A stretch of DNA of 64,000 nt from Arthrobacter sp. NicSoilC5 (GTDB lineage Bacteria; Actinomycetota; Actinomycetes; Actinomycetales; Micrococcaceae), in the NCBI RefSeq assembly GCF_019977395.1, contig NZ_AP024660.1, positions 2,480,001-2,544,000 on the forward strand, given 5' to 3'. Of the stretch, positions 1 through 64,000 are shown piece after piece. Every line of letters starts with the position of its first letter. Within the stretch, counting starts at the first letter, position 1. The position numbers were made by a program, and so were the translations under genes. Under the pieces are notes generated by a model, which worked only from the letters and a program-made list of their open reading frames with translations, did not search any database and had not been told where the DNA came from.

Positions 1-595
1 CCTCATCGGCAGGGATGATCCCGGCCACCTCGTTGCCGTCGACGAGCAGCGTGCTGTAGCTGCCGCCGTCGTCCTGCGGGTACTCGGTGACCTCATGCCC
101 AAAAAGCTGCTGGAAGAAGCCGACGGCGGCCTGGGGCTCGGGCGTGAAGAGTTCCGCCCAGGCCAGCGCGCCCGGCTCGTTGAATAATTGGCCGCCGTAG
201 TGGCTTCCTGCCTGCCAAATGCCGGTGGTTCCGCCACCGGGAGGGGCAAGGAAGCCCAGAACACCGGTGTCGCCCACCGTCTCCGGCCCGAATTCGGCGG
301 CCCCTCCTGCGTGGGCAGCCTGCTCCAGTACATCCGCAGCGTCTGCGGCGGCGAAGTAGACGTTCCACTTTGCGGAGGTGCCGGCCTGCAGTTGCAAGGG
401 GCTTTGCGGTGCAATGGTGGCCACCAACCGGCCACGGACAAAGGCCTGCGCGTAGCTGCGGCCGTCCGGGGTGGGGAAGTCCTGGAACGTCCAGCCGAAG
501 AGCCGCCCGTAGAAGTCCTTGGCAGCCGCAACATCCGGGGTCTGCAGATCCGCCCAGCAGGGCTCGCCGTGACGGTATCCCTCAACTAATGCCAT
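1..595 (-). CDS. VOC (glyoxalase/bleomycin-resistance fold) family protein, partial
   Basis: The reading frame is open to the left edge, so the C-terminus is missing. The N-terminus reads MALVEGYRHGEPCWADLQTP and is followed by AKDFYGRLFGWTF, the usual opening of a VOC module. A second module starts after about residue 125 (WAELFTPEPQAAVGFFQQLFGH), so this is a two-module VOC protein of the type that forms a pseudo-dimer. No metal-binding set can be assigned with confidence and the substrate is unknown. The ATG is preceded by TAGCCT and seven bases with no Shine-Dalgarno, which suggests leaderless translation. Confidence 0.85.
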   Translation of the reverse strand, partial: MALVEGYRHGEPCWADLQTPDVAAAKDFYGRLFGWTFQDFPTPDGRSYAQAFVRGRLVATIAPQSPLQLQAGTSAKWNVYFAAADAADVLEQAAHAGGAAEFGPETVGDTGVLGFLAPPGGGTTGIWQAGSHYGGQLFNEPGALAWAELFTPEPQAAVGFFQQLFGHEVTEYPQDDGGSYSTLLVDGNEVAGIIPADE

Positions 596-602
596 GCAGG
601 CA

Positions 603-608
603 AGGCTA
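603..608 (-). promoter_or_regulatory. Predicted -10 box for leaderless VOC mRNA
   Basis: TAGCCT on the minus strand lies seven bases before the ATG of the VOC gene, so transcription would start at or next to the start codon. No ribosome-binding site is present. Confidence 0.4.
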
Positions 609-718
609 CACGGACCCCTTGAGCAGCCAAGGGGTGAGGGGCACAATAACCCCTACACAACTGGGCTCAGGGATCAGCGGCATCATCAGGAGAACGTCGA
701 TCCGGAACGGGAGAACAC

Positions 719-1492
719 ATGGCCGGCATCGTAGACATCGAGGGACACCCCACATGGTTGGAGGACCGCGGCGGCAATGGCGCTCCACTGCTCCTGCTGC
801 ACGGCGGCCTCAGCAACAGTGATGCCCTTCTTGGCACTATTGGCGCCGGACTCGCGGAACACTACCGGCTCATCGCCTTCGACCGTCCCGGCCATGGATA
901 CACCGCCGACACCGATGCCGACTTCCACTACAGCGATATGGCGCGGGAGGCAGTCAGCGTCCTTGAGAAGGTGGCCGCCGGCCCCGCACACATCGTCGGC
1001 TGGAGCGACGGCGGCATCATTGCCCTCCTCGTGGCACTGGCGCGGCCGGACCTGGTGGCGAAAATGGTGGTCATCGGCACCAACTACCACGTGGACGGCA
1101 TCCAGCCCTTGGACATGGACCCGGACTCGCCGGTGTTACAGGAGCTTGGCCGGGCCTACGCCGAGCGTTCTCCTGACGGACCCGGGCATTTTGAGGCGGT
1201 AGCCCGGAAAGGCATGCAGCTGATCAGCACCGAGCCTTCGCTCACTACGTCCCAGATCTCGCGGATCCAGCAGCCGGTACTGGTGGCGGTGGGGGACGAC
1301 GACATTGTGACCCTGCCGCACACCATCTCCTTGTATGAGGCTTTGCCCAATGGGCAGCTGGCGGTGATTCCGGGGGCGTCCCATGGCCTGCCGCTCGAGC
1401 AGCCTGCCACGCTCACCAGCCTTATGCTCCCATTCCTGGCAGCCGAAGGTCCTCCCCGGACGCTCATGCCCGTCAGGCGCCGCGCGCATTAG
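719..1492 (+). CDS. Alpha/beta-fold hydrolase
   Basis: A 257-aa soluble protein with the complete alpha/beta-hydrolase signature. The oxyanion-hole motif LLLLHGG is near residues 24-30, the nucleophile elbow is GWSDGG with Ser96, an acid is in VGDDDIV near residue 196, and the catalytic His is in GASHGLP near residue 221. The HGG and GWSDG forms occur in the same broad family as esterases, haloperoxidase-like enzymes and C-C bond hydrolases, so the substrate cannot be named. The ATG follows a GGGAG-type ribosome-binding site. A strong hairpin follows the stop, so the gene is probably transcribed alone. Confidence 0.9.
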   Translation: MAGIVDIEGHPTWLEDRGGNGAPLLLLHGGLSNSDALLGTIGAGLAEHYRLIAFDRPGHGYTADTDADFHYSDMAREAVSVLEKVAAGPAHIVGWSDGGIIALLVALARPDLVAKMVVIGTNYHVDGIQPLDMDPDSPVLQELGRAYAERSPDGPGHFEAVARKGMQLISTEPSLTTSQISRIQQPVLVAVGDDDIVTLPHTISLYEALPNGQLAVIPGASHGLPLEQPATLTSLMLPFLAAEGPPRTLMPVRRRAH

Positions 1493-1503
1493 CCGGGAAC
1501 GGC

Positions 1504-1556
1504 AAAAGGTCCATTGGGGCACACCGGAAACAGGTGTGGCCCAACGGACCTTTTTT
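1504..1556 (+). terminator. Intrinsic terminator, probably bidirectional
   Basis: AAAAGGTCCATTGGGGCACACC and its near-perfect reverse complement (ending GGACCTTTTTT) form a stem of about 21 bp around a short GGAAACA loop. The T-run follows the stem on the plus strand and an A-run precedes it, so it could also stop minus-strand transcripts from the DUF3073 gene. Confidence 0.85.
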
Positions 1557-1656
1557 GACTGCGGTCAGCACCGATAGCGCTGCAGAAGAAGCAGCGAGGC
1601 GAAGATTATTGAGACCGGCGTGCACTGCCCAAAGAGGCAGCCGCTGCCGGCGACAA

Positions 1657-1890
1657 CTAGCCGATGCGACGGTTGTCTACCTCGTCGTCATCGTCATCCA
1701 AATCATCCGCGTACTTATCCACATAAGCCGAATAGTCCGGTTCAACCGGCTCATTCGAGTAACGGCTCGTCGAACGACTGCCCGGACCCGTCAGCTCACG
1801 CTGAAGTGCCGAATAGTCAGTGTTCGGGGAGTAGTACTTAATGTCCCGAGCCTGCTTGGTAGCTTTTGCCTTTTGACGGCCGCGCCCCAT
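1657..1890 (-). CDS. DUF3073 family protein
   Basis: A 77-aa protein starting MGRGRQKAKATKQARDIKYY, with a basic N-terminal half and a strongly acidic tail (DDLDDDDDEVDNRR). This arrangement is typical of the actinobacterial DUF3073 family, whose function is unknown. The frame is open for 29 more codons upstream. I chose this ATG because AAAGGGGG lies about 8 bases before it and because family members begin with MGRGR. Confidence 0.9.
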   Translation of the reverse strand: MGRGRQKAKATKQARDIKYYSPNTDYSALQRELTGPGSRSTSRYSNEPVEPDYSAYVDKYADDLDDDDDEVDNRRIG

Positions 1891-2161
1891 GGCGTGACCC
1901 CCTTTTGTACTTGGACCGGAGGTGGTCACCTTGGCGATCGGTGAGGCCCCGGAATGTTTGGTCAATTTGTCGTACACCTAGATTACATGCTTTCGGCGGG
2001 CCCTGCTTGCCGCCTCATGGCCCGGACGCCCGCGTGGGGTAACATCACGCACCTGCGCCCGCGGGATTCCGGGATTTTTCTTCGGTAGAGTCACTTAAGA
2101 ACTGCCGATTTTGTGTGGCCTTTGGCGAGCCGCGGTACCAAACCCAGGAGGATGCGCACCC

Positions 2162-2842
2162 GTGAACCACCAGGACATCCCGCCGAAACCAGCCTTGCCA
2201 CCGCGGACCGGAAGCCTGCCAATAGTCAAGGGCGGGGACGCCGGTTCGGCGCCCGCTCCGGAGTCTGTGACCTGGTCCCAGCCACGCCAGGATCCCGGGC
2301 CGGAAAAGCGGGCCAACAGGAGGCCTGCGTTCTGGAAAGCGTTCCTCATCGTCGTCATCCTCGCCGTGGCCGGCTCGCTGGCATGGCTCGCCGTGTGGCT
2401 GAACTCCGCTCCCGGCACCGACACAGCGAAAAGCGCAGCGCCGGGCGTGCTGCAGACCGCCGTCACTCCGCCGGCCACTCCCCAGCCCCTGCCCCGCGAC
2501 GGGGTTGCGCCCGCAGCCTACGCGGTAGGTGACTGCTTCAAGGACTTTGATCCGCAGGCCCTGGCGTCCACGGTGGTGCCGTGCGACTCGGGCCATTCGG
2601 CGCAGTTGGTGGCCACCCTCCACTACCCGGACAGCGCCAAGTATCCGGGGGCTGACCCGCTCAAGGCCAAGGCGCTGGAAGTTTGCCAGGCAGCGAAGCT
2701 CGGCCCGGCGGCCAAGCAGTTCCAGCTGAACTACCAGCGCAGCTTTCCCAGCAACACCAGCTGGGAGTCCGGGGACCGCAGGGTGGATTGCTACGTCACT
2801 GCCGACGGCGGCAACGTCATCAACGCGAGCGTGCTGCCCTGA
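2162..2842 (+). CDS. Membrane-anchored septum-formation-like protein
   Basis: A 226-aa protein with a Pro-rich cytoplasmic N-terminus of about 55 residues. One transmembrane helix follows (AFLIVVILAVAGSLAWLAVW, around residues 60-80), then a short linker and an extracellular domain. Four cysteines (VGDCF, VVPCDSGH, EVCQAA, VDCYV) are spaced as in actinobacterial septum-formation domain proteins (PF13845), where they probably form disulfides. The GTG start is set by AGGAGG at 2146-2151, ten bases upstream. The upstream ATG at 2111 has no ribosome-binding site. The family name is assigned by sequence pattern and the role in division is not demonstrated. Confidence 0.75.
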   Translation: MNHQDIPPKPALPPRTGSLPIVKGGDAGSAPAPESVTWSQPRQDPGPEKRANRRPAFWKAFLIVVILAVAGSLAWLAVWLNSAPGTDTAKSAAPGVLQTAVTPPATPQPLPRDGVAPAAYAVGDCFKDFDPQALASTVVPCDSGHSAQLVATLHYPDSAKYPGADPLKAKALEVCQAAKLGPAAKQFQLNYQRSFPSNTSWESGDRRVDCYVTADGGNVINASVLP

Positions 2843-2850
2843 CGGCCAAA

Positions 2851-2880
2851 CCGCCAGGGCAGCACTCCCCAGCCCTGCGG
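2851..2880. terminator. Possible terminator between convergent genes
   Basis: CAGGGC and GCCCTG, extended by CCG/CGG across one bulge, can form a hairpin with an 11-base loop in the 43-bp gap between two convergent genes. There is no T-run. Confidence 0.35.
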
Positions 2881-2885
2881 GCCGG

Positions 2886-5528
<2,643 letters not shown>

Positions 5529-5559
5529 AGAGAGCTCCTTTCGGGGGCTTGTTGACTAA

Positions 5560-5580
5560 GTTGAGTGTACTACGCTCAAC
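5560..5580. promoter_or_regulatory. HAIR-like HspR operator upstream of clpB
   Basis: GTTGAGT-N7-GCTCAAC is a 7+7 inverted repeat (six of seven pairs match) close to the HAIR consensus CTTGAGT-N7-ACTCAAG that the repressor HspR binds in actinobacteria. It sits 32 bases upstream of the clpB TTG start. An overlapping GTTGACT may be a promoter element. Confidence 0.75.
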
Positions 5581-5674
5581 TTTGCGCGGCGAGGTTCCCC
5601 TGCCATGTTTGCCCACGGCGAAACAGCTGTCCAGAGCCGGAAGTCCTTCCGGCCCGCACCGGCTGGTCCTGGCG

Positions 5675-6751
5675 TTATGTGCCGTACACGGACACGGCGG
5701 CGGCCTTGACCACGAAGTGCACGGTCATCCCGGGAGCAAGGCCCAGGTCCGCCGAGGCAGCCGGCGTGATGTCGGCGGCGAGGCTGCCGGCGCGCACGCG
5801 GATCTGGTCGCCATGGGGCTCGAGGTCGGTGATGGTGACGGCAAACGAGTTCCGCGGGCTTCCATGCGCGTCGTCGAGGAACACAGACACGGCCGACGGC
5901 GGGAACACGGCCACGCCCGGACCGCCCGGCCCGGGCAGCCGGCCGGGCTCCCCGGAGCCGCCCAGTTCTTCGTCGTGCCCCGCGATCCGCAGGCCCTGGC
6001 TGGTGCGCACGCCGGCACCGTCGAGGGTGCCGGGGATGAAGTTCAGTCCGGCCAGTCCGGCAGCAAAGGAGCTGCGCGGGCGTTCCAGCACGGCACGCGT
6101 GGGACCCTCTTCTGCAACCTTCCCGTCTTCCAGGATGACCACGCGGTCCGCAAGGACCAGCGCATCCAGGACATCGTGCGTGACGATGATGGCCTGCCGG
6201 CCCGCGAGGACCCGTTTGAAGAGGCGGCGCAGCAGCGGTGCGGAATGGATATCCAGGGCGGCCAGCGGCTCATCCAGCAGCAGGAGTGCGGGGTCGGCGG
6301 CGAGCGCGCGGGCTACGGCAATACGCTGGGCCTGGCCGCCGGAGAGTTCGGCGGGACGGCGCCCGGCGAGGTGTTCCGCTTCCACCTCAGCCAGCCAGCG
6401 CAGGGCACGTTCCTTCGCGTCCCGCTTGGGGACGCCGGCGCTGCGCGGCCCGAATGAGACGTTGTCCACCGCGCTCAGGTGGGGAAAGAGCAGGGGTTCC
6501 TGGGCGAGCAGGGCGGTGCCGCGGTGATGGGGAGGTACCCAGGAGGGCTTTCCGCCGTCGAGGTCAAAGAGCGTCCTGCCGTTGAGTTCGGCGCGGCCGC
6601 TGTCCGGCCGCAGCAGGCCCGCGATGCTGGCCAGCAGGGTCGATTTGCCGGCGCCGTTGGGTCCCATGACGGCCACCGTTTCACCCGGCCGGACGGCAAG
6701 GTCCACGTCGAAACCCCGCCCGGCCACGGCCGCCTGGAAGGACAGCGTCAC
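5675..6751 (-). CDS. modC: Molybdate ABC transporter ATP-binding protein ModC
   Basis: A 358-aa ATPase of the molybdate importer. Walker A is GPNGAGKST (about 33-41), the Q-loop is [10 protein letters not shown], the signature [15 protein letters not shown], Walker [13 protein letters not shown] and the H-loop IIVTHD. A C-terminal Mop/TOBE-type domain (about 290-356, [19 protein letters not shown]) is typical of ModC. The GTG start overlaps the modB stop (GTGA), so translation is coupled. The frame stays open much further upstream, but that part is a shadow of modB. Confidence 0.93.
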
Positions 6752-7635
6752 CGGACGTCCCCTCCGGCCGGTGCGGCCGTCGTCGTCCGCTGCCCTGCTC
6801 CGGCACGTGCCGCTGCCGGCTGCCGGTATGCGAGCGCCACCACGGCGACAGCGACGGCCACCAGCACCAGGGACAGCGCGACGGCGGCGTCCGGGTCCGT
6901 TTCCCGCTGCAGGTAGATCTCCAGCGGCAGGGTCCGGGTGACCCCCTGGAGGCTTCCCGCGAAGGTCAGCGTGGCGCCGAACTCGCCCAGGCTGCGGGCG
7001 AAGGACAGGACCGCGCCGGAGGCCAGTCCGGGCAGGACCAGCGGGAGCGTGACGCGCCGGAAGACGGTGCCGGGGCGCGCGCCCAGCGTTGCGGCCACGG
7101 CCTCGTAGCGGGAGCCGGAGGTGCGAAGCGCCCCTTCCAGGCTCACTACCAGGAAAGGCAGCGCCACGAACGTCTGCGCCAGGACCACCGCCGTCGTGGA
7201 GAAGGCGATGCGCAGCCCGAGCACCTCCAGGGCCTGCCCCAGCAGCCCTTGGCGGCCAAACGTGTAGAGCAGGGCGATCCCGCCCACCACCGGGGGAAGC
7301 ACCAGGGGCAGGAGCACCAGCGAGCGCAGCAGCCCCTGCAGCCGGAAGGAGTCCCTGGCCAGGACCAGGGCCAGGGGAACCCCCAGCAGGATGCACAGGA
7401 GGGTACTTGCCGCCGAGGTCCGAAGGCTCAGCCCCAGTGCCGTCAGGGACGGCTCCGACGTCACCAGCGGGATGAACTGCGCCCAGTCAACGCGCAGCAC
7501 CATCGCCAGCAGGGGAAGCACGACGACGACGGCCGCCAGGACTGCCAGCGCACGGACCCACGCGGGGATGCCGGAGTAGGCGGCGGCTGGGGTGCGCGGC
7601 CGCGCCTGGGGTGGCTTCCCTGGCCGCTGTATCAC
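6748..7635 (-). CDS. modB: Molybdate ABC transporter permease ModB
   Basis: A 295-aa inner-membrane permease with about six transmembrane helices. The cytoplasmic EAA loop ([26 protein letters not shown], around residues 205-230) contacts ModC. Its start overlaps the modA stop (ATGA) and its stop overlaps the modC start, as expected for a tight modABC operon. The last 25 residues are Ala/Thr-rich. Confidence 0.93.
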
Positions 7636-8546
7636 TTGCTGCCCGGGCCGGAGCTGGCTGACCCGGAATTGCCCGGGCCGGAACTGGCTGACCCGGAACC
7701 GTCCGGCCCGAATCCTGCCGGGCCGAACCCCGCCGCGGCGAGGACCTTCTGGCCCTCGGGACCGGTGACCATCTCCACGAACGCCTGGGCGGTGGCCTTG
7801 TTCCGGCCGTTGGCGACGGCCGCAATCGGATAGGTGTTGACCGCGCTCCCCGATTCCGGGAACTGAATGCCTGCCACTTTGGTCCCGGCGGCCTTGATGT
7901 CCGTGCCATAGACCAGCCCCGCATCCGCCTCGCCGGAGGTGACCTTGCCCAGGACGTCAGTGACTGCGTTCTCCTCGCTGGCCGGGCTCAGCGCGACGCC
8001 CGCCGCTTCCGCCACTTTGGCTGTGGCAGCCCCGCAGGGGACCTGCCGGGCGCAGGTCACCAGCTTGATGCCCGGCCGGCCCAGGTCCTGCAGGGATGCG
8101 ACCTTCGCCGGGTTGCCCGGCGGCACGGCGATGGCCAGGGTGTTGGTGGCGAAGTCCTCCGGCGTTCCCTCGGTGAGGCCGGCGTCCAGCACCTTCTTCA
8201 TGTTGGCCGTGTCCGCGGAGGCGAAGACGTCAGCGGGCGCCCCCTGGTTGATCTGGCCGGCAAGGTCCGAGGACCCGGCGAAGCTCAAGGTGACCGTCGC
8301 GCCCGGGTGTTCCGCTTCGAAAGTGCTCGCGAGTTCGGTAAAGGTCTGCTTGAGTGAGGCGGCCGCGAAAACGGTGATGGCGCCTGCCGGCTTGGTGCCG
8401 GAACCGGTGGCAGTGCCGGCACTTGTTCCCGCGTCCGGATTGCCCGCCGTGGCACAGCCAGACAGGACGGCAAGCAGCAGCACGGCCAGTGCGGGGACGG
8501 CGCCCCGGAGGGTGGAAACCGCGGACCGGACGGGTTGCCGGCTCAT
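7632..8546 (-). CDS. modA: Molybdate-binding lipoprotein ModA
   Basis: A 304-aa extracytoplasmic solute-binding protein. It has a signal peptide with lipobox LSGC, so it should be lipid-anchored at about Cys31. The mature part shows [35 protein letters not shown] and GLVYGTDI, the ModA oxyanion-binding pattern. The C-terminus is unusual: about 30 residues of Gly/Ser/Pro repeats ([10 protein letters not shown] units) follow the normal fold end (KVLAAAGF). They come from a 30-bp direct duplication. The start overlaps the stop of the Mop/HTH gene by ATGA. Confidence 0.92.
7641..7700. repeat. Two tandem 30-bp repeats in the 3' end of modA
   Basis: GCCCGGGCCGGAGCTGGCTG plus ten more bases starts at 7641 and recurs at 7671 with three changes in 30. 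The unit is ten codons long, so copies add in-frame [14 protein letters not shown] decapeptides to ModA. A more degenerate third copy may follow at 7701. Confidence 0.75.
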
Positions 8547-8953
8547 GCGGCGGCCCGGCCCTTCGGCGACTCGATGATGACGGTCGTTGCCTTGACCACG
8601 GCGGTGGCCACGGCACCAGGTTCCAGCCCCAGCTCACGCACCGCCTCGCTGCTCATCAGCGAGACCACCCGGAAGGGCCCGCACTGCAGTTCCACCTGCG
8701 CCATGACCTTGTCCGTAATGACGTTGGTCACCAGGCCCATGAGCCGGTTCCGCGCCGAACTGCTGCCGCTCTTCGGGTCATCGGGAAGCTGGGCGAGCTT
8801 CTGCGCGTGCGTTGCCAGTTCCAGCCCGTCCACCGCCAGGCGGCCGGAGGGGTCCCGCAGCGCGGTGAGGGTTCCCTGCTCCGTCCACCGGCGGACGGTA
8901 TCGTCGCTCACCCCCAGGAAACGGGCGGCCTCTGAAACGCGGATAAGTGCCAT
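8543..8953 (-). CDS. Molybdopterin-binding (Mop/TOBE) protein with MerR/excisionase-type HTH
   Basis: A 136-aa two-domain protein. Residues 3-48 form a MerR/excisionase-like helix-turn-helix (RVSEAARFLGVSDDTVRRW). Residues 68-132 form a Mop/TOBE domain (SARNRLMGLVTNVITDKVMAQVEL) of the kind that binds molybdate oxyanions. It is the first gene of the operon and overlaps modA by ATGA. This arrangement suggests a molybdate-sensing regulator of modABC, although direct DNA binding is inferred. TAGAAT six bases before the ATG suggests a leaderless transcript. Confidence 0.88.
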   Translation of the reverse strand: MALIRVSEAARFLGVSDDTVRRWTEQGTLTALRDPSGRLAVDGLELATHAQKLAQLPDDPKSGSSSARNRLMGLVTNVITDKVMAQVELQCGPFRVVSLMSSEAVRELGLEPGAVATAVVKATTVIIESPKGRAAA

Positions 8954-8959
8954 TCGGCG

Positions 8960-8965
8960 ATTCTA
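8960..8965 (-). promoter_or_regulatory. Predicted -10 box, leaderless start of the mod operon
   Basis: TAGAAT on the minus strand is followed by six bases and the ATG of the Mop/HTH gene. The start codon would be at or next to +1. No ribosome-binding site is visible. Confidence 0.55.
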
Positions 8966-9058
8966 GCCCGCAAATGAGGGTTGATGGCACGTTTTAAGAC
9001 GCAGCAGCGGTCATGAACGTGCCGCGTGGCTGCAGGGCGTTCGACGGAAGGGCGGCAC

Positions 9059-9064
9059 TAGACT
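9059..9064 (+). promoter_or_regulatory. Predicted -10 box, leaderless start
   Basis: TAGACT, then CCTTGC, then the ATG at 9071. The six-base spacing and missing ribosome-binding site match the leaderless pattern repeated across this window. Confidence 0.55.
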
Positions 9065-9070
9065 CCTTGC

Positions 9071-9940
9071 ATGGCCATCTACATCGACCCGCCGCTGTGG
9101 CCTGCACACGGAACACACTTTTCGCACCTGGTCTCGGACGCGTCCCTGGACGAGCTGCACGCGTTCGCTGCCGCCGCGGGGGTCCCCGAGCGGGCGTTCG
9201 ACGGCGACCACTACGATGTGCCAGAACGCCGCTTTGATGACCTGGTGGCGGCAGGAGCGGTTCCGGTGGAGGGCCGGGTGCTGGTCCGCAGGCTCATTGC
9301 CAGCGGACTGCGGATCCCGGCACGCCGGCGGAACAAGTCATTGAAGGTCCCTCTCCTGAACCGCTGGGAAGCCATCATGCCGGGCCAGGACGCCCTGTTC
9401 CTGGACCTGCTGGACCGCTGGAGCGAACCGCACCGGCACTACCACGGCTGCACCCACCTGCTGTCCGTGCTGGAGGCGCTGGACCTGCTCACCGAACCGG
9501 CTGAAGCGCCCCGGACAGTACTGCTGGCTGCCTGGTTCCACGACGCCGTGTACCGCGGCGCAGCCGGCATGGATGAGGAGGAGTCGGCACGGCTGGCGGA
9601 GGAACGGCTTGCCGACGCCTGCCTTCCGGAGGCAGAGGTGGCGGAAGTGGCGCGCCTGGTCCGGCTGACCTCGGACCACCGGCCGGAACCGGGTGACAAC
9701 GACGGCGCCCTCCTCTGCGACGCCGACCTCTCGATTCTCGGCGGCGAACCGGAGGAATACGCCCGCTACGCAGCTGCCGTGCGGAAGGACTACGCGCACA
9801 TCGGCGACGCCGACTTCGCAGCCGGCCGGGCCGCCGTCGTCCGGCACCTGCTGGAACTGGACCCGCTCTTCCACCACCAGCGGGCCAAAGAACTGTGGCA
9901 GGACGCCGCGCACCGCAACCTGAACGGCGAATTGCAGTGA
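9071..9940 (+). CDS. DUF4031 domain fused to an HD-superfamily phosphohydrolase
   Basis: A 289-aa protein. Residues 1-85 (MAIYIDPPLWPAHGTHFSHL) match the small DUF4031 domain. Residues 100-285 resemble predicted metal-dependent HD-superfamily hydrolases, with metal-ligand candidates in RHYHGCTH, AAWFHDAVY (His157-Asp158) and TSDH, plus a late Asp in LLCDAD. DUF4031 has no known function, and the HD part could hydrolyse a nucleotide or other phosphate monoester. The stop overlaps the GTG start of the ComB-like gene, so the two products are translationally coupled. Confidence 0.85.
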   Translation: MAIYIDPPLWPAHGTHFSHLVSDASLDELHAFAAAAGVPERAFDGDHYDVPERRFDDLVAAGAVPVEGRVLVRRLIASGLRIPARRRNKSLKVPLLNRWEAIMPGQDALFLDLLDRWSEPHRHYHGCTHLLSVLEALDLLTEPAEAPRTVLLAAWFHDAVYRGAAGMDEEESARLAEERLADACLPEAEVAEVARLVRLTSDHRPEPGDNDGALLCDADLSILGGEPEEYARYAAAVRKDYAHIGDADFAAGRAAVVRHLLELDPLFHHQRAKELWQDAAHRNLNGELQ

Positions 9941-10746
9941 ACGCGCCCGGCAGCAGCCCCCGGCACACATACTCCGCCAACGCGGCGCACCGGCAGCTGC
10001 CCTTCACCGTGCGGCTGGACTGGGGTCTGGAAGGGGGCAGGACGGTGGCCGCCGGCGCCGACATCGCCGTGGTGGTGGACGTCCTGTCCTTCGGCACCTG
10101 CGTCAGCGTGGCACTGGACCGGGGCGCCGACGTCTTCCCCTACCGCTGGCGGGACACCACCGCAGAGGACTTCGCCGCCCACCACCAGGCCCAGCTGGCG
10201 GGCCCCCGGAACGGCGGCGGGCTGAGCCTGTCCCCCGCCAGCCTCCGCGCGGCAGCCTCGCTGGAACGGCTGGTCCTGCCCTCCCCCAACGGTTCTGAAC
10301 TCTGCCACGCCCTGGCGGCCGAAGTGCCCCTGGTGGCCGCAGTATGCCTCCGGAACGCCGCGGCCACCGCAGACTGGGTGGCCGCCAACCTTCCCGGCGA
10401 CGTAGTAGTGGCGGTGGTCGCCGCGGGCGAACGCTGGCCGGACGGCACCCTCCGCCCTGCCGTGGAGGACCAGATCGGAGCCGGAGCTTTCATCGCAGGA
10501 CTGGTGGCCGCCGGCAAGGGCGGCTATGAGGCCGGGGACGGCAGGCACGGCTATGCTCCGGAGGCCGTGGCGGCCATGGCTGTCTTCGAAGCGGCCGAGC
10601 CGCGCCTGCGCGAAACGCTCCAGCACTGCGCCAGCGGCCGGGAACTGTCCGGGGCCGGCTACGCGGAGGACGTGGACATCGCCGCTGAACTGGATGACAG
10701 CGACTCGGCAGCCATCCTGCGGGACGGGGCGTTCCGCCCGCTGTGA
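9937..10746 (+). CDS. comB: 2-phosphosulfolactate phosphatase (ComB) family protein
   Basis: A 269-aa protein of the ComB family. The core shows AVVVDVLSFGTCVSVALDRGADVFPY, then LVLPSPNGSELCHAL and EDQIGAGAFIAGL, which are characteristic of these Mg-dependent phosphatases. In methanogens ComB makes sulfolactate for coenzyme M. This organism is not expected to make coenzyme M, so the physiological substrate is uncertain. The GTG start overlaps the previous stop (GTGA). An upstream ATG in frame lies within the HD gene and is rejected. Confidence 0.85.
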   Translation: MNAPGSSPRHTYSANAAHRQLPFTVRLDWGLEGGRTVAAGADIAVVVDVLSFGTCVSVALDRGADVFPYRWRDTTAEDFAAHHQAQLAGPRNGGGLSLSPASLRAAASLERLVLPSPNGSELCHALAAEVPLVAAVCLRNAAATADWVAANLPGDVVVAVVAAGERWPDGTLRPAVEDQIGAGAFIAGLVAAGKGGYEAGDGRHGYAPEAVAAMAVFEAAEPRLRETLQHCASGRELSGAGYAEDVDIAAELDDSDSAAILRDGAFRPL

Positions 10747-10757
10747 CGGGACGGCCG

Positions 10758-10808
10758 TCCTGCCTGGCGGTACGTCCTGCCTAGCGGTACGTCCCGCCTA
10801 GCGGTAGG
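10758..10808. repeat. Three tandem 17-bp repeats at the yccF 3' end
   Basis: TCCTGCCTGGCGGTACG (10758), TCCTGCCTAGCGGTACG (10775) and TCCCGCCTAGCGGTAGG (10792) are adjacent. The third copy contains the stop codon and last codons of yccF, so the array looks like local duplication of the gene's 3' end. Confidence 0.85.
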
Positions 10809-11214
10809 TCCTGACGGGATAGGTGCTCGCAAACGGCGTGGTGCTGGGCACGATCTGCTTCCCCAGCGGCATCAGGGACACCGGAATGAGCTTGAGGTTG
10901 GCGATGGCCAGCGGGATGCCAACGATGGTCACAGCCATGGCGAACGCTGTGACCACATGTCCAATGGCAATCCAGATCCCGGCCACCAGCAGCCAGATCA
11001 CGTTGCCCAGCAGCGGGAAGACACCTGTGCCGCCGGGCTTGTCCACCACCATCCGGCCAAACGGCCACAGCGTGTAGGCAGCGATCCGGAATGAGGCAAT
11101 GCCCCACGGAATGGTGACGATCAGCAGGCAGCAGACCACACCCGCGAGGAAGTAGCCCAGGGCCAGCCAAAAGCCGCCGAAAACCAGCCAGATGATGTTC
11201 AGAAGTGTCTTCAT
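10798..11214 (-). CDS. yccF: YccF domain membrane protein
   Basis: A 138-aa inner-membrane protein with two copies of the YccF module. Each has hydrophobic helices followed by a conserved turn (IVTIPWGIASFRIAAYTLWPFG and VTIVGIPLAIANLKLIPVSLMPLG). Function is unknown. I chose MKTLLNIIWLVFGG as start because homologues begin this way; the 20-codon upstream extension is not conserved-looking. CACAAT six bases before the ATG is a possible leaderless -10. The last residues lie in a 17-bp tandem repeat. Confidence 0.88.
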   Translation of the reverse strand: MKTLLNIIWLVFGGFWLALGYFLAGVVCCLLIVTIPWGIASFRIAAYTLWPFGRMVVDKPGGTGVFPLLGNVIWLLVAGIWIAIGHVVTAFAMAVTIVGIPLAIANLKLIPVSLMPLGKQIVPSTTPFASTYPVRTYR

Positions 11215-11241
11215 GCACCCATTGTGCCTTCGCCCCCTGAC

Positions 11242-11262
11242 AAAAAGGCCCTTCGGCCAAAA
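11242..11262 (-). terminator. Terminator downstream of trpF
   Basis: On the minus strand GGCC-GAAG-GGCC is followed by TTTTTG about 65 bases beyond the trpF stop. The stem is short but flanked by A/T runs that extend it. Confidence 0.55.
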
Positions 11263-11325
11263 GATGGGGGACATCCCTGATCCTGCCCTGACCCGCAGCC
11301 GCCCGGGCCACGGAGCCGCCCGCCG

Positions 11326-11937
11326 CTAAACTGTGGCAGCCGCTTTTGCAGCCTGGACGAACGCCCGGACTTTGGCCAGGTCCTTCACGCCGCGGGTCGC
11401 TTCAACGCCGGAGGAAACATCCACGCCCCAGGCATGCGCGGCGGCTGCTGCCTGGCCGACGTTCGCCGCCTCAAGGCCGCCGGCGAGCAGCCAGTTCCGT
11501 CCCTGAAGCACGGGCAGGGCCGCCACGGAGGAGTAATCCCAGGACTCACCGGAGCCCGGCACGGCGGCATCGATCAGGAGCAGGTCCTCACCCCAGTCTT
11601 CGAACTCGTCCTGGCCCGCACCCATGGTGATGGCCCTGACCAGCTTCATGCCGGCGTCGTGCACTGTTGCCACGTCTGCGCGTGACCGGTCGCCATGCAA
11701 CTGGATCCACTCAAGGCCCGCGGCCCGGGCAATGGCGATGGCATCGGCTACGGGCTCGTCGCGGAAGACTCCGATCGGGGTGACGCTCTCCGGAACCCCC
11801 GCCAGCAGGGAGGCCACCTGCGACGGCGAGACGACCCGGGGGCTGGCGGTGAGGACGAATCCCACGGCGTCTGCGCCGGCGTCCACCGCTTCGCGGACAG
11901 ATTCGGGCGTGCTGAGACCACACACTTTGACGAACAT
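11326..11937 (-). CDS. trpF: Phosphoribosylanthranilate isomerase
   Basis: A 203-aa TIM-barrel enzyme that converts N-(5-phosphoribosyl)anthranilate to CdRP in tryptophan synthesis. It starts MFVKVCGLSTPES, where Cys6 is the expected catalytic base. The general acid Asp is expected in LLLIDAAVPGSG, and LLAGGLEAANV and VDVSSGVEATRGVKD form the phosphate-binding end. AAGGAG lies eight bases before the ATG. The gene stands apart from other trp genes; neighbours are yccF and hutD. Confidence 0.96.
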   Translation of the reverse strand: MFVKVCGLSTPESVREAVDAGADAVGFVLTASPRVVSPSQVASLLAGVPESVTPIGVFRDEPVADAIAIARAAGLEWIQLHGDRSRADVATVHDAGMKLVRAITMGAGQDEFEDWGEDLLLIDAAVPGSGESWDYSSVAALPVLQGRNWLLAGGLEAANVGQAAAAAHAWGVDVSSGVEATRGVKDLAKVRAFVQAAKAAATV

Positions 11938-12030
11938 TCCCGGGCTCCTTCAGGCTGTTTTCGTGTTGACCCCCCGGAGGAGATTAGCAGGGACCGGACA
12001 CAACTGCGACGAGCGGCCATGGCGGGGAAC

Positions 12031-12036
12031 TAGGCT
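12031..12036 (+). promoter_or_regulatory. Predicted -10 box, leaderless hutD
   Basis: TAGGCT is followed by six bases and the hutD ATG at 12043, with no ribosome-binding site. Confidence 0.5.
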
Positions 12037-12042
12037 GGGCTG

Positions 12043-12612
12043 ATGCAGATCATCCGCTTCGCTGACCTTAAGGCCGAACCATGGCGCAACGGCGGCGGGG
12101 TGACCAGGGAAATTGCCCGCCAGGCTTCAGCCGACGGCGGCTGGGACTGGCGGTTGAGCATCGCGGACGTCACCAAGGCAGGCGACTTTTCGCCTTTTCC
12201 TGGCATGGAGCGCGTCCTGACCGTCATCGAGGGCGAGCTGCTGCTCCTCACCGTGGACGGCGTGGAGCAGCCCCTGGAGAAGTACCGTCCGTTCCGGTTC
12301 GACGGCGGCGCCGCCACCGGGGCCAAACTGCCCACCGGCGACATCCGCGACCTCAACGTCATCACCCGGACCGGGGCGTTCAAGGGCTTTACCTCCATTA
12401 TTGAGCTGTCCAAAAAGCGCGCCCACCCCGTGTTCGAGGGGCAGCTCGGGGTGCTGTTGCAGGGACAGGCGAAGGTCAGCGACAGCGCTGGGGAACCGCT
12501 GGACCTGGGCCGTTACGACGCAGTAGTGGGCTCTGACAGCGATTCCCCGGAAATCCTGGGCCGCGGCTTCCTGGCTGTGGTGTCCATCGACCCGAACGGC
12601 CCCACGGGCTGA
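12043..12612 (+). CDS. hutD: HutD/Ves family cupin-like protein
   Basis: A 189-aa protein of the HutD/Ves family, a bicupin-like fold linked to histidine utilisation in some bacteria. Diagnostic stretches are EPWRNGGGVTREIA, WDWRLSIADV, GDFSPFPGMERVLTVIEG and RPFRFDGG. No hut catabolic gene is nearby, so a link to histidine is not supported by context. The enzyme activity, if any, is unknown. Confidence 0.88.
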   Translation: MQIIRFADLKAEPWRNGGGVTREIARQASADGGWDWRLSIADVTKAGDFSPFPGMERVLTVIEGELLLLTVDGVEQPLEKYRPFRFDGGAATGAKLPTGDIRDLNVITRTGAFKGFTSIIELSKKRAHPVFEGQLGVLLQGQAKVSDSAGEPLDLGRYDAVVGSDSDSPEILGRGFLAVVSIDPNGPTG

Positions 12613-12704
12613 CTGCCGCCGCCCGGTGGTGGGCTTGGGCACCAACGGTGGAACCCGCCGTCGTGCCTTGCTACCTTGGAATTCAAGGCTCCGCACCGGG
12701 GCCT

Positions 12705-12745
12705 CCGGACGACGGTTCAGTACCCGGCACGCGACAAGACTGGCC
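12705..12745 (+). promoter_or_regulatory. Guanidine-III (ykkC-III) riboswitch
   Basis: The leader contains CCGGACGA, then GTACCCGG, then GACAAGAC, in the order and spacing of the conserved guanidine-III aptamer. The two CCGG segments can pair (P1). The loop segment CAGT can pair with ACTG downstream to close the pseudoknot, with bases that differ from the known Thermobifida fusca aptamer but keep pairing. AAAGGA (12746-12751) follows directly, so ligand binding would hide or stabilise the ribosome-binding site region. The next genes are SugE/Gdx-type SMR exporters, the expected targets. Confidence 0.87.
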
Positions 12746-12757
12746 AAAGGAACTGTC

Positions 12758-13081
12758 ATGTCGTGGATAATCCTCATTATTTCCGGGGCGCTGGAGGCTG
12801 TCTGGGCCGCCGCCCTGCACCGTGCTTCCCAGGCTTCCGGACGCCGGCGGGTTGCCCCCGCTGCCCTGTTCCTGGTGGCCGTGGCCGCCAGCACCGGCGG
12901 CCTTGCCGTGGCCATGCAGTCCATCCCCACCGGTACGGCCTACGCCGTGTGGGTGGGTGTGGGCGTGGTCCTCACCTCCGCCTACGCGATGGCCAACAGG
13001 GTTGAACGTCCGACGGCGGCGCGCCTGCTGCTGCTGTCCGGCATCGCCGCGAGCGTGGTCGGCCTCAAGGTGGTGGCGTAA
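12758..13081 (+). CDS. SMR family exporter, SugE/Gdx type, subunit 1
   Basis: A 107-aa protein with four transmembrane helices. It begins MSWIILIISGALEAVWA, the hallmark of the SugE/Gdx subgroup, with the essential membrane glutamate Glu13. GTAYAVWVG is also conserved. Gdx proteins export guanidinium ion in exchange for protons. The ATG follows AAAGGA with six bases between, immediately after a guanidine-III aptamer. The stop overlaps the start of the second SMR gene (TAATG), which suggests a two-component, probably heterodimeric exporter. Longer in-frame extensions upstream would run through the riboswitch. Confidence 0.92.
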   Translation: MSWIILIISGALEAVWAAALHRASQASGRRRVAPAALFLVAVAASTGGLAVAMQSIPTGTAYAVWVGVGVVLTSAYAMANRVERPTAARLLLLSGIAASVVGLKVVA

Positions 13082-13446
13082 TGGTGAAGCGGGGCCTTCC
13101 ATGGTTGGTGCTGCTGGCCTCGGCCGTCCTGGAGGCGGTCTGGGCCACCGCGCTCGGCCTGTCCGACGGCTTCACCCGACCCGTGCCCACCATCGTCTTC
13201 GCCGTCACCGCCACGCTCAGCATGGTGGGACTCGGCATGGCCATCCGGAGCATCCCGCTGGGCACCGCCTACGCCGTCTGGGTGGGCATCGGCGCCGCGT
13301 TGACGGTGGGCTGGGCGATGGCCACCGGCGTCGAACCCTTCAGCGTGGTGAAGCTGCTGTTCATTGCGGGGATCGTGGGCTGCGCCGCGGGCCTGAAGGT
13401 GTTGCCGGCCCAAAAAGATGCGCCGCGGGTGCGCAGCGGTGACTAG
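13081..13446 (+). CDS. SMR family exporter, SugE/Gdx type, subunit 2
   Basis: A 121-aa four-helix SMR protein. The first helix reads LPWLVLLASAVLEAVWATAL with the conserved Glu, and SIPLGTAYAVWVGIGA matches the Gdx motif. It overlaps its partner by one base and has a slightly longer C-terminal tail. Paired SMR genes commonly make heterodimers with fixed opposite topology. Guanidinium export is inferred from the upstream riboswitch and from the subgroup motifs. Confidence 0.92.
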   Translation: MVKRGLPWLVLLASAVLEAVWATALGLSDGFTRPVPTIVFAVTATLSMVGLGMAIRSIPLGTAYAVWVGIGAALTVGWAMATGVEPFSVVKLLFIAGIVGCAAGLKVLPAQKDAPRVRSGD

Positions 13447-13449
13447 GCT
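13444..13449 (+). promoter_or_regulatory. Predicted -10 box, leaderless kinase gene
   Basis: TAGGCT overlaps the stop codon of the second SMR gene and lies six bases before the ATG at 13456. The kinase may therefore have its own leaderless transcript in addition to read-through. Confidence 0.5.
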
Positions 13450-13455
13450 TTTGCC

Positions 13456-14082
13456 ATGCACTCCCCCGAGATCGCCATGGCCGTGGATACGCTGCGGCGC
13501 CGGCTGCTGCCCGGAACGCGCACCATCCTGGGCATCGCCGGGGCGCCGGGATCCGGCAAGTCCACCTTTGCCGCCTGGCTGCAGGAGCAGTTCAGCCCCG
13601 GAACCTCGGTAGTGGTGCCGATGGACGGCTTCCACCTGGGCAACGCGATCATCGAAGGGACCCCGCTCCGGCAGCGCAAGGGAGCCATTGATACGTTCGA
13701 CGCCGGCGGCTACCTTTCGCTGCTGCGGCGCCTGGCGCAGCGGGACGAGGCCGTGGTGTACGCACCGGAGTTCCGCCGCACCCTGGACGAGCCGGTGGCC
13801 GCCTCCATCGCCGTCCCGGCCGAGGTCCCACTGGTGATCACGGAGGGCAACTACCTGCTGGCGGACCAGGAGCCGTGGAAGGAGGTGCGGGCGCAGCTGG
13901 ACGAGGTGTGGTTCCTCGAAACCCCGCCCGCGCTCCGGCTGCAGCGGCTGGTGGACCGGCACATCTCGTTCGGCATGGAACGGGACGCAGCGGTCGCCTG
14001 GGCCAATGGACCCGATGAAGCCAATGCCCGGCTGATCCAGGCCAGCCGCCCGGCGGCGGACCGCGTCCTACCTTGGCTGTAA
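13456..14082 (+). CDS. Nucleoside/nucleotide kinase family P-loop protein
   Basis: A 208-aa cytoplasmic kinase. Walker A is GAPGSGKST at residues 29-37, followed by VVVPMDGFHLGNAII, ITEGNYLLADQEPW and a lid-like RLVDRHISFGM. These match the uridine kinase/pantothenate kinase-like family often annotated as nucleoside/nucleotide kinase or putative fructose kinase. The substrate is not identifiable. It follows the SMR pair by nine bases. Confidence 0.85.
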   Translation: MHSPEIAMAVDTLRRRLLPGTRTILGIAGAPGSGKSTFAAWLQEQFSPGTSVVVPMDGFHLGNAIIEGTPLRQRKGAIDTFDAGGYLSLLRRLAQRDEAVVYAPEFRRTLDEPVAASIAVPAEVPLVITEGNYLLADQEPWKEVRAQLDEVWFLETPPALRLQRLVDRHISFGMERDAAVAWANGPDEANARLIQASRPAADRVLPWL

Positions 14083-14113
14083 TTTTCAAAAGCAGGAAAC
14101 GAACAGGAGAACC

Positions 14114-15142
14114 ATGGCAAACGCACCCACTGAACCCGGCACCCCTGAAGCCGCGGGAACTGTCCAGCTCGGCGACGGATTGACCGTCAGCCGCCTGGGC
14201 TTCGGCGGCATGGCCCTCACGCCGGTCTACGGCGAGGTGGACCCTGCCGAGGCACTGCAGACCCTGCACCACGCCGTCGACGCCGGGGTCAGCTTCCTCG
14301 ACACCGCGGACATCTACGGCGGCGGCAGCAATGAGGAACTCATTTCACAGCTGCTCAAGGACCGGCGGGACGAAGTCCAGCTGGCCACCAAGTTCGCGCT
14401 GGTGGGAACGCCCACGGACGGCTACACGGATATCCGCGGCGACGCCGGGTATGTGCGCGAGGCCGTGGACCGGAGCCTGCAGCGGCTGGGCACCGAGGTG
14501 ATCGACCTCTATTACATGCACCGCCGCGATGTCCGCGTCCCCATCGAGGAGACCGTTGGGGCCATGGCCGAGCTGGTCAAGCAGGGAAAGGTCAAGCACC
14601 TGGGCCTGTCCGAAGTGACGGCACAGGAACTGCAGGATGCGTCGGCGGTCCACCCGATCGCGGCGGTCCAAAGCGAATGGTCCATCTGGAGCCGGGACGT
14701 GGAACGCAACGTGGTTCCGGCCGCCGCCGGCCTGGGCGTCGGCTTCGTCCCGTACTCCCCGCTGGGCCGCGGCTTCCTCACCGGAACCGTGGACACGTCA
14801 AGCCTGGGTGCCAAGGATTTCCGGCGGAACATCCCCCGTTTCGCTCCGGACGCCGCGGGCGCCAACCAGGCCGTGGTGGACGCCGTCCGGTCCGTGGCCG
14901 ACCAGCTCAACGCCACGCCGGCGCAGGTGGCCCTGGCCTGGCTGCTGGCACAGGGCAAGCGGCTCGGCCTGCCGGTCGTTCCCATCCCCGGCACCCGCAA
15001 GGCCGCCCGGATCGACGAAAACCTCGGCGCACTTGCCCTGGAGCTCACCCCGGCGCACCTGGAGGCTCTGGACGCAGCGTCTGACGCCGTCGTCGGCTCC
15101 CGTTCCGCGGACCCCACGTGGGTGTCCGAGGGCCGGGAATAG
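14114..15142 (+). CDS. Aldo/keto reductase
   Basis: A 342-aa NAD(P)H-dependent reductase with the (beta/alpha)8 AKR fold. The N-terminus has VSRLGFGGMAL, then FLDTADIYGGGSNEELI with the catalytic Asp and Tyr. DLYYMHRRD supplies the His position, and VVPIPGTRKAARIDEN binds the cofactor phosphate. AGGAG precedes the ATG. The closest general group is the plant auxin-induced-like AKR family; the substrate is unknown. Confidence 0.94.
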   Translation: MANAPTEPGTPEAAGTVQLGDGLTVSRLGFGGMALTPVYGEVDPAEALQTLHHAVDAGVSFLDTADIYGGGSNEELISQLLKDRRDEVQLATKFALVGTPTDGYTDIRGDAGYVREAVDRSLQRLGTEVIDLYYMHRRDVRVPIEETVGAMAELVKQGKVKHLGLSEVTAQELQDASAVHPIAAVQSEWSIWSRDVERNVVPAAAGLGVGFVPYSPLGRGFLTGTVDTSSLGAKDFRRNIPRFAPDAAGANQAVVDAVRSVADQLNATPAQVALAWLLAQGKRLGLPVVPIPGTRKAARIDENLGALALELTPAHLEALDAASDAVVGSRSADPTWVSEGRE

Positions 15143-15199
15143 GGCGCGTTTGCCGAAGCCATCACACCGTATTTTTTGACCGATACCCCTAGGAGCCCC

Positions 15200-15517
15200 A
15201 TGACTGCCATCGTCCATTTTGAAGTCCAGATCGATCCCGCCCGCCGGGAGGACGCCGCCAAGTACCTCTCCGAGACCTTGGCCGCCACCCGGGCGTGGCC
15301 CGGCAACCAGGGGATCGAGGCTCTCGTTGACGACGCGGACCCGTGCCACATCCTGGTGGTGGAAACGTGGGCCACCACGCAGGACCACGACGACTACGCC
15401 GCCTGGCGGAACACGCCGGAAGGCAAGAGCGCGCTCCACGAGATCCTGGCCGGCCCGCCGTCCAAACAGGTCTACTCCACCACCATGCCGCTTGACCTGC
15501 AGCCGTCCGCGGGCTGA
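15200..15517 (+). CDS. Antibiotic biosynthesis monooxygenase (ABM) domain protein
   Basis: A 105-aa small alpha/beta barrel of the ABM/putative quinol monooxygenase family (MTAIVHFEVQIDPARREDAAKYL; HILVVETWATTQDHDDYAAW). The start at 15200 is supported by AGGAG seven bases upstream; the TTG eight codons earlier is rejected. It sits six bases before the MBL hydrolase gene and is probably co-transcribed with it and the aldo/keto reductase. Confidence 0.88.
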   Translation: MTAIVHFEVQIDPARREDAAKYLSETLAATRAWPGNQGIEALVDDADPCHILVVETWATTQDHDDYAAWRNTPEGKSALHEILAGPPSKQVYSTTMPLDLQPSAG

Positions 15518-15522
15518 CGATC

Positions 15523-16173
15523 ATGGACTCACTTCGATATGACCTGCCGGCCCTGACCATCCGCAGCATCTCCGTCAGCGGGATGGACAACAACGTGTAC
15601 CTGCTGACCGCCAAGGAAAGCGGCGAGCAGGTGCTGATTGATGCCGCTGACGATCTCCCGGCCATCCGCCAACTGCTGTCGGACGGGGCTGCGGACACCT
15701 CTGCAGCCCCGCGGCTTGCCCTGGTGGCCACCACCCACCAGCATTGGGACCACGTGCGGGCCCTGAAGGAACTGGTGGAAGCCACGGGGGCGCGGACGGC
15801 AGCAGGGGCGGACGACGCCGATGCGCTGCCGGTCCCGGTGGACGTTCGGCTCAGCCACGGCGACGTGGGCAACTTCGATGGCTTCGACATAACGGCCGTG
15901 CACCTGCGCGGCCATACGCCCGGCTCCATCGCCTTCGTGTACCAGGACCCGGACGGCCCGGCCCACATCTTCTCGGGTGACTCGCTGTTCCCGGGCGGCG
16001 TGGGCAACACGGACAAGGACCCTGAACGGTTCAACCAGCTCCTGTCCGACGTCGCAGAGCGGCTGTTCGGCGCCTACCCGGACACCGCCGTCGTCCATCC
16101 CGGGCACGGCAAGCCCACCACGCTGGGTGCCGAGCGGCCGCACCTCGACGAGTGGCGCGCCCGCGGCTGGTAG
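15523..16173 (+). CDS. MBL-fold metallo-hydrolase
   Basis: A 216-aa metallo-beta-lactamase-fold hydrolase. The metal site reads THQHWDH near residue 72 (first His replaced by Gln in the HxHxDH pattern after the initial His), with HLRGHTPGS, FSGDSLF and VVHPGHG supplying the other ligands. The layout is glyoxalase II-like, so a thioester or similar substrate is possible. The ATG follows the upstream stop by five bases. Confidence 0.9.
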   Translation: MDSLRYDLPALTIRSISVSGMDNNVYLLTAKESGEQVLIDAADDLPAIRQLLSDGAADTSAAPRLALVATTHQHWDHVRALKELVEATGARTAAGADDADALPVPVDVRLSHGDVGNFDGFDITAVHLRGHTPGSIAFVYQDPDGPAHIFSGDSLFPGGVGNTDKDPERFNQLLSDVAERLFGAYPDTAVVHPGHGKPTTLGAERPHLDEWRARGW

Positions 16174-16188
16174 ATCCCTTAAACGGCT

Positions 16189-16219
16189 GAGCGGGCCCAC
16201 CTAAAAGGCGGGCCCGCTC
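16189..16219. terminator. Hairpin terminator between convergent genes
   Basis: GAGCGGGCCC and GGGCCCGCTC form a perfect 10-bp stem with an 11-base loop containing AAAA, in the 57-bp gap between the MBL hydrolase and the helicase. It probably serves both strands. Confidence 0.75.
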
Positions 16220-16230
16220 AAGAGGCACTT

Positions 16231-18132
16231 CTAGCGGCCGCGGCGCTCGTTCGACGCCGGTGCCGACGCGCGGCGGGGGCCGCTGCGGGCGGGACGGCCC
16301 GAGCCGCCGTTGCCTGAACTGCCGCTGCCGGAACCGTAGGAGCCTCCGGAGGTTCCGCCGGTGTTGGAGGACCAGACTGCCTTGCTTCCGCCGGTTGCGC
16401 CGGAGCGCTGGCCGGAGGTACCCGCTGCGGCGCGCTGGCCGGTTGCGGGGCGCCCGCTGCGCTGGCCACCGCCCGAGGCAGGACGTCCGCCGGTGGCGGG
16501 GCGTCCGGTGCCGCCGCGGGGAGCGTCGCTGCGGGTGATCCGGGAATCGGTGCGGCCCTCGGCTGCACGTCCGTTCGATCCGCGGCCGGCCGATGAACGG
16601 CCACCTGCTGCGGGAACGTCGTTGCGGTGCGTGGAAGCCGTGCCGCGGCCGCGGGCGTTGCGGCGGGCAGCGGCTGCTGCCACTGCGCGGTCCTCGTTCT
16701 GCTCGGCATTGCGGTCGAATGCTGCACGGGCTTCCGTGCGGCCTTCGAAGGCGACAGCCCGGCGCTCGGCGCGGGTGGCGTCGCTGCGGGCGGGTTCGGC
16801 CGAAACCTTGCCGCGTCCACCACGTCCGCCACGCCCACCGGTGGTGGGAGCAGCCTGGCGGCGTGCACGCTTGCGCTCCGCGTTGGCTCCGGTGGAGGTG
16901 CCGCCGCCCTGCTTGGGGGCTTTGGCTGCCAGGAGCGCGGCACGGGTGCGGGGGTCAACCTTCTCCGCAATGTCGCCAACCAGTTCAGCCACGATGGGTG
17001 AGCTGGCCGTGACGCGCTCGAAGCTGACGTCCACGCCGGCGGCCTTCATGAGCTTCTTCACGTCGGCCTGCTGTTCGGGCAGGGTCAGCGTGACCACGGT
17101 GCCGTCGGAACCGGCACGCGCGGTGCGGCCTGAACGGTGGAGGTACGCCTTGTGCTCGGTGGGCGGGTCCACGTGGATGACCAGTTCGACGTCGTCGACG
17201 TGTACACCGCGGGCGGCGACGTCTGTTGCCACCAGGACGCGGACGTCGCCGTTGGAGAACTCGGCCAGGTTGCGGTCACGCGCATTCTGGGAGAGGTTGC
17301 CGTGCAGGTCCACGGCGGGGATCCCGGCGTCGGTCAGGGTCTTGGCCAGCTTGCGGGCGTGGTGCTTTGTCCGCATGAACAGGACGCGGCGGCCGGCGCC
17401 GGAGGCGAGCTCCACGATCAGTTGCTTCTTGACGGTCTGGTCGTTGACCACCAGCACGTGGTGCTCCATGGTGGTTACCGCTGCCTGCGGATCGTCCACG
17501 GAGTGGGTGAGCGGGTTGGACAGGTAGCGCTGGACGATCTTGTCCACGCCGTTGTCCAGGGTGGCGGAGAAGAGCAGGCGCTGGCCCTCGCTGGGGGTCA
17601 TGTCCATGAGCTTCTTGACCACCGGCAGGAAGCCGAGGTCGGCCATGTGGTCGGCCTCGTCCAGGACGGTGATCTCCACCGCTTCAAGGGTGAGGATGCG
17701 CTGGCGGATCAGGTCCTCCAGGCGGCCGGGGCAGGCGATGACGATGTCGACGCCGGCGCGCAGCGCCTTTTCCTGACGGGCCTGGGAGATGCCGCCGTAG
17801 ATCACGGTGGTGTTCAGGCCGGCGGCCTTGGCCAGCGGCTCGATGGTGGCGTTGATCTGGGTTGCCAGTTCACGGGTGGGTGCCAGGACCAGGCCCATGG
17901 GGCGTCCGGGCTTGCGGAAGTGCTTGGCTTCCCGCTCAGCGAGTCTTGCTACAAGCGGGATAGCGAAAGCAATGGTTTTACCGGATCCGGTCCGGCCCCT
18001 GCCCAGGACGTCACGGCCGGACAGCGTGTCCGGAAGGGTCTTCACCTGGATGGGGAACGGTTCAACGATTCCCTGGGCGGTAAGGGTGTCTGCAAGGGCC
18101 TTGGGAGTACCGAGGGCAGCAAAAGTAGTCAT
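16231..18132 (-). CDS. DEAD-box RNA helicase with long RG-rich tail
   Basis: A 633-aa RNA helicase. The core (about 1-375) carries the Q-motif region, motif I GRTGSGKT (46-53), PTRELA, DEAD in VLDEADHM, SAT in LLFSATL, and motif VI HRSGRTARAG. The last 230 residues are low-complexity Arg/Gly/Ser/Ala (GGRGGRGGRGK, repeated RSG and GRPA blocks), a tail that would bind RNA loosely and promote assembly with ribosomes or condensates. Such enzymes act in ribosome assembly, mRNA decay and cold adaptation. A leader of about 240 bases may be transcribed upstream. Confidence 0.95.
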   Translation of the reverse strand: MTTFAALGTPKALADTLTAQGIVEPFPIQVKTLPDTLSGRDVLGRGRTGSGKTIAFAIPLVARLAEREAKHFRKPGRPMGLVLAPTRELATQINATIEPLAKAAGLNTTVIYGGISQARQEKALRAGVDIVIACPGRLEDLIRQRILTLEAVEITVLDEADHMADLGFLPVVKKLMDMTPSEGQRLLFSATLDNGVDKIVQRYLSNPLTHSVDDPQAAVTTMEHHVLVVNDQTVKKQLIVELASGAGRRVLFMRTKHHARKLAKTLTDAGIPAVDLHGNLSQNARDRNLAEFSNGDVRVLVATDVAARGVHVDDVELVIHVDPPTEHKAYLHRSGRTARAGSDGTVVTLTLPEQQADVKKLMKAAGVDVSFERVTASSPIVAELVGDIAEKVDPRTRAALLAAKAPKQGGGTSTGANAERKRARRQAAPTTGGRGGRGGRGKVSAEPARSDATRAERRAVAFEGRTEARAAFDRNAEQNEDRAVAAAAARRNARGRGTASTHRNDVPAAGGRSSAGRGSNGRAAEGRTDSRITRSDAPRGGTGRPATGGRPASGGGQRSGRPATGQRAAAGTSGQRSGATGGSKAVWSSNTGGTSGGSYGSGSGSSGNGGSGRPARSGPRRASAPASNERRGR

Positions 18133-18277
18133 GTAGTTTTTTACGGTCTTTCTGGCGGTATCCAGGCGGATATCGGCCCCCGATGCCGGTTGGACCAGGG
18201 GTTTCGCCGAAGAAAAGTCAGGTGATCAACCGGGCGCTGTAAATCAGGACAGCCGGCCGGGACCAAATGGAACGCGT

Positions 18278-18367
18278 TCATCGACGCAGGATGTGCCTCT
18301 CACATGAAGAAAGCCCACTCCCTGGAAAGGAACCTCCAGATCCGGAGCAGGCGGCATCACTGCACAT
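18278..18367 (-). CDS. Possible 29-codon leader ORF upstream of the helicase
   Basis: MCSDAACSGSGGSFPGSGLS plus nine residues, starting at an ATG seven bases after GGAGG on the helicase strand. It ends 145 bases before the helicase start and has three Cys. It may be a leader peptide or chance: the ribosome-binding site overlaps the likely -10 box, so it would only be used by a longer transcript. Confidence 0.22.
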   Translation of the reverse strand: MCSDAACSGSGGSFPGSGLSSCERHILRR

Positions 18368-18378
18368 CAAGTTCCTCC

Positions 18379-18384
18379 AGTCTA
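18379..18384 (-). promoter_or_regulatory. Predicted extended -10 of the DEAD-box helicase
   Basis: TGCTAGACT on the minus strand is an extended -10 box. It would give a leader of about 240 bases before the helicase ATG, which is common for cold-inducible helicases. The 318-base gap 18133-18450 holds this element, the small leader ORF and the 5' flank of the divergent methyltransferase; I see no known RNA family in it. Confidence 0.45.
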
Positions 18385-18450
18385 GCATCCCTGCGCCCGG
18401 AACCCATCGTCGGCGTTGCCTTCGGGGGCACGGCGGGGCAATGTTGAGGC

Positions 18451-19185
18451 ATGAGCGAGCACCAGGAAACGCAGCAGCACGAAGGGCACGCGCACGACAA
18501 CGGCGGGTCGCCGGACGGGGGCGGCGGCGGCATTGACACGGCTTCCGCCCGGGACGAGAGGTACCGCAGCAAAGCAAGGCTGTGGAGCGGGAAGCCGAAC
18601 CCGCAGCTGGTCCGGGAGGCCGGTGGCCTGCGGCCCGGGAAGGCGCTGGAACTGGGATGCGGCGAAGGCGCCGACGCTATCTGGCTGGCGCAGCAAGGCT
18701 GGTCCGTGACCGCCGTCGACGTCTCCACCGTTGCCCTGGAACGGGCCCGCTCCCATGAGCTGGCCGAACTGGCGCGGGAAAGCGTGCACGCCTCGAACGG
18801 CACTATGGAAAGCCGGATTACCTGGCAGCTGGCGGACCTGACGCAGTGGCAGCCGGGAGATGCCTACGACCTGGTGACGTCGCAGTTCCTGCATTCCCAG
18901 GAGCTGGACTGGCGGATCCCGCTGCGCACCGCGGCCTCGGCCGTCAAACCGGGTGGAACGCTGCTGGTGGTTGGGCACCACCCGGACCGGCTGCCGCCGT
19001 GGGGTCCGGGGCACCATCATGAAGGCATGTTCTACACAGGCGACCAGCTGGTGCAGGAACTGGGACTGGATCAGCCCGGATGGCAGGTGGAGGTCCTCAC
19101 CAGCCGGGAGCGCCCAGTGACCGGGCCGGAAGGGCAGGAGGCCACCATCGCTGACGTCATCGTGCGCGCCACCCGCCTTACCTAA
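18451..19185 (+). CDS. Class I SAM-dependent methyltransferase
   Basis: A 244-aa enzyme. The first 30 residues are His/Gly-rich and probably disordered. SAM-binding motif I is ALELGCGEGADAIWLA (about 65-80), motif II is SVTAVDVSTVALERA, and the motif IV region is DLVTSQFLH. It resembles TehB/UbiE-type methyltransferases; the acceptor is unknown. Its stop overlaps the stop of the convergent MFS gene by three bases. Confidence 0.9.
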   Translation: MSEHQETQQHEGHAHDNGGSPDGGGGGIDTASARDERYRSKARLWSGKPNPQLVREAGGLRPGKALELGCGEGADAIWLAQQGWSVTAVDVSTVALERARSHELAELARESVHASNGTMESRITWQLADLTQWQPGDAYDLVTSQFLHSQELDWRIPLRTAASAVKPGGTLLVVGHHPDRLPPWGPGHHHEGMFYTGDQLVQELGLDQPGWQVEVLTSRERPVTGPEGQEATIADVIVRATRLT

Positions 19186-20606
19186 CCGCCGGCGCGCCCC
19201 CCGGTGGTGACGCGCGGCGCCACCAGGACCGCGGCGACCCCGATGGCGGCAGTGAAGGCGAAGACCCCCGCGAAGGACTGGACCGGCGTCGTGAATGCCG
19301 CGAAGACAATCCCTGTGGTGGCCAGCGACAGCGCGCCGCCCAGGGAGTCCGAGATGGACATGGCCGAGCTGTTGAAGCCCGCGTTCTCCTTGGTGGACAG
19401 CGCCAGGGTCATCACGCTCAGGCGCGGGTAGAGCAGGCCCATGCCGCCCCCTGCCAGCACCCAGCCCGCGATGGCGGTGGCGGGCGGCCAATGCAGCGCG
19501 GTGGTGGCCAGGGCCACGGTTATTGCGGCCAGGACCATGAGCGATCCGGCCTGGACGGCGCGGCGGTGCGGCAGCCGTGTGCCCATCCGGCCCTGTACGG
19601 CGGCGGCCCCCGCCCAAGCGAGCGCGCCGCCGGTGAGGGTCAGCCCGGCCAGTGTGGGCGGGACCGAATACTGGTCGATCAGGAGATACGGAAGGTAGAC
19701 CTCGGCGCCGAAGAACGAGGCCGACGCGAGGCCGCGCGCCAGGATCACGCTGGGCAGGCCGCGGCGGGCGGCGAGGGTACCGGAGGGCACCAGCGGACGC
19801 ACAGCCACCAGGGCAAGGACGACGGCGGCGAGCGCCAGGAGTGCCGTGGCTGCCGGGAAGGCGGGGATGCTGGCGTCCGCGGAAAGATTCAGCCCCAGCA
19901 CCGCGAGCGCGGCCAGTGCCGCCCAACCCAGCCGGCCCAGGGCCCACGGCGGTGCGGTTTCTTCGGGTTGGCTTGTACCGGCCGGCCCCCCCTCCGCGTC
20001 GGGCCCGTCCAGCCCGCGCAGCACCGGCACGATCATCGCCAGCGCCGGAATGACCAGGCCCACCACGCCCAGGAACACCCAGTGCCAGCTGAAGACCTGC
20101 GCCACCACCCCTGCCGCGAAGGGTCCCACCAGGGACGGGACCACCCAGGCCGCCGAGAAGGCAGCGAAGATCCTCGCGTGCAGCTGGCCTGGGAAGAACC
20201 GCGCCACGAGCACGTAGAGCGCGACGGTGAGGGCGCCGCCGCCAAGACCCTGCACCAGGCGGCCGGCGACGAGCATGGGCATGGTCAACGAGGTGCCCGC
20301 GATGAGCAGGCCCAGCACGAACAGCGCTACGGAGGCGTACAGCGGCGCGGCGGGCCCGCGGCGGTCTGACCAGTTTCCGGCCCCCACCATGCCGATCACG
20401 CCCGTGGCCATGGGCCCCGCAAAGGCCAGCGCGTAGAGGCTTCCACCGTTCAACTCCCGGCTGACCAGGGGCATGATGGTGGTTACGGCAAGCGATTCGA
20501 AGGCGGCCAGGAACACCAGGGCACAGGTCCCCACGGTCACCCAAAGGTATGGGGGCCGGAAGATCCCGGCGGCGTCGCGGGTTCCCGGGAGCGTGGAATC
20601 CTGCAC
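19182..20606 (-). CDS. MFS transporter, drug-exporter type
   Basis: A 474-aa major facilitator protein with 12-14 predicted helices. PPYLWVTVGTCALVFLAAFE opens the first helix, GNWSDRRGPAAPL is the motif A loop, and VAGRLVQGLGGGALTVALYV is helix 4. The GTG start is set by AGGA eight bases upstream and lies eight bases after the stop of the neighbouring MFS gene, so both are co-transcribed. The frame is open far upstream, but that part is a shadow of the other MFS gene. Substrate unknown. Confidence 0.9.
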   Translation of the reverse strand: MQDSTLPGTRDAAGIFRPPYLWVTVGTCALVFLAAFESLAVTTIMPLVSRELNGGSLYALAFAGPMATGVIGMVGAGNWSDRRGPAAPLYASVALFVLGLLIAGTSLTMPMLVAGRLVQGLGGGALTVALYVLVARFFPGQLHARIFAAFSAAWVVPSLVGPFAAGVVAQVFSWHWVFLGVVGLVIPALAMIVPVLRGLDGPDAEGGPAGTSQPEETAPPWALGRLGWAALAALAVLGLNLSADASIPAFPAATALLALAAVVLALVAVRPLVPSGTLAARRGLPSVILARGLASASFFGAEVYLPYLLIDQYSVPPTLAGLTLTGGALAWAGAAAVQGRMGTRLPHRRAVQAGSLMVLAAITVALATTALHWPPATAIAGWVLAGGGMGLLYPRLSVMTLALSTKENAGFNSSAMSISDSLGGALSLATTGIVFAAFTTPVQSFAGVFAFTAAIGVAAVLVAPRVTTGGRAGG

Positions 20607-20614
20607 AGCGGTTC

Positions 20615-21961
20615 CTACTCCACGAACCGGTTCCGGCCGGACCGGTAGCCAAAGACCGCCGCGAGCAGGCCCACCACCATAAACAGGACTCCGGCGGGAA
20701 CGAAGGACCCCGTTGCCTGGTGCAGCTGGCCCACCATGAGGGTGCCCGTGGAGCCAACCCCGTAGCCCACACCCTGCATCATGCCGGAGAGGTGGGCGGC
20801 GGTGTGCCCGTCGCGGGTGCGGAGCATGATCAGCGTCAGTGCGGCGGCGGTGAGGCTCCCCTGCCCCAGTCCGAGCAGGCCGGCCCACACCCAGATGAGG
20901 TCGAGCGGGCCCAGGATGCTCAGCACGAATCCCCCGCCGGTCATCAGTGCCACCACCGTGTTGATGGCGCGCTGGTCGCGGAACCTCGCGGCAAGGGCCG
21001 GTGCGAACAGGGAGCCCAGCATCTGCAGCACGATGCACACGGCAACGATCAGCCCTGCGGTGGCCCCGTCCACGCCCCTTTCCCGGAGGATGGGCGCCAG
21101 CCAGGCGAAGCCGCTGAAGGACATCATGGCCTGCAGCACCATGAAGATGGTGACCTGCCACGCGACCGGAGAGCGCCACACATTGACGCCGTCCTTGACG
21201 GCCTGGTGCCGGACACTTCCCTGCCGCACGGCAACGGGAAGGAACAACAAGAGGACGACGGCGGCGGGCAGCGCCCAGACCCACAGCGCCTTGGTCCACT
21301 CCCCCGTCGCCGTGTAGACCGGGTAGGTGAAGCCGGCCCCGAGGGCGGCTGATGCGCAGATCGCGGTGGTGTAGAGGCCGCCCATGAGCCCCAGCCGGTG
21401 CGGGAAGTCGCGCTTCACCAGGCCGGGGAGAAGCACGTTGCACAGGGCGATTGCCGCTCCGCAGGCCGCCGTTCCAACGAGGAGGGCCGGCAGGTGGCCC
21501 GAACCGGCGGCGGCTGCACCGGTGTCCACCGGCCGCAGCAGTAGTCCAGCGGTCAGCAGTGCCATGGCGCCCAGCAGCACACGCTCCGCGCCGAACCGCC
21601 GGGCCAGGACCGGGGCGACCGGCGCGAAGACGCCCAGCAGTGTCACGGGAACCGTGGTCAGCACCACCACGGACCAACCGGGCAGCCCGGCTTGCGATGT
21701 CACTTCCGGCAGGACGGCGGAGAGGCTGGAAAAGACGCTGCGCAGGTTCAGGCCGATCAGGACCAGGCACACACCCAGGTAGGCCAGGGCGCGCCGGCTG
21801 CCCACGCGGGTGGGTTCCGCAGCCGGCAGCTCATCAATTTCTGCATCCACCAGGGTGCTGAGGTCCACCAGGCTGCTGCCCGTCCTGGTCCGGCCATGGG
21901 CTTCCCCGGAATCAGCCCTTCGCTGCTGCATCCCCGGTTCGGCATTCGTTGCGTCGGTCAT
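20615..21961 (-). CDS. MFS transporter of the CynX/NimT family
   Basis: A 448-aa permease. About 55 hydrophilic residues precede 12 helices. LVLIGLNLRSVFSSLSAVLPEV, VTLLGVFAPVAPVLARRFGAERVL and NVLLPGLVKRDFP are typical of CynX/NimT (cyanate or 2-nitroimidazole transporters). The annotated ATG (MTDATNAEPG) is preceded by GGGCGG; the frame extends further upstream without features. It is the first gene of a two-MFS operon. Confidence 0.9.
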   Translation of the reverse strand: MTDATNAEPGMQQRRADSGEAHGRTRTGSSLVDLSTLVDAEIDELPAAEPTRVGSRRALAYLGVCLVLIGLNLRSVFSSLSAVLPEVTSQAGLPGWSVVVLTTVPVTLLGVFAPVAPVLARRFGAERVLLGAMALLTAGLLLRPVDTGAAAAGSGHLPALLVGTAACGAAIALCNVLLPGLVKRDFPHRLGLMGGLYTTAICASAALGAGFTYPVYTATGEWTKALWVWALPAAVVLLLFLPVAVRQGSVRHQAVKDGVNVWRSPVAWQVTIFMVLQAMMSFSGFAWLAPILRERGVDGATAGLIVAVCIVLQMLGSLFAPALAARFRDQRAINTVVALMTGGGFVLSILGPLDLIWVWAGLLGLGQGSLTAAALTLIMLRTRDGHTAAHLSGMMQGVGYGVGSTGTLMVGQLHQATGSFVPAGVLFMVVGLLAAVFGYRSGRNRFVE

Positions 21962-22098
21962 CCGCCCATTCTTGCAGGCGGGCACCAGCGCGGAGTTTTC
22001 CACATACGGACGCGCGCACCTTCCGGCGCTCCAGGCAGATTCGTAGGTTGTTACCAGCCGCGGCCACGCACCTGGCCGCACCTTACAACGGGAGCACC

Positions 22099-22593
22099 AT
22101 GGAAACGACACCGCAGCCGGAACCACGCCCCGCCCCGCCCGAGAGCCGGGCGCTGAAGGGTGGACCACTGGAGGGCACAAAGTTGGAGAGCACAGTGCCG
22201 GAGAACGCACCGGCGGACGGGACGGGGCCGCCTCCCGTCCATGGCGGCCCTGGCCAGCCGCCGGGAGCACCCGGCCATAAAGCGACGAACAGCCTGGTCC
22301 TGGCGATCCTTGCCCCGGTCAGCATGCTCCTGACCGGACCGTTCGCCGGGCTGGCCATGCTCCTGACGTATTCGGACAACGGCTACTCGCGCACTCCCTG
22401 GGCAGCTCCCTTCGTGCTGTTCAGCCTGCCTCTCCTCTTTGCCTTCCTCGGTCTCCGGCTTTCACTCCCAGCGCTGAAACAGTTGCCGCGGGGATGTGGA
22501 AGCCGGTCCGCGGCGGCAGTTGCCCTCTGCATCTGCGGTGTGGTCTTCGCCCTGGCACTCGGTCCCGCCCTCGACCTCATAGGCGTGTTCTGA
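22099..22593 (+). CDS. Hypothetical membrane protein with Pro-rich N-terminus
   Basis: A 164-aa protein that I cannot place in a named family. Residues 1-60 are Pro/Glu/Gly-rich and probably disordered in the cytoplasm. Three hydrophobic segments follow: LVLAILAPVSMLLTGPFAGL, FVLFSLPLLFAFLGLRLSL and AVALCICGVVFALALGPAL. The start is fixed by GGGAG five bases before the ATG; the frame extends upstream without support. It stands divergent from the MFS operon. Confidence 0.75.
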   Translation: METTPQPEPRPAPPESRALKGGPLEGTKLESTVPENAPADGTGPPPVHGGPGQPPGAPGHKATNSLVLAILAPVSMLLTGPFAGLAMLLTYSDNGYSRTPWAAPFVLFSLPLLFAFLGLRLSLPALKQLPRGCGSRSAAAVALCICGVVFALALGPALDLIGVF

Positions 22594-22671
22594 GCATCGG
22601 AGTGCTCCGGGCCCAGGTGTCTTCACGGCGCTCCGATCGTCCGCCGTCCCCGCGGCGCTATTCTGGAAGGG

Positions 22672-23595
22672 ATGAGCGAATCCCCTGAAAACCCCCAGCA
22701 GCCGCATGTCCCGCGGCCCGTCACGCCCGGCACCCAGGCCTCCTTCGGCACGTACGGCGGCCGCCCCGTCAGTTTCGTGCGCCGCGGCACCAGGCTGCAG
22801 GGCCGCCGGCAGGCTGCCTGGGCCGAGCACGCCGAGCGGTGGGCAGTCGACGTGCCACGGCATGTAGCCAACACCTCGGTCCACCCCGATTACACCTTTG
22901 ACGCCGCCGCGGAATTCGGCCGTGAAGCGCCGCTCATCGTCGAGATCGGATCCGGACTCGGCGACGCCATCTGCCATGCGGCGGAACAGAACCCGGACAC
23001 CAACTTCCTGGCCGTGGAGGTCTACACGCCGGGGCTGGCCAACACGATCATCAAGATCAACAGCAGGGGCTTGAACAACGTCCGCGTGGTGGAAGCGAAC
23101 GCACCCGAGGTCCTGGCCACCATGCTGCCCGAAGGCTCGGTCAGCGAACTCTGGGTCTTCTTCCCGGACCCCTGGCACAAGTCGCGGCACCACAAGCGCC
23201 GCCTCATCCAGCCCGAGTTCGCCGGGCTTGCGGCACGGGCGCTGAAGCCCGGAGGCCTGTTCCGGATCGCCACCGACTGGTCAAACTACGCCGTCCATGT
23301 CCGGGACGTCATGGCGGGTTCAGGGGACTTCGAAAACCTGCACACCGGCGAGCGCCGCGGCCCCGAAAGCCCCCTGACGCAGGTGTGGCAGTCCGGCGTC
23401 GAATCGGTGGTGGGCGGGGCGCCGGTGCGTGAGGGACGCGCCCCGGTCAGCACGGAACACACCGGACCCAACGAGGGCGTGGACGAAACAGGCGGCTGGG
23501 CTCCCCGCTTCGAGGGCAGGATCCGGACCAGCTTCGAGGCAAAGGCCCACGAGGCCGGGCGGCTGATCTTCGATCTCTGCTACCGGCGCCGCTGA
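22672..23595 (+). CDS. trmB: tRNA (guanine-N7)-methyltransferase
   Basis: A 307-aa SAM enzyme that makes m7G46 in tRNA. Key stretches are IVEIGSGLGDAICHAA (motif I), FLAVEVYTPGLANTI, ELWVFFPDPWHKSRHHKRRLI (the TrmB hallmark) and RIATDWSNYAVHV. A 40-residue N-terminal extension and an inserted loop near residue 255 (GGAPVREGRAPVSTEHTG) make it longer than Escherichia coli TrmB, which is common in actinobacteria. TATTCT seven bases before the ATG suggests a leaderless mRNA. Confidence 0.96.
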   Translation: MSESPENPQQPHVPRPVTPGTQASFGTYGGRPVSFVRRGTRLQGRRQAAWAEHAERWAVDVPRHVANTSVHPDYTFDAAAEFGREAPLIVEIGSGLGDAICHAAEQNPDTNFLAVEVYTPGLANTIIKINSRGLNNVRVVEANAPEVLATMLPEGSVSELWVFFPDPWHKSRHHKRRLIQPEFAGLAARALKPGGLFRIATDWSNYAVHVRDVMAGSGDFENLHTGERRGPESPLTQVWQSGVESVVGGAPVREGRAPVSTEHTGPNEGVDETGGWAPRFEGRIRTSFEAKAHEAGRLIFDLCYRRR

Positions 23596-23616
23596 GCGGC
23601 AGACCGGGAAACGCTC

Positions 23617-24066
23617 CTAGCCCACGTTGATGGCGGCCACGATCTCCTTGAGCATGTCCAGGCGCGGTTCCGCCTCCGGGTTCATATAGGGCCAGACGAC
23701 CACGACACCGATGAACCGGCCGCTTTCCCACACGCCCACGGTGGCTGCCACCTTGGCCGGCCCGCCGTCGTCGTCGTCATATCCCACCACCACGGCGTAA
23801 GCGGCCTTGCCGGGCAGGTTCAGCTCGCCCTCCGCCAGGAGGGTGCCGCCGCGGTCCTCAAGGTAGAAGTCCGCCATCAGGTGCGCCCAGCCGTTGGCCT
23901 GCGGCGCATCCTGCACGGAGGTGTCATCCTTGATCAGGGTGACCAGGACGCCGCCCAGCAGGCCGTACTGTTCGCTGTTGGGCCCGGCCGTGGAATCCTC
24001 CAGGACCTGGGTATGCTCGGGAAAATCTGCGGTGAAGCCCAGCGGGGATTCGATGTGCACTGACAT
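23617..24066 (-). CDS. Hypothetical protein, partner of the WXG-like gene
   Basis: A 149-aa soluble protein without signal peptide that I do not recognise. It has a compact alternating strand pattern (FTADFPEHTQVLED; AAYAVVVGYDDDD; FIGVVVVWPYMN) ending in a short helix (MLKEIVAAINV). It starts five bases after the stop of the WXG-like gene, so the two are co-expressed. It could be a chaperone, immunity or accessory protein for its neighbour, but no motif shows this. Confidence 0.72.
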   Translation of the reverse strand: MSVHIESPLGFTADFPEHTQVLEDSTAGPNSEQYGLLGGVLVTLIKDDTSVQDAPQANGWAHLMADFYLEDRGGTLLAEGELNLPGKAAYAVVVGYDDDDGGPAKVAATVGVWESGRFIGVVVVWPYMNPEAEPRLDMLKEIVAAINVG

Positions 24067-24071
24067 TGGTT

Positions 24072-25652
24072 TCAGAGCCTCTCGAGCTTGGTGTCGTTGG
24101 GGACTTTATAGTACGTGGACACATTGGTGGTGGCCTGGTTCTCGGTCTTGACGTCCACTTCACCCACCTTGACGTCGAACCCGGCCTCGTTGGTGGCCGT
24201 GACCACGGAGTTCACCTGCACGGTGGCGGACCCGGCCTCGTAGAGCCGGGCGGCATCGCGGGCGGCACCGGCATCGTTGCCCAGGGCCACGTTGCGCAGG
24301 TAGCTGTCGATGACCGGGCGGTTCTCCGGCGAATAATCGACATCGATCTTGACGCTGCCCTGGGTACCGGCCGTCACGGTGGAATCGAACTTCGCAGCCT
24401 CGGTCTTCACACCGGACGTGACGCCCTGGGCCACGGTCCCGTCCATGGAGACGGACACGGAATCGATGTTGTTGTCCTTGTCCATGTTGACCTGCAGGCC
24501 GCCCTTGCCGGAGGCCTCGAAGACCCGGCCGTCCAGCTTGAGCTGGCCCTGGGCGGAGACCTCCCCGCTGGCTGTGGACGTACCGTCCGTCAGGTTCCGC
24601 TCATACGCAAGATCGAGCTTCGCCCCGCCGGACGCCGTTCCGGACTCGCCGCTGGCGTCGAGCGAGAACGTGCCCTTGGCCTTGTCCGTCTGTCCGGTGG
24701 ACCCGTTGTCCTTCGCCGCGTCATTGATGGTGTCCAGGATGTATCCGGGCGGGTTGCCGGCCACATCCTTGATTTCACCGATGCTGTCCGGCGGAAGGTC
24801 GCGGTACATCTGCTCGCGGGCAGCCATGGCTTCCTCCACGCTGCCGAACGTGTACTCGCGGGAGACCTCGCCGGTAAGCGTCGCCCCCGCCGTGCCGCTG
24901 GTGTCGTTGACGCCCAGGCCCATGTTTCCGTACACCTTCATCGTGGCGGAGCCGTCCGCGTTCTCCACCACTTCGGTCCCCACCTCGGCGCCGCCGTGGA
25001 CCCAGGCAACCCGGGCTTCGATGGAGGCCTTGCCCGTTTCCGTGTAGACCGGGATGTCTGCTTTGGCCAGTTCCTGCAGGTGCTGTTTTGCCAGTTCCTG
25101 CGCGGACGCCGGAATGCCGCCGTCCATGCGCATGAGGTCCTCGGCGAACGGTCCGTCGCTGCCCTCGCCCTGGATCAGGTACGCCCGGTCGGCATCGGAC
25201 AGGCCGGCCCACCACTTCGCCTGCTCTTCCGGGCTGGCGTTAACCATCCGATCCAGTCCCGTTTCAAGTTCCCGCCGGTGTTCGGCAGCCGCACTGGCTT
25301 CTTCGGCCCTTTCCTTGAACCACTCCTTCGCCTGCGCGGCCATCGAGGTGAGCCGGTCCCAGGTGCTGCCGCCGGAGCCTCCGGTTCCCGCCGTGGACGC
25401 TTTTTCCTGCTCGTCGGCATGCTTCATCAGGATTTTCGAGTTTTCCCGCAGGCTTGCCACCACTTTGTCCAGGCTGGGACGGTGGCTGGCACTCCACTCC
25501 TGGCGGAAGCGTTCACCGTCCCGGCCCTTCCACGGCGCGGACTGGATCTGGCTGTGCAGGGACCCTGCGCGGCTGCTCAACAGTGATGCTGCCTGGTCCG
25601 CGGCCTTGGCCAGCGCCCGCAACTGGCTGATGTCTGCGCCGTAAAAAGTCAT
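24072..25652 (-). CDS. WXG100-like N-terminal domain protein with beta-rich C-terminal region
   Basis: A 526-aa protein without signal peptide. Residues 1-110 form two amphipathic helices around APWKGRDGERF (Trp40-Lys-Gly), the helix-turn-helix hairpin of WXG100 proteins exported by type VII secretion. A helical linker follows (about 110-200). Residues 200-526 are rich in Gly, Ser, Thr and Asp with alternating hydrophobics, which suggests a large beta structure. No catalytic toxin motif or metal site is evident. GGGGGA precedes the ATG. No type VII secretion genes are in the window, so export is inferred only from the WXG domain. Confidence 0.75.
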   Translation of the reverse strand: MTFYGADISQLRALAKAADQAASLLSSRAGSLHSQIQSAPWKGRDGERFRQEWSASHRPSLDKVVASLRENSKILMKHADEQEKASTAGTGGSGGSTWDRLTSMAAQAKEWFKERAEEASAAAEHRRELETGLDRMVNASPEEQAKWWAGLSDADRAYLIQGEGSDGPFAEDLMRMDGGIPASAQELAKQHLQELAKADIPVYTETGKASIEARVAWVHGGAEVGTEVVENADGSATMKVYGNMGLGVNDTSGTAGATLTGEVSREYTFGSVEEAMAAREQMYRDLPPDSIGEIKDVAGNPPGYILDTINDAAKDNGSTGQTDKAKGTFSLDASGESGTASGGAKLDLAYERNLTDGTSTASGEVSAQGQLKLDGRVFEASGKGGLQVNMDKDNNIDSVSVSMDGTVAQGVTSGVKTEAAKFDSTVTAGTQGSVKIDVDYSPENRPVIDSYLRNVALGNDAGAARDAARLYEAGSATVQVNSVVTATNEAGFDVKVGEVDVKTENQATTNVSTYYKVPNDTKLERL

Positions 25653-25719
25653 GGTTTCCCCCGGGAAAGAGTGCGGTACGTGTCAATCGCTGGTCCTTAT
25701 GGTTGCACAGGTGCCGGAA

Positions 25720-25751
25720 CCGGGCGATGGGGATCCCTCCCCATCGCCCGG
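25720..25751. promoter_or_regulatory. Perfect 14-bp hairpin in a divergent intergenic leader
   Basis: CCGGGCGATGGGGA and TCCCCATCGCCCGG flank a TCCC loop. No T-run follows. It lies between the divergent WXG-like and DUF1206 genes, where no gene ends, so it is more likely an attenuator, RNA-stability element or operator than a terminator. Confidence 0.6.
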
Positions 25752-25856
25752 ACTGTGCCCGCCCGACTGTTCGGTGCCCCGGCGGCGTGGGACGATTGGC
25801 CTTGTAAGAAGGGCACGCACACCGGCGCGCTACCGCGCCTGTCCAAAGGAAAGACG

Positions 25857-26687
25857 ATCAAAGAAGAACTGAAGCAGGTCGTTGACAAGGCTGAGGACGT
25901 CACCAATTCGCGGGTCCTTGAGTTCCTGGCCCGGTCAGGGTTCGCGGCCAGCGGCATCCTGCACCTGCTGGTGGGTGCCATCGCCATCCGCCTGGCCATG
26001 GGCGGCACCGGGCACGCCGATTTCAGCGGTGCCGTGGCCGAGCTTGCCACCATGCCTGTGGGTCCGTTCCTGCTGTGGGGAAGCTTTGCCGCCTGCGCAG
26101 CCTTGTCACTGTGGCAGGCCGGTGACGCGATTTTCGACTTCAACCACCAGGCCACCAAGAAAAAGGTCAAGAACAAAGCCAAGGCCGCGCTGCAGGCAAT
26201 CGTGTATGCGGTGCTGGCGTTGACACTGTGGCATTTCGCCACGGGGACGGGTACCGGCGATGACAACCGCAAGGCCACCAGCGACTTCACCGTTTCCATG
26301 ATGTCTGCCCCCGGCGGCGTGGCACTGCTGGTCGTGATCGGCCTGGCAGTCGCTGTTACGGGGGTTGCCTACGGCATGCGGGGGCCCAAGCGAAGCTTCG
26401 AGAAGCAGCTGCGGATGCCTGCCGCCGGCGCGGCCCGGACCGCCGTGCTGTCCCTGGGCATTGCCGGCTACCTGGCCAAGGGTCTGGTACTGCTGCTGAC
26501 GGGGCTGCTCATCGTCATCGCCACCATCAAGGAGCACCCGGAGGACTCCACCGGCCTGGACGGCGGCCTGCGTGCACTCCGCGACCAGCCCATGGGCCCC
26601 TATCTCCTGGCCGCGGTGGGAGCCGGGCTGGTCTGCTACGGCGCGTACATGATCATGCGAGCCCGGCTGGCGAAAATGACCAAGTAA
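25857..26687 (+). CDS. DUF1206 membrane protein
   Basis: A membrane protein of about 276 aa with three repeats of the DUF1206 module, each of two helices (FLARSGFAASGILHLLVGAI; MSAPGGVALLVVIGLAV; LGIAGYLAKGLVLLLTGLL). DUF1206 proteins have no established role. The start is unclear. The family-like sequence begins IKEELKQVVDKAEDVTNS, where AAAGGA lies six bases before an ATC codon at 25857 and no ATG, GTG or TTG is near. The alternative is GTG at 25671, which would add 62 poorly structured residues and put the hairpin at 25720-25751 inside the gene. Confidence 0.78.
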   Translation: MKEELKQVVDKAEDVTNSRVLEFLARSGFAASGILHLLVGAIAIRLAMGGTGHADFSGAVAELATMPVGPFLLWGSFAACAALSLWQAGDAIFDFNHQATKKKVKNKAKAALQAIVYAVLALTLWHFATGTGTGDDNRKATSDFTVSMMSAPGGVALLVVIGLAVAVTGVAYGMRGPKRSFEKQLRMPAAGAARTAVLSLGIAGYLAKGLVLLLTGLLIVIATIKEHPEDSTGLDGGLRALRDQPMGPYLLAAVGAGLVCYGAYMIMRARLAKMTK

Positions 26688-26714
26688 CACCCCGCGCCGT
26701 GGTTAGGTTGGGGC

Positions 26715-27233
26715 ATGCCCCAAGTACGCGCTGAGCGTTTTATCCGTATCGATCCGGAGACTGCGTTCGCCCTCTCCCAGACCACGGGAGACTTCCGGCT
26801 CAAGTGGGACCCCTTTATTTCCGCCCAGGGCTTCCTTGACGGAGCGCGTGCGGCGGGAAAGGGCGTCCGCACCCGGACCAGATCCCGGCTGGGCCTGGTG
26901 ATGGTGAGCCAGTACGTCTCCTACGCACCGCCCCGGAACGTCGGCATGACCATGGTGGCCGGCCCGTGGTTCTTCACGAACTTTGGCGGAGGCTGGCGGT
27001 TCACGGCGGACGACGGCGGCACCCGGGCCGTCTGGAAGTACACCTTTTCATGCCGTCCGGCTTTGCTCCGGCCCCTTATGGAAGGGATTGGCAGCCGGCT
27101 GCTGGGCTACGAGATCGAACGCCGGATCGAGGCCTTCGCCCGCGCCTGCGAGGACCCCGCCCTGGTGGCGGAATTCCGGGCCCTGGGGCATGCCGGTGAA
27201 GCCGCCGACCAGGCCGGCAACCCGCACCCCTAG
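26715..27233 (+). CDS. SRPBCC (START-like) family protein
   Basis: A 172-aa protein with the helix-grip fold of polyketide cyclase/dehydrase-type SRPBCC proteins (ERFIRIDPETAFALSQTTGD; VWKYTFSCRPALLRPLMEGI). Ligand unknown. TAGGTT five bases before the ATG may be a leaderless -10. Its TAG stop lies inside the CCTAGG target duplication of the IS481-family element; the gene is intact. Before the insertion its stop overlapped the stop of the convergent anti-sigma gene. Confidence 0.82.
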   Translation: MPQVRAERFIRIDPETAFALSQTTGDFRLKWDPFISAQGFLDGARAAGKGVRTRTRSRLGLVMVSQYVSYAPPRNVGMTMVAGPWFFTNFGGGWRFTADDGGTRAVWKYTFSCRPALLRPLMEGIGSRLLGYEIERRIEAFARACEDPALVAEFRALGHAGEAADQAGNPHP

Positions 27234-27234
27234 G
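27229..27234. repeat. Left target-site duplication of the IS481-family element
   Basis: CCTAGG flanks the left end and matches the NCTAGN target known for IS481. The same six bases flank the right end. Confidence 0.85.
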
Positions 27235-27257
27235 TGTACTGAGTCAGGACGTTGGTT
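27235..27257 (+). repeat. Left terminal inverted repeat
   Basis: TGTACTGAGTCAGGACGTTG and three more bases; pairs with the right end at 19 of 23 positions. Confidence 0.85.
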
Positions 27258-27326
27258 ACATCGTGAATAGGTGAAGACCTCTTAGGTTGGTGGTTACCAC
27301 ACACAGCCAACGACTAAGAGGTCTTC

Positions 27327-28302
27327 ATGTCCCACCGTAATGCCCGCCTGACTCCGAACGGTAGGCGGATCATTATCGAGCGCGTCCTTGCCGGCCAGCC
27401 AGTGGCCCATGTAGCCAAAGAGATGGGCATCTCAAGGACCTGTGCGCACCGCTGGATCAGCAGGTACCGCGCGGATGGCTGGGCTGGTTTGGAAGACCGC
27501 AGCTCCCGTCCGAGGTCATGCCCGCACGCCACCTCCGCGGAAGTCGTAGCGGATGTTCTCACCCAGCGCGTCGAGCATCGCGAGGGACCAGCGGACCTGG
27601 CCGTGCGCTGCGGCACGAGCGCCCGGACGGTCTCCCGGATTCTGGTCCGCGCGGGCATGCCCAGGTTGTGGGACCTGGACCCAGTGACCGGGGCACGAAT
27701 CCGCGCGTCCCGGGCCACCGACCGCCGCTACGAACGCGACGCCCCAGGCGACATGATCCACATCGACGTCAAGAAACTAGGCCGGATCCCGGACGGCGGC
27801 GGTTGGCGGACCGACCCGGCGCAAAACCGCGCCAACCACCGCAAATCACCTCAGAAAGTCGGTTTTGACTACGTCCACGTGGCCGTCGATGATCATTCCC
27901 GCTTCGCCTATGCCGAGGTCCTGCCCGACGAAAAAGGCCCGACCTGCGCCGAATTCCTCACCAGGGCCGCAGCCGCCATGGCCGCCAACGGAGCACCCGT
28001 CAAACGCGTCATGACCGACAACGCCTTCGCCTACCGGCTCTCCCGCGACTTCCAGGACGCACTCGCTGCCCTGGGCGCCAAACACATCCTGATCAAACCC
28101 CGCCACCCCTGGCAAAACGGCAAAGCAGAACGCTTCAACCGCACCCTCCAAGAAGGCTGGGCCTACCGCCAACCCTTCACCACCAACCAAAGCCCGCGTC
28201 GACGCTCTACAGTCCTGGCTAAACTTCTACAACAACCACCGGCCACACGGCAGCCTCGGAGGCAAACCACCTATCAGCAGGTGCAACCAACCTACTGGCT
28301 GA
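27327..28302 (+). pseudogene. IS481-family transposase, frameshifted near the C-terminus
   Basis: An integrase-core (DDE) transposase. An N-terminal helix-turn-helix (VAHVAKEMGISRTCAHRWISRY) is followed by the catalytic core with Asp147 (HIDVKK), Asp231 (MTDNAF) and Glu268 (GKAERF), a DD(36)E spacing. After residue 287 the frame is lost: at AAA 28189-28191 one extra base changes the expected ARVDALQSWLNFYNNHRPHG into unrelated sequence. Reading with one A removed restores that motif and a TGA at 28300-28302 inside the right repeat. The uncorrected frame runs out of the element to 28322. Catalytic residues are intact, so residual activity cannot be excluded. Confidence 0.9.
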
Positions 28303-28307
28303 GTACA
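28285..28307 (-). repeat. Right terminal inverted repeat
   Basis: Reverse complement reads TGTACTCAGCCAGTAGGTTG and three more bases, matching the left end at 19 of 23 positions. Confidence 0.85.
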
Positions 28308-28313
28308 CCTAGG
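28308..28313. repeat. Right target-site duplication of the IS481-family element
   Basis: CCTAGG, identical to the left flank. It contains the TAG stop (minus strand) of the anti-sigma gene. Confidence 0.85.
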
Positions 28314-28983
28314 GAACGGTGATGACCGCCACGGCCCGCTGGGCGCCGTCGCGCAGTTCGACGCTCGAGATGCTGCCCAGCTGGATGGGCGTCGCCCCGG
28401 TGACCTTGACCTTTCCGCTGGGGGTAGCGGTCCAGGCGCAGGCCCGGTCCTCCGTGCCCGCCCGGTCCCGCACCCACAGCGAAAGGGTCCCTTCCGCCGG
28501 CAGGCTGCTGCCGCTGACTGCAAGTTCGGTCCCCCAGGTCTTCCGGGCCATGTCGATGTTCACCTGGAGCCCTCCGCCGGACGCCACGGAATAAGTGGCA
28601 TCCGGCTGCGGCGGCCTGACAAGCAGGGGCCCCACGGCCAGGCCCACAGCCAGGCACGCGGCGGCAACAGCCCCCGCTATAGCCACCCACCGCCGTCGTA
28701 TGGTCCGACGCCGGCGCGCCAGTTCGTTGAACAGGCGCGCCGGGGCGTTGGCATCAGTTCCCTCGCTGCCGCCGGGCACGGCGCTGCTGCCCGGAACGCC
28801 GCTGAGCGCCACGGCGTCAGGAACGGGAAGGGAATCCAGGAGCATGGGCACTTTTTCCAGTACGGCCAGTTCCTTGCGGCAGGCGGCGCAGTCCTGGAGA
28901 TGCGCCTCGAACAGGGTGAGGTCGGCGGCGTCAAGGCCGCCCAGGACGTAGGCGCCCAGCAGGTGGTGCGGGTTGGTGTTCAC
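28309..28983 (-). CDS. RskA-type anti-sigma factor with zinc-binding ZAS motif
   Basis: A 224-aa single-pass membrane anti-sigma factor. The cytoplasmic N-terminus has FEAHLQDCAACRKEL, the HxxxCxxC zinc motif of ZAS domains that hold ECF sigma factors. One transmembrane helix follows (VAIAGAVAAACLAVGLAVGP, about 95-115), then an external beta domain of the RskA C-terminal type (GGGLQVNIDMARKTWGTELAV). It overlaps the sigma gene by ATGA. Its stop is within the IS481 target duplication but unchanged. Confidence 0.92.
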   Translation of the reverse strand: MNTNPHHLLGAYVLGGLDAADLTLFEAHLQDCAACRKELAVLEKVPMLLDSLPVPDAVALSGVPGSSAVPGGSEGTDANAPARLFNELARRRRTIRRRWVAIAGAVAAACLAVGLAVGPLLVRPPQPDATYSVASGGGLQVNIDMARKTWGTELAVSGSSLPAEGTLSLWVRDRAGTEDRACAWTATPSGKVKVTGATPIQLGSISSVELRDGAQRAVAVITVP

Positions 28984-29480
28984 CGTTCCACCCCCATCTC
29001 GTCCAGGATGGTGCGCAGGGCCCGCAGGGCGTAATAGGCCCGGGACTTGACGGTGCCGCTGGGGATGTTGAGCTGGACCGCCGCCTCGTTGACGGTAAAC
29101 CGGCGGTAATGCAGGGCCACCAGGACGTCCCGGTGTTCCTTGCTCAGCCGCAGCAGCGCTTCCTCCATCAGGACCCGGTTGAGCAGCTCGTCAACGCGGC
29201 CCATCACCTCGGCGGGGTCGGTAAGGCTGCTTTCCAGCGCCTCGTGCGGGCGGCGCTGGCTCCGGCGGTAGTTGTCGATCATGATGTTCCTGGCTGTGCG
29301 GTACAAGTAACTGCGGAAGCTGCCGTTGATGTCCGGGGCATGCTGCCAGACGCGGAGCACCGTTTCCTGGACCACGTCCTCCGCGAGCTGCGGATCCCGG
29401 GTGGCGCTGAGCACGAACCGGCGCAGGGCGCTGCCATGTTCACGGTAGATGGCCTCCACCACGTTGTCGTCGAGCGGCAT
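28980..29480 (-). CDS. ECF RNA polymerase sigma factor, SigK/SigL-like
   Basis: A 166-aa ECF sigma factor with region 2 (DPQLAEDVVQETVLRVWQHA; SYLYRTARNIMIDNYRR) and region 4 (LRLSKEHRDVLVALHYRRFTVNEAAVQLNIPSGTVKSRAYYALR). GGAGG precedes the ATG. It is coupled to its membrane anti-sigma factor by ATGA, and divergent from a secreted lipoprotein. ECF-type promoter pairs in the shared intergenic region suggest autoregulation and control of the lipoprotein. Confidence 0.93.
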   Translation of the reverse strand: MPLDDNVVEAIYREHGSALRRFVLSATRDPQLAEDVVQETVLRVWQHAPDINGSFRSYLYRTARNIMIDNYRRSQRRPHEALESSLTDPAEVMGRVDELLNRVLMEEALLRLSKEHRDVLVALHYRRFTVNEAAVQLNIPSGTVKSRAYYALRALRTILDEMGVER

Positions 29481-29556
29481 CCCGCTCCTCCCGTCACTGT
29501 CCTGGACACATCACTGCCCACGGGGAACGCCACGGCATCTGCGCTCCCGGCTGTTA

Positions 29557-29584
29557 CCACGACAGGGAGCAGGAATCGGTTCAA
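29557..29584 (-). promoter_or_regulatory. Candidate ECF promoter of the sigma/anti-sigma operon
   Basis: On the minus strand TGAAACC is followed by 16 bases and CGTGG, the bipartite AAC...CGT pattern of ECF promoters, about 80 bases before the sigma gene. Confidence 0.5.
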
Positions 29585-29609
29585 TCGGACAGCGCCACAG
29601 CGTACCTGT

Positions 29610-29636
29610 GAACCATTCTTTACCCGGAGGCGTCGT
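29610..29636 (+). promoter_or_regulatory. Candidate ECF promoter of the divergent lipoprotein
   Basis: TGAACC, 16 bases, CGTCG. This is close to the TGAACC...CGT promoters used by SigL-type ECF factors. The predicted start is about 75 bases before the lipoprotein ATG. Confidence 0.55.
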
Positions 29637-29717
29637 AGGGGTTAGCGCCCCATGATCCAGAGCCGGGCGCGGCCGAAGAGGCACCAGCCACGAAAGCACA
29701 CAGCCAAGGAGCACACC

Positions 29718-30272
29718 ATGAAACAGCATCTCGGGGCAGGACTTGCCATCCTGGCCCTGGCGGCAGCCCTCACCGGTTGCGGCAGCAACGCCGGCACCAC
29801 CCCGTCGGCCACGGCCCCGGCCACCACTGGCGTGTCATCTTCCGGTGCCGCATCCACCGCACCGTCATCGGGCCCTGCGCAGTCATCGAAGGCGAGTGCC
29901 GCCGTCGAGCTTAAGACAGGCTCCTCTCCGGAAGGCAGCATCGTGGTGGACGCGAAGGGAATGAGCCTCTACTTCTTCACCAAGGACACCAAGGACTCCG
30001 GCAGCAGCGCCTGCACCGGTTCCTGCCTGGTCCAGTGGCCGCCGCTGACCACCACGTCGGGAGCCCCCACCGCAGAGGGAGTGACCGGGAAGCTGGGCAC
30101 CATCACCACGCCTGACGGCAAGAAACAGGTGACCTTGAACGGCATGCCCCTCTACTACTTCGCAAAGGACACTAAGCCGGGCGACGTCCTGGGCCAGGGC
30201 GTGGGCGGAGTCTGGTACCTGTCCGACCCGTCGGGAGCCATGGTCAAGGCAGCGCCGGCCCAGGGTTACTAG
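29718..30272 (+). CDS. Secreted lipoprotein with Yx(F/Y/W)xxD repeats (COG4315-type)
   Basis: A 184-aa lipoprotein. A signal peptide ends at lipobox ALTGC (Cys21). A Ser/Thr/Ala-rich linker follows, then two copies of the Lipoprotein_15 module with LYFFTKD and LYYFAKD, plus a Cys pair in SACTGSCLVQWPPL. Function is unknown, though such genes often sit beside SigL/SigK-type sigma factors. AAGGAG lies before this ATG; the upstream ATG at 29652 lacks a ribosome-binding site. Confidence 0.9.
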   Translation: MKQHLGAGLAILALAAALTGCGSNAGTTPSATAPATTGVSSSGAASTAPSSGPAQSSKASAAVELKTGSSPEGSIVVDAKGMSLYFFTKDTKDSGSSACTGSCLVQWPPLTTTSGAPTAEGVTGKLGTITTPDGKKQVTLNGMPLYYFAKDTKPGDVLGQGVGGVWYLSDPSGAMVKAAPAQGY

Positions 30273-30308
30273 GCAAAACTGCCTGCCAGGAACTGCCAGG
30301 CGCCTGTC

Positions 30309-31103
30309 CTACTTCAGGGGAACGTCCGGGGTTTTGTCCGGGAGCGGGATCTCAGTGGGCAACGGAACGGGCAGCTTGGGGCCCTGTTCCAGGCCCTTCC
30401 TGACGTCCCCTGACACGTCGGTGGGCAGGGCAGGCTCCGCGGGAACCTGGGCAGGCTTCTGCGTAGCCGTCCCGTGAGTGGGGGTGTTTCCCTGCCGCGC
30501 CGGAACGCCCGACGGCGCCGCGGCGGCAGGGGCAGAGGCGGGCGCGGGTGCCGGTGGGACGGCATCCGCGCTGCTGGTTGCCGACGGCCGGGGTCCTGCC
30601 GGAACGGGCACCGGAGCCTGTGTGGTGTCGTTGCCGGCAGGTGCCGCCGCGGAACCAGTCACGAACGAGGTGACGGCCTGGTTCAGCTGGGAGATGGAGT
30701 CGCGGAAGCCCTGATCGGAGGCGGCAGCCACTGCACCTCCGGCAGCGAGCGAGGCAGCCACCGAGAGCGTGGTGAGGGTGATGCGGCGCTTGGCCCTGCG
30801 GCGGGCCGCGAGTTCATCAGCCGGTTTCACTGGGCTGGGTTGAGCTGCCCCACCCTCAGCGGTGGCCCCGGTGGTGGGAAGCACTGTGGTGGCGGCCGGC
30901 ACACCAACGGGAAGCACGGTGGTGGCGGCAGTTGGCGTGCCTGCCATCAGCGCTGCGATTTCGGCGGAGGGTGCCGGGGCCTCTGCCGCCAGGGCACGCA
31001 GGTTGAGCAGGGCGTCACGGAGCTGGCCGTCGTCGTCCATGCCTGCCTCCAGCAGAAGCTGGTCAACAGCCCCCTGGTTGCGGGATCCTGCGGTGTCACT
31101 CAT
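30309..31103 (-). CDS. Putative single-pass membrane anti-sigma factor
   Basis: A 264-aa protein with an N-terminal helical region of about 50 residues, an Ala/Thr/Val/Pro linker, a basic stretch (AARRRAKRRI) and one transmembrane helix (TLTTLSVAASLAAGGAVAAA, about 110-130). The remaining 135 residues are extracellular and Pro/Ala-rich, ending in LPVPLPTEIPLPDKTPDVP. It overlaps the upstream sigma gene by eight bases, the typical position of an anti-sigma factor. It lacks the zinc HxxxCxxC motif, so the assignment rests on position and topology. Confidence 0.68.
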   Translation of the reverse strand: MSDTAGSRNQGAVDQLLLEAGMDDDGQLRDALLNLRALAAEAPAPSAEIAALMAGTPTAATTVLPVGVPAATTVLPTTGATAEGGAAQPSPVKPADELAARRRAKRRITLTTLSVAASLAAGGAVAAASDQGFRDSISQLNQAVTSFVTGSAAAPAGNDTTQAPVPVPAGPRPSATSSADAVPPAPAPASAPAAAAPSGVPARQGNTPTHGTATQKPAQVPAEPALPTDVSGDVRKGLEQGPKLPVPLPTEIPLPDKTPDVPLK

Positions 31104-31674
31104 GATGTGCCTGGTTTCTCTTGAGCGTTTGTGCCTTGAGGTTTTGCAGGGCCCGGCGCTGGAGCTGCTTGATGGCTCCGGCGCTCTTGCCCATGATGGC
31201 GGCCACCTGGTCGATGGACAGGTCCGCCACGACGCGAAGGGCCAGGACCTCCTGGTGTTCTTCGCTGAGCCCGTCCAGCATGGCTTCGGCTCCGGCCGTC
31301 AGTTCCACGGCGTGGTCCTCCGCGGACGGCGTGGTCCGGCCGTCGTGCTGGGGGTCGTACGGTGTCAGCTGCGGCCTGCGTTCCACCCGCCGGTAGTGGT
31401 CCACCATGCGCGCGTGGGCAATTGAGAAGATCAGCGATTTTGCGCCCTGCAGGCCGCCCGTGAGCGTGCCGATCCTGGAGTAGAAGGCCAGGAAGACGTC
31501 CTGGGTAACGGCCTCGGGGTCATCGAGTCCGCGCGCTTTGAGGTACCCGTGGACCGGGCCCGCGAAGGTTCGATAGGCAGCAGCGAACAACACGGCCGGA
31601 TCAGTTCCGGCTGCGTTGTCGAATATGTCGATCTCTTCTTGGGCCAAAGTGTCCAGCACCAGCGGCTCCTCCAT
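31096..31674 (-). CDS. ECF RNA polymerase sigma factor
   Basis: A sigma factor of about 192 aa. Region 2 reads DPEAVTQDVFLAFYSRIG and SLIFSIAHARMVDHYRR; region 4 reads LDGLSEEHQEVLALRVVADLSIDQVAAIMGKSAGAIKQLQRRALQNL. The start is uncertain. I chose MEEPLVLDTLAQ, but there is no clear ribosome-binding site, and a TTG at 31839 would add 55 Gly/Pro-rich residues. The gene lies between a secreted Ala-rich protein and its presumed anti-sigma factor. Confidence 0.87.
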   Translation of the reverse strand: MEEPLVLDTLAQEEIDIFDNAAGTDPAVLFAAAYRTFAGPVHGYLKARGLDDPEAVTQDVFLAFYSRIGTLTGGLQGAKSLIFSIAHARMVDHYRRVERRPQLTPYDPQHDGRTTPSAEDHAVELTAGAEAMLDGLSEEHQEVLALRVVADLSIDQVAAIMGKSAGAIKQLQRRALQNLKAQTLKRNQAHHE

Positions 31675-31845
31675 CCCGGGGCCCGGGCTTGCGCCTGGTC
31701 CCGGTTTCCGGTTCGGACTGCCAGTCCCCGTGGTATTCCGGCTGCCTTTTTGCGGGTTTGCCAGGGGCGCTTTTCCAAAGGTGCGCGCCCCCGCCCGGCT
31801 GCCCGGACTGCGGCCGCAGCCGCAGTCCAGACTAGCCAATGAGCC

Positions 31846-32556
31846 TTAGCGGGCCGAAACTGACGGGGCGTGTACGGTCTTGCCGCCCACGCTGGGAACA
31901 GCAGGAACAGCAGGAACAGTGTCCGCGCCGTCGACACCCGGAACGGCCGGGACGGCAGGTACTGCGGGAGCGGACGGAACGGCGGGGACCTCAGGCTTGG
32001 TGGCGTCAACGGACGCGGAACCCTTGCCCTCGGCACCGGCCTTGGCTGCGGCGTCGGCCTTGGCCACGACGTCGGTGCAGTAGCTCTTGATGTTGGCGTC
32101 GCCCTTGGCAGCGATGGACAGCGAGGAGAATGCCTTGGAGGAAGCGTCCAGGCCGCCGTGGGTGAAGGCGGTGCAGAGACCCAGGGCTGCAGGGCCGGCC
32201 GCGTCAACGGCGGTGTTGGCCGTGGCGGAACCGCTTACGTCAGCGCCTGCCTTTTCGTCAGATGCCTCCGCGGACGCGGAAGCCTTGGCAGTGGCCTCTG
32301 CGGTGGCGTCGGCGCTCTTCAGGGCGTCGGAGACGGCCGCGGTGGCGGTAGGGGCCGGGGTGGCCTGGGCGTCAGCTGCTGCTTCGGCTGCAAGCTTGGG
32401 GGCCGGTGCACCGAAAAGTTCGTGGGCGGTCTGCTGGGCCTGGGTGGGGAGGGCACCGGAGACGGCGGCGGCGCCGGTTCCTCCTACCGCCAGGGTTCCG
32501 GCGGCCAGGACTCCGGCGGCGACTTTGCTGGTGGCGAGAACGGTGAATACAGACAT
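31846..32556 (-). CDS. Secreted Ala-rich protein with VPAVP repeats
   Basis: A 236-aa protein with an N-terminal signal sequence (VAAGVLAAGTLAVGGTGAAAVSGALP). The centre is Ala-rich with two Cys (LGLCTAF and KSYCTDVV) about 38 residues apart that could pair. The C-terminal 45 residues repeat VPAVPSAP/VPAVPAVP, a stiff Pro-rich stalk. No known domain is recognisable. It heads an operon with an ECF sigma factor and its presumed anti-sigma factor, so it may be a target or part of the sensing system. Confidence 0.72.
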   Translation of the reverse strand: MSVFTVLATSKVAAGVLAAGTLAVGGTGAAAVSGALPTQAQQTAHELFGAPAPKLAAEAAADAQATPAPTATAAVSDALKSADATAEATAKASASAEASDEKAGADVSGSATANTAVDAAGPAALGLCTAFTHGGLDASSKAFSSLSIAAKGDANIKSYCTDVVAKADAAAKAGAEGKGSASVDATKPEVPAVPSAPAVPAVPAVPGVDGADTVPAVPAVPSVGGKTVHAPSVSAR

Positions 32557-32619
32557 TTACTTCTCCAAAACCTAGACAACACATCGGACTGGGCCCGCCG
32601 GGCGGACCCATCACTGACT

Positions 32620-32647
32620 ACATCGCCTGCGGTTGCGGAAAGGTTAC
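32620..32647 (-). promoter_or_regulatory. Candidate ECF-type promoter upstream of the Ala-rich secreted gene
   Basis: On the minus strand GTAACC is followed by 16 bases and CGATGT, about 60 bases before the ATG at 32556. The AACC...CG layout resembles ECF promoters and would allow autoregulation by the sigma gene downstream. Confidence 0.35.
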
Positions 32648-32724
32648 GGGTGTTTGGAAATTTCTTTTTTCGGCCCTCCAAAATCGCTGGAAGCGTTTCG
32701 GAGCGCCGGTCCGCTCCGGCTGTT

Positions 32725-33336
32725 TCACGGCGCTCCGGCGATCCGCAGAGCTGAGGAACCAACTGCTTTACGTTCGGCCAAGTCAGGGACCATGGCAGCG
32801 AGCCGCTGGATGTACGGTCCAACCTCTTCGTCGTCCAGCACCAGCAGGTCCGGCTGGCCGCGCAGCCACCGGGCATTCAGGGCAGTGATGTTCTCGCGCT
32901 CCAGCAGTTCCTCGAACTCGCCGTCAAGCTCCCCGACCCGGAGGAGGGCGCCGGCAACGGCCCCGCTGTCACCGGCACCGCCGGCCAGGTAGGACGCTTC
33001 GGTTCCGGCGGTCAGCACGCGGTAAGCCTCCGCGGCCCGGTTGAACAGGTCCAGGTGCGCGGTGGCGCCCATCCCGGCCATGCCTTCGCGGACCAGCGGG
33101 TCGGTGGCGATCCGGCCACCCGCCATGACGGCGTACTGCGCGAAGCCGCCCTCCAGCGCCTGCGACAGGTAGAAGTCCACCAGGCAGCTTCGGACGGCCA
33201 CCGGAGACATGTCCTCCAGCCGCAGCGTGGCCTTGCGCATCGCATCGATGATGGCCGCATTGGCCTCCACCACCTCCTCGTCCCTGCCTCCGAGACTGCT
33301 GCTGGTCAGGACGACGGGCTGGGGCGTGATGGTCAT
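32725..33336 (-). CDS. DMP19-like (DUF4375) protein
   Basis: A 203-aa soluble protein. FYLSQALEGGFAQYAVMAGG and the helical core that follows resemble the DMP19/DUF4375 family. In white spot virus DMP19 is a DNA mimic, but for bacterial members the role is open. AAGGA six bases before the ATG at 33336 fixes the start; the 14-codon upstream extension is rejected. It is divergent from the SWIM-SNF2 helicase. Confidence 0.68.
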   Translation of the reverse strand: MTITPQPVVLTSSSLGGRDEEVVEANAAIIDAMRKATLRLEDMSPVAVRSCLVDFYLSQALEGGFAQYAVMAGGRIATDPLVREGMAGMGATAHLDLFNRAAEAYRVLTAGTEASYLAGGAGDSGAVAGALLRVGELDGEFEELLERENITALNARWLRGQPDLLVLDDEEVGPYIQRLAAMVPDLAERKAVGSSALRIAGAP

Positions 33337-33491
33337 GGCAATCCTTGCTGGCGGTGGTGGTGCTCCGAACGCTTTCACGCTACGACGGCCGGTTCACGGC
33401 AGCATCGGGAAGGAAATGAACGTCAAGCGAAGTTTTCGGGACCACCAGGGCAGGCGCCCGTCGGCATGGGGGGGCCTCCCGGCGAACTAAG

Positions 33492-36400
33492 ATGGATCAG
33501 ATAACCACCCACCGGACCCGGCTCCGCCGTGGCCTGCCGAAAGTAGCGCTCACCATGCCATCCCAACCGGACGAAAGTGCGGACCTGGCAATACAGACAC
33601 CCGCCATCAACGACCGCTCGCTGGCGGCCGGTCTGGCGTATGCCATGGCAAGCAGGGTCTCCGGCATATCGTTCGACGGCGGCACGGGGCTCATGCTGGG
33701 AAAGGTCCGGGGCGGCGCGGAAGTTCCCTACTCCACCACGGCCAAGCTGGTCCGGAAGTCCGGCGGCTGGAGCTGCACTGTGGGCGTCTGCAGCTGCCCC
33801 GTCCGCAAGGACTGCAAGCACGTCGCGGCCCTGCTGTTCGCGGCCGAGGACAACCCCTCCATCCGGATGCAGCTGCTGGCACCGTCCACCTCCACGCAGG
33901 TGTCCCGCGCACCGTCAGCGGCCCTCCCGGACTGGGAGCAGGCCCTTAGTCCGCTGATCTCCCAGCCAGGTTCCGCGCCCTCCACAGCCGGGGTTCCCCT
34001 GGCCCTGCAGTTCGAGGTGGAGGAACCACCGCCGCACTTTTCCTACACCGGCCGCCGGGACCCGGTCCGCGGCGTCCGGCAGCTCAAGGTCCGCCCGGTC
34101 ATCATGGGCGCCAAGGGCAAGTGGATCCGCGGTGACGTTTCCTGGAACACCCTGAGCTACCTGAACTTCCGGCGCGAATCGAACCAGGCGCACGTGGAAT
34201 GGCTGCAGGAGTTCCTGGCCGGCCATTCCTCCTCCGCCAGCCGGATGCACAACTCCGCCGGCCTGTGGCTGGGCCTGAACTCCTACGCCGGCAAGAACCT
34301 GTGGAGCCTGCTGTCCGATGCCCGGAAGATCGGGCTCGCCCTGGTCCACTCGCGCGGCTCCGAGCCGGTACGGGTGGCAGAGTCCCCTGCCGCCGTCGGA
34401 CTTTCCCTCAGCCGGTACGGGACCCCCGTGGCTGAGCCGGCCACGGAAGCTGGCGGGGCAAAAGCGGACACGTCCGACGGCGGCCTGGAGCTTTCGCCCA
34501 CCATCACCGTTGACGGGGCCGAGGTTGATCCGGCGGCGGTGGGCACCATCGGCAGGCCCGCACACGGCCTCTTCTTCACGGCCGGGGAAGCCGCCCTGCC
34601 CGGCGTCCCCGACCCCGACGGCGTCATTACGCTGGCGCCGCTGGAAAACGGGCTGAGCGAGGAGCTGCTGGCGTTCGTCACCGCGGGAAACATGCTGCAC
34701 ATCCCGGCCCGGGACGAGTCGCGGTTCCTGACCGGCTTCTACCCCAAGCTCAAGCAGAGCGCCCGGGTGACAACCCGCGACGAGTCCGTTGAACTGCCCG
34801 AACTGGCCGTCCCCACACTCTCTCTGCTGGCCAACTACGGCGCGGACCACCGGGTGCGGCTGCACTGGGAGTGGCACTACAAAACCGGCACGCTGGTCAC
34901 CGCACAGCCCCTGTGGCGGCACCCCGGCGACCACGGCTACCGCGACGACACCGCCGAGGCCCGCATCCTGGAAGACATCGGCCACCTCTGGGATGTGGTG
35001 GCCGCCCTGGGCGAATCGGCGACGGGCGGCTGGGGCACTCCCCGGCTGGCGGCGTCCGCCGAGCTGACCGGCCTGGACACGCTGGCCTTCACCGAGGAAG
35101 TGCTGCCGCGGCTGCGGGAGGCCCCGGACGTGGATGTGGAGACAGTGGGCGACATCGCCGACTACCGCGAGGCCGAGGAAGCGCCGGTGGTGTCCATCTC
35201 CACCAAGGCCACCGAACAGCGTGACTGGTTCGACCTGGGCATCCAGATATCGCTCGAAGGCCAGCCCGTGTCCTTCGCGGCTGTCTTCTCGGCGCTGGCG
35301 GCCGGCCAGACCAAGATGCTGCTGCCCAGCGGCGCCTACTTCTCCCTGGACCTGCCGGAGCTGCACCAGCTGCGGGCTCTGATCGAGGAAGCCAGGTCGC
35401 TGCAGGACAACAAGGACGCGCCGCTCCAGATCAGCAGGTTCCAGGCCGGGCTGTGGGATGAACTGGCGCAGCTGGGGATTGTTGACGAACAGGCCGCGGC
35501 CTGGCGGTCCGCGGTGGGCGGGCTCCTGGAGGGCGGCACGGACGGGCTGCCGCTGCCGTCGTCCCTGAACGCCGAGCTGCGCCCGTACCAGCTGGAGGGC
35601 TACAACTGGCTCAGCTTCCTGTACAAGCACGGACTGGGCGGCATCCTGGCCGACGACATGGGTCTGGGCAAGACCGTGCAGGCGCTGGCCCTGATGTGCG
35701 CGGCGAAGGAGCTGGCCGTCGCGGCTGCTGCGTCCCTGGAGACGCCCGACGCCGGTGCTGCCGCGGACCCTGGAAACAGGCCCGCCGCCGTCGCGCCCTT
35801 CCTGGTGGTGGCCCCCACCAGCGTGGTGGGCAACTGGGCCCTCGAAGCCGCCCGCTTTGCGCCCGGGCTGACCGTGCGGACGGTCGGCGAGACCTTTGCC
35901 AAGAGCGGCCAGGACGTGGCGGCGGCCCTGGGCGGGGCAGATATCGTGATCACGTCCTACGCCCTGTTCCGGATCGACTACGACGCCTACGCCTCGCGTA
36001 CCTGGAACGGGCTGGTGCTGGATGAGGCGCAGTTCGTGAAGAACCACCAGTCCAAGGCCTACCAGTGTGCGCGCAAGCTGCCGGCCGCGTTCAAGCTGGC
36101 CATCACGGGCACCCCGCTGGAGAACAACCTGATGGAGTTCTGGGCGCTGACGTCCATTGTGGCGCCGGGCCTGTTCTCCAGTCCCAAGCGCTTCGCCGAG
36201 TACTACCAGAAGCCTGTGGAGAAGAACGGCGACAAGGGGCAACTGGAGAAACTCCGGCGCCGCGTCCGGCCGCTGATGATGCGCCGCACCAAGGACCAGG
36301 TGATCAAGGACCTGCCGCCCAAACAGGAGCAGATCCTTGAGGTGGTGCTGAATCCGCGGCACCAGAAGGTATACCAGACGCACCTGCAGCGCGAACGGCA

Positions 36401-37031
36401 GAAGATCCTTGGGCTGATCGAGGACGTCAACAAGAACCGGTTCACCATTTTCCAGTCGCTGACCCTGCTGCGGCAGCTCAGCCTGGACGTGTCGCTGGTG
36501 GACCCTTCCCTGTCCGCGGTGCGGTCCTCCAAGCTGGATGTGCTGTTCGAGCAGCTCGAAGACCTGGTGGCCGAGGGGCACCGGGCACTGATCTTCAGCC
36601 AGTTCACGGGATTCCTGGGCAAGGTGCGGGAGCGGCTGGACGAGGAAGAGATCGAGTACTGCTACCTTGACGGCGGCACCAGGAACCGTGCCGACGTTGT
36701 CAGCGAGTTCAAGAACGGCAGCGCGCCCGTGTTCCTGATTTCACTCAAGGCCGGCGGGTTCGGCCTGAACCTCACCGAGGCCGACTATGTCTTCCTGCTG
36801 GATCCCTGGTGGAACCCGGCGTCCGAAGCCCAGGCCGTGGACCGGACACACCGCATTGGGCAGGCGCGGAACGTGATGGTGTACCGGCTCGTGGCCAAGG
36901 ACACCATCGAGGAAAAGGTCATGGCGCTGAAGACCCGGAAGTCGCAGCTGTTCGCTGACGTCATGGAAGGCGACGCCCTGGCCGGCGGGGCCATTACGGC
37001 GGAGGACCTGGCGGGGCTGTTCAAGGAGTAG
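33492..37031 (+). CDS. SNF2-family DNA/RNA helicase with SWIM zinc finger
   Basis: A 1179-aa ATPase. A SWIM motif ([11 protein letters not shown], Cys100-Cys102-Cys108-His110 region) lies near the N-terminus. A long middle region (about 150-690) precedes the SNF2 motor. Motif I is DDMGLGKT (about 718-725), motif II DEAQ (about 843), followed by [34 protein letters not shown] and [16 protein letters not shown]2 proteins translocate on double-stranded DNA, with uncertain roles in repair or transcription. No Shine-Dalgarno precedes this ATG; another ATG lies at 33555. Confidence 0.93.
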
Positions 37032-37096
37032 GGCCCTCCCGGGACTCCAACGTCTAAACTGGTGCCCAACGCAAAAACTACAACGTTGGAGAAACT

Positions 37097-38128
37097 ATGC
37101 GGCACCAGCTGCCTGCCACGGATATCCCTGCAGCACCGCCCCTGGTGCCGCTGCGTCCGGACGCATTCGCCACCCCGTACCGGGACCCCGTATGGGACGG
37201 GCCCACCGACCCCATCCTGGTGGCTGACCACCTCACAGGGGGGTGGGTGCTCTTCTACACCCAGCGCCGCGCCACTGCTCCGGGGCTGACGGGGGTGGAA
37301 TGGGTGCACGGGACCGGTATCGGCGTCGCAAAATCGTCCGACGGCGGCACCACCTGGCGCTACCACGGCACCGTGGAGGGACTTGTCCCGCCCGGAACGG
37401 AACTCCCGGCAACCCTCTGGGCGCCCGACGTCGTCCGCATTGGCGACCGTTGGATTATGTATGTGACTGTCCTCGGCGGCAGGCGCACGGACTGGACCGG
37501 GACGGCGGAAATCGTCCAGTTTGCCAGCACGGACCTGGAAAAGTGGGAGTACCTGGGCCGGATCGACCTGGGCTCCCCCCGGGTGATCGACGCCGCTGTG
37601 GCCCGGTGCGGTGACGGCCGGTACCGCCTCTGGTACAAGGACGAGGCCCGCGGCTCCACCACCTACAGCGCGGTGAGCGCCACTCCGGAAGACCCGTCGT
37701 CATGGAAGCGCGAAGGTGTGGCAATCCCCGGGCGCCCGCACGAAGGACCCAAGGTCTTCCGGCTGGGCGGCAGCTACTGGATGATCGTGGACGAGTGGCG
37801 GGGCCAGGCGGTCTACCGTTCCGAAGACGCAACGGGCCATTGGGTCCGGCAGGAGCACCGTGGCGGGCTGATCCTCACGGCGCCGGAATCGGTGGACGGA
37901 AGGCCCGTCGTCGGACGCCATGCCGACGTGGTGCCCCTGGCGGAACGGGCACCCGGGGAAACGTCCGACGGCGGCGCGCAGCGTGCGTTGCTGGTGTACT
38001 TCACGCACCCTTACTGGGGCGGCGAGGACATCGACACGATGGCACCGGACCCGCGCACCCGCCTCAGCCACGTCCGGGCGGCAGTGCTGGACGTGCGGGA
38101 CGGCGTCCTGGTGTGCACGGAACACTGA
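37097..38128 (+). CDS. Five-bladed beta-propeller glycosidase-like protein (GH43/GH32 type)
   Basis: A 343-aa protein without signal peptide, so probably cytoplasmic. It shows the acidic pattern of five-bladed propeller glycosidases: DGPTDPILVA near the start, WAPDVVRIGDRWIMYVT in the centre, and HEGPKVFRLGGSYWMIVDEW later. These fit GH43-like enzymes acting on arabinosides, xylosides or fructosides, but the substrate is unknown and no sugar transporter is adjacent. TTGGAG precedes the ATG. Confidence 0.82.
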   Translation: MRHQLPATDIPAAPPLVPLRPDAFATPYRDPVWDGPTDPILVADHLTGGWVLFYTQRRATAPGLTGVEWVHGTGIGVAKSSDGGTTWRYHGTVEGLVPPGTELPATLWAPDVVRIGDRWIMYVTVLGGRRTDWTGTAEIVQFASTDLEKWEYLGRIDLGSPRVIDAAVARCGDGRYRLWYKDEARGSTTYSAVSATPEDPSSWKREGVAIPGRPHEGPKVFRLGGSYWMIVDEWRGQAVYRSEDATGHWVRQEHRGGLILTAPESVDGRPVVGRHADVVPLAERAPGETSDGGAQRALLVYFTHPYWGGEDIDTMAPDPRTRLSHVRAAVLDVRDGVLVCTEH

Positions 38129-38152
38129 GTACAGAAGCTGCGGCACCACGAA

Positions 38153-38210
38153 GGGCCAAACCCTGGAACTATAAGCCGGCGGCTGCCGGCACCGGTCCAA
38201 GGTTTGGCCC
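38153..38210. terminator. Long-loop inverted repeat between convergent genes
   Basis: GGGCCAAACC and GGTTTGGCCC form a perfect 10-bp stem. The interior contains GCCGGCGGCTGCCGGC, which can form its own hairpin. It lies between the glycosidase and the ammonium transporter and may stop both transcripts. Confidence 0.6.
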
Positions 38211-38273
38211 TGACTCGTGCATTCGGGGCGGGCCCGGCGTGTGCCGGGGCCGCGGGAAGTGGACCTGCCGGAG

Positions 38274-39566
38274 CTAGACCCGCTGCGGCGACCCCAGCTC
38301 CACGGGATCTTCATCCATCAGGTAGGCCAGCTCCGAGTGGGCCGCGAGGTCGATGCCGCGCAGTTCGTCCTCGGGCTTGATGCGCAGGCCGCCCATGGTC
38401 TTGTCCAGGATCTTCGCCAGGATCCAGGTGACGCCGAACGAGTAGGCCAGCACCGTGACGGTGGCGAGGGCCTGGACGCCCAGCAGTTCGAAGCCGCCGC
38501 CGTAGAAGAGGCCGCTGACGCCGTTCGGAGCCTTGTCCGTGGCGAAGAGACCGATCAGCAGCGTGCCCAGGATGCCGCCCACCAGGTGGACGCCGACGAC
38601 GTCGAGGGAATCGTCGAAGCCCAGGCGGAACTTCCATTCGATGGCCAGCGAGCAGACGGCCCCGGCGATGGCGCCGATGGCCAGTGCGCCGAGCGGGCTG
38701 ACGGCGCCACAGGCGGGAGTGATGGCTACCAGCGCGGCGATGAGGCCTGAGGCGGCGCCCATGCTGGTGGCCGCACCGTGCCGGACCCGCTCAACGAGGG
38801 CCCAGGCAAGCAGCCCGGTGGAGGCAGCCACGGCGGTGTTCAGGAAAACCACCGACGCCGACTGGCCGGCGGAAAGGGCGGAGCCGGCGTTGAAGCCGAA
38901 CCAGCCAACCCACAGCAGGCCCGCGCCCACCAGCACCAGTGGCCGGCTGTGCGGCTTGGCGTGTTCCACCTTGGGCCAGCCGGAGCTCTTGCCCAGGACC
39001 AGTGCCAGTGCCAGTGCTGCGGCGCCGGCGTTCATGTGGACCGCGGTGCCGCCGGCGAAGTCGATGGCCTTGATGCCGTTGGCGATCCAGCCGCCAACGG
39101 TGCTGCCGTCCGCCGAGTCGAACGCGAACACCCAGTGCGCGATGGGGAAGTAGACCACCGTGGCCCAGATGCCGGCGAACAGCATCCAGGCGCCAAACTT
39201 CATCCGGCCTGCGGCGGCACCGGCAACGAGTGCGGTGGTGACGCAGGCGAAGAACAGCTGGAACGCTGCGAACAGGATGACCGGGATGGACGCGGAATCG
39301 TCCTTGGCCAGCAGCTGCCCCATGCCCGGGAACTCGGTGACGTCACCGATGAGTCCCAGTCCGCCCACGGAGTTTCCGAAGGCCATCGAGTAACCGAACA
39401 GTGCCCAGAGCACGGCCACCAGGCTGGCGCCGCCGAAGCACATCATCATCATGTTCAGGATCCGGCGGGACCCCACCATGCCCCCGTAAAACAGGGCCAG
39501 GGCGGGGATCATCATGCATACCAGCGCCGAGCTGGCCAAAATCCAAGCGACATTTCCCGAGTCCAT
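38274..39566 (-). CDS. amt: Ammonium transporter (Amt/MEP/Rh family)
   Basis: A 430-aa membrane protein with eleven predicted helices. FYGGMVGSRRILNMMMM, the pore region FDSADGSTVGGWIAN with FAGGTAVHMNAGAAALALAL (conserved His), and VGVHLVGGILGTLLIGLF (second pore His) are typical of AmtB. Amt channels pass ammonium and also methylammonium, which matters next to a glnT/glx cluster. AAAGGGG precedes the ATG. No glnK follows. Three direct repeats lie in its promoter region. Confidence 0.97.
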   Translation of the reverse strand: MDSGNVAWILASSALVCMMIPALALFYGGMVGSRRILNMMMMCFGGASLVAVLWALFGYSMAFGNSVGGLGLIGDVTEFPGMGQLLAKDDSASIPVILFAAFQLFFACVTTALVAGAAAGRMKFGAWMLFAGIWATVVYFPIAHWVFAFDSADGSTVGGWIANGIKAIDFAGGTAVHMNAGAAALALALVLGKSSGWPKVEHAKPHSRPLVLVGAGLLWVGWFGFNAGSALSAGQSASVVFLNTAVAASTGLLAWALVERVRHGAATSMGAASGLIAALVAITPACGAVSPLGALAIGAIAGAVCSLAIEWKFRLGFDDSLDVVGVHLVGGILGTLLIGLFATDKAPNGVSGLFYGGGFELLGVQALATVTVLAYSFGVTWILAKILDKTMGGLRIKPEDELRGIDLAAHSELAYLMDEDPVELGSPQRV

Positions 39567-39710
39567 GGGAAACCCCTTTCAAGATGCGAAAAGAACGGTA
39601 AGTTGCCGTCAGAGCCGTTCCGACAAGTGGGACGCGGGTGGAGAAACCGCGGCCGGCGGAGGGGCGGCTTTTGCCGTCTGATACCAATGTATGGCGGCTA
39701 TTTTTGGGTA

Positions 39711-39763
39711 GGTTTCGGCTGTGTTAAATGGTGGTTTCAGCCAATTGCACGCGAGTTTCAGCT
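39711..39763. repeat. Three direct repeats upstream of amt
   Basis: GGTTTCGGCT (39711), GGTTTCAGCC (39733) and AGTTTCAGCT (39754) recur at 22- and 21-bp steps, two helical turns apart. On the minus strand they read RGCTGAAACY-like. The regular phasing suggests a regulator binding on one face of the DNA in front of amt. The motif does not fit the GlnR or AmtR consensus well. Confidence 0.45.
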
Positions 39764-39794
39764 GTCACGCGGCGCGCAGCAGTACCGGGGGCAA

Positions 39795-40406
39795 CTACTT
39801 GGCGGAAATGGCCAGGAACCGGATGGGCAGGTCCAGCAGTTCCAGGGGGCCGTGCGGGCCTTCGCCGTCGAGCAGCAGGGAGTCCCCCGGCTCCATGGCG
39901 TACTCGTAGGAGCCATGCCCGTACACCATTTTCCCGGAGAGCATGTAGATGAACTCCGTGCCCGGGTGCTGGAACAGTGGGAAAACGTCACTGGCGTCCG
40001 TGAGGGTCACCAGGGTGGGTTCCAACGCATCGGTACGGCCTTTGAGGGTGCCCAGCACGCGGTATTCGTGGCCGTGCTGGGTGCCGCTGCGGACTGTCAG
40101 GCTCCCCTGGCCGCTCTTGGTGAAGGTGGCGTCCCGGTCCGTGTCCGCGCCGCGGAACAGTGCGGTGACGGGAACGTTCAGTCCGTCGGCCAGCCGCTGC
40201 AGGGTGGTGAGTGAGCAGGAGGTGGTAGCGGTTTCCACCCGCGAGATCATGGCTTTGGACATGCCGGTCCGGGCTGCCAGTTCGGCGGAGGACAGGCCCT
40301 GCGTGGTGCGGTAGTGCCGCACCTGGGCCGCGATGACCTGCTCCAGCCGGCCGGCCACCTGGTCGCCGTCATGGTCTGCTCCGCGGTCCCCGGCCTGTTC
40401 GGTCAT
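39795..40406 (-). CDS. XRE-family regulator with C-terminal cupin
   Basis: A 203-aa regulator. Residues 25-90 hold a helix-turn-helix (GLSSAELAARTGMSKAMISRVETATTSCSLTTL). The C-terminal half is a cupin sensor (FPLFQHPGTEFIYMLSGKMVYGHG; YAMEPGDSLLLDGEGPHGPLEL). This architecture often controls amine, polyamine or amino acid catabolism, as in PuuR. It sits between the amine/N-methyl gene cluster and amt, so it is the prime candidate regulator of both. TAAGAT seven bases before this ATG suggests a leaderless start; another ATG lies at 40415. Confidence 0.9.
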   Translation of the reverse strand: MTEQAGDRGADHDGDQVAGRLEQVIAAQVRHYRTTQGLSSAELAARTGMSKAMISRVETATTSCSLTTLQRLADGLNVPVTALFRGADTDRDATFTKSGQGSLTVRSGTQHGHEYRVLGTLKGRTDALEPTLVTLTDASDVFPLFQHPGTEFIYMLSGKMVYGHGSYEYAMEPGDSLLLDGEGPHGPLELLDLPIRFLAISAK

Positions 40407-40455
40407 GGTTGCCATCTTAGGCGGGCCGCGGGACAGCCGGCGTACGGCGGCGGCC

Positions 40456-41742
40456 CTAGCCAAGGACGCGGGCCCCGCCCAGGAGCCCGGCCAGGGAGTC
40501 CGCCAGGGCCTGTGCGCCGGCTTCGGCGTCGGTGTCCTCCACGAGTTCGTCGGGCGAATGCGAGATGCCGGTGGGGTTCCGGACGAACAGCATGGCGGTG
40601 GGCAGGTGTGCGGCCAGCACGCCGGCGTCGTGGCCTGCCCCGGTGTCCAGCACCGGCGCACCGGGCAGCAGTTCCTGCAGCCGGTCCCGCAGGCCGCCGT
40701 CGAAATGCACGGTGGGGCTCAGCGATTCCGTGGTGAGGGTCGCCGAGCAGCCTTCCTCCGCGGCCAGGACCTGGGCGTTCAGCCCGATGGCCTCCACCAG
40801 CGCCGCAGTCACTGAGTCTTCGGGGTGGCGGACGTCGATCCACAGGTCCACCCGAGAGGCGATCACGTTGGTACCGCCGGGGACGGGCTGGACCCGGCCC
40901 ACCGTGGCGCGGGCATCCTTGTACTTGCGCGCCGTGTCCCGGATGGACACCACCACCTTGGCCGCCGCGATCATGGGGTCCTTCCGGTCCTTCATGAGCG
41001 TGGTGCCGGCGTGGTTTCCTTCGCCCGTGATGCTGAGTTTCCAGCGGCCGTGGCCCAGGATCGATGAGCCGACCGCCACCGGCCGGTCCAGGTCGATGAG
41101 CCCCCGCCCCTGCTCCACGTGTAGCTCCACGAATATCCCCAACTGCTGCAGGGCCTTGTAGTCGGGGCCGATGAACCGCGGGTCCTGTCCGTTCGCGGCG
41201 GCGACGTCGGCGTAGGTGTTGCCGTCCGGGTCGCGGAGGTTGCGGGCCTTGTCCGGGTCCAGGCCGCCGGTGAGGAGCCGCGAGCCAAGGCAGGCCACGC
41301 CGAACCGGGAGCCTTCCTCCTCCGGAAAGACGGCGAGCGCCAGGGGGCGGCGCGGCCGGAAGTTCCGGGCTTTGAGGAGGTCGACGGCGACCAGCGCCGA
41401 GGCGACGCCCAGAGGGCCGTCGTACTCGCCGCCGCCGGGGACGGAATCGAGGTGGCTGCCGGTGGCCACGGCGTCCTTCCGCAGGCCCGTCGCAGTGTCC
41501 CACCAGGCCCACATGATCCCGTTGGCGTCGGTATGGACATCCAGTCCGCGCCGGCCGGCCTGCTCAATGAACCAGGCGCGGAGGTCCGATTCGGCGGTGG
41601 AGAACACCGGGCGTGAGTAGCCGCCGCGGGCACTGTCACGTCCGACGTCGGAGATTTCCTTGAGGAGGCCTGCGACAGTAGGTGCGCCGGCAGTTTCGGC
41701 GGGTACCGCGTGCGGCGCGGGTGCTGTCTGGGGAAGGGTCAC
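40456..41742 (-). CDS. Allantoate amidohydrolase/N-carbamoyl amino acid hydrolase family (M20)
   Basis: A 428-aa zinc hydrolase of peptidase family M20. Metal ligands are expected in ATGSHLDSVPGGGEYDGPLG, AVFPEEEGSRFG, ELHVEQGRGL and the late ISHSPDE. Members cleave allantoate, ureidoglycolate, N-carbamoyl-beta-alanine or N-carbamoyl amino acids and release ammonia. Substrate cannot be chosen from sequence alone. It starts 11 bases after the flavoenzyme gene and belongs to the same operon. Confidence 0.9.
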   Translation of the reverse strand: MTLPQTAPAPHAVPAETAGAPTVAGLLKEISDVGRDSARGGYSRPVFSTAESDLRAWFIEQAGRRGLDVHTDANGIMWAWWDTATGLRKDAVATGSHLDSVPGGGEYDGPLGVASALVAVDLLKARNFRPRRPLALAVFPEEEGSRFGVACLGSRLLTGGLDPDKARNLRDPDGNTYADVAAANGQDPRFIGPDYKALQQLGIFVELHVEQGRGLIDLDRPVAVGSSILGHGRWKLSITGEGNHAGTTLMKDRKDPMIAAAKVVVSIRDTARKYKDARATVGRVQPVPGGTNVIASRVDLWIDVRHPEDSVTAALVEAIGLNAQVLAAEEGCSATLTTESLSPTVHFDGGLRDRLQELLPGAPVLDTGAGHDAGVLAAHLPTAMLFVRNPTGISHSPDELVEDTDAEAGAQALADSLAGLLGGARVLG

Positions 41743-41753
41743 GGTAATCCGTT

Positions 41754-42917
41754 CTACGTGGTCAGTGCCGATGAGGCGGTGCTGCGGAACCTGTCAGGCA
41801 CGGCACCGGTTCCGGTTGCCAGGTCCGCGGCCCACTGTCCGATCAGCGGCGCGAATTTGGCCCCATGGCCTGAGCAGGGCGAGACGACGGTGAGGTTGTC
41901 CGCCCGGTCGATCAGGAAGTCCTCGGTGGGCGTGTTCGTGAAGAGGCAGGTGGTTTCGGCGTACGGCTCGGGATCCAGTCCCGGCAGGCAGCGGCGGACA
42001 TAGTCCACCACGCGGGCGCGGTTGGCCGGGTCCACCACTCCGGTCTGCTCGGCGGCCGACGGGATGCCCGGGCCGCCGTTGTATTCGGCCACCTTCTGGC
42101 CCGCGAAGCCGGCGTCCCGGCCGCCGGGGAGGCCGTAGGTTTGGATGTCGCCGGCCTTGTGGATGAAGGTGGGCCAGTTGGTGGCGGAAAAGCCGGAGTC
42201 TTCCCGGTACCGGAAGTGGAAGGCCTGTTCCTGCCGGACGGTGAAGTCGGGCAGGCCGGCCAGGAAGCCCGCCGGCAGCGGGAGGGACTCCAGCAGCCGT
42301 GGCAGCCAGCCGCCCGCGCTGATCACCACGTTGCCGGCGTCGAGCGTTTCCCCTGTGGAGGAGTGCAGCCGGTAGCCACCGCCCAGCCGTTCCACCCGGT
42401 CCACGCTCCAGCCGGTCAGGACCTTCGCACCGTGCCGGACCGCGAGGGCCACCATGGCGTTGACTGACGTTTCAGCGTCGATCACGCCGGCACCGGGGTG
42501 CCAGAGGACCTCGGTATCGAACGCGATCTGCGGCCAGCGGCCCCGGGCTTCGGCGGCGGACAGCAGCTCGTGGTCGATTCCGGCGCCGGCCAGCACCTCA
42601 GCGAGGAGGGCGGGTTGACGCTTTGGACCGTAGTCCACCGCGCCGAACGGCGTGATCAGCTCAGCGCCGGCATCCGTTGCGAGCCCGTCCCAGAGTTCCT
42701 TCGAGTCCAGGACCGCCCGCGTGTAGAACGGGTCCGGGTAGGCGTAGCGGAAGATCCGGGCGGAGCCGTGGGAGCTGCCGTCATGGGCGGCGGGTACGTC
42801 GCGCTCCAGCAGGGTGACCTGGTGGCCGCGGGCTGCGAGCTGCCACGCGGTGGCGGCGCCGGCCAGGCCGGCGCCCACCACCACATAATCCGACGCGTCG
42901 GAAGAAGGTCCAGCCAT
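41754..42917 (-). CDS. Monomeric sarcosine oxidase/N-methyl amino acid oxidase-like flavoenzyme
   Basis: A 387-aa FAD enzyme of the MSOX/MTOX family. The dinucleotide motif is YVVVGAGLAGAATAWQLA (11-28), followed by SSHGSARIFRYAY, which carries the conserved His/Arg of the active site. CLFTNTPTEDFLID carries Cys324, the position of the Cys that binds FAD covalently in monomeric sarcosine oxidase. Such enzymes oxidise a secondary N-methyl amine to formaldehyde, the primary amine and hydrogen peroxide. Its start overlaps the glxD-like stop (TGATG), so it is translated with the N-methylglutamate synthase-like genes. Confidence 0.9.
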   Translation of the reverse strand: MAGPSSDASDYVVVGAGLAGAATAWQLAARGHQVTLLERDVPAAHDGSSHGSARIFRYAYPDPFYTRAVLDSKELWDGLATDAGAELITPFGAVDYGPKRQPALLAEVLAGAGIDHELLSAAEARGRWPQIAFDTEVLWHPGAGVIDAETSVNAMVALAVRHGAKVLTGWSVDRVERLGGGYRLHSSTGETLDAGNVVISAGGWLPRLLESLPLPAGFLAGLPDFTVRQEQAFHFRYREDSGFSATNWPTFIHKAGDIQTYGLPGGRDAGFAGQKVAEYNGGPGIPSAAEQTGVVDPANRARVVDYVRRCLPGLDPEPYAETTCLFTNTPTEDFLIDRADNLTVVSPCSGHGAKFAPLIGQWAADLATGTGAVPDRFRSTASSALTT

Positions 42918-44290
42918 CAGAAGCTTCCCTGCACGCCGGGGATCCAGCTGGTGCCGGCCAGCGGCACGCGGGCCATGGCGGAGGCCTCGATAGTCAGCGC
43001 CACGAGGTCCTCAGGTTCCAGGTTGTGCAGGTGCGATTTTCCGCAGGCCCGGGCGATGGTCTGGGCTTCCATGGTGAGGACGCGGAGGTAGTTGGCCAGG
43101 CGGCGGCCGGCGGCCACCGGGTCCAGGCGGGAGGAGAGTTCCGGGTCCTGGGTGGTGATGCCGGCGGGGTCGCGGCCGTCCTGGAAGTCGTCGTAGAACC
43201 CGGCGGCCGAGCCCAGGGCGGAGTATTCGGCGGCGTAGCGGGGGTCGTTGTCGCCCAGTGCGATCAGCGCCGCGGTGCCGATGGCGACGGCGTCGGCCCC
43301 CAGGGCCATGGCCTTGGCGACGTCGGCGCCGGTGCGGATGCCGCCGGAAACGATGAGCTGGACCTTGCGGTGCATGCCGAGTTCCTGCAGTGCCTGGACG
43401 GCCTGCGGGATGGCGGCGAGGGTGGGGATGCCGACGTTTTCAATGAACACCTGCTGCGTGGCAGCGGTGCCGCCCTGCATGCCGTCCAGCACCACCACGT
43501 CGGCACCGGACTTCACGGCGAGCGCGGTGTCGTAATACGGGCGTGAGGCACCGATCTTGACGTAGATGGGGGTCTTCCAGTCGGTGATTTCGCGGAGTTC
43601 GCCGATCTTGATCTCGAGGTCGTCCGGGCCGGTCCAGTCCGGGTGGCGGCTGGCGGAGCGCTGGTCGATGCCCACCGGCAGGGTGCGCATCCCGGCCACG
43701 CGTTCGGTGATCTTCTGGCCCAGCAGCATGCCGCCGCCGCCGGGCTTGGCCCCCTGGCCGAGGACGATCTCGATGGCGTCGGCCTTGCGGAGGTCGTCCG
43801 GGTTCATGCCGTAGCGGGAGGGCAGGTACTGGTAGACGAGGTGCTTGGACTGGCCGCGCTCCTCAGGCGTCATGCCGCCGTCGCCCGTGGTGGTGGAGGT
43901 GCCTACCTCGGACGCGCCGCGGCCCAGCGCTTCCTTGGCGTTGGCGGACAGGGCGCCGAAGCTCATGCCGGCGATGGTCACCGGGGTGGCCAGGTGCAGC
44001 GGGCGGCTGGCGTACCGGTCGCCGAGGACGACGTCGGTATCGCACTTTTCGCGGTAGCCCTCCAGCGGGTAGCGGGACATGGAGGCGCCGAGGAAGAGCA
44101 GGTCGTCGAAGTGCGGGACCTTGCGCTTGGCGCCCCAGCCGCGGATGTCGTAGACGCCGGTGGCGGCGGCGCGCTGGATGTCGGCGATGGTGGCGCGGTC
44201 GAAGGTGGCGGACTCGCGGAGGCCCAGTTCGGCAATGTTTGGTGCTGCGGCGGGTGCCTGGGCGGGAACCGGAAGGGAGGTGATGGTCAT
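42917..44290 (-). CDS. glxD: FMN-binding glutamate synthase-like subunit (GlxD/MgsC type)
   Basis: A 457-aa protein equal to the central FMN and synthase part of glutamate synthase. It contains LHLATPVTIAGMSFGALSANAKEAL, GDGGMTPEERGQSKHLVYQ, LGQGAKPGGGGMLLGQKI, VVVLDGMQGGTAATQQ and LIVSGGIRTGADVAKAMALGA. With GlxB and GlxC it should form a three-part enzyme like N-methylglutamate synthase, which makes N-methylglutamate from gamma-glutamylmethylamide and 2-oxoglutarate. The exact substrate is inferred from cluster layout. It lies nine bases after glxC. Confidence 0.9.
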   Translation of the reverse strand: MTITSLPVPAQAPAAAPNIAELGLRESATFDRATIADIQRAAATGVYDIRGWGAKRKVPHFDDLLFLGASMSRYPLEGYREKCDTDVVLGDRYASRPLHLATPVTIAGMSFGALSANAKEALGRGASEVGTSTTTGDGGMTPEERGQSKHLVYQYLPSRYGMNPDDLRKADAIEIVLGQGAKPGGGGMLLGQKITERVAGMRTLPVGIDQRSASRHPDWTGPDDLEIKIGELREITDWKTPIYVKIGASRPYYDTALAVKSGADVVVLDGMQGGTAATQQVFIENVGIPTLAAIPQAVQALQELGMHRKVQLIVSGGIRTGADVAKAMALGADAVAIGTAALIALGDNDPRYAAEYSALGSAAGFYDDFQDGRDPAGITTQDPELSSRLDPVAAGRRLANYLRVLTMEAQTIARACGKSHLHNLEPEDLVALTIEASAMARVPLAGTSWIPGVQGSF

Positions 44291-44299
44291 GGGGGCCTC

Positions 44300-45022
44300 C
44301 TAGTAGGCAGTCGAGTTGTCGACGTGGAAGTGGTAGAGGTTCCGGGCGGAGCCGTAGCGCTTGAAGTCGGCCGGGTTGTCGGTGCGGCCGGCGGCGGCCA
44401 GGAGTTCCGCGAGTTCGGCCAGGTGCTCGGCCTTCAGCGGCTTTTCGATGCAGTCGGCGCCCAGAGAGGCCACCGCGCCCTTCACGTAGATGCGGGCCTC
44501 GTAGATGGAGTCGCCCAGTGCATCCCCCGCGTCGCCGCAGACCACCAGCCGTCCGGCTTGGGCCATGAAGGCGGACATGTGGCCGATGTTGCCGCCCACC
44601 ACGATGTCCACGCCCTTCATGGAGATCCCGCAGCGGGCGCCGGCGTTGCCGTCGATGACCACCAGGCCGCCGTGGCCGGTGGCGGCCGCGGACTGGGAGG
44701 CGTCGCCCTTGACGTGGACGGTGCCGGACATGATGTTCTCGGCCAGTCCGACGCCGGCGTTGCCGGTGACGGTCACGGTTCCCTTTTGGTGCATCCCGGC
44801 GGCGTAGTAGCCGGCGTGGCCTTCGATGGTTACGGTGGCGTCGGCGTTAATGCCGACGGCGAGGCTGTGCTTGCCGCCGGGGTTGGTCACGGTCCAGGAT
44901 TGGCCGTCGGCCGCGTTGTGGAGTGCCTGGTTCAGGTCGCGGACCGGGGCGCCGGACAGGTCGACGACGGTGGGGCCGTCCAGTGCGGGGGCAGTGGCTT
45001 CGGGGGCTGTCAGAGTGACCAT
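44300..45022 (-). CDS. glxC: GXGXG-domain glutamate synthase-like subunit (GlxC/MgsB type)
   Basis: A 240-aa protein corresponding to the C-terminal GXGXG beta-helix domain of glutamate synthase. Repeated motifs are GHAGYYAAGM, GNAGVGLAENIM, GNAGARCGISMKG, GGNIGHMSAFMA and GDAGDALGDSIYEA. It likely holds the ammonia or methylamine tunnel and structure in the GlxBCD complex. It overlaps glxB by 13 bases. Confidence 0.9.
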   Translation of the reverse strand: MVTLTAPEATAPALDGPTVVDLSGAPVRDLNQALHNAADGQSWTVTNPGGKHSLAVGINADATVTIEGHAGYYAAGMHQKGTVTVTGNAGVGLAENIMSGTVHVKGDASQSAAATGHGGLVVIDGNAGARCGISMKGVDIVVGGNIGHMSAFMAQAGRLVVCGDAGDALGDSIYEARIYVKGAVASLGADCIEKPLKAEHLAELAELLAAAGRTDNPADFKRYGSARNLYHFHVDNSTAY

Positions 45023-45918
45023 GTGTAGACCTTTCCGGGTTCCGGTTCAAAGATGCGGGCATTGTCGATGCCGGGCAGTGCTGCCAGGGCGCGGTATTCG
45101 GAGGCCATGGCCACGTAGTCGTCGGTTTCGGCGATGATGGCGGGCTTGCAGGCGATGGGGTCGCGGACCACGGCCATGCTGTCCGCGGTGGTGACCACCA
45201 GGGTGTAGAAGCCGTCCAGGACCTTGCCCAGGTTCACCAGGGCTTCCTCGAGGGTGTCGCCCTGCTGCAGCCGGGAGGCGACGTAGCGGGCCCCCACCTC
45301 GGTGTCGTTCTCGGAGTCGAACACCACGCCTTCGCGCTTGAGCTCGCGGCGGACGCTGGCGTGGTTGGAGAAGGACCCGTTGTGCACCAGGCACAGGTCG
45401 TCGGCCACGGAGAAAGGGTGCGAGCCGCCGGCGGTAACGGCGGATTCGGTGGCCATCCGGGTGTGGGACAGGCCCTGGCTGCCGGCCATGGCTTCCAGTC
45501 CGTGGTCGGCGGCGATCTCCATGGGGTGGCCCACGCTCTTCATCACGGCCACATGTTCGCCGCGGCCAATGACGGTGGCGGCTGGCAGGGTTTCGGTGAC
45601 CGCCTTGACCAGGAGGTCCGTCCCGACGGCGGCGCTCACCAGGGTGGTGTCGCCCACCACCTGCACGGCCGCTGCCGCGTCAGACGGCAGGAGCGCCGCG
45701 ACACCTGAGGTGATGTCCGCCGTCGTCATTCCCTGGTCCCTGCCGAGCAGGCTCAGGGTGGACGTGCCCGGCGACACCAGGCCCGGGGTGTTGTAGACGG
45801 CGAGGCCGGCGGAGTCGGGTCCGCGGTCCACGATCTGGCAGAGCATCGAGGACAGCAGGCTGCCCATCCGGGGGTGCAGCGAGGGATTGCGCAGCTGCAG
45901 CGCGGCGATTCCGCACAT
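45010..45918 (-). CDS. glxB: Class II glutamine amidotransferase subunit (GlxB/MgsA type)
   Basis: A 302-aa Ntn-type amidotransferase. It begins MCGIAALQL, so Cys2 becomes the catalytic N-terminal nucleophile. GSHPFSVADDLCLVHNGSFSNH and NDTEVGARYVASRL are typical of GltB/PurF-like glutaminase domains. In the N-methylglutamate synthase model it cleaves gamma-glutamylmethylamide and passes methylamine on. AAAGGAA precedes the ATG. It follows glnT by 26 bases. Confidence 0.91.
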   Translation of the reverse strand: MCGIAALQLRNPSLHPRMGSLLSSMLCQIVDRGPDSAGLAVYNTPGLVSPGTSTLSLLGRDQGMTTADITSGVAALLPSDAAAAVQVVGDTTLVSAAVGTDLLVKAVTETLPAATVIGRGEHVAVMKSVGHPMEIAADHGLEAMAGSQGLSHTRMATESAVTAGGSHPFSVADDLCLVHNGSFSNHASVRRELKREGVVFDSENDTEVGARYVASRLQQGDTLEEALVNLGKVLDGFYTLVVTTADSMAVVRDPIACKPAIIAETDDYVAMASEYRALAALPGIDNARIFEPEPGKVYTWSL

Positions 45919-45944
45919 GGTGGGATTCCTTTACTTCGTTGGGA

Positions 45945-47348
45945 TTAGATCGAGGTGAGGTAGGTGCGGATTTCCCAGTCGCTGACCTGGTTGTGCCAGC
46001 TGAGGAACTCCTCTTCCTTGGCGTTTGCGTAGTAGGTTCCGATCTCCGGATCTCCGCTCAGGCCGGCCAGGATCACGGGGTCCCTCCGGAGCGCTTCCAC
46101 GGCGTGGAGCAGGGTGGCGGGCAGCAAATGGGCGTCCGCCTTGGACTCCCCCGGCCCGGATGGCGTGCCCGGGTCGAGGGACTTCTCCACACCGTCCAGC
46201 CCTGCGGCGATGGCGGTGGCGACGGCGAGGTACGGGTTGGCGGAACCGTCGCCGGAGCGGAGTTCGATCCTCTTGTTGTCCGGCACGCGGATCATGTGGG
46301 TCCGGTCGTTGCCGCCGTAGGAGGCCTTCCGCGGGGACCAGGTGGCGCCGGAGGAACTGGTGGTGGCGCCGGTGCGCTTGTAGGAGTTGACCGTGGGGGC
46401 GAGGAAGGCCTGCAGCGCGGGGGCGTGGTCCAGGATGCCGGCGATGAAGGAATACGCGAGGCCGGACAGCCCGAGGCCGCGTCCGCCGTCGTCCGCGTTT
46501 CCGTCGTCCCCCGGGAACAGCGCCTCCGCACCCGACCACAGCGAGAGGTGGAAGTGCAGGCCGGTTCCGGTGCGGTCCGTGAAGGGCTTGGGCATGAACG
46601 TGGCGGTCATGCCGCGCTGCTCGGCCAGGATGTTCAGGATGTAGCGGAGGGAGACCACCCGGTCGGCGGTGGTGAGGGCATCGGCGTAGGTGAAGTTCTG
46701 CTCGAACTGCCCGGCGGCGTCCTCGTGGTCGTTGGCGTAGTTACCCCAGCCGAGCGAGTTCATCGCGTCGCTGATGGACGTGAGATGCTCGTACATCCGG
46801 GTCACGCCGCGGGCGTCGTAGCAGGGGCGGGGCGAATCGTCGCGGGCGTCGGCGGTGCTCAGCGTTCCGTCGTCGTTCCTGTTCACCAGGAAGTACTCCA
46901 CCTCGGCGCCCACCTTGGCCTGCATGCCCCGGTCAGCCAGGCGGGCCAGGGCGTTCTTGAGGATGACGCGCGGGGCGTAGGGCCAGGGCTTACCGTCGAC
47001 ATGCGGGTCGCAGTGGATGATGGCCAGCCCTTCCTTGATGAAGGGGACGGGGGTGAAGGAGGCAAGGTCCGGGACGGCGATAAGGTCCCCGTCCTGGGGC
47101 TTCTGGCCGATGAGGCCGGCCGCATAGCCTGCGAAACCCATGGCGCCTGCTTCGAGTTCGTCAGCGGCTTCCACCGGGACGAGCTTGGCGCAGGGCTTGC
47201 CGGTCATGTCCACGAACGTGGCCAGGAGGAAGCGGACGTCATGGGCGCGGGCAATGTCCGCCAGGGAAATGCGTTCCGCCAGGGCTGGCGGAGCCTGGCC
47301 GACGAGGCCGGCGGCGGGGGTTACAGCAGGGGTTGCGACACTGGTCAT
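45945..47348 (-). CDS. glnT: Type III glutamine synthetase-like ligase (GlnT/gamma-glutamylmethylamide synthetase type)
   Basis: A 467-aa glutamine synthetase homologue. It has the ATP/metal core VGAEVEYFLVN, ANDHEDAAGQFEQNF, HFHLSLW, and NSYKRTGAT with NRK-like RIELRSGDGSANPYLA. The downstream GlxBCD-like genes point to GlnT or GMAS, which ligate ammonium or methylamine to glutamate. The start MTSVATPAVTP follows AGGA by nine bases; the 123-codon upstream extension is rejected as it enters a structured intergenic region. It is the first gene of the amine operon. Confidence 0.9.
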   Translation of the reverse strand: MTSVATPAVTPAAGLVGQAPPALAERISLADIARAHDVRFLLATFVDMTGKPCAKLVPVEAADELEAGAMGFAGYAAGLIGQKPQDGDLIAVPDLASFTPVPFIKEGLAIIHCDPHVDGKPWPYAPRVILKNALARLADRGMQAKVGAEVEYFLVNRNDDGTLSTADARDDSPRPCYDARGVTRMYEHLTSISDAMNSLGWGNYANDHEDAAGQFEQNFTYADALTTADRVVSLRYILNILAEQRGMTATFMPKPFTDRTGTGLHFHLSLWSGAEALFPGDDGNADDGGRGLGLSGLAYSFIAGILDHAPALQAFLAPTVNSYKRTGATTSSSGATWSPRKASYGGNDRTHMIRVPDNKRIELRSGDGSANPYLAVATAIAAGLDGVEKSLDPGTPSGPGESKADAHLLPATLLHAVEALRRDPVILAGLSGDPEIGTYYANAKEEEFLSWHNQVSDWEIRTYLTSI

Positions 47349-47477
47349 CGAAACATTCCTGTCAGGGTTGGCGTTAGCTATCAGTAAACCTTGTTGCATC
47401 AGAGTATCCAAACCCGTATTTCGCGCGTCGGGCCGGAAGGTTAAATGCATGTTTCGACGGGCCAGCCCGTCGGCGCC

Positions 47478-47577
47478 CGTCACGCAGGGCACGCTTTTGG
47501 CCAGGGCACGACGGCGGCGGCCCGGGTTTGCGGGGAACACGGCACCCGGGCGCGCCAAAAGCGGGCGCTGCGTGACG
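47478..47577. repeat. Large imperfect inverted repeat in the glnT/Gfo divergent region
   Basis: A 24-base left arm (47478-47501, CGTCACGCAGGGCACGCTTT plus TGGC) pairs with the right arm 47554-47577 at 22 of 24 positions. Inside, GCCCGGGT (47520-47527) pairs with ACCCGGGC (47544-47551). The whole 100-base unit can fold into one long hairpin or cruciform. The 354-base gap 47349-47702 also holds the glnT promoter side and the AAGGAG of the Gfo gene; I see nothing else in it. Confidence 0.75.
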
Positions 47578-47702
47578 CCGTCGTACACCTCCGGGGCGAA
47601 AGCGGCCGGGGCCAGACGGGGCCCCGGCACCAGCTCCGGGGCAAGCTGCGGTACTAGGCTGAGGGGAACCGGGCAGCAAGCCACCCCCGAAGGAGCCAGC
47701 CC

Positions 47703-48812
47703 TTGAACAGCACGCATCCCTCCCCCATGCCGCCGACGGATTTACAGGTGGGTGTGGTGGGCATCGGCTGGGCCGGCCAGCAGCACCTCAAGGCCTACTC
47801 GGCGCTGGACGGAGTAAGGATCGTCTCGGTGGCAGGGATGGAGCAGGACCTCCGGGACTCCCTGCAGGCCGAATACGCCATTCCGAACGCCTTCGCCGAC
47901 TGGCAGGACATGCTGGACCACGGCGGCCTGGACGCAGTCAGCGTGGCAGTACCCACCTTCCTGCACGCCCCGATCTCCATCGCCGCCCTGGAACGGGGTA
48001 TCCACGTCCTGAGCGAAAAGCCCATCGCCCGCAACGCCGCGGAAGGCCAGGCCATGGTGGACGCCGCCCGCAAGGCCGGCCGCGTCCTGGACGTCGCCTT
48101 CAACCACCGCCGGCGCGGCGACATCAAGGCGCTCAAGGAGGTCATCGACCACGGCGGCCTGGGCAGGCCCTACTACGCGAAGGCGTCATGGCTGCGGCGC
48201 GCGGGCATTCCCACGCTGGGCAGCTGGTTCACCAACCCGGAGCTCGCCGGCGGCGGGCCCTTGGCGGACATCGGCGTCCATGTGCTCGACTTCGCCCTGT
48301 ACCTCCTCGGCGAGCCCAAGGTGGTGGCGGTCTCCGCGGCCACCCATGCCGAACTGGGGCCGCAGGGCCGGGGCGGCGGCAGCCGGTTCTCCGCCCACGC
48401 CACCAGCCACGCCTTCGAAGTGGAGGACTTCGCGACGGCGTTCCTGCGGCTGGAGGGCGGCGCGACCCTGCTGGTCGAGGCCAGCTGGGCGGCCTACCGG
48501 GAAACCGATGACCAGCTGGACTTCACGGTGTACGGGACCGACGGCGGCGCCGAGCTCAGGGTGCACGGGGCGCCGTTCCCGCCGGTGGGCCGGCTGCGGG
48601 TGTTCACGGACAAGGACGGCGGGTCCGCGGACTACCTGCCCCCGGTCCTGCCGGGCCGCGCGCACGATGCTGTGGTGGAGGATTTCGTCACCGCCGTGCG
48701 GGGCGGCGAGCACGTATGGGCCAACCATGACGGATCCCTGGCGCTGTACCGCGCCCAGGTCATCGACGCGTGCTACCAGTCCGCACGCGAGCAGAGGGAG
48801 GTTCGTCTCTGA
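47703..48812 (+). CDS. Gfo/Idh/MocA family oxidoreductase
   Basis: A 369-aa NAD(P)-dependent sugar or inositol dehydrogenase-like enzyme. The Rossmann motif is [14 protein letters not shown], then [21 protein letters not shown] with the conserved EKP lysine. A C-terminal substrate domain follows ([21 protein letters not shown]). The TTG start is set by AAGGAG seven bases upstream; an ATG lies eight codons later. Its stop overlaps the ThuA-like start by one base. Confidence 0.93.
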
Positions 48813-49570
48813 TGGACGGCAAACTCCGGATCCTGGTGTGGAACGAAGGCGTCCACGAAGCCAACAACGAGCCGTCCCACATCGGGGAGATCTACCCGGA
48901 CGGCATCCACGGAGCCATCGCCGCGGGCCTGCGCTCCCACCTTCCGGAGGCGGACATCACGACGGCGGTCCTGGCCACGGATCCCGACCACGGCCTTGCC
49001 GAGGAGGTGCTCGCGGAGACGGACGTCCTGTTGTGGTGGGGCCACATCGCGCACGCCGGGGTGGGGGACGCCGTCGTCGAACGCGTCCACCGGCATGTGC
49101 TGGGCGGTATGGGGCTGATCGTGCTCCACTCGGGGCACTTCGCGAAGATCTTCACCAAACTGCTCGGCACCAGCTGTTCGCTGGCCTGGCGGAATGACGG
49201 CCAGCGGGAGCTGGTGTGGACCGTCAAGCCCTCCCATCCCATCGCGGAGGGCGTGGAGAGCCCCATCGTCATTCCGGAGCAGGAGATGTACGGCGAATTG
49301 TTCGACATCCCGGACCCGGACGACCTGATCTTCATCAGCTCCTTTGCCGGCGGCGAGGTGTTCCGCTCCGGCGTGACCTTCACCCGCGGCAAGGGCCGCA
49401 TCTTCTACTTCAGCCCCGGCGACCAGGAGTACCCGGTGTACCACCATCCGCAGGTCCAGCGGGTCCTGGCCAACGGGGTGCGGTGGGCTGCACAGCCCGG
49501 GATTGACCGTTCCGCCCCCTCGGTGACCAACCCCGGGCGGGAGTGGTTCCAGGCGGAAAACCGTCATTGA
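48812..49570 (+). CDS. ThuA-like (trehalose utilisation) domain protein
   Basis: A 252-aa protein of the ThuA family, a class I glutamine amidotransferase-like fold. It shows [51 protein letters not shown] and [22 protein letters not shown]. ThuA proteins are linked to trehalose/disaccharide 3-keto metabolism in rhizobia. Paired with a Gfo/Idh/MocA dehydrogenase, a keto-sugar pathway is plausible. The ATG at 48812 overlaps the previous TGA. Confidence 0.9.
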
Positions 49571-49718
49571 CACGGGCTGCGCGCAGGAGCAGATTGAGAG
49601 CGTTGATCCATGGGACCGGCAGGCTCTGGACGGGGCACATCCCGCCCTGCCGGCCCCGATCCCGGCCGCGCACAGCCCCGGACGAACTCAATAACCACTC
49701 CTTACGAAGGAGCCAGCA

Positions 49719-50093
49719 ATGCCCGCAGTAACGGTGAAGGACCTGGAGTCCAAATCATTTGACCAACCGGACGAAAAGCGCCGTCCGCCCAAGACGCAAG
49801 TAGACGTGGTGAACATTGGTGGCGCCACCCTGGGCCGGTTCACGTTTGAGCCCGGCTGGCGCTGGTCAGAAACCGTCAAGACGGTTGTCCATACGGACAG
49901 CTGCCAGAACAATCACCTTGGTTTTTGCACCTCCGGCACCCTGACCGTCCAGCTGGACAACGGAACCGGCATGACCATCCAGTCCGGTGACGCCTACTCC
50001 ATCCCGGCCGGCCACGACGCCTGGGTGGAGGGCGATGAGACGTTTGTTGGCTACGAGGTCATGAGCGCGGCAGAGTACGCCAAGCCTGCCTGA
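49719..50093 (+). CDS. Small cupin-domain protein
   Basis: A 124-aa single-domain cupin. LGRFTFEPGWRWSETVKTV, HLGFCTSGTLTVQLDNG and YSIPAGHDAWVEGDE form the two cupin motifs, with an incomplete set of metal-binding His. AAGGAG precedes the ATG. It stands 148 bases after the ThuA-like gene and 104 bases before the epimerase with a hairpin between, so it may be its own unit. No substrate is evident. Confidence 0.85.
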   Translation: MPAVTVKDLESKSFDQPDEKRRPPKTQVDVVNIGGATLGRFTFEPGWRWSETVKTVVHTDSCQNNHLGFCTSGTLTVQLDNGTGMTIQSGDAYSIPAGHDAWVEGDETFVGYEVMSAAEYAKPA

Positions 50094-50117
50094 CCCTTGG
50101 GTTCCACCCCTATCGCC

Positions 50118-50151
50118 AGGAAAGGGAGGTCCGGCAGGGCCTCCCTTTCCT
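50118..50151 (+). terminator. Hairpin downstream of the cupin gene
   Basis: AGGAAAGGGAGG and CCTCCCTTTCCT form a perfect 12-bp stem with a 10-base loop. There is no long T-run after it. Confidence 0.65.
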
Positions 50152-50196
50152 GCTGCCGCGGCCCTACCGTGGAGGGAACGCAACGATCGGAGAGCA

Positions 50197-51183
50197 ATGA
50201 AAGTCACCGTCATCGGCGGCAGCGGCCACATCGGTTCGTTCCTGGTCCCCCGGCTGGTCCAAGCCGGCCACGAGGTCACCAACATCAGCCGCGGCACCAG
50301 CAAGCCGTACACAGAGGCACCGGAGTGGCAGCAGGTGCAGCACGTCACCGCGGACCGGCAGGCAGAGGACCAGGACGGAACCTTCCCTGACCGGGTGGCC
50401 GCCCTCAAGCCGGACGTCGTGGTGGACCTGGTCTGCTTCACCCTCGAATCGGCGGCTGCGCTGGTGCAGCGGCTGCGGGGCGAGGTGGGGCACCTGCTGC
50501 ACTGCGGCTCCGTCTGGCGGTACGGGCAGAGCCTGAAGCTGCCCATCAGGGAGGGATCGGATTCAGCCGCACCGCCCTTTGGCGAGTACGGCATCCAGAA
50601 AAACAGGATTGCACTGATGCTGCAGGAGGAAACCGCCAGCGGCGGGCTGGCCACCACGTCACTGCACCCCGGCCACATTGTCGGGCCGGGCTGGCAGCCC
50701 GTTGGTCCGCTGGGAAACCTTGATCCCGCCGTCTGGCAGACGATCTCTGCAGGCCAGCCCCTCCGGATTCCCGGCAGCGGCACGGAGCTGATGCACCATG
50801 TGCACGCCGATGACGTGGCCCAGGCCTTCGAGAAGGCAATTGCCCGGCGGGAGGCAGCCACCGGTGAGGACTTCAACATCGTTGCCCCCACGGCGCTGAC
50901 GGTCCGCGGTTATGCGGACATCGCCGCCGCCTGGTTCGGGCACGCTGCGGTACTGGAGACGGTTCCCTGGGACCGCTTCCGGGAGAACACCTCCCGCGAG
51001 CACGCGGATGCGAGCTGGAACCACCTTTACCGCAGCCAGTGCTTCAGCATCGAAAAAGCGGCCTCCGTGCTCGGCTACGCGCCGCGGTACGAACCGGAGC
51101 AGGCCATCTTCGAATCCATCCAGTGGCTCGTTGACCACGAACAGCTGCACGTCGCCCGCCCGCTCGGCGTCCCGGCCGGCTGA
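50197..51183 (+). CDS. NAD-dependent epimerase/dehydratase family protein (extended SDR-like)
   Basis: A 328-aa Rossmann-fold protein. The cofactor motif is VTVIGGSGHIGSFLV (residues 3-17) and VVDLVCFTLESAAALVQRL follows. YGIQKNRIAL holds the Tyr-x-x-x-Lys-like active site region (Tyr-Gly-Ile-Gln-Lys). The C-terminal part has HHVHADDVAQAFEKAI, the usual substrate-binding signature. GGAG precedes the ATG. Likely acts on a sugar or nucleotide sugar; substrate unknown. Confidence 0.9.
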   Translation: MKVTVIGGSGHIGSFLVPRLVQAGHEVTNISRGTSKPYTEAPEWQQVQHVTADRQAEDQDGTFPDRVAALKPDVVVDLVCFTLESAAALVQRLRGEVGHLLHCGSVWRYGQSLKLPIREGSDSAAPPFGEYGIQKNRIALMLQEETASGGLATTSLHPGHIVGPGWQPVGPLGNLDPAVWQTISAGQPLRIPGSGTELMHHVHADDVAQAFEKAIARREAATGEDFNIVAPTALTVRGYADIAAAWFGHAAVLETVPWDRFRENTSREHADASWNHLYRSQCFSIEKAASVLGYAPRYEPEQAIFESIQWLVDHEQLHVARPLGVPAG

Positions 51184-51194
51184 GCCCCGAAACC

Positions 51195-51659
51195 CTACCG
51201 GCGCAGGCGCCGCAGCCGGGCCACCAGGGTTGCAGCGAGGAGCGCCGTCCCCAGTTCCAGGGCAACAACCAGCAGCAGGTCCGTGCTGCCCGAACCACCA
51301 ACAGCGGACGACGACGGCTGGCCGCCATGGGCGTGCCCGGCACCCCCGGCGGCCAGCAGCAGGACGGCATGCAGGGCGGCCATCGCCACGGCAGCAGCGG
51401 TGACCTGGTGCAGGGCGGCCACCCGGCTGTGCCGCCAGATATGAACCGTGCAGGGAACGCAGACGGCGGCGAGCGCCAGCATCAGGACGCTGAGCCACAC
51501 GCCGTGGTGTCCCGACGCCGCCAGCCCCACGTGGGCAACGCAGGAACCGGCGGTGGCCACCGCTACGGCACGGGGATGCAGGACGGGACCGTTGGCACGC
51601 AGCCGCCCCGCCGCCGTCGTACGCCCTGCCGCGGCGGGGACGAGGCTAGTGGCAGCCAC
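51195..51659 (-). CDS. Hypothetical membrane protein downstream of the copper amine oxidase
   Basis: A 154-aa protein with about four hydrophobic segments ([78 protein letters not shown]). It has several His and Cys ([21 protein letters not shown]) that could bind metal, possibly copper, which is speculative. It overlaps the end of the amine oxidase gene by 14 bases. I do not recognise the family. Confidence 0.68.
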
Positions 51660-53586
51660 CGCTGCCGCCCTCGGTGTGGCAGGAGGACGCCTGCTGGTTC
51701 GGGTTGGCGGGAACGTCCAGGACGGGGCTGCGGTCGAAAAAGCCCTCGGGACGGAGCTTGAAGCCGACGGTGTCCACGGGCATGATGGGCCAGTCCTCCA
51801 CCCGGGGGAAGTGGGTCAGGCCGAAGGTGTGCCAGACGACGATGTCCTGGCCGTCGATGTCCCGGTCCTGCGAGACGTAGGCCGGCAGGCCCGCGCCGCC
51901 GGCGTGCTGGTTCACGAAGTCGCCCGTGGGGTACTTCTCGTCCTCGGCGTACCGGGTGACCCACAGGTCCTTGGTGGCAAAGGCGGCGCGGCGGGCGATG
52001 GAGGAGTCCGGGTCCGCGAGCAGCGTGGGCTGGTTGTGGGAGTGCAGTTTATAGCCCACGGACTCCCCCAGCCGGTTGCGGGATTCCGGGTTGGAGATGA
52101 TCCAGGTCCGGCCGGCGCGGGCGTCAGCCTCCCGGACGCCGTCGGATTCGCGGGCCAGGACGGTGCGCTTGCGGGAGAAGGCGTTGCCGCGTTCGTTGCC
52201 CGGCCCCATCGCCTGGCGGACCACGTCCTCTTCCTCCACCCGGTTGGTGAACCCGTCGATGGCTATGTCCAGCCGGGCGCTGAAGAGGTGCTGGTGGAAG
52301 GGTGCGCCCAGGCCGGGCGCCAGCTGGGAGATGTTGTCCGAACCGCCTTCCGGGAATGCGGAGGTGAAGACGATGCCGGTGGCTTTGGCCTCGAATTCGA
52401 TAGTGCCGTCCAGGTAGAGGTACCAGTAGAAGCCGTAGTCGTAGTTGCCGATCGTGGTGAAGAAGGAGATCACCAGGCGGCGGTTGCGGCGGGTGTAGGT
52501 GACGCCGCTCCAGAGGTCGGAGTGCTTGGAGAGGATGCTCCAGTCCTCCTCGTGCATGCAGATGCCGTTGCGGATTTCCCGCGGGTTGCCGAACGCGTCG
52601 CTGATGACCGGGCTGAGGTAGGTGATCTCGCCCAGGCAGTCGCAGCCAAGTTCCAGCGAGTTGGCGTACTGGCCCACCAGGTATTCGCCGGTGTCGAAAT
52701 AGTTCTGCCAGGACCGGATGGGCGAGGGGTCGCCGTAGGGCACCACCATTTCGGCAATGGACGCACGGTTGATGATCTGCCGCTTCCGGCCGCCGTCCTG
52801 GAAGGCCAGGTTGTGCAGGACCACCCCTTCCCGGACATCGAAGCCGACGTCCACGCTCCACTTCTCCCATTCCACATGGTTGCCGCCGGTGACGGTGAAG
52901 CTGGGCCCTTCCGGCTGGGTGATGCTGATGGGCTTCTGGGTGGCGCGGACAGGCCCGGTCAGTTCCGGATCGGTGTAGTTGCCGTGCTCTGCCGGGATGG
53001 GCATCACGCCGAGGTCGATGACCTGGGTGACTTCCTTGCTGACCACGTCCACATAGGCCACCAGCCCGTCCACCGGGTGCGCCCAGGCGCTGTCCTCCGG
53101 GAATTCCTGCACGAACGCCAGGCCGCGAAGGATGCGGCGGCCTTTCTCCTCACCGTATTCGAAAACTCCGGCCGAGAGCGGCGCAACGCGGACCTTTTCG
53201 ACCTCGAGGCCCCTGTCGGCGAGCGCCTTCAGCCAGCGGTCATCGGCGGCCAGGAGCGATTCCACCACGTCGAACTCCTCCTCCAGGACCGGCAGTTCGC
53301 CGGTCACCGCGGTGTCGAGTTCGACGGCGGAGAGCACCTTTTGCTGGGTAATGGAGACCACGACGTCCCGCGGCGCAGCCCCTGAGACGTCGTGGATGAA
53401 GACCCGGAAACGGCGGTCCACAGCCTGTGGTTCCGTTCCCCGGGCCGGATCCAGCAGGCCAAGGTAGGCGATGCGGTGCTGCGGGTCCAGGTGGCCTTCA
53501 GACTGCAGGATGGCGCGGACGTCAAGGATTTCCTCCGCCGTTGCCAGGCGGAAGGCCGATGCGGTTTCGGTTGGTGCAAGAGTCAT
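51646..53586 (-). CDS. Copper amine oxidase, phenylethylamine oxidase (AGAO) type
   Basis: A 646-aa topaquinone enzyme that oxidises primary amines to aldehydes with release of ammonia and hydrogen peroxide. The cofactor motif GNYDYGF puts the topaquinone Tyr at residue 382. Copper ligands His431 and His433 (FHQHLF) and His592 (LTHFPR), and catalytic base Asp298 (YFDTGEY), all fall at the same numbers as in Arthrobacter globiformis phenylethylamine oxidase. There is no signal peptide. The extra tail is [14 protein letters not shown] palindromic operator and a divergent TetR gene lie upstream. Confidence 0.96.
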
Positions 53587-53622
53587 GGGAAGAGCCTTTG
53601 TCCGGGCCGTCGCCGGCCACTG

Positions 53623-53652
53623 GTTTATTTTCTATAGTTGTAGAGAATAAAC
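53623..53652. promoter_or_regulatory. TetR-type palindromic operator
   Basis: GTTTATTTTCTATAGTTGTA plus GAGAATAAAC is a 30-bp imperfect palindrome with outer arms GTTTATT/AATAAAC and inner arms TCTA/TAGA. It is AT-rich in a GC-rich region and lies between the divergent amine oxidase and TetR genes. It probably binds the TetR product and covers both promoters. Confidence 0.75.
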
Positions 53653-53707
53653 GTCCGTAACATGGCTCACAAGAGTCTGAGCGAAATATTTCCGGGGAGT
53701 GGCCGCG

Positions 53708-54313
53708 GTGCCGAAGATAGTTGACCATGATGAGCGCCGCCTGGAACTCGTGGATGCCACCTGGCGGATCATCGCCCGGCAGGGCCTTGAGAGCGCCACC
53801 ATGCGCGAGATCGCCACGGAGGCAGGCTTCGCCAACGGCGCCCTGAAACCCTACTTCCCCACCAAGGACACCCTGCTCGAATTCGCCTTCAGCCATGTGT
53901 TCAACAGGACCAACCTGCGCATCGCAGAGGTCACGGCCGGGCGGACAGGCCTGGACGCATTGCGGGCCTTTTGCCTTGAGGTTCTCCCCCTCGACGACGA
54001 GCGCGTCAATGAGGCGCGTATCGTGGTCCCGTTCTGGCAAAGGGCCATCAATGACCCCCGGAAGGCGGCGATCCACCAGCAGTCGATGAATGAATGGCTG
54101 GTGGCAATCCGCCGCTTCCTGGCAGAGGCGAGGGACAGCGGCGACGTGCGTGCCGCCGTCGACGATTCCACCCTTGCCGGGCAGCTGCTGAACATGCTGC
54201 TGGGGGCCCAGATCGAGGCCGCCCTTGCACCTGTTGGCCAGATCGACTTCGGCCACGCCGCCCAGCTGGAGGGCTATCTTTCCTTGCTGGGCAAAATTCC
54301 CGGCCGGAAATGA
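53708..54313 (+). CDS. TetR family transcriptional regulator (amine oxidase repressor candidate)
   Basis: A 201-aa regulator starting at GTG (VPKIVDHDERRLELVDATWRII). The helix-turn-helix is SATMREIATEAGFANGALKPYFPTKDTLLEFAF, and the rest is the helical ligand domain. GGGGAG eight bases before this GTG decides the start over the GTG three codons earlier. Divergent orientation and the shared palindrome suggest it represses the copper amine oxidase and itself, with an amine or aldehyde as inducer. Confidence 0.92.
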   Translation: MPKIVDHDERRLELVDATWRIIARQGLESATMREIATEAGFANGALKPYFPTKDTLLEFAFSHVFNRTNLRIAEVTAGRTGLDALRAFCLEVLPLDDERVNEARIVVPFWQRAINDPRKAAIHQQSMNEWLVAIRRFLAEARDSGDVRAAVDDSTLAGQLLNMLLGAQIEAALAPVGQIDFGHAAQLEGYLSLLGKIPGRK

Positions 54314-54398
54314 GTGCCAAACTCGAAAGTATGCTTACTATTGAGGGGTCAGGTTCTGGCGGATGCCGGAGCGAGCACGAACTGTAAGGAGCATCTCC

Positions 54399-54575
54399 AT
54401 GGGTTTGGATGACAAGATCGGCAACGCTGCAGAGAAGCTCGGCGGCAAGGGCAAGGAAGCTGCCGGAAACGCCACGGGCGACGAGAGCCTGAAGGCTGAA
54501 GGCCAGACGGACCAGGCAAAGTCGGACCTCAAGCAGGCCGGCGAGCACGTCAAGGATGCCTTCAAGAAGGACTAG
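54399..54575 (+). CDS. CsbD-family small stress protein
   Basis: A 58-aa hydrophilic protein (MGLDDKIGNAAEKLGGKGKE; DQAKSDLKQAGEHVKDAFKK) of the CsbD family, whose members are induced by general stress and whose function is unknown. AAGGAG lies before the ATG. A strong terminator follows, so it is transcribed alone. Confidence 0.92.
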   Translation: MGLDDKIGNAAEKLGGKGKEAAGNATGDESLKAEGQTDQAKSDLKQAGEHVKDAFKKD

Positions 54576-54588
54576 CGGACACTCGCAT

Positions 54589-54622
54589 AATGGGTGCAAC
54601 TCCAGCCGGAGTTGCACCCATT
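54589..54622. terminator. Strong bidirectional terminator hairpin
   Basis: AATGGGTGCAACTCC and GGAGTTGCACCCATT form a perfect 15-bp stem with an AGCC loop, between the convergent csbD-like and DUF1003 genes. Confidence 0.85.
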
Positions 54623-54629
54623 GGCGTTT

Positions 54630-55037
54630 TCAGGGCCGGTCCCGCATGTCCCGCAGTTCCTGCAGCAGCTTCAGCTGTTCAGCGTTGATGTTCATCAGCA
54701 TCTCTATCTGCGCCGCGGCCCGGACGTCAGTTTCGTAATCGTGCTGCGCCATGGCCGAGGCGATGGCATCCTGGCGCTTGGCTGCAATGAGCAGGATGGC
54801 GCCCTGCAGTCCCGCCAGCATGGACAGGAAAAGGTTCAGCAGGATGTAGGGGTAAGGGTCCCAAGCGTTGGTGGCGAGGACAATGGAATTCACCAGGGCC
54901 CACAGCCCCATAAAACCCAGGAACAGCCCCACAAAAGGCCAGCTGCCCATGCCGTTCCGAAGGGCGTCAGCAGCCTTGTCGCCCGTACTGAGGCCTTCTT
55001 TGTGCCGCCGGTGCCAGTTAACTCTTATCTCAGCCAT
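54630..55037 (-). CDS. DUF1003 membrane protein
   Basis: A 135-aa protein with two transmembrane helices (GSWPFVGLFLGFMGLWALVN and YILLNLFLSMLAGLQGAILL), the conserved WDPYPYILLN loop, and a C-terminal coiled coil (MAQHDYETDVRAAAQIEMLM; ELRDMRDRP). Function unknown. TATTCT six bases before the ATG predicts a leaderless mRNA. Confidence 0.92.
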   Translation of the reverse strand: MAEIRVNWHRRHKEGLSTGDKAADALRNGMGSWPFVGLFLGFMGLWALVNSIVLATNAWDPYPYILLNLFLSMLAGLQGAILLIAAKRQDAIASAMAQHDYETDVRAAAQIEMLMNINAEQLKLLQELRDMRDRP

Positions 55038-55056
55038 GGGCCCAGAATAGGCCCGC

Positions 55057-55731
55057 TTAGTGGATCAGCCCCGACACCAGGTTGATGGTGGTGGCCAGGA
55101 CGATGGCACCCAGCAGGTAGGACAGCAGCGCCTGGCGCAGGACCGTGGAACGGATGGCAGTGGTCTTCAGGTCGGTGTCCGATACCTGGAATGTCATGCC
55201 CACGGTGAAGGCCAGGTAGGCAAAATCCGAGTACCGGGGCTGGCTTTCCTCATTGAAATCCACTCCCGTGCCATCGCGGTAGTAGATGGCTGCATAGCGG
55301 AGGGTGAACAGGGTGTGGACCAGGAACCATGACAGGGCAATGCTGCCCAGCGCCATGGCCACGGTGGCATCCTTGGCTCCGCCCTGCTCACTGGAGGCAT
55401 CGAGCAAAATCAGGGCGACGCCCGCAAAGCTGGCCACGGTGGCGCCCAGGACCAGCGCGTCAGAGAAGACCCTGCCCGGATCCTCCCGCCGCGCATGCGC
55501 AGCGGTGGCTGCAGGGCCCAGGCGTCCGATCACGCTCCACACCCAGACGAGGTAGGTGGCCGAGGCGGCGGCCCAGCCGAGGGCCGGGGCATACGTCCAG
55601 GTGCCAAACGTGCCAACCGCCAGCGCCGCCACCAGGCCGACGGCGAGCATCACCAGCAGGCGGAGCCGGGAATGGTGGGCACGGGAGTTGAAGTTCCGGT
55701 GGTGGTCGCCGGTAGCCGTCATGGACTTCAT
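55057..55731 (-). CDS. DUF1345 membrane protein
   Basis: A 224-aa protein with about five transmembrane helices. YSDFAYLAFTVGMTFQVSDTDLKT near the C-terminus is the DUF1345 hallmark, followed by LLSYLLGAIVLATTINLVSGL. Function unknown. It lies upstream of the DUF1003 gene by 19 bases and may be co-transcribed with it. CATGAT six bases before the ATG is a weak leaderless -10. Confidence 0.9.
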   Translation of the reverse strand: MKSMTATGDHHRNFNSRAHHSRLRLLVMLAVGLVAALAVGTFGTWTYAPALGWAAASATYLVWVWSVIGRLGPAATAAHARREDPGRVFSDALVLGATVASFAGVALILLDASSEQGGAKDATVAMALGSIALSWFLVHTLFTLRYAAIYYRDGTGVDFNEESQPRYSDFAYLAFTVGMTFQVSDTDLKTTAIRSTVLRQALLSYLLGAIVLATTINLVSGLIH

Positions 55732-55893
55732 GGCCCGATCATGGCACGCGAGGCTGGGCTGCGGCTGGAAAGGCAGTTCTTCTTATTTTCGCCAACCGTT
55801 GAAAAAAGACCGGTGCGCCGCTAACCTGAAGGGACTGTGTCGCAGGACACAACCCGGGGGAACGTGAAGTGGCCATCCGTCGCGAGGAACATC

Positions 55894-56862
55894 ATGCCAG
55901 CAGCTGCAGCAACCGGGGCAACAGCCCGGACCCCACGCCAGGACCTCAACTCCAGCGTTGCCACGTCGTTCGACCACTGGAAACACCTGGTGGCCGAATC
56001 CTTCGTGCCCCTCACCGCGCGGACGGCGGACGTGGAGGGCTTCCAGGGCCGCATGCGCTCCCGGGTGCTGGACCGGATGTCCATCGTGGAAGTGACCGCC
56101 ACCTCCCACGAGGTCCACCGCACCCCCGCGCTGATCGCCCAGGCCCATGAGCGCTATTTCAAGCTGAACCTGCAGCTGGAAGGCACGGGCCTGCTGATCC
56201 AGGACAACCGCGAAGCCGTCCTGCAGCCCGGCGACCTGGCAATCTATGACACCAACCGGCCCTACACCCTTGCCTTCGAGGACAGCACCAGGATCATGGT
56301 CCTGATGTTTCCCTGCGACGCCCTCTCCCTGCCCGTGGACTACGTGGGGCAGCTCGCCGCGGTGCGCATGGGCAGCGGTGGCCTCAGCGGAATCGTGGGC
56401 CAGTTCATTCGCGAACTGTCGGCGAACCTGGACGTCCTGAACGGCCCCAGCGGATCGCGGCTCGCCACCAACGCTTTGGACCTGGTGTCCACCATGCTGC
56501 ACGCGGAAATGGACATCACGCCGGACCGCATGAAGCCGCAGGCACTGCTGGCGGTCTCGGTCCGCGAGTACATCGAGGCCAACCTGGCCGATCCCCTGCT
56601 GTCACCGGCAAGCATCGCCGCCGCGCACTTCATCTCCACCCGGCACCTGCACAACGTCTTCCACGAGTCGGGGACCACCGTAGCCAGCTGGATCCGGACG
56701 CAGCGGCTCGAAGGCGCACGCCGCGACCTCCGCGACCCGCTGCACGCCGGGCAATCCGTTGGCACGGTGGCTGCCCGCTGGGGGTTCCTGGATGCCGCCC
56801 ATTTCAGCCGCACGTTCCGGGATGCCTTTGGTGTTTCACCCACCGAATGGCGCCGGGGCTGA
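55894..56862 (+). CDS. AraC family regulator, FeaR-like
   Basis: A 322-aa regulator. The N-terminal AraC-binding-like domain (about 15-180; RYFKLNLQLEGTGLLIQDNREAVLQPGDLAIYDTNRPY) is the type found in FeaR, the activator of phenylethylamine catabolism. Two C-terminal helix-turn-helix units follow (SIAAAHFISTRHLHNVFHES; GTVAARWGFLDAAHFSRTFRDAFGVSPTEWR). GAGGAA five bases upstream supports this ATG; in-frame GTGs lie at 55864 and 55837. Proximity to an AGAO-type amine oxidase fits control of amine use. Confidence 0.88.
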   Translation: MPAAAATGATARTPRQDLNSSVATSFDHWKHLVAESFVPLTARTADVEGFQGRMRSRVLDRMSIVEVTATSHEVHRTPALIAQAHERYFKLNLQLEGTGLLIQDNREAVLQPGDLAIYDTNRPYTLAFEDSTRIMVLMFPCDALSLPVDYVGQLAAVRMGSGGLSGIVGQFIRELSANLDVLNGPSGSRLATNALDLVSTMLHAEMDITPDRMKPQALLAVSVREYIEANLADPLLSPASIAAAHFISTRHLHNVFHESGTTVASWIRTQRLEGARRDLRDPLHAGQSVGTVAARWGFLDAAHFSRTFRDAFGVSPTEWRRG

Positions 56863-56877
56863 ACCCGGCTGCGTTTC

Positions 56878-58278
<1,401 letters not shown>

Positions 58279-58348
58279 TTACTCTTCAACTTATCGGATT
58301 ACGACCGGGGAGCAGTAGGCGGGTGGGTCAGGTTCGGCTAATCTCCGT

Positions 58349-58372
58349 AATGTGACACAGATATTCCACATT
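58349..58372. promoter_or_regulatory. Inverted repeat upstream of the AmiS/UreI gene
   Basis: AATGTG-N12-CACATT forms a 6+6 inverted repeat 45 bases before the AmiS/UreI start and 134 bases upstream of gdhA. It could be an operator for either divergent gene. Confidence 0.35.
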
Positions 58373-58416
58373 GCGATAGTTTTGGCGCATTCATCCTGCA
58401 CACCGGAGACGCGCTG

Positions 58417-59046
58417 ATGTCCTTCATTTGCCTGCTTCTCTCCGGTGCCGCGCTGCTGGTCAATGGGCTGGCGACGCTGGGGCGTCTCCCCCGCCGCGAC
58501 GCCGCCACCTTCAGCCTGCTGCTCGGCGGCACCCAACTGGTGCTCGGCGTCGTCCATCTTTCCACTGGCAGTACCCGCACTGAACACCTCTTGACGGCCG
58601 CCGGCATGTTCCTGTTCGGGCTGACGTACGCCTATGCCGGGCTGGATGTTTTGTTGGCCCTGGGTTCGAAGGGCCTGGGCTGGTTCTGCGGCATGGTGGC
58701 GTTTTTCGGCCTGCTGCTGGCGGGCGCGTGGATCGGGTCGGATCCGCTGCTCGCGGTGCTCTGGGTGTGCTGGTCGGTGCTGTGGGGGCTGTTGTTCGCC
58801 TCGGCTGCATTCGGCGCGGTGCGGCTGGACCTGTTCACCGGCTGGGCGCTGGTGCTGGCCAGCCAGGTCACTGCAACCTTTCCGGCGTTCCTGGGCCTGG
58901 CCGGTTTGTGGCCCAGGGCGGCCGGGCCGGCGTGGCTGGCGGCAGCCTTCCTGGCCGGACTGTTTATCGCGGCACGCGTGCTGGCCCGGCGCGGACCTGC
59001 CAGTCCGCGCCGGGCCAGTGAAGGGGAAGCCGTGAGCGCTAGGTAA
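58417..59046 (+). CDS. AmiS/UreI family amide or urea channel
   Basis: A 209-aa membrane protein with six to seven helices (SFICLLLSGAALLVNGLATLG; AATFSLLLGGTQLVLGVVHL; LLTAAGMFLFGLTYAYAGLD). LYAFTY-like FGLTYAYAGLD and the overall layout match the AmiS/UreI family, which lets short amides or urea cross the membrane. No amidase or urease is adjacent in the window. Its end overlaps the convergent permease stop by eight bases. Confidence 0.88.
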   Translation: MSFICLLLSGAALLVNGLATLGRLPRRDAATFSLLLGGTQLVLGVVHLSTGSTRTEHLLTAAGMFLFGLTYAYAGLDVLLALGSKGLGWFCGMVAFFGLLLAGAWIGSDPLLAVLWVCWSVLWGLLFASAAFGAVRLDLFTGWALVLASQVTATFPAFLGLAGLWPRAAGPAWLAAAFLAGLFIAARVLARRGPASPRRASEGEAVSAR

Positions 59047-60514
59047 GCGCGTGTCCCAGGGTGGCGGCGTGGTGCCGGCGCTCGATGGCGGATTCCACCA
59101 GCACCCCGGCCAGGAAGACCACGGGAACCGCGGCGAGCAGGGCGGTTGCTGTTTCCGCACTGCCGCCAATGAGGGCCGTGAAATTGCTGACCACCAGGAA
59201 CAGGACCCAGGCGAGCAGCACCGTTGCCAGGACGGGGGCGATCCGGGTCTGCCACAGCTGCGCCCCGGCACGTTCGCGGCGGAAGAAGCTGACCACCGCC
59301 ACCGAGCACAGCATGTAGAGCACCAGCAGTGCCGCCACGGCCAGGCCGCTGAACCAGGAGAAGAGGGTCAGGACCGGGTCCAGGGCCAGGATGGCGAAGG
59401 GAAGCACCAGGACGACGGCGGTGGCGGTCTGGATCCAGGCGGCAAAGGCAGGGGCGCGGTGCCGGTTGGTCCGGGCCAGCACGGCGGGCATGGAACCGCG
59501 CAGGGCCAGGGAGTGCAGGTAGCGGTTGATGCCGTTGTGGAAGGCGATGATGCCGGCGAGCAGCGAGGTGACCAGCAGGATGCCTGCCACCACGCCCGCC
59601 CATGGTCCGAACAGCTCCACCATGGGACCGAGCACAAAGGACGTGGCGTCGCCGGATTCGAGGGCTGCCCCGGCCGCGTCCATGACCCGGGACGGGCCGT
59701 AGTAGCTGACCAGCATCCAGGAGATGAAGGAGAAGAAGACGGAGATGACACCGACGGACAGGTAGGTGGCCCGGGCCACCGTGCGGTGCGGGTCCTTGGC
59801 CTCCGCCGAATAGATGGCCGTGGACTCGAAGCCGAACATGGAAGCCACGGCGAACATGATGGCTACGCCCGGCGCTCCGGCCCCGATGGCCTCGGGCGAG
59901 AAGGACGCGGCCACGCCGATGCCTTCCGGGCCGCCGCCGTGGAGCAGGACGGTGAAGCCGAACAGCAGCAGGATGGCCACCTCGAGGCCCACCAGCAGGG
60001 CCAGCACGCGGGCACCGAGTTCGATGTTCAGGGAACCCAGCACCTGGACGCCGGCCATGGTGGCCAGGGCAAGCAGCCACCACGGAACCTCCAGTCCGAT
60101 GGATGCCAGCAGCCCGGAGAACGCCGCACCGTAAAGCCCGTACATCGCGGCCTGGACGGTGTTGTAGGCCAGGAGGGCCAGCCAGGCGGCGCCGGCGCCG
60201 GTTTTCCTGCCGAACGCTGCGGTGACGTAGGCGTAGAAGGCGCCGTTGGCCTGGATTTTGCGGCTCATCGCCACAAATCCGACGGCGAAGATCACGATGA
60301 CGATGCCCACGATCAGGTAGGCGCCGGGTGCGCCGGCACCGTTGCCGAGCGCTGCGGCCAGCGGCGAGGCGCCCACGATCCCGGTGAGGGGTGCCTGTGC
60401 CGACAGGACGAAGAAGAGGATGCCCAGGACGCCGATGCTGCCGGCGCGCAGTGCCGTTGAATGCTCCTTGGCCGGAGCGTCAGTGGTCCGGGGCTCGGAA
60501 TTCGAAATACTCAT
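59039..60514 (-). CDS. APC family amino acid/polyamine permease
   Basis: A 491-aa transporter with 12 helices. The first helix region has GSIGVLGILFFVLSAQAPLTGIVG, and YVTAAFGRKTGAGAAWLALLAY, FGFESTAIYSAEAKDPHRTVARAT are typical of the APC superfamily. AGAAGG five bases before the ATG at 60514 decides the start; an ATG at 60535 lacks this. It follows the flavin amine oxidase gene and probably imports its amine substrate. Confidence 0.93.
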   Translation of the reverse strand: MSISNSEPRTTDAPAKEHSTALRAGSIGVLGILFFVLSAQAPLTGIVGASPLAAALGNGAGAPGAYLIVGIVIVIFAVGFVAMSRKIQANGAFYAYVTAAFGRKTGAGAAWLALLAYNTVQAAMYGLYGAAFSGLLASIGLEVPWWLLALATMAGVQVLGSLNIELGARVLALLVGLEVAILLLFGFTVLLHGGGPEGIGVAASFSPEAIGAGAPGVAIMFAVASMFGFESTAIYSAEAKDPHRTVARATYLSVGVISVFFSFISWMLVSYYGPSRVMDAAGAALESGDATSFVLGPMVELFGPWAGVVAGILLVTSLLAGIIAFHNGINRYLHSLALRGSMPAVLARTNRHRAPAFAAWIQTATAVVLVLPFAILALDPVLTLFSWFSGLAVAALLVLYMLCSVAVVSFFRRERAGAQLWQTRIAPVLATVLLAWVLFLVVSNFTALIGGSAETATALLAAVPVVFLAGVLVESAIERRHHAATLGHALT

Positions 60515-60617
60515 TTGATCCTTCTTAACGGTCATGAGTTCGGGAAAATTGCTGTGGAATCCAGCTTGGCAGCGGGGCGCCGAACCCCTTTGTCCACCAG
60601 CGACGAGTTGTTGTTTG

Positions 60618-61991
60618 TCAGCGCAGTGCAGGATTTTGCGGCACTGGTTCCTGGGCGGCCGGGCGGGCGGCGGAGCGGGGGCCAAGCAGCGACGCGGCGG
60701 CCTGCGCCGCTTCCATGCCGCTCTCAATGGCACCGTCGATGAAGCCGCCCCAGCCGTTGGCAATATCGGAGCCGGCAAAAAGCACGTTGCCGTACCCGGA
60801 CTGCATCGCGGCCAGGTGGTTGCCGAGGAAACCCGTCCGGTGCATCGGCCAGGTCTCTCCCGCCAGCGGGTCCGCCACCCAGTCATGGGTAGCGACGTCC
60901 AGCACGTCAACGCCGGGCACCAGCCGGGCCAGCTGCTCCTGGACTGCCGCTGCGTCTGACGCATCGATTCTTGTTGTGTCGGGGCCGAAGCCGACGACGA
61001 TCGTGTCGCCGTCGAGCGTGTACTCCACCTGGAAGAAGTTCAACGGCCAGTCCGCGTTGCCCAACGCCACGAACGGCGCGTGCTCACCCCGCAGCCGGAT
61101 CCACACCTTGACGCCCTTGGACACCTGTCCGCGCTTCGCGGCTTCCATCTTGGCCGGCGGCAGCGGCGGCTGGAAGTCGATGGTTCCCAGGACGGGAAGG
61201 GGGACCGTGACAATGGCGGCCCTGGCGCTGATGGCCCGGCCGTCCGCGCTCCGCAGGGTGACGCTCCCGCCGTCGTCCGTCATGCCTTCCACGGCGAAAC
61301 CAAAGTCGACGGCGGCACGGGAGTCCTCAAGGATGGCCTCGGCGAGCGCGGCGGTTCCGCCCTGGATCTTGTACGTGGCGCAGGCTTCGAAGTTGACGGC
61401 CCAGTCACCGTTGGTCAGGGCCACCCAGCGCAGCGCCTGGGTCAGTGCCGCGTCCTCCAGGGGGCCGTTGAAGTTCAAGGTCCAGAAGGATTCGAGGATG
61501 TCCCGGGCGTCGCCGGCGGGAAACTGTTCCCGGATCCGGTCCTGCACCGAGATGTGGTCGATGCCCTTGAAGGCATCCGTCGCCAACGGCCGGAACGGTT
61601 CGGGGAAGTAGGTCCGGGACTCCTTGGTGAATTCGCCGTTGTGCCGGCCGATCACGTCAAGCAAGGCTCCGGGGTCGCCTTCACGGCGGCCGCCGTCGGC
61701 CCACCAGAAAGCCCGCTGGGGCTCCGGGCTGGCGACGGTTCCGATGCCGTACCGCTTCAACTCCGCCCAAATGTACGGCTGGGTCCAGTGGACCCACGTG
61801 CCGCCGATCTCCACGTCGCGGCCCAGCCGGTGGTCCAGCCAGGTCCGGCCGCCGATGCGGTCCCGCGCTTCAACGAGGCGGACTGCCAGTCCACGACGGG
61901 TGAGTTCGCGGGCCGCGGTGAGGCCGGCAAACCCGGCACCCACGATGACGACGTCCAGGTCCTGCTCCATGGCGCTGTTGTGCTGTGCCAT
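60618..61991 (-). CDS. Flavin-containing monoamine oxidase family protein
   Basis: A 457-aa FAD enzyme. The dinucleotide motif is VVIVGAGFAGLTAARELTRRG (about 14-34), then EARDRIGGRTW and the GGTWVHW segment. The C-terminal FAD motif is VLFAGSDIANGWGGFIDGAIESG. Members oxidise primary amines such as putrescine or monoamines to aldehydes. The sequence differs clearly from classic putrescine oxidase, so the substrate is open. It lies between a cupin gene (10 bases) and an APC permease, under a TetR-controlled promoter. Confidence 0.92.
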   Translation of the reverse strand: MAQHNSAMEQDLDVVIVGAGFAGLTAARELTRRGLAVRLVEARDRIGGRTWLDHRLGRDVEIGGTWVHWTQPYIWAELKRYGIGTVASPEPQRAFWWADGGRREGDPGALLDVIGRHNGEFTKESRTYFPEPFRPLATDAFKGIDHISVQDRIREQFPAGDARDILESFWTLNFNGPLEDAALTQALRWVALTNGDWAVNFEACATYKIQGGTAALAEAILEDSRAAVDFGFAVEGMTDDGGSVTLRSADGRAISARAAIVTVPLPVLGTIDFQPPLPPAKMEAAKRGQVSKGVKVWIRLRGEHAPFVALGNADWPLNFFQVEYTLDGDTIVVGFGPDTTRIDASDAAAVQEQLARLVPGVDVLDVATHDWVADPLAGETWPMHRTGFLGNHLAAMQSGYGNVLFAGSDIANGWGGFIDGAIESGMEAAQAAASLLGPRSAARPAAQEPVPQNPALR

Positions 61992-62001
61992 CCCCGGGCC
62001 C

Positions 62002-62346
62002 CTAGGAGTAGACGAAGAATTCGACGGTGGGGGCCAGCACAGCCCACCTGGTACGGGCGCCCTTATTGAAGGAGGCGGCGCCGCCGGCGGTGAGGTCATA
62101 GCTGACGCCGCCCTCCACCTCGATCCGGAGGTGACCTTCGATGATGTGGATGGTCTCATCGGCTTCCATTACGAGATTGAAGGGTTCGGGGGCTTCTGTG
62201 GGATTGACGTGCCAGTAGCCGCAGGCCAGCGCGGGCCTGTCACCCTCGCCGAAGCGGCGCACCCACTGTACTTTGCCGAGTTCGAAGGGCTCATTCCTGC
62301 CGGGGTCAAGGGAAGCGGACGCGGTGAAGGACGGGGTGGTGGTCAT
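62002..62346 (-). CDS. Cupin-domain protein (EutQ-like)
   Basis: A 114-aa single cupin (LACGYWHVNPTEAPEPFNLV; ETIHIIEGHLRIEVEGG; GGAASFNKGARTRWAV) similar to small DUF861/EutQ-like cupins found with amine catabolic genes. Role unknown; it could bind or detoxify an aldehyde product. It is the first gene of the amine oxidase-permease operon. Confidence 0.86.
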   Translation of the reverse strand: MTTTPSFTASASLDPGRNEPFELGKVQWVRRFGEGDRPALACGYWHVNPTEAPEPFNLVMEADETIHIIEGHLRIEVEGGVSYDLTAGGAASFNKGARTRWAVLAPTVEFFVYS

Positions 62347-62442
62347 GGGTACTCCAGAGGGGAAGGCGCGGCAGGGGAACGGTCACGCCGCGGGATGTGT
62401 GAAATGGCGGCGGTCCTGTGACGGGCATCACCGCGTGGAAGC

Positions 62443-62472
62443 AATCTAAGCAATTGCTTAGTTTTAAGTCAA
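62443..62472 (-). promoter_or_regulatory. Sigma-70 type promoter of the cupin-amine oxidase-permease operon
   Basis: On the minus strand TTGACT (-35) is followed by 18 bases and TAGATT (-10), about 100 bases before the cupin ATG. The 16-bp operator lies in the spacer and overlaps the -10 box. Confidence 0.72.
62446..62461. promoter_or_regulatory. TetR-type operator, perfect palindrome
   Basis: CTAAGCAATTGCTTAG is a perfect 16-bp palindrome between the divergent cupin operon and TetR gene. It covers the spacer and start of the -10 of the operon promoter, a classic repression position. Confidence 0.8.
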
Positions 62473-62501
62473 GGGCTGCTTTTTGCCTGGCGGCGGATGG
62501 C

Positions 62502-62507
62502 TAGAAT
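62502..62507 (+). promoter_or_regulatory. Predicted -10 box, leaderless TetR gene
   Basis: TAGAAT is followed by six bases and the ATG at 62514, with no ribosome-binding site. Confidence 0.55.
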
Positions 62508-62513
62508 CGGGCT

Positions 62514-63107
62514 ATGACCGCTTCCGCCGCCCGCACCGCCACGCCCAAATATGGCAAGGGCCGCGAAGCCCTGCTTCGGGCGGCGGTGGATGTGGTGGCG
62601 CAGAAGGGCCTGCGCGGACTCACGTACCGTGCGGTGGCCGAGGCGGCGGGCGTCAACAACAGCCTGGTCGCCCACCATTTCGGGACCCGGGACGCCCTGA
62701 TCGAGGCAGCGCTCCTGTGGTCCTCGGAGCAGTCCATCGGCGCGTCACGGCTGCGGGAAGCAGCCGAAAACGGCGGGACTTTCACGGAGGCGCTGCTGGA
62801 GCTGCTGCTTGAAGATCCGGGGCTGCAGGTGTTCCAGTACGAGATGATCCTCGAGGCCCGGCGCCGCCCGGAGCTGGCGGGACCGGTGGCCGCGCTGTAT
62901 GAAAGCTATGTTGGTGCGCTGTCGGAGGGGCTTGAGGCATTCGGCTTCCAGGGTGACGTCCGCGTGGTGGCCCGCTCGCTGTTCGCCGCGCTGGATGGAC
63001 TGGTGCTGCAGTACCTGGCGGGCGTGGGGCGGGAGGAGATCGCTGCCGCCCTGGAGGAGGTGCACCAGGCGGTTCTCCTGCGGAGGGGTGGCATCGCGGG
63101 CAGTTAA
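62514..63107 (+). CDS. TetR family transcriptional regulator (amine oxidase operon repressor candidate)
   Basis: A 197-aa regulator. The helix-turn-helix is LTYRAVAEAAGVNNSLVAHHFGTRDALIEAAL, and the C-terminal domain (TetR_C type) has VFQYEMILEARRRPELAGPVAALYESYV. Divergent from the cupin-amine oxidase-permease operon, with a perfect palindrome over that operon's promoter, so it very probably represses it. Confidence 0.92.
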   Translation: MTASAARTATPKYGKGREALLRAAVDVVAQKGLRGLTYRAVAEAAGVNNSLVAHHFGTRDALIEAALLWSSEQSIGASRLREAAENGGTFTEALLELLLEDPGLQVFQYEMILEARRRPELAGPVAALYESYVGALSEGLEAFGFQGDVRVVARSLFAALDGLVLQYLAGVGREEIAAALEEVHQAVLLRRGGIAGS

Positions 63108-63137
63108 AGCTGCCGCTGGAGCATTGCTGCTTAACGC

Positions 63138-63174
63138 ACTTCTGCCGTGACGCGAACAGCGCCACGGCAGAAGT
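63138..63174. terminator. Terminator hairpin between convergent genes
   Basis: ACTTCTGCCGTG and CACGGCAGAAGT form a perfect 12-bp stem with a 13-base loop between the TetR and aldehyde dehydrogenase genes. Confidence 0.8.
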
Positions 63175-63192
63175 CCCTGAAAATGAAGCGCG

Positions 63193-64000
63193 TCAGCCGC
63201 GGTTGTACATCACGTGCTTGGTGCGGGAGAAGTCCTCCAGGGCGTAGCTGGACAGGTCGCGGCCGTAACCGGAGCCCTTGAATCCGCCCCACGGCATTTC
63301 GGTGGCGATGACCAGGTGCGAGTTCACCCAGACCGTGCCGAAATCCAGCTTCCGGGGAACGGTCAGCGAGCGGGCAGAGTCCCTTGTCCAGACAGAGGCC
63401 GCCAGTCCGTAAATGGTTTCGTTGGCCCGGGCAACGGCTTCCTCATCCGTGCTGAAGGTCTCCACGGACACCACCGGCCCAAAGATTTCCGTGCTGGCGA
63501 TCGCGGCGCCGGGCGGAACGTCCGTGACCACGGTCGGTTCGATGAAGAAGCCCGGCCCCTCGATGGCGTTGCCGCCCACCGCGATGGTCAGGCCGTCCTT
63601 GCGGACGTCGTCCAGCGCGGCGAGGACACGCTCGTAGTGCGCTCCGGAGATCATGGAGCCGATCTCGACGTCGGTCCCCGCGCCCGGGGTGCCGACGGAG
63701 ATTTCGCTAACCTCCTGCACCAGCAGGCCGGTGAATTTCTCCGCCACCGATTCGTGCACCAGGACCCGGCATGCCGCGCCGCACTCCTGGCCGCCGTTCC
63801 AGAACCCGGCACTGCGGACCCCCTTGGCAGCGGCCTCCAGGTCGGCGTCGTCAAACACCACGACGGGCGCCTTGCCGCCAAGCTCCAGGTGCACCCTCTT
63901 GACCGACGCGGCCGCACCGGTGGCCACTTTCTGGCCGCTGCCCACGCTTCCGGTGATGGCCACCAGGTCAACGTCGGGGTGTTCGGAGAGCCGGTTGCCC
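63193..64000 (-). CDS. Aldehyde dehydrogenase, aminobutyraldehyde dehydrogenase-like, partial
   Basis: The frame is open to the right edge, so the N-terminus is missing. The visible 269 residues hold AITGSVGSGQKV, the general base in HLELGGKAPVVVFDDADLEA, the catalytic Cys in NGGQECGAACRVLVH, and EIFGPVVSVETF and PWGGFKGSGYGRDLS. The pattern is closest to gamma-aminobutyraldehyde/betaine aldehyde dehydrogenases. It would oxidise aldehydes made by the neighbouring amine oxidases. Confidence 0.92.
   Translation of the reverse strand, partial: GNRLSEHPDVDLVAITGSVGSGQKVATGAAASVKRVHLELGGKAPVVVFDDADLEAAAKGVRSAGFWNGGQECGAACRVLVHESVAEKFTGLLVQEVSEISVGTPGAGTDVEIGSMISGAHYERVLAALDDVRKDGLTIAVGGNAIEGPGFFIEPTVVTDVPPGAAIASTEIFGPVVSVETFSTDEEAVARANETIYGLAASVWTRDSARSLTVPRKLDFGTVWVNSHLVIATEMPWGGFKGSGYGRDLSSYALEDFSRTKHVMYNRG

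Follow-up and report, generated by a model that had tools for sequence, protein, structure and literature searches.

A guanidine-III riboswitch ahead of a polarised SMR gene pair, predicted to encode a guanidinium exporter, in Arthrobacter sp. NicSoilC5

In this work, we have analysed a short RNA and the two overlapping genes behind it in a window of 64,000 nucleotides of Arthrobacter sp. NicSoilC5, whose positions are used throughout. Very probably, a guanidine-III riboswitch here turns on an operon of two genes, A and B, whose products form an antiparallel Gdx guanidinium/proton exporter of fixed topology; this confidence covers the riboswitch and the paired exporter and excludes the start-codon helix described below. 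As a prediction from sequence, there is strong support for a guanidine switch that controls an exporter of guanidinium with fixed topology. ykkC-III RNAs beside SMR genes are already known from a survey of public genomes (PMC8492726); to these the present locus adds an intact switch and a two-gene exporter with polarised subunits, both of them conserved in a genus of soil bacteria.

Results

An earlier note on this DNA, made from its letters, had read a guanidine-III RNA here and proposed a search with the Rfam covariance model. Run with cmscan, that search placed RF01763 (Guanidine-III) at 12683-12748 (+) with 58.7 bits, well above the gathering cut-off of 36, and an E value of 1.4e-9. This is the sole gathering-level Rfam match within the 64 kb window, and no second RF01763 match was found across the 4.69 Mb genome. 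The resemblance to RF01763 is beyond chance, and the bit score settles the question by itself. The expectation that annotation would miss this RNA proved weak, since the 67-position model of Rfam detects it without difficulty.

The three conserved blocks claimed before are read in the sequence, all on the plus strand, as CCGGACGA at 12705-12712, GTACCCGG at 12720-12727 and GACAAGAC at 12733-12740, and the core blocks of the class, CCGGACGA, GUACCCGG and GACAAGAC, are all present. The aptamer core (12705..12745, +), covered by the 58.7-bit match, agrees with the 41-base RNA first described, whose extent has to be enlarged by a 5΄ hairpin at 12686..12704 (+) seen in both the Rfam alignment and the minimum-energy fold. 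Two CCGG strands, 12705-12708 and 12724-12727 (+), are both read in the sequence and predicted to pair as a pseudoknot. The aptamer stem (+) joins 12714-12721 to 12739-12745 with U12717 bulged, according to the Rfam alignment and a constrained fold. Its CAGT/ACTG pairing is kept, as had been claimed, with one non-standard pair flagged in the NC line of cmscan and, when folded under constraint, a bulged U at 12717; the same form is the usual one in the genus and is found in some other families, so that the stem sequence is nothing unusual within the genus. Upstream, TTGCTACCTT (12668..12677, +; TACCTT at 12672-12677) is likely an extended -10 element, with the promoter role inferred. A TANNNT motif 26-52 bases 5΄ of the aptamer is found in every one of the 38 pair loci scanned, and the total over all loci is 60 of 88; its position is -31 to -35 in 23 pair loci with a position listed.

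The RNA is present in 37 of 37 same-genus genomes searched. RF01763 scored above its cut-off in 47 of 59 relatives and in 118 of 296 genomes sampled from the class, both searches having been run with filters able to lose weak matches. By its nearest named relatives, the genome falls in the Arthrobacter/Pseudarthrobacter group. The aptamer core is intact in the window and conserved across the genus. In several loci (L079, L083, L253, L255, L266 and L270) the outer pseudoknot pair is compensated, a GCGG 5΄ strand going with a CCGC 3΄ strand, which indicates that the pseudoknot pairing is kept. In Pseudarthrobacter sp. AL07 (L120, 860-1010) an SMR pair is present and the aptamer has no gathering-level match; compared with L005, the segment between the promoter region and GGCCAAAGG looks deleted, so the strain may have lost its aptamer in nature, or the assembly may be at fault.

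The Shine-Dalgarno sequence AAAGGA, read at 12746..12751 (+) with the ATG of gene A at 12758, follows directly behind the aptamer, as the earlier note had said, and because the aptamer ends beside it, translation control is likely. Such control by the RNA is a plausible prediction by analogy, and it agrees with literature in which guanidine binding folds the aptamer and switches the gene on (PMC12186494, PMC5696562).

The leader has a further property. In the minimum-energy fold, CGCGACA-A-GAC (12730-12740) pairs with GUC-A-UGUCGUG (12755-12765), with the Shine-Dalgarno sequence in the loop. The first of these is the 3΄ aptamer strand CGCGACAAGAC (12730..12740, +), which we propose as an anti-start-codon strand in the OFF state; the second is the GTC-ATG-TCGTG start-codon region (12755..12765, +), complementary to it with one A.A mismatch and one G.U pair. 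The invariant 3΄ strand CGACAAGAC has its complement in GUC-AUG-UCG at the start of gene A, and in a pseudoknot-free fold of the leader in the window, the eight-base block GACAAGAC pairs with the start region at a probability of 0.60.

We counted these features in 71 loci of the genus, 58 short-leader loci of other taxa (leaders of up to 24 nt) and 10 loci with leaders longer than 24 nt, with 41 SMR genes from 40 loci, none having RF01763 at gathering level, and 111 ATG genes of the own genome as controls. The triplet directly 5΄ of the start is GTC in 56 of the 71 genus loci, in 32 of the 58 short leaders from other taxa and in 2 of the 10 long ones; among the controls it is GTC in none of the 41 RNA-less SMR genes and in a single one of the 111 own-genome genes. 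A duplex of -7.4 kcal/mol is reached in 66/71, 35/58 and 1/10 of the three sets, and in 0/41 and 6/111 of the controls. The probability of pairing between the 3΄ strand and the start region in pseudoknot-free folds exceeds 0.5 in 57/71 genus, 29/58 other short and 1/10 long leaders; after own-genome start regions were swapped in, it did so in 15/355, 10/290 and 2/50 cases respectively, and with control SMR starts in 12/355, 7/290 and 0/50. Among genes with the Gdx signature and no RF01763 match (8 loci), GTC precedes 1 of 8 first genes (L151). Shuffled versions of the 3΄ block equalled the real mean complementarity in 2 of 300 trials for the genus and 12 of 300 for the others. The mean energies of the 5΄, middle and 3΄ blocks are -6.3, -8.8 and -12.0 in the genus; in other taxa they are -6.8, -7.6 and -8.4, so that the margin of the 3΄ block is small there.

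Some loci stand outside these counts. Of 80 named loci, 15 lacked the aptamer by text pattern, and Rfam recovers RF01763 in 10 of these 15; the 10, which have diverged cores, were kept out of the 58 and the 71, and their first genes have GTC in 5/10, TCG as codon 2 in 0/10 and -7.4 kcal/mol in 2/10. Another 20 loci were likewise kept out of the helix counts, L081 and L084 out of the leader tables, and L074 was left out because its A and B genes read broken, in a genome (G030) listed with 6% contamination. The sequences are related and collapse to few clusters, which limits the independence of the counts: at 70% protein identity the 58 other short-leader loci form 10 clusters, 4 with GTC and 5 reaching -7.4, and at 80% the genus forms 5, 4 with GTC and 4 with TCG. 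The 41 RNA-less SMR genes are a further limit of the comparison, since judged by position 16 they are mostly (34 of 41) of the drug-export type.

The GTC counts and the complementarity, as modelled, suggest an OFF state in which the start codon is hidden. Our current hypothesis is that in many guanidine-III leaders whose distance to the gdx start codon is no more than 24 nt, among them the present one, the 3΄ strand may double as pocket strand and anti-start-codon strand, a proposal that we regard as evenly poised between right and wrong. Somewhat short of even is the chance that the guanidine-III switch acts instead through Shine-Dalgarno masking or mRNA stability, with GTC-ATG-TCG inherited or otherwise caused. 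Both Shine-Dalgarno release and RNase E protection have been described for the class (review PMC12186494), and the 4 GTC clusters of 10 outside the genus fit that alternative, as does the conservation of codon 2 of gene A, which ranks tenth among the 66 fourfold sites of the gene (median 65%), nine of them being conserved more. The GTC frequencies, high beside the aptamer and near zero in the RNA-less SMR and own-genome genes, speak for the start-codon helix and against masking. So does the choice of codon 2, which is TCG in 57 of 62 TCN cases, whereas TCC prevails at both further TCN serine sites that rank among the gene's twelve most conserved fourfold sites; TCG makes up 29% of TCN codons in 198 sampled genes of the host genome.

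Folding also gave masking no support. When the aptamer stem was forced in pseudoknot-free folds (80 leaders, 42 single-gene and 38 pair), the mean unpaired probability of the Shine-Dalgarno sequence in the 38 pair loci went from 0.56 to 0.45, rising by more than 0.1 in 4 and falling by more than 0.1 in 18, a negative result that is weak because the method cannot score the pseudoknot. It counts against the start-codon helix as well. For that helix, the stability of the whole leader is ordinary (z -1.34, with 23 of 200 shuffles equally good) and was therefore dropped as evidence, and covariation between the 3΄ aptamer strand and the start region was not demonstrable, the strand being nearly invariant. 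A separate anti-Shine-Dalgarno helix seen by eye, CGGTTC of the aptamer with GAACTG 3΄ of the Shine-Dalgarno sequence, was rejected, because many relatives have GGATCTG there and the pairing is lost.

Behind this leader lie the two SMR genes. Gene A (12758..13081, +) codes for 107 aa with an Arg/Lys bias of -5 and a predicted N-out topology, and gene B (13081..13446, +) for 121 aa with a bias of +6, predicted N-in. Both proteins pass the PF00893 gathering cut-off of 23.7 bits (62.3 for A, 63.2 for B), and the genes overlap, as noted before, by the single base 13081 within TAATG (13079-13083). A search of the genome at E up to 0.001 found no SMR gene besides these two. The Gdx motifs reported for both were borne out, in that the pocket residues E13, W16, S42, Y59 and W62 (Gdx-Clo numbering) are kept in each. 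The best solved relative of both is 6wk5, aligned over nearly the full length and named as Gdx-Clo in PMC9574504. The NCBIfam SugE equivalog NF008512 is the top NCBIfam match for both, though at 71.3 (A) and 61.8 bits (B) below its cut-off of 126, and A and B were not assigned to that equivalog.

The gene layouts behind 90 aptamer loci (98 minus 8 shorter copies of loci that were represented twice) comprise 39 intact SMR pairs, 42 single SMR genes, 8 loci where no SMR gene was found and one broken locus (L074). Within the genus, 36 of 38 genomes have the pair, one a single gene and one the broken locus. EWSYW occupies the five pocket positions in 120 of 120 subunits. In all 39 intact pairs the bias of the first protein is negative and that of the second positive, the weakest being L083 with -1/+3, and in the 36 same-genus pairs it runs from -4 to -7 for A and from +1 to +8 for B; in 42 of 42 single-gene loci it stays within ±1. 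These results support the heterodimer suggested in the earlier note, and they parallel published figures, according to which SMR pairs have biases centred on +4/-4 and opposite in more than 95%, singletons centre on zero, and about 20% of Gdx are encoded as such pairs (PMC9574504).

With the full EWSYW pocket in both proteins each could in principle work alone, so A and B might form separate dual-topology homodimers instead of one A/B pump; given the opposite bias in every intact pair, its absence from the single genes, and a reported 3% of singletons beyond ±2 (PMC9574504), we consider this very unlikely. Least probable of all is that the pair has a different substrate, for example quaternary ammonium drugs, with the aptamer match a relic, a reading favoured by low-scoring Qac/Ebr models among the NCBIfam matches and by the missed SugE cut-off and opposed by W16 and S42 (position 16 is A or G, drug-exporter-like, in 34 of the 41 RNA-less SMR genes), by Gdx-Clo as the closest solved match and by the intact aptamer core conserved in the genus. 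The A/B heterodimer that exports guanidinium is our preferred reading.

In a tree of these proteins the 36 same-genus A genes fall on a single branch (100/100), and the branch that holds the B genes also includes two from other families (100/94). The more distant G041 pair stands apart on long branches, which makes its placement unsure, and since the alignment is short (110 columns) the deep forks are unresolved. One genome of the genus, G032, has at L073 a single unbiased gdx gene behind an aptamer with a different stem; this gene clusters with single genes from other families (82/94, the fork being open) and may be a replacement by transfer.

Guanidine-III aptamers also precede other genes. 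At L071 (2173-2513, -), L053 (1516-1834, +), L267, L263 and L269 they lie 16-23 nt 5΄ of small membrane proteins, all matched by a profile built from the L071 and L053 proteins, which themselves pass the cut-off of the NCBIfam CBU_0592 family; the proteins at L042 and L262, which start alike, are candidates for the same type. From its sequence context, this type of protein is possibly another guanidine transporter or an accessory protein, and our literature search found no paper combining CBU_0592 with a riboswitch. Six aptamers (L071, L256, L257, L264, L265 and L269) share a variant core, which on its 3΄ side ends in GACGACGC and for which the alignments listed show a C.A position in the stem; all six score above the RF01763 cut-off. 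Behind this core lie CBU_0592-like genes (L071, L269), genes for metallo-beta-lactamase folds (L256, L257) and, at L265, a gene for an isochorismatase-domain hydrolase nearest to biuret amidohydrolase and below the cut-off of that model; the variant raises the question whether the ligand is the same. Three further aptamers (L032, L034, L041) stand ahead of arginase-family, agmatinase-like enzymes, in agreement with the speB genes reported in PMC2864571.

Around the locus, a HutD-family gene lies upstream, and a nucleoside/nucleotide kinase family gene and an aldo/keto reductase lie downstream. At 15176-16170 (+) the window has two genes that are ordinary by Pfam, one with an ABM domain (15176-15514) and, behind it, one for a hydrolase with the metallo-beta-lactamase fold (15523-16170). 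Elsewhere in the same genome (L191, G000 3210000-3226000), a permease (TIGR03428), two associated proteins (TIGR03425, TIGR03424), a urea-carboxylase-family protein (TIGR02712) and an allophanate hydrolase (TIGR02713) are adjacent and all above cut-off. We take this, from the models matched, as a guanidine/urea-type carboxylase operon; for some 75% of the carboxylase genes of this kind, guanidine is the predicted substrate (review PMC12186494). No guanidine riboswitch was found at this operon with Rfam at E up to 1, and the lone Rfam match listed there, to an unrelated sRNA model and below its own cut-off, was set aside.

Discussion

We propose that the aptamer would bind guanidinium and so raise expression of the operon, and that the exporter would expel guanidinium in exchange for protons, both steps being carried over from work on these families. 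In the ligand-free RNA, the 3΄ strand CGACAAGAC may, with about equal chances for and against, pair with GUC-AUG-UCG and bury the start codon of gene A; on binding, the strand would be held in the pseudoknot and triplex, and the start would be freed. Translation of gene B would be coupled to that of gene A at TAATG.

Only the start-codon helix is a possibly new part of the locus. If the dual role of the 3΄ strand is true, the aptamer would be its own expression platform and TCG at codon 2 would be under RNA selection. Excerpts of the crystal paper state that binding destabilises competing structures, which they leave unnamed, and report, on the basis of previous in-line probing, that P1 and P2 are formed even when guanidine is absent (PMC5696562), which speaks against the helix; the helix, if true, would name the OFF state left open there. 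Complementarity to the start codon was not found named in the excerpts of guanidine-III literature searched.

For the rest, the locus is a good but ordinary representative of a known type of system. With the guanidine-III class (ykkC-III, RF01763) its RNA has in common the score above cut-off, the conserved blocks, the CCGG/CCGG strands, the stem, the 5΄ hairpin and the placement directly ahead of the Shine-Dalgarno sequence of an SMR gene, and it differs from the class in its GGUUCAGU/ACUGGCC stem with the U bulge. Like the paired Gdx-subtype SMR transporters (PSMR heterodimers), A and B come from adjacent genes, have opposite Arg/Lys bias and keep the pocket in both subunits, and they differ from them in nothing basic. 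With Gdx-Clo (PDB 6wk5) both share the near full-length alignment and the equivalents of E13, W16, S42, Y59 and W62; whereas in Gdx-Clo one protein forms a homodimer (PMC9574504), A and B would divide the work over two polarised subunits.
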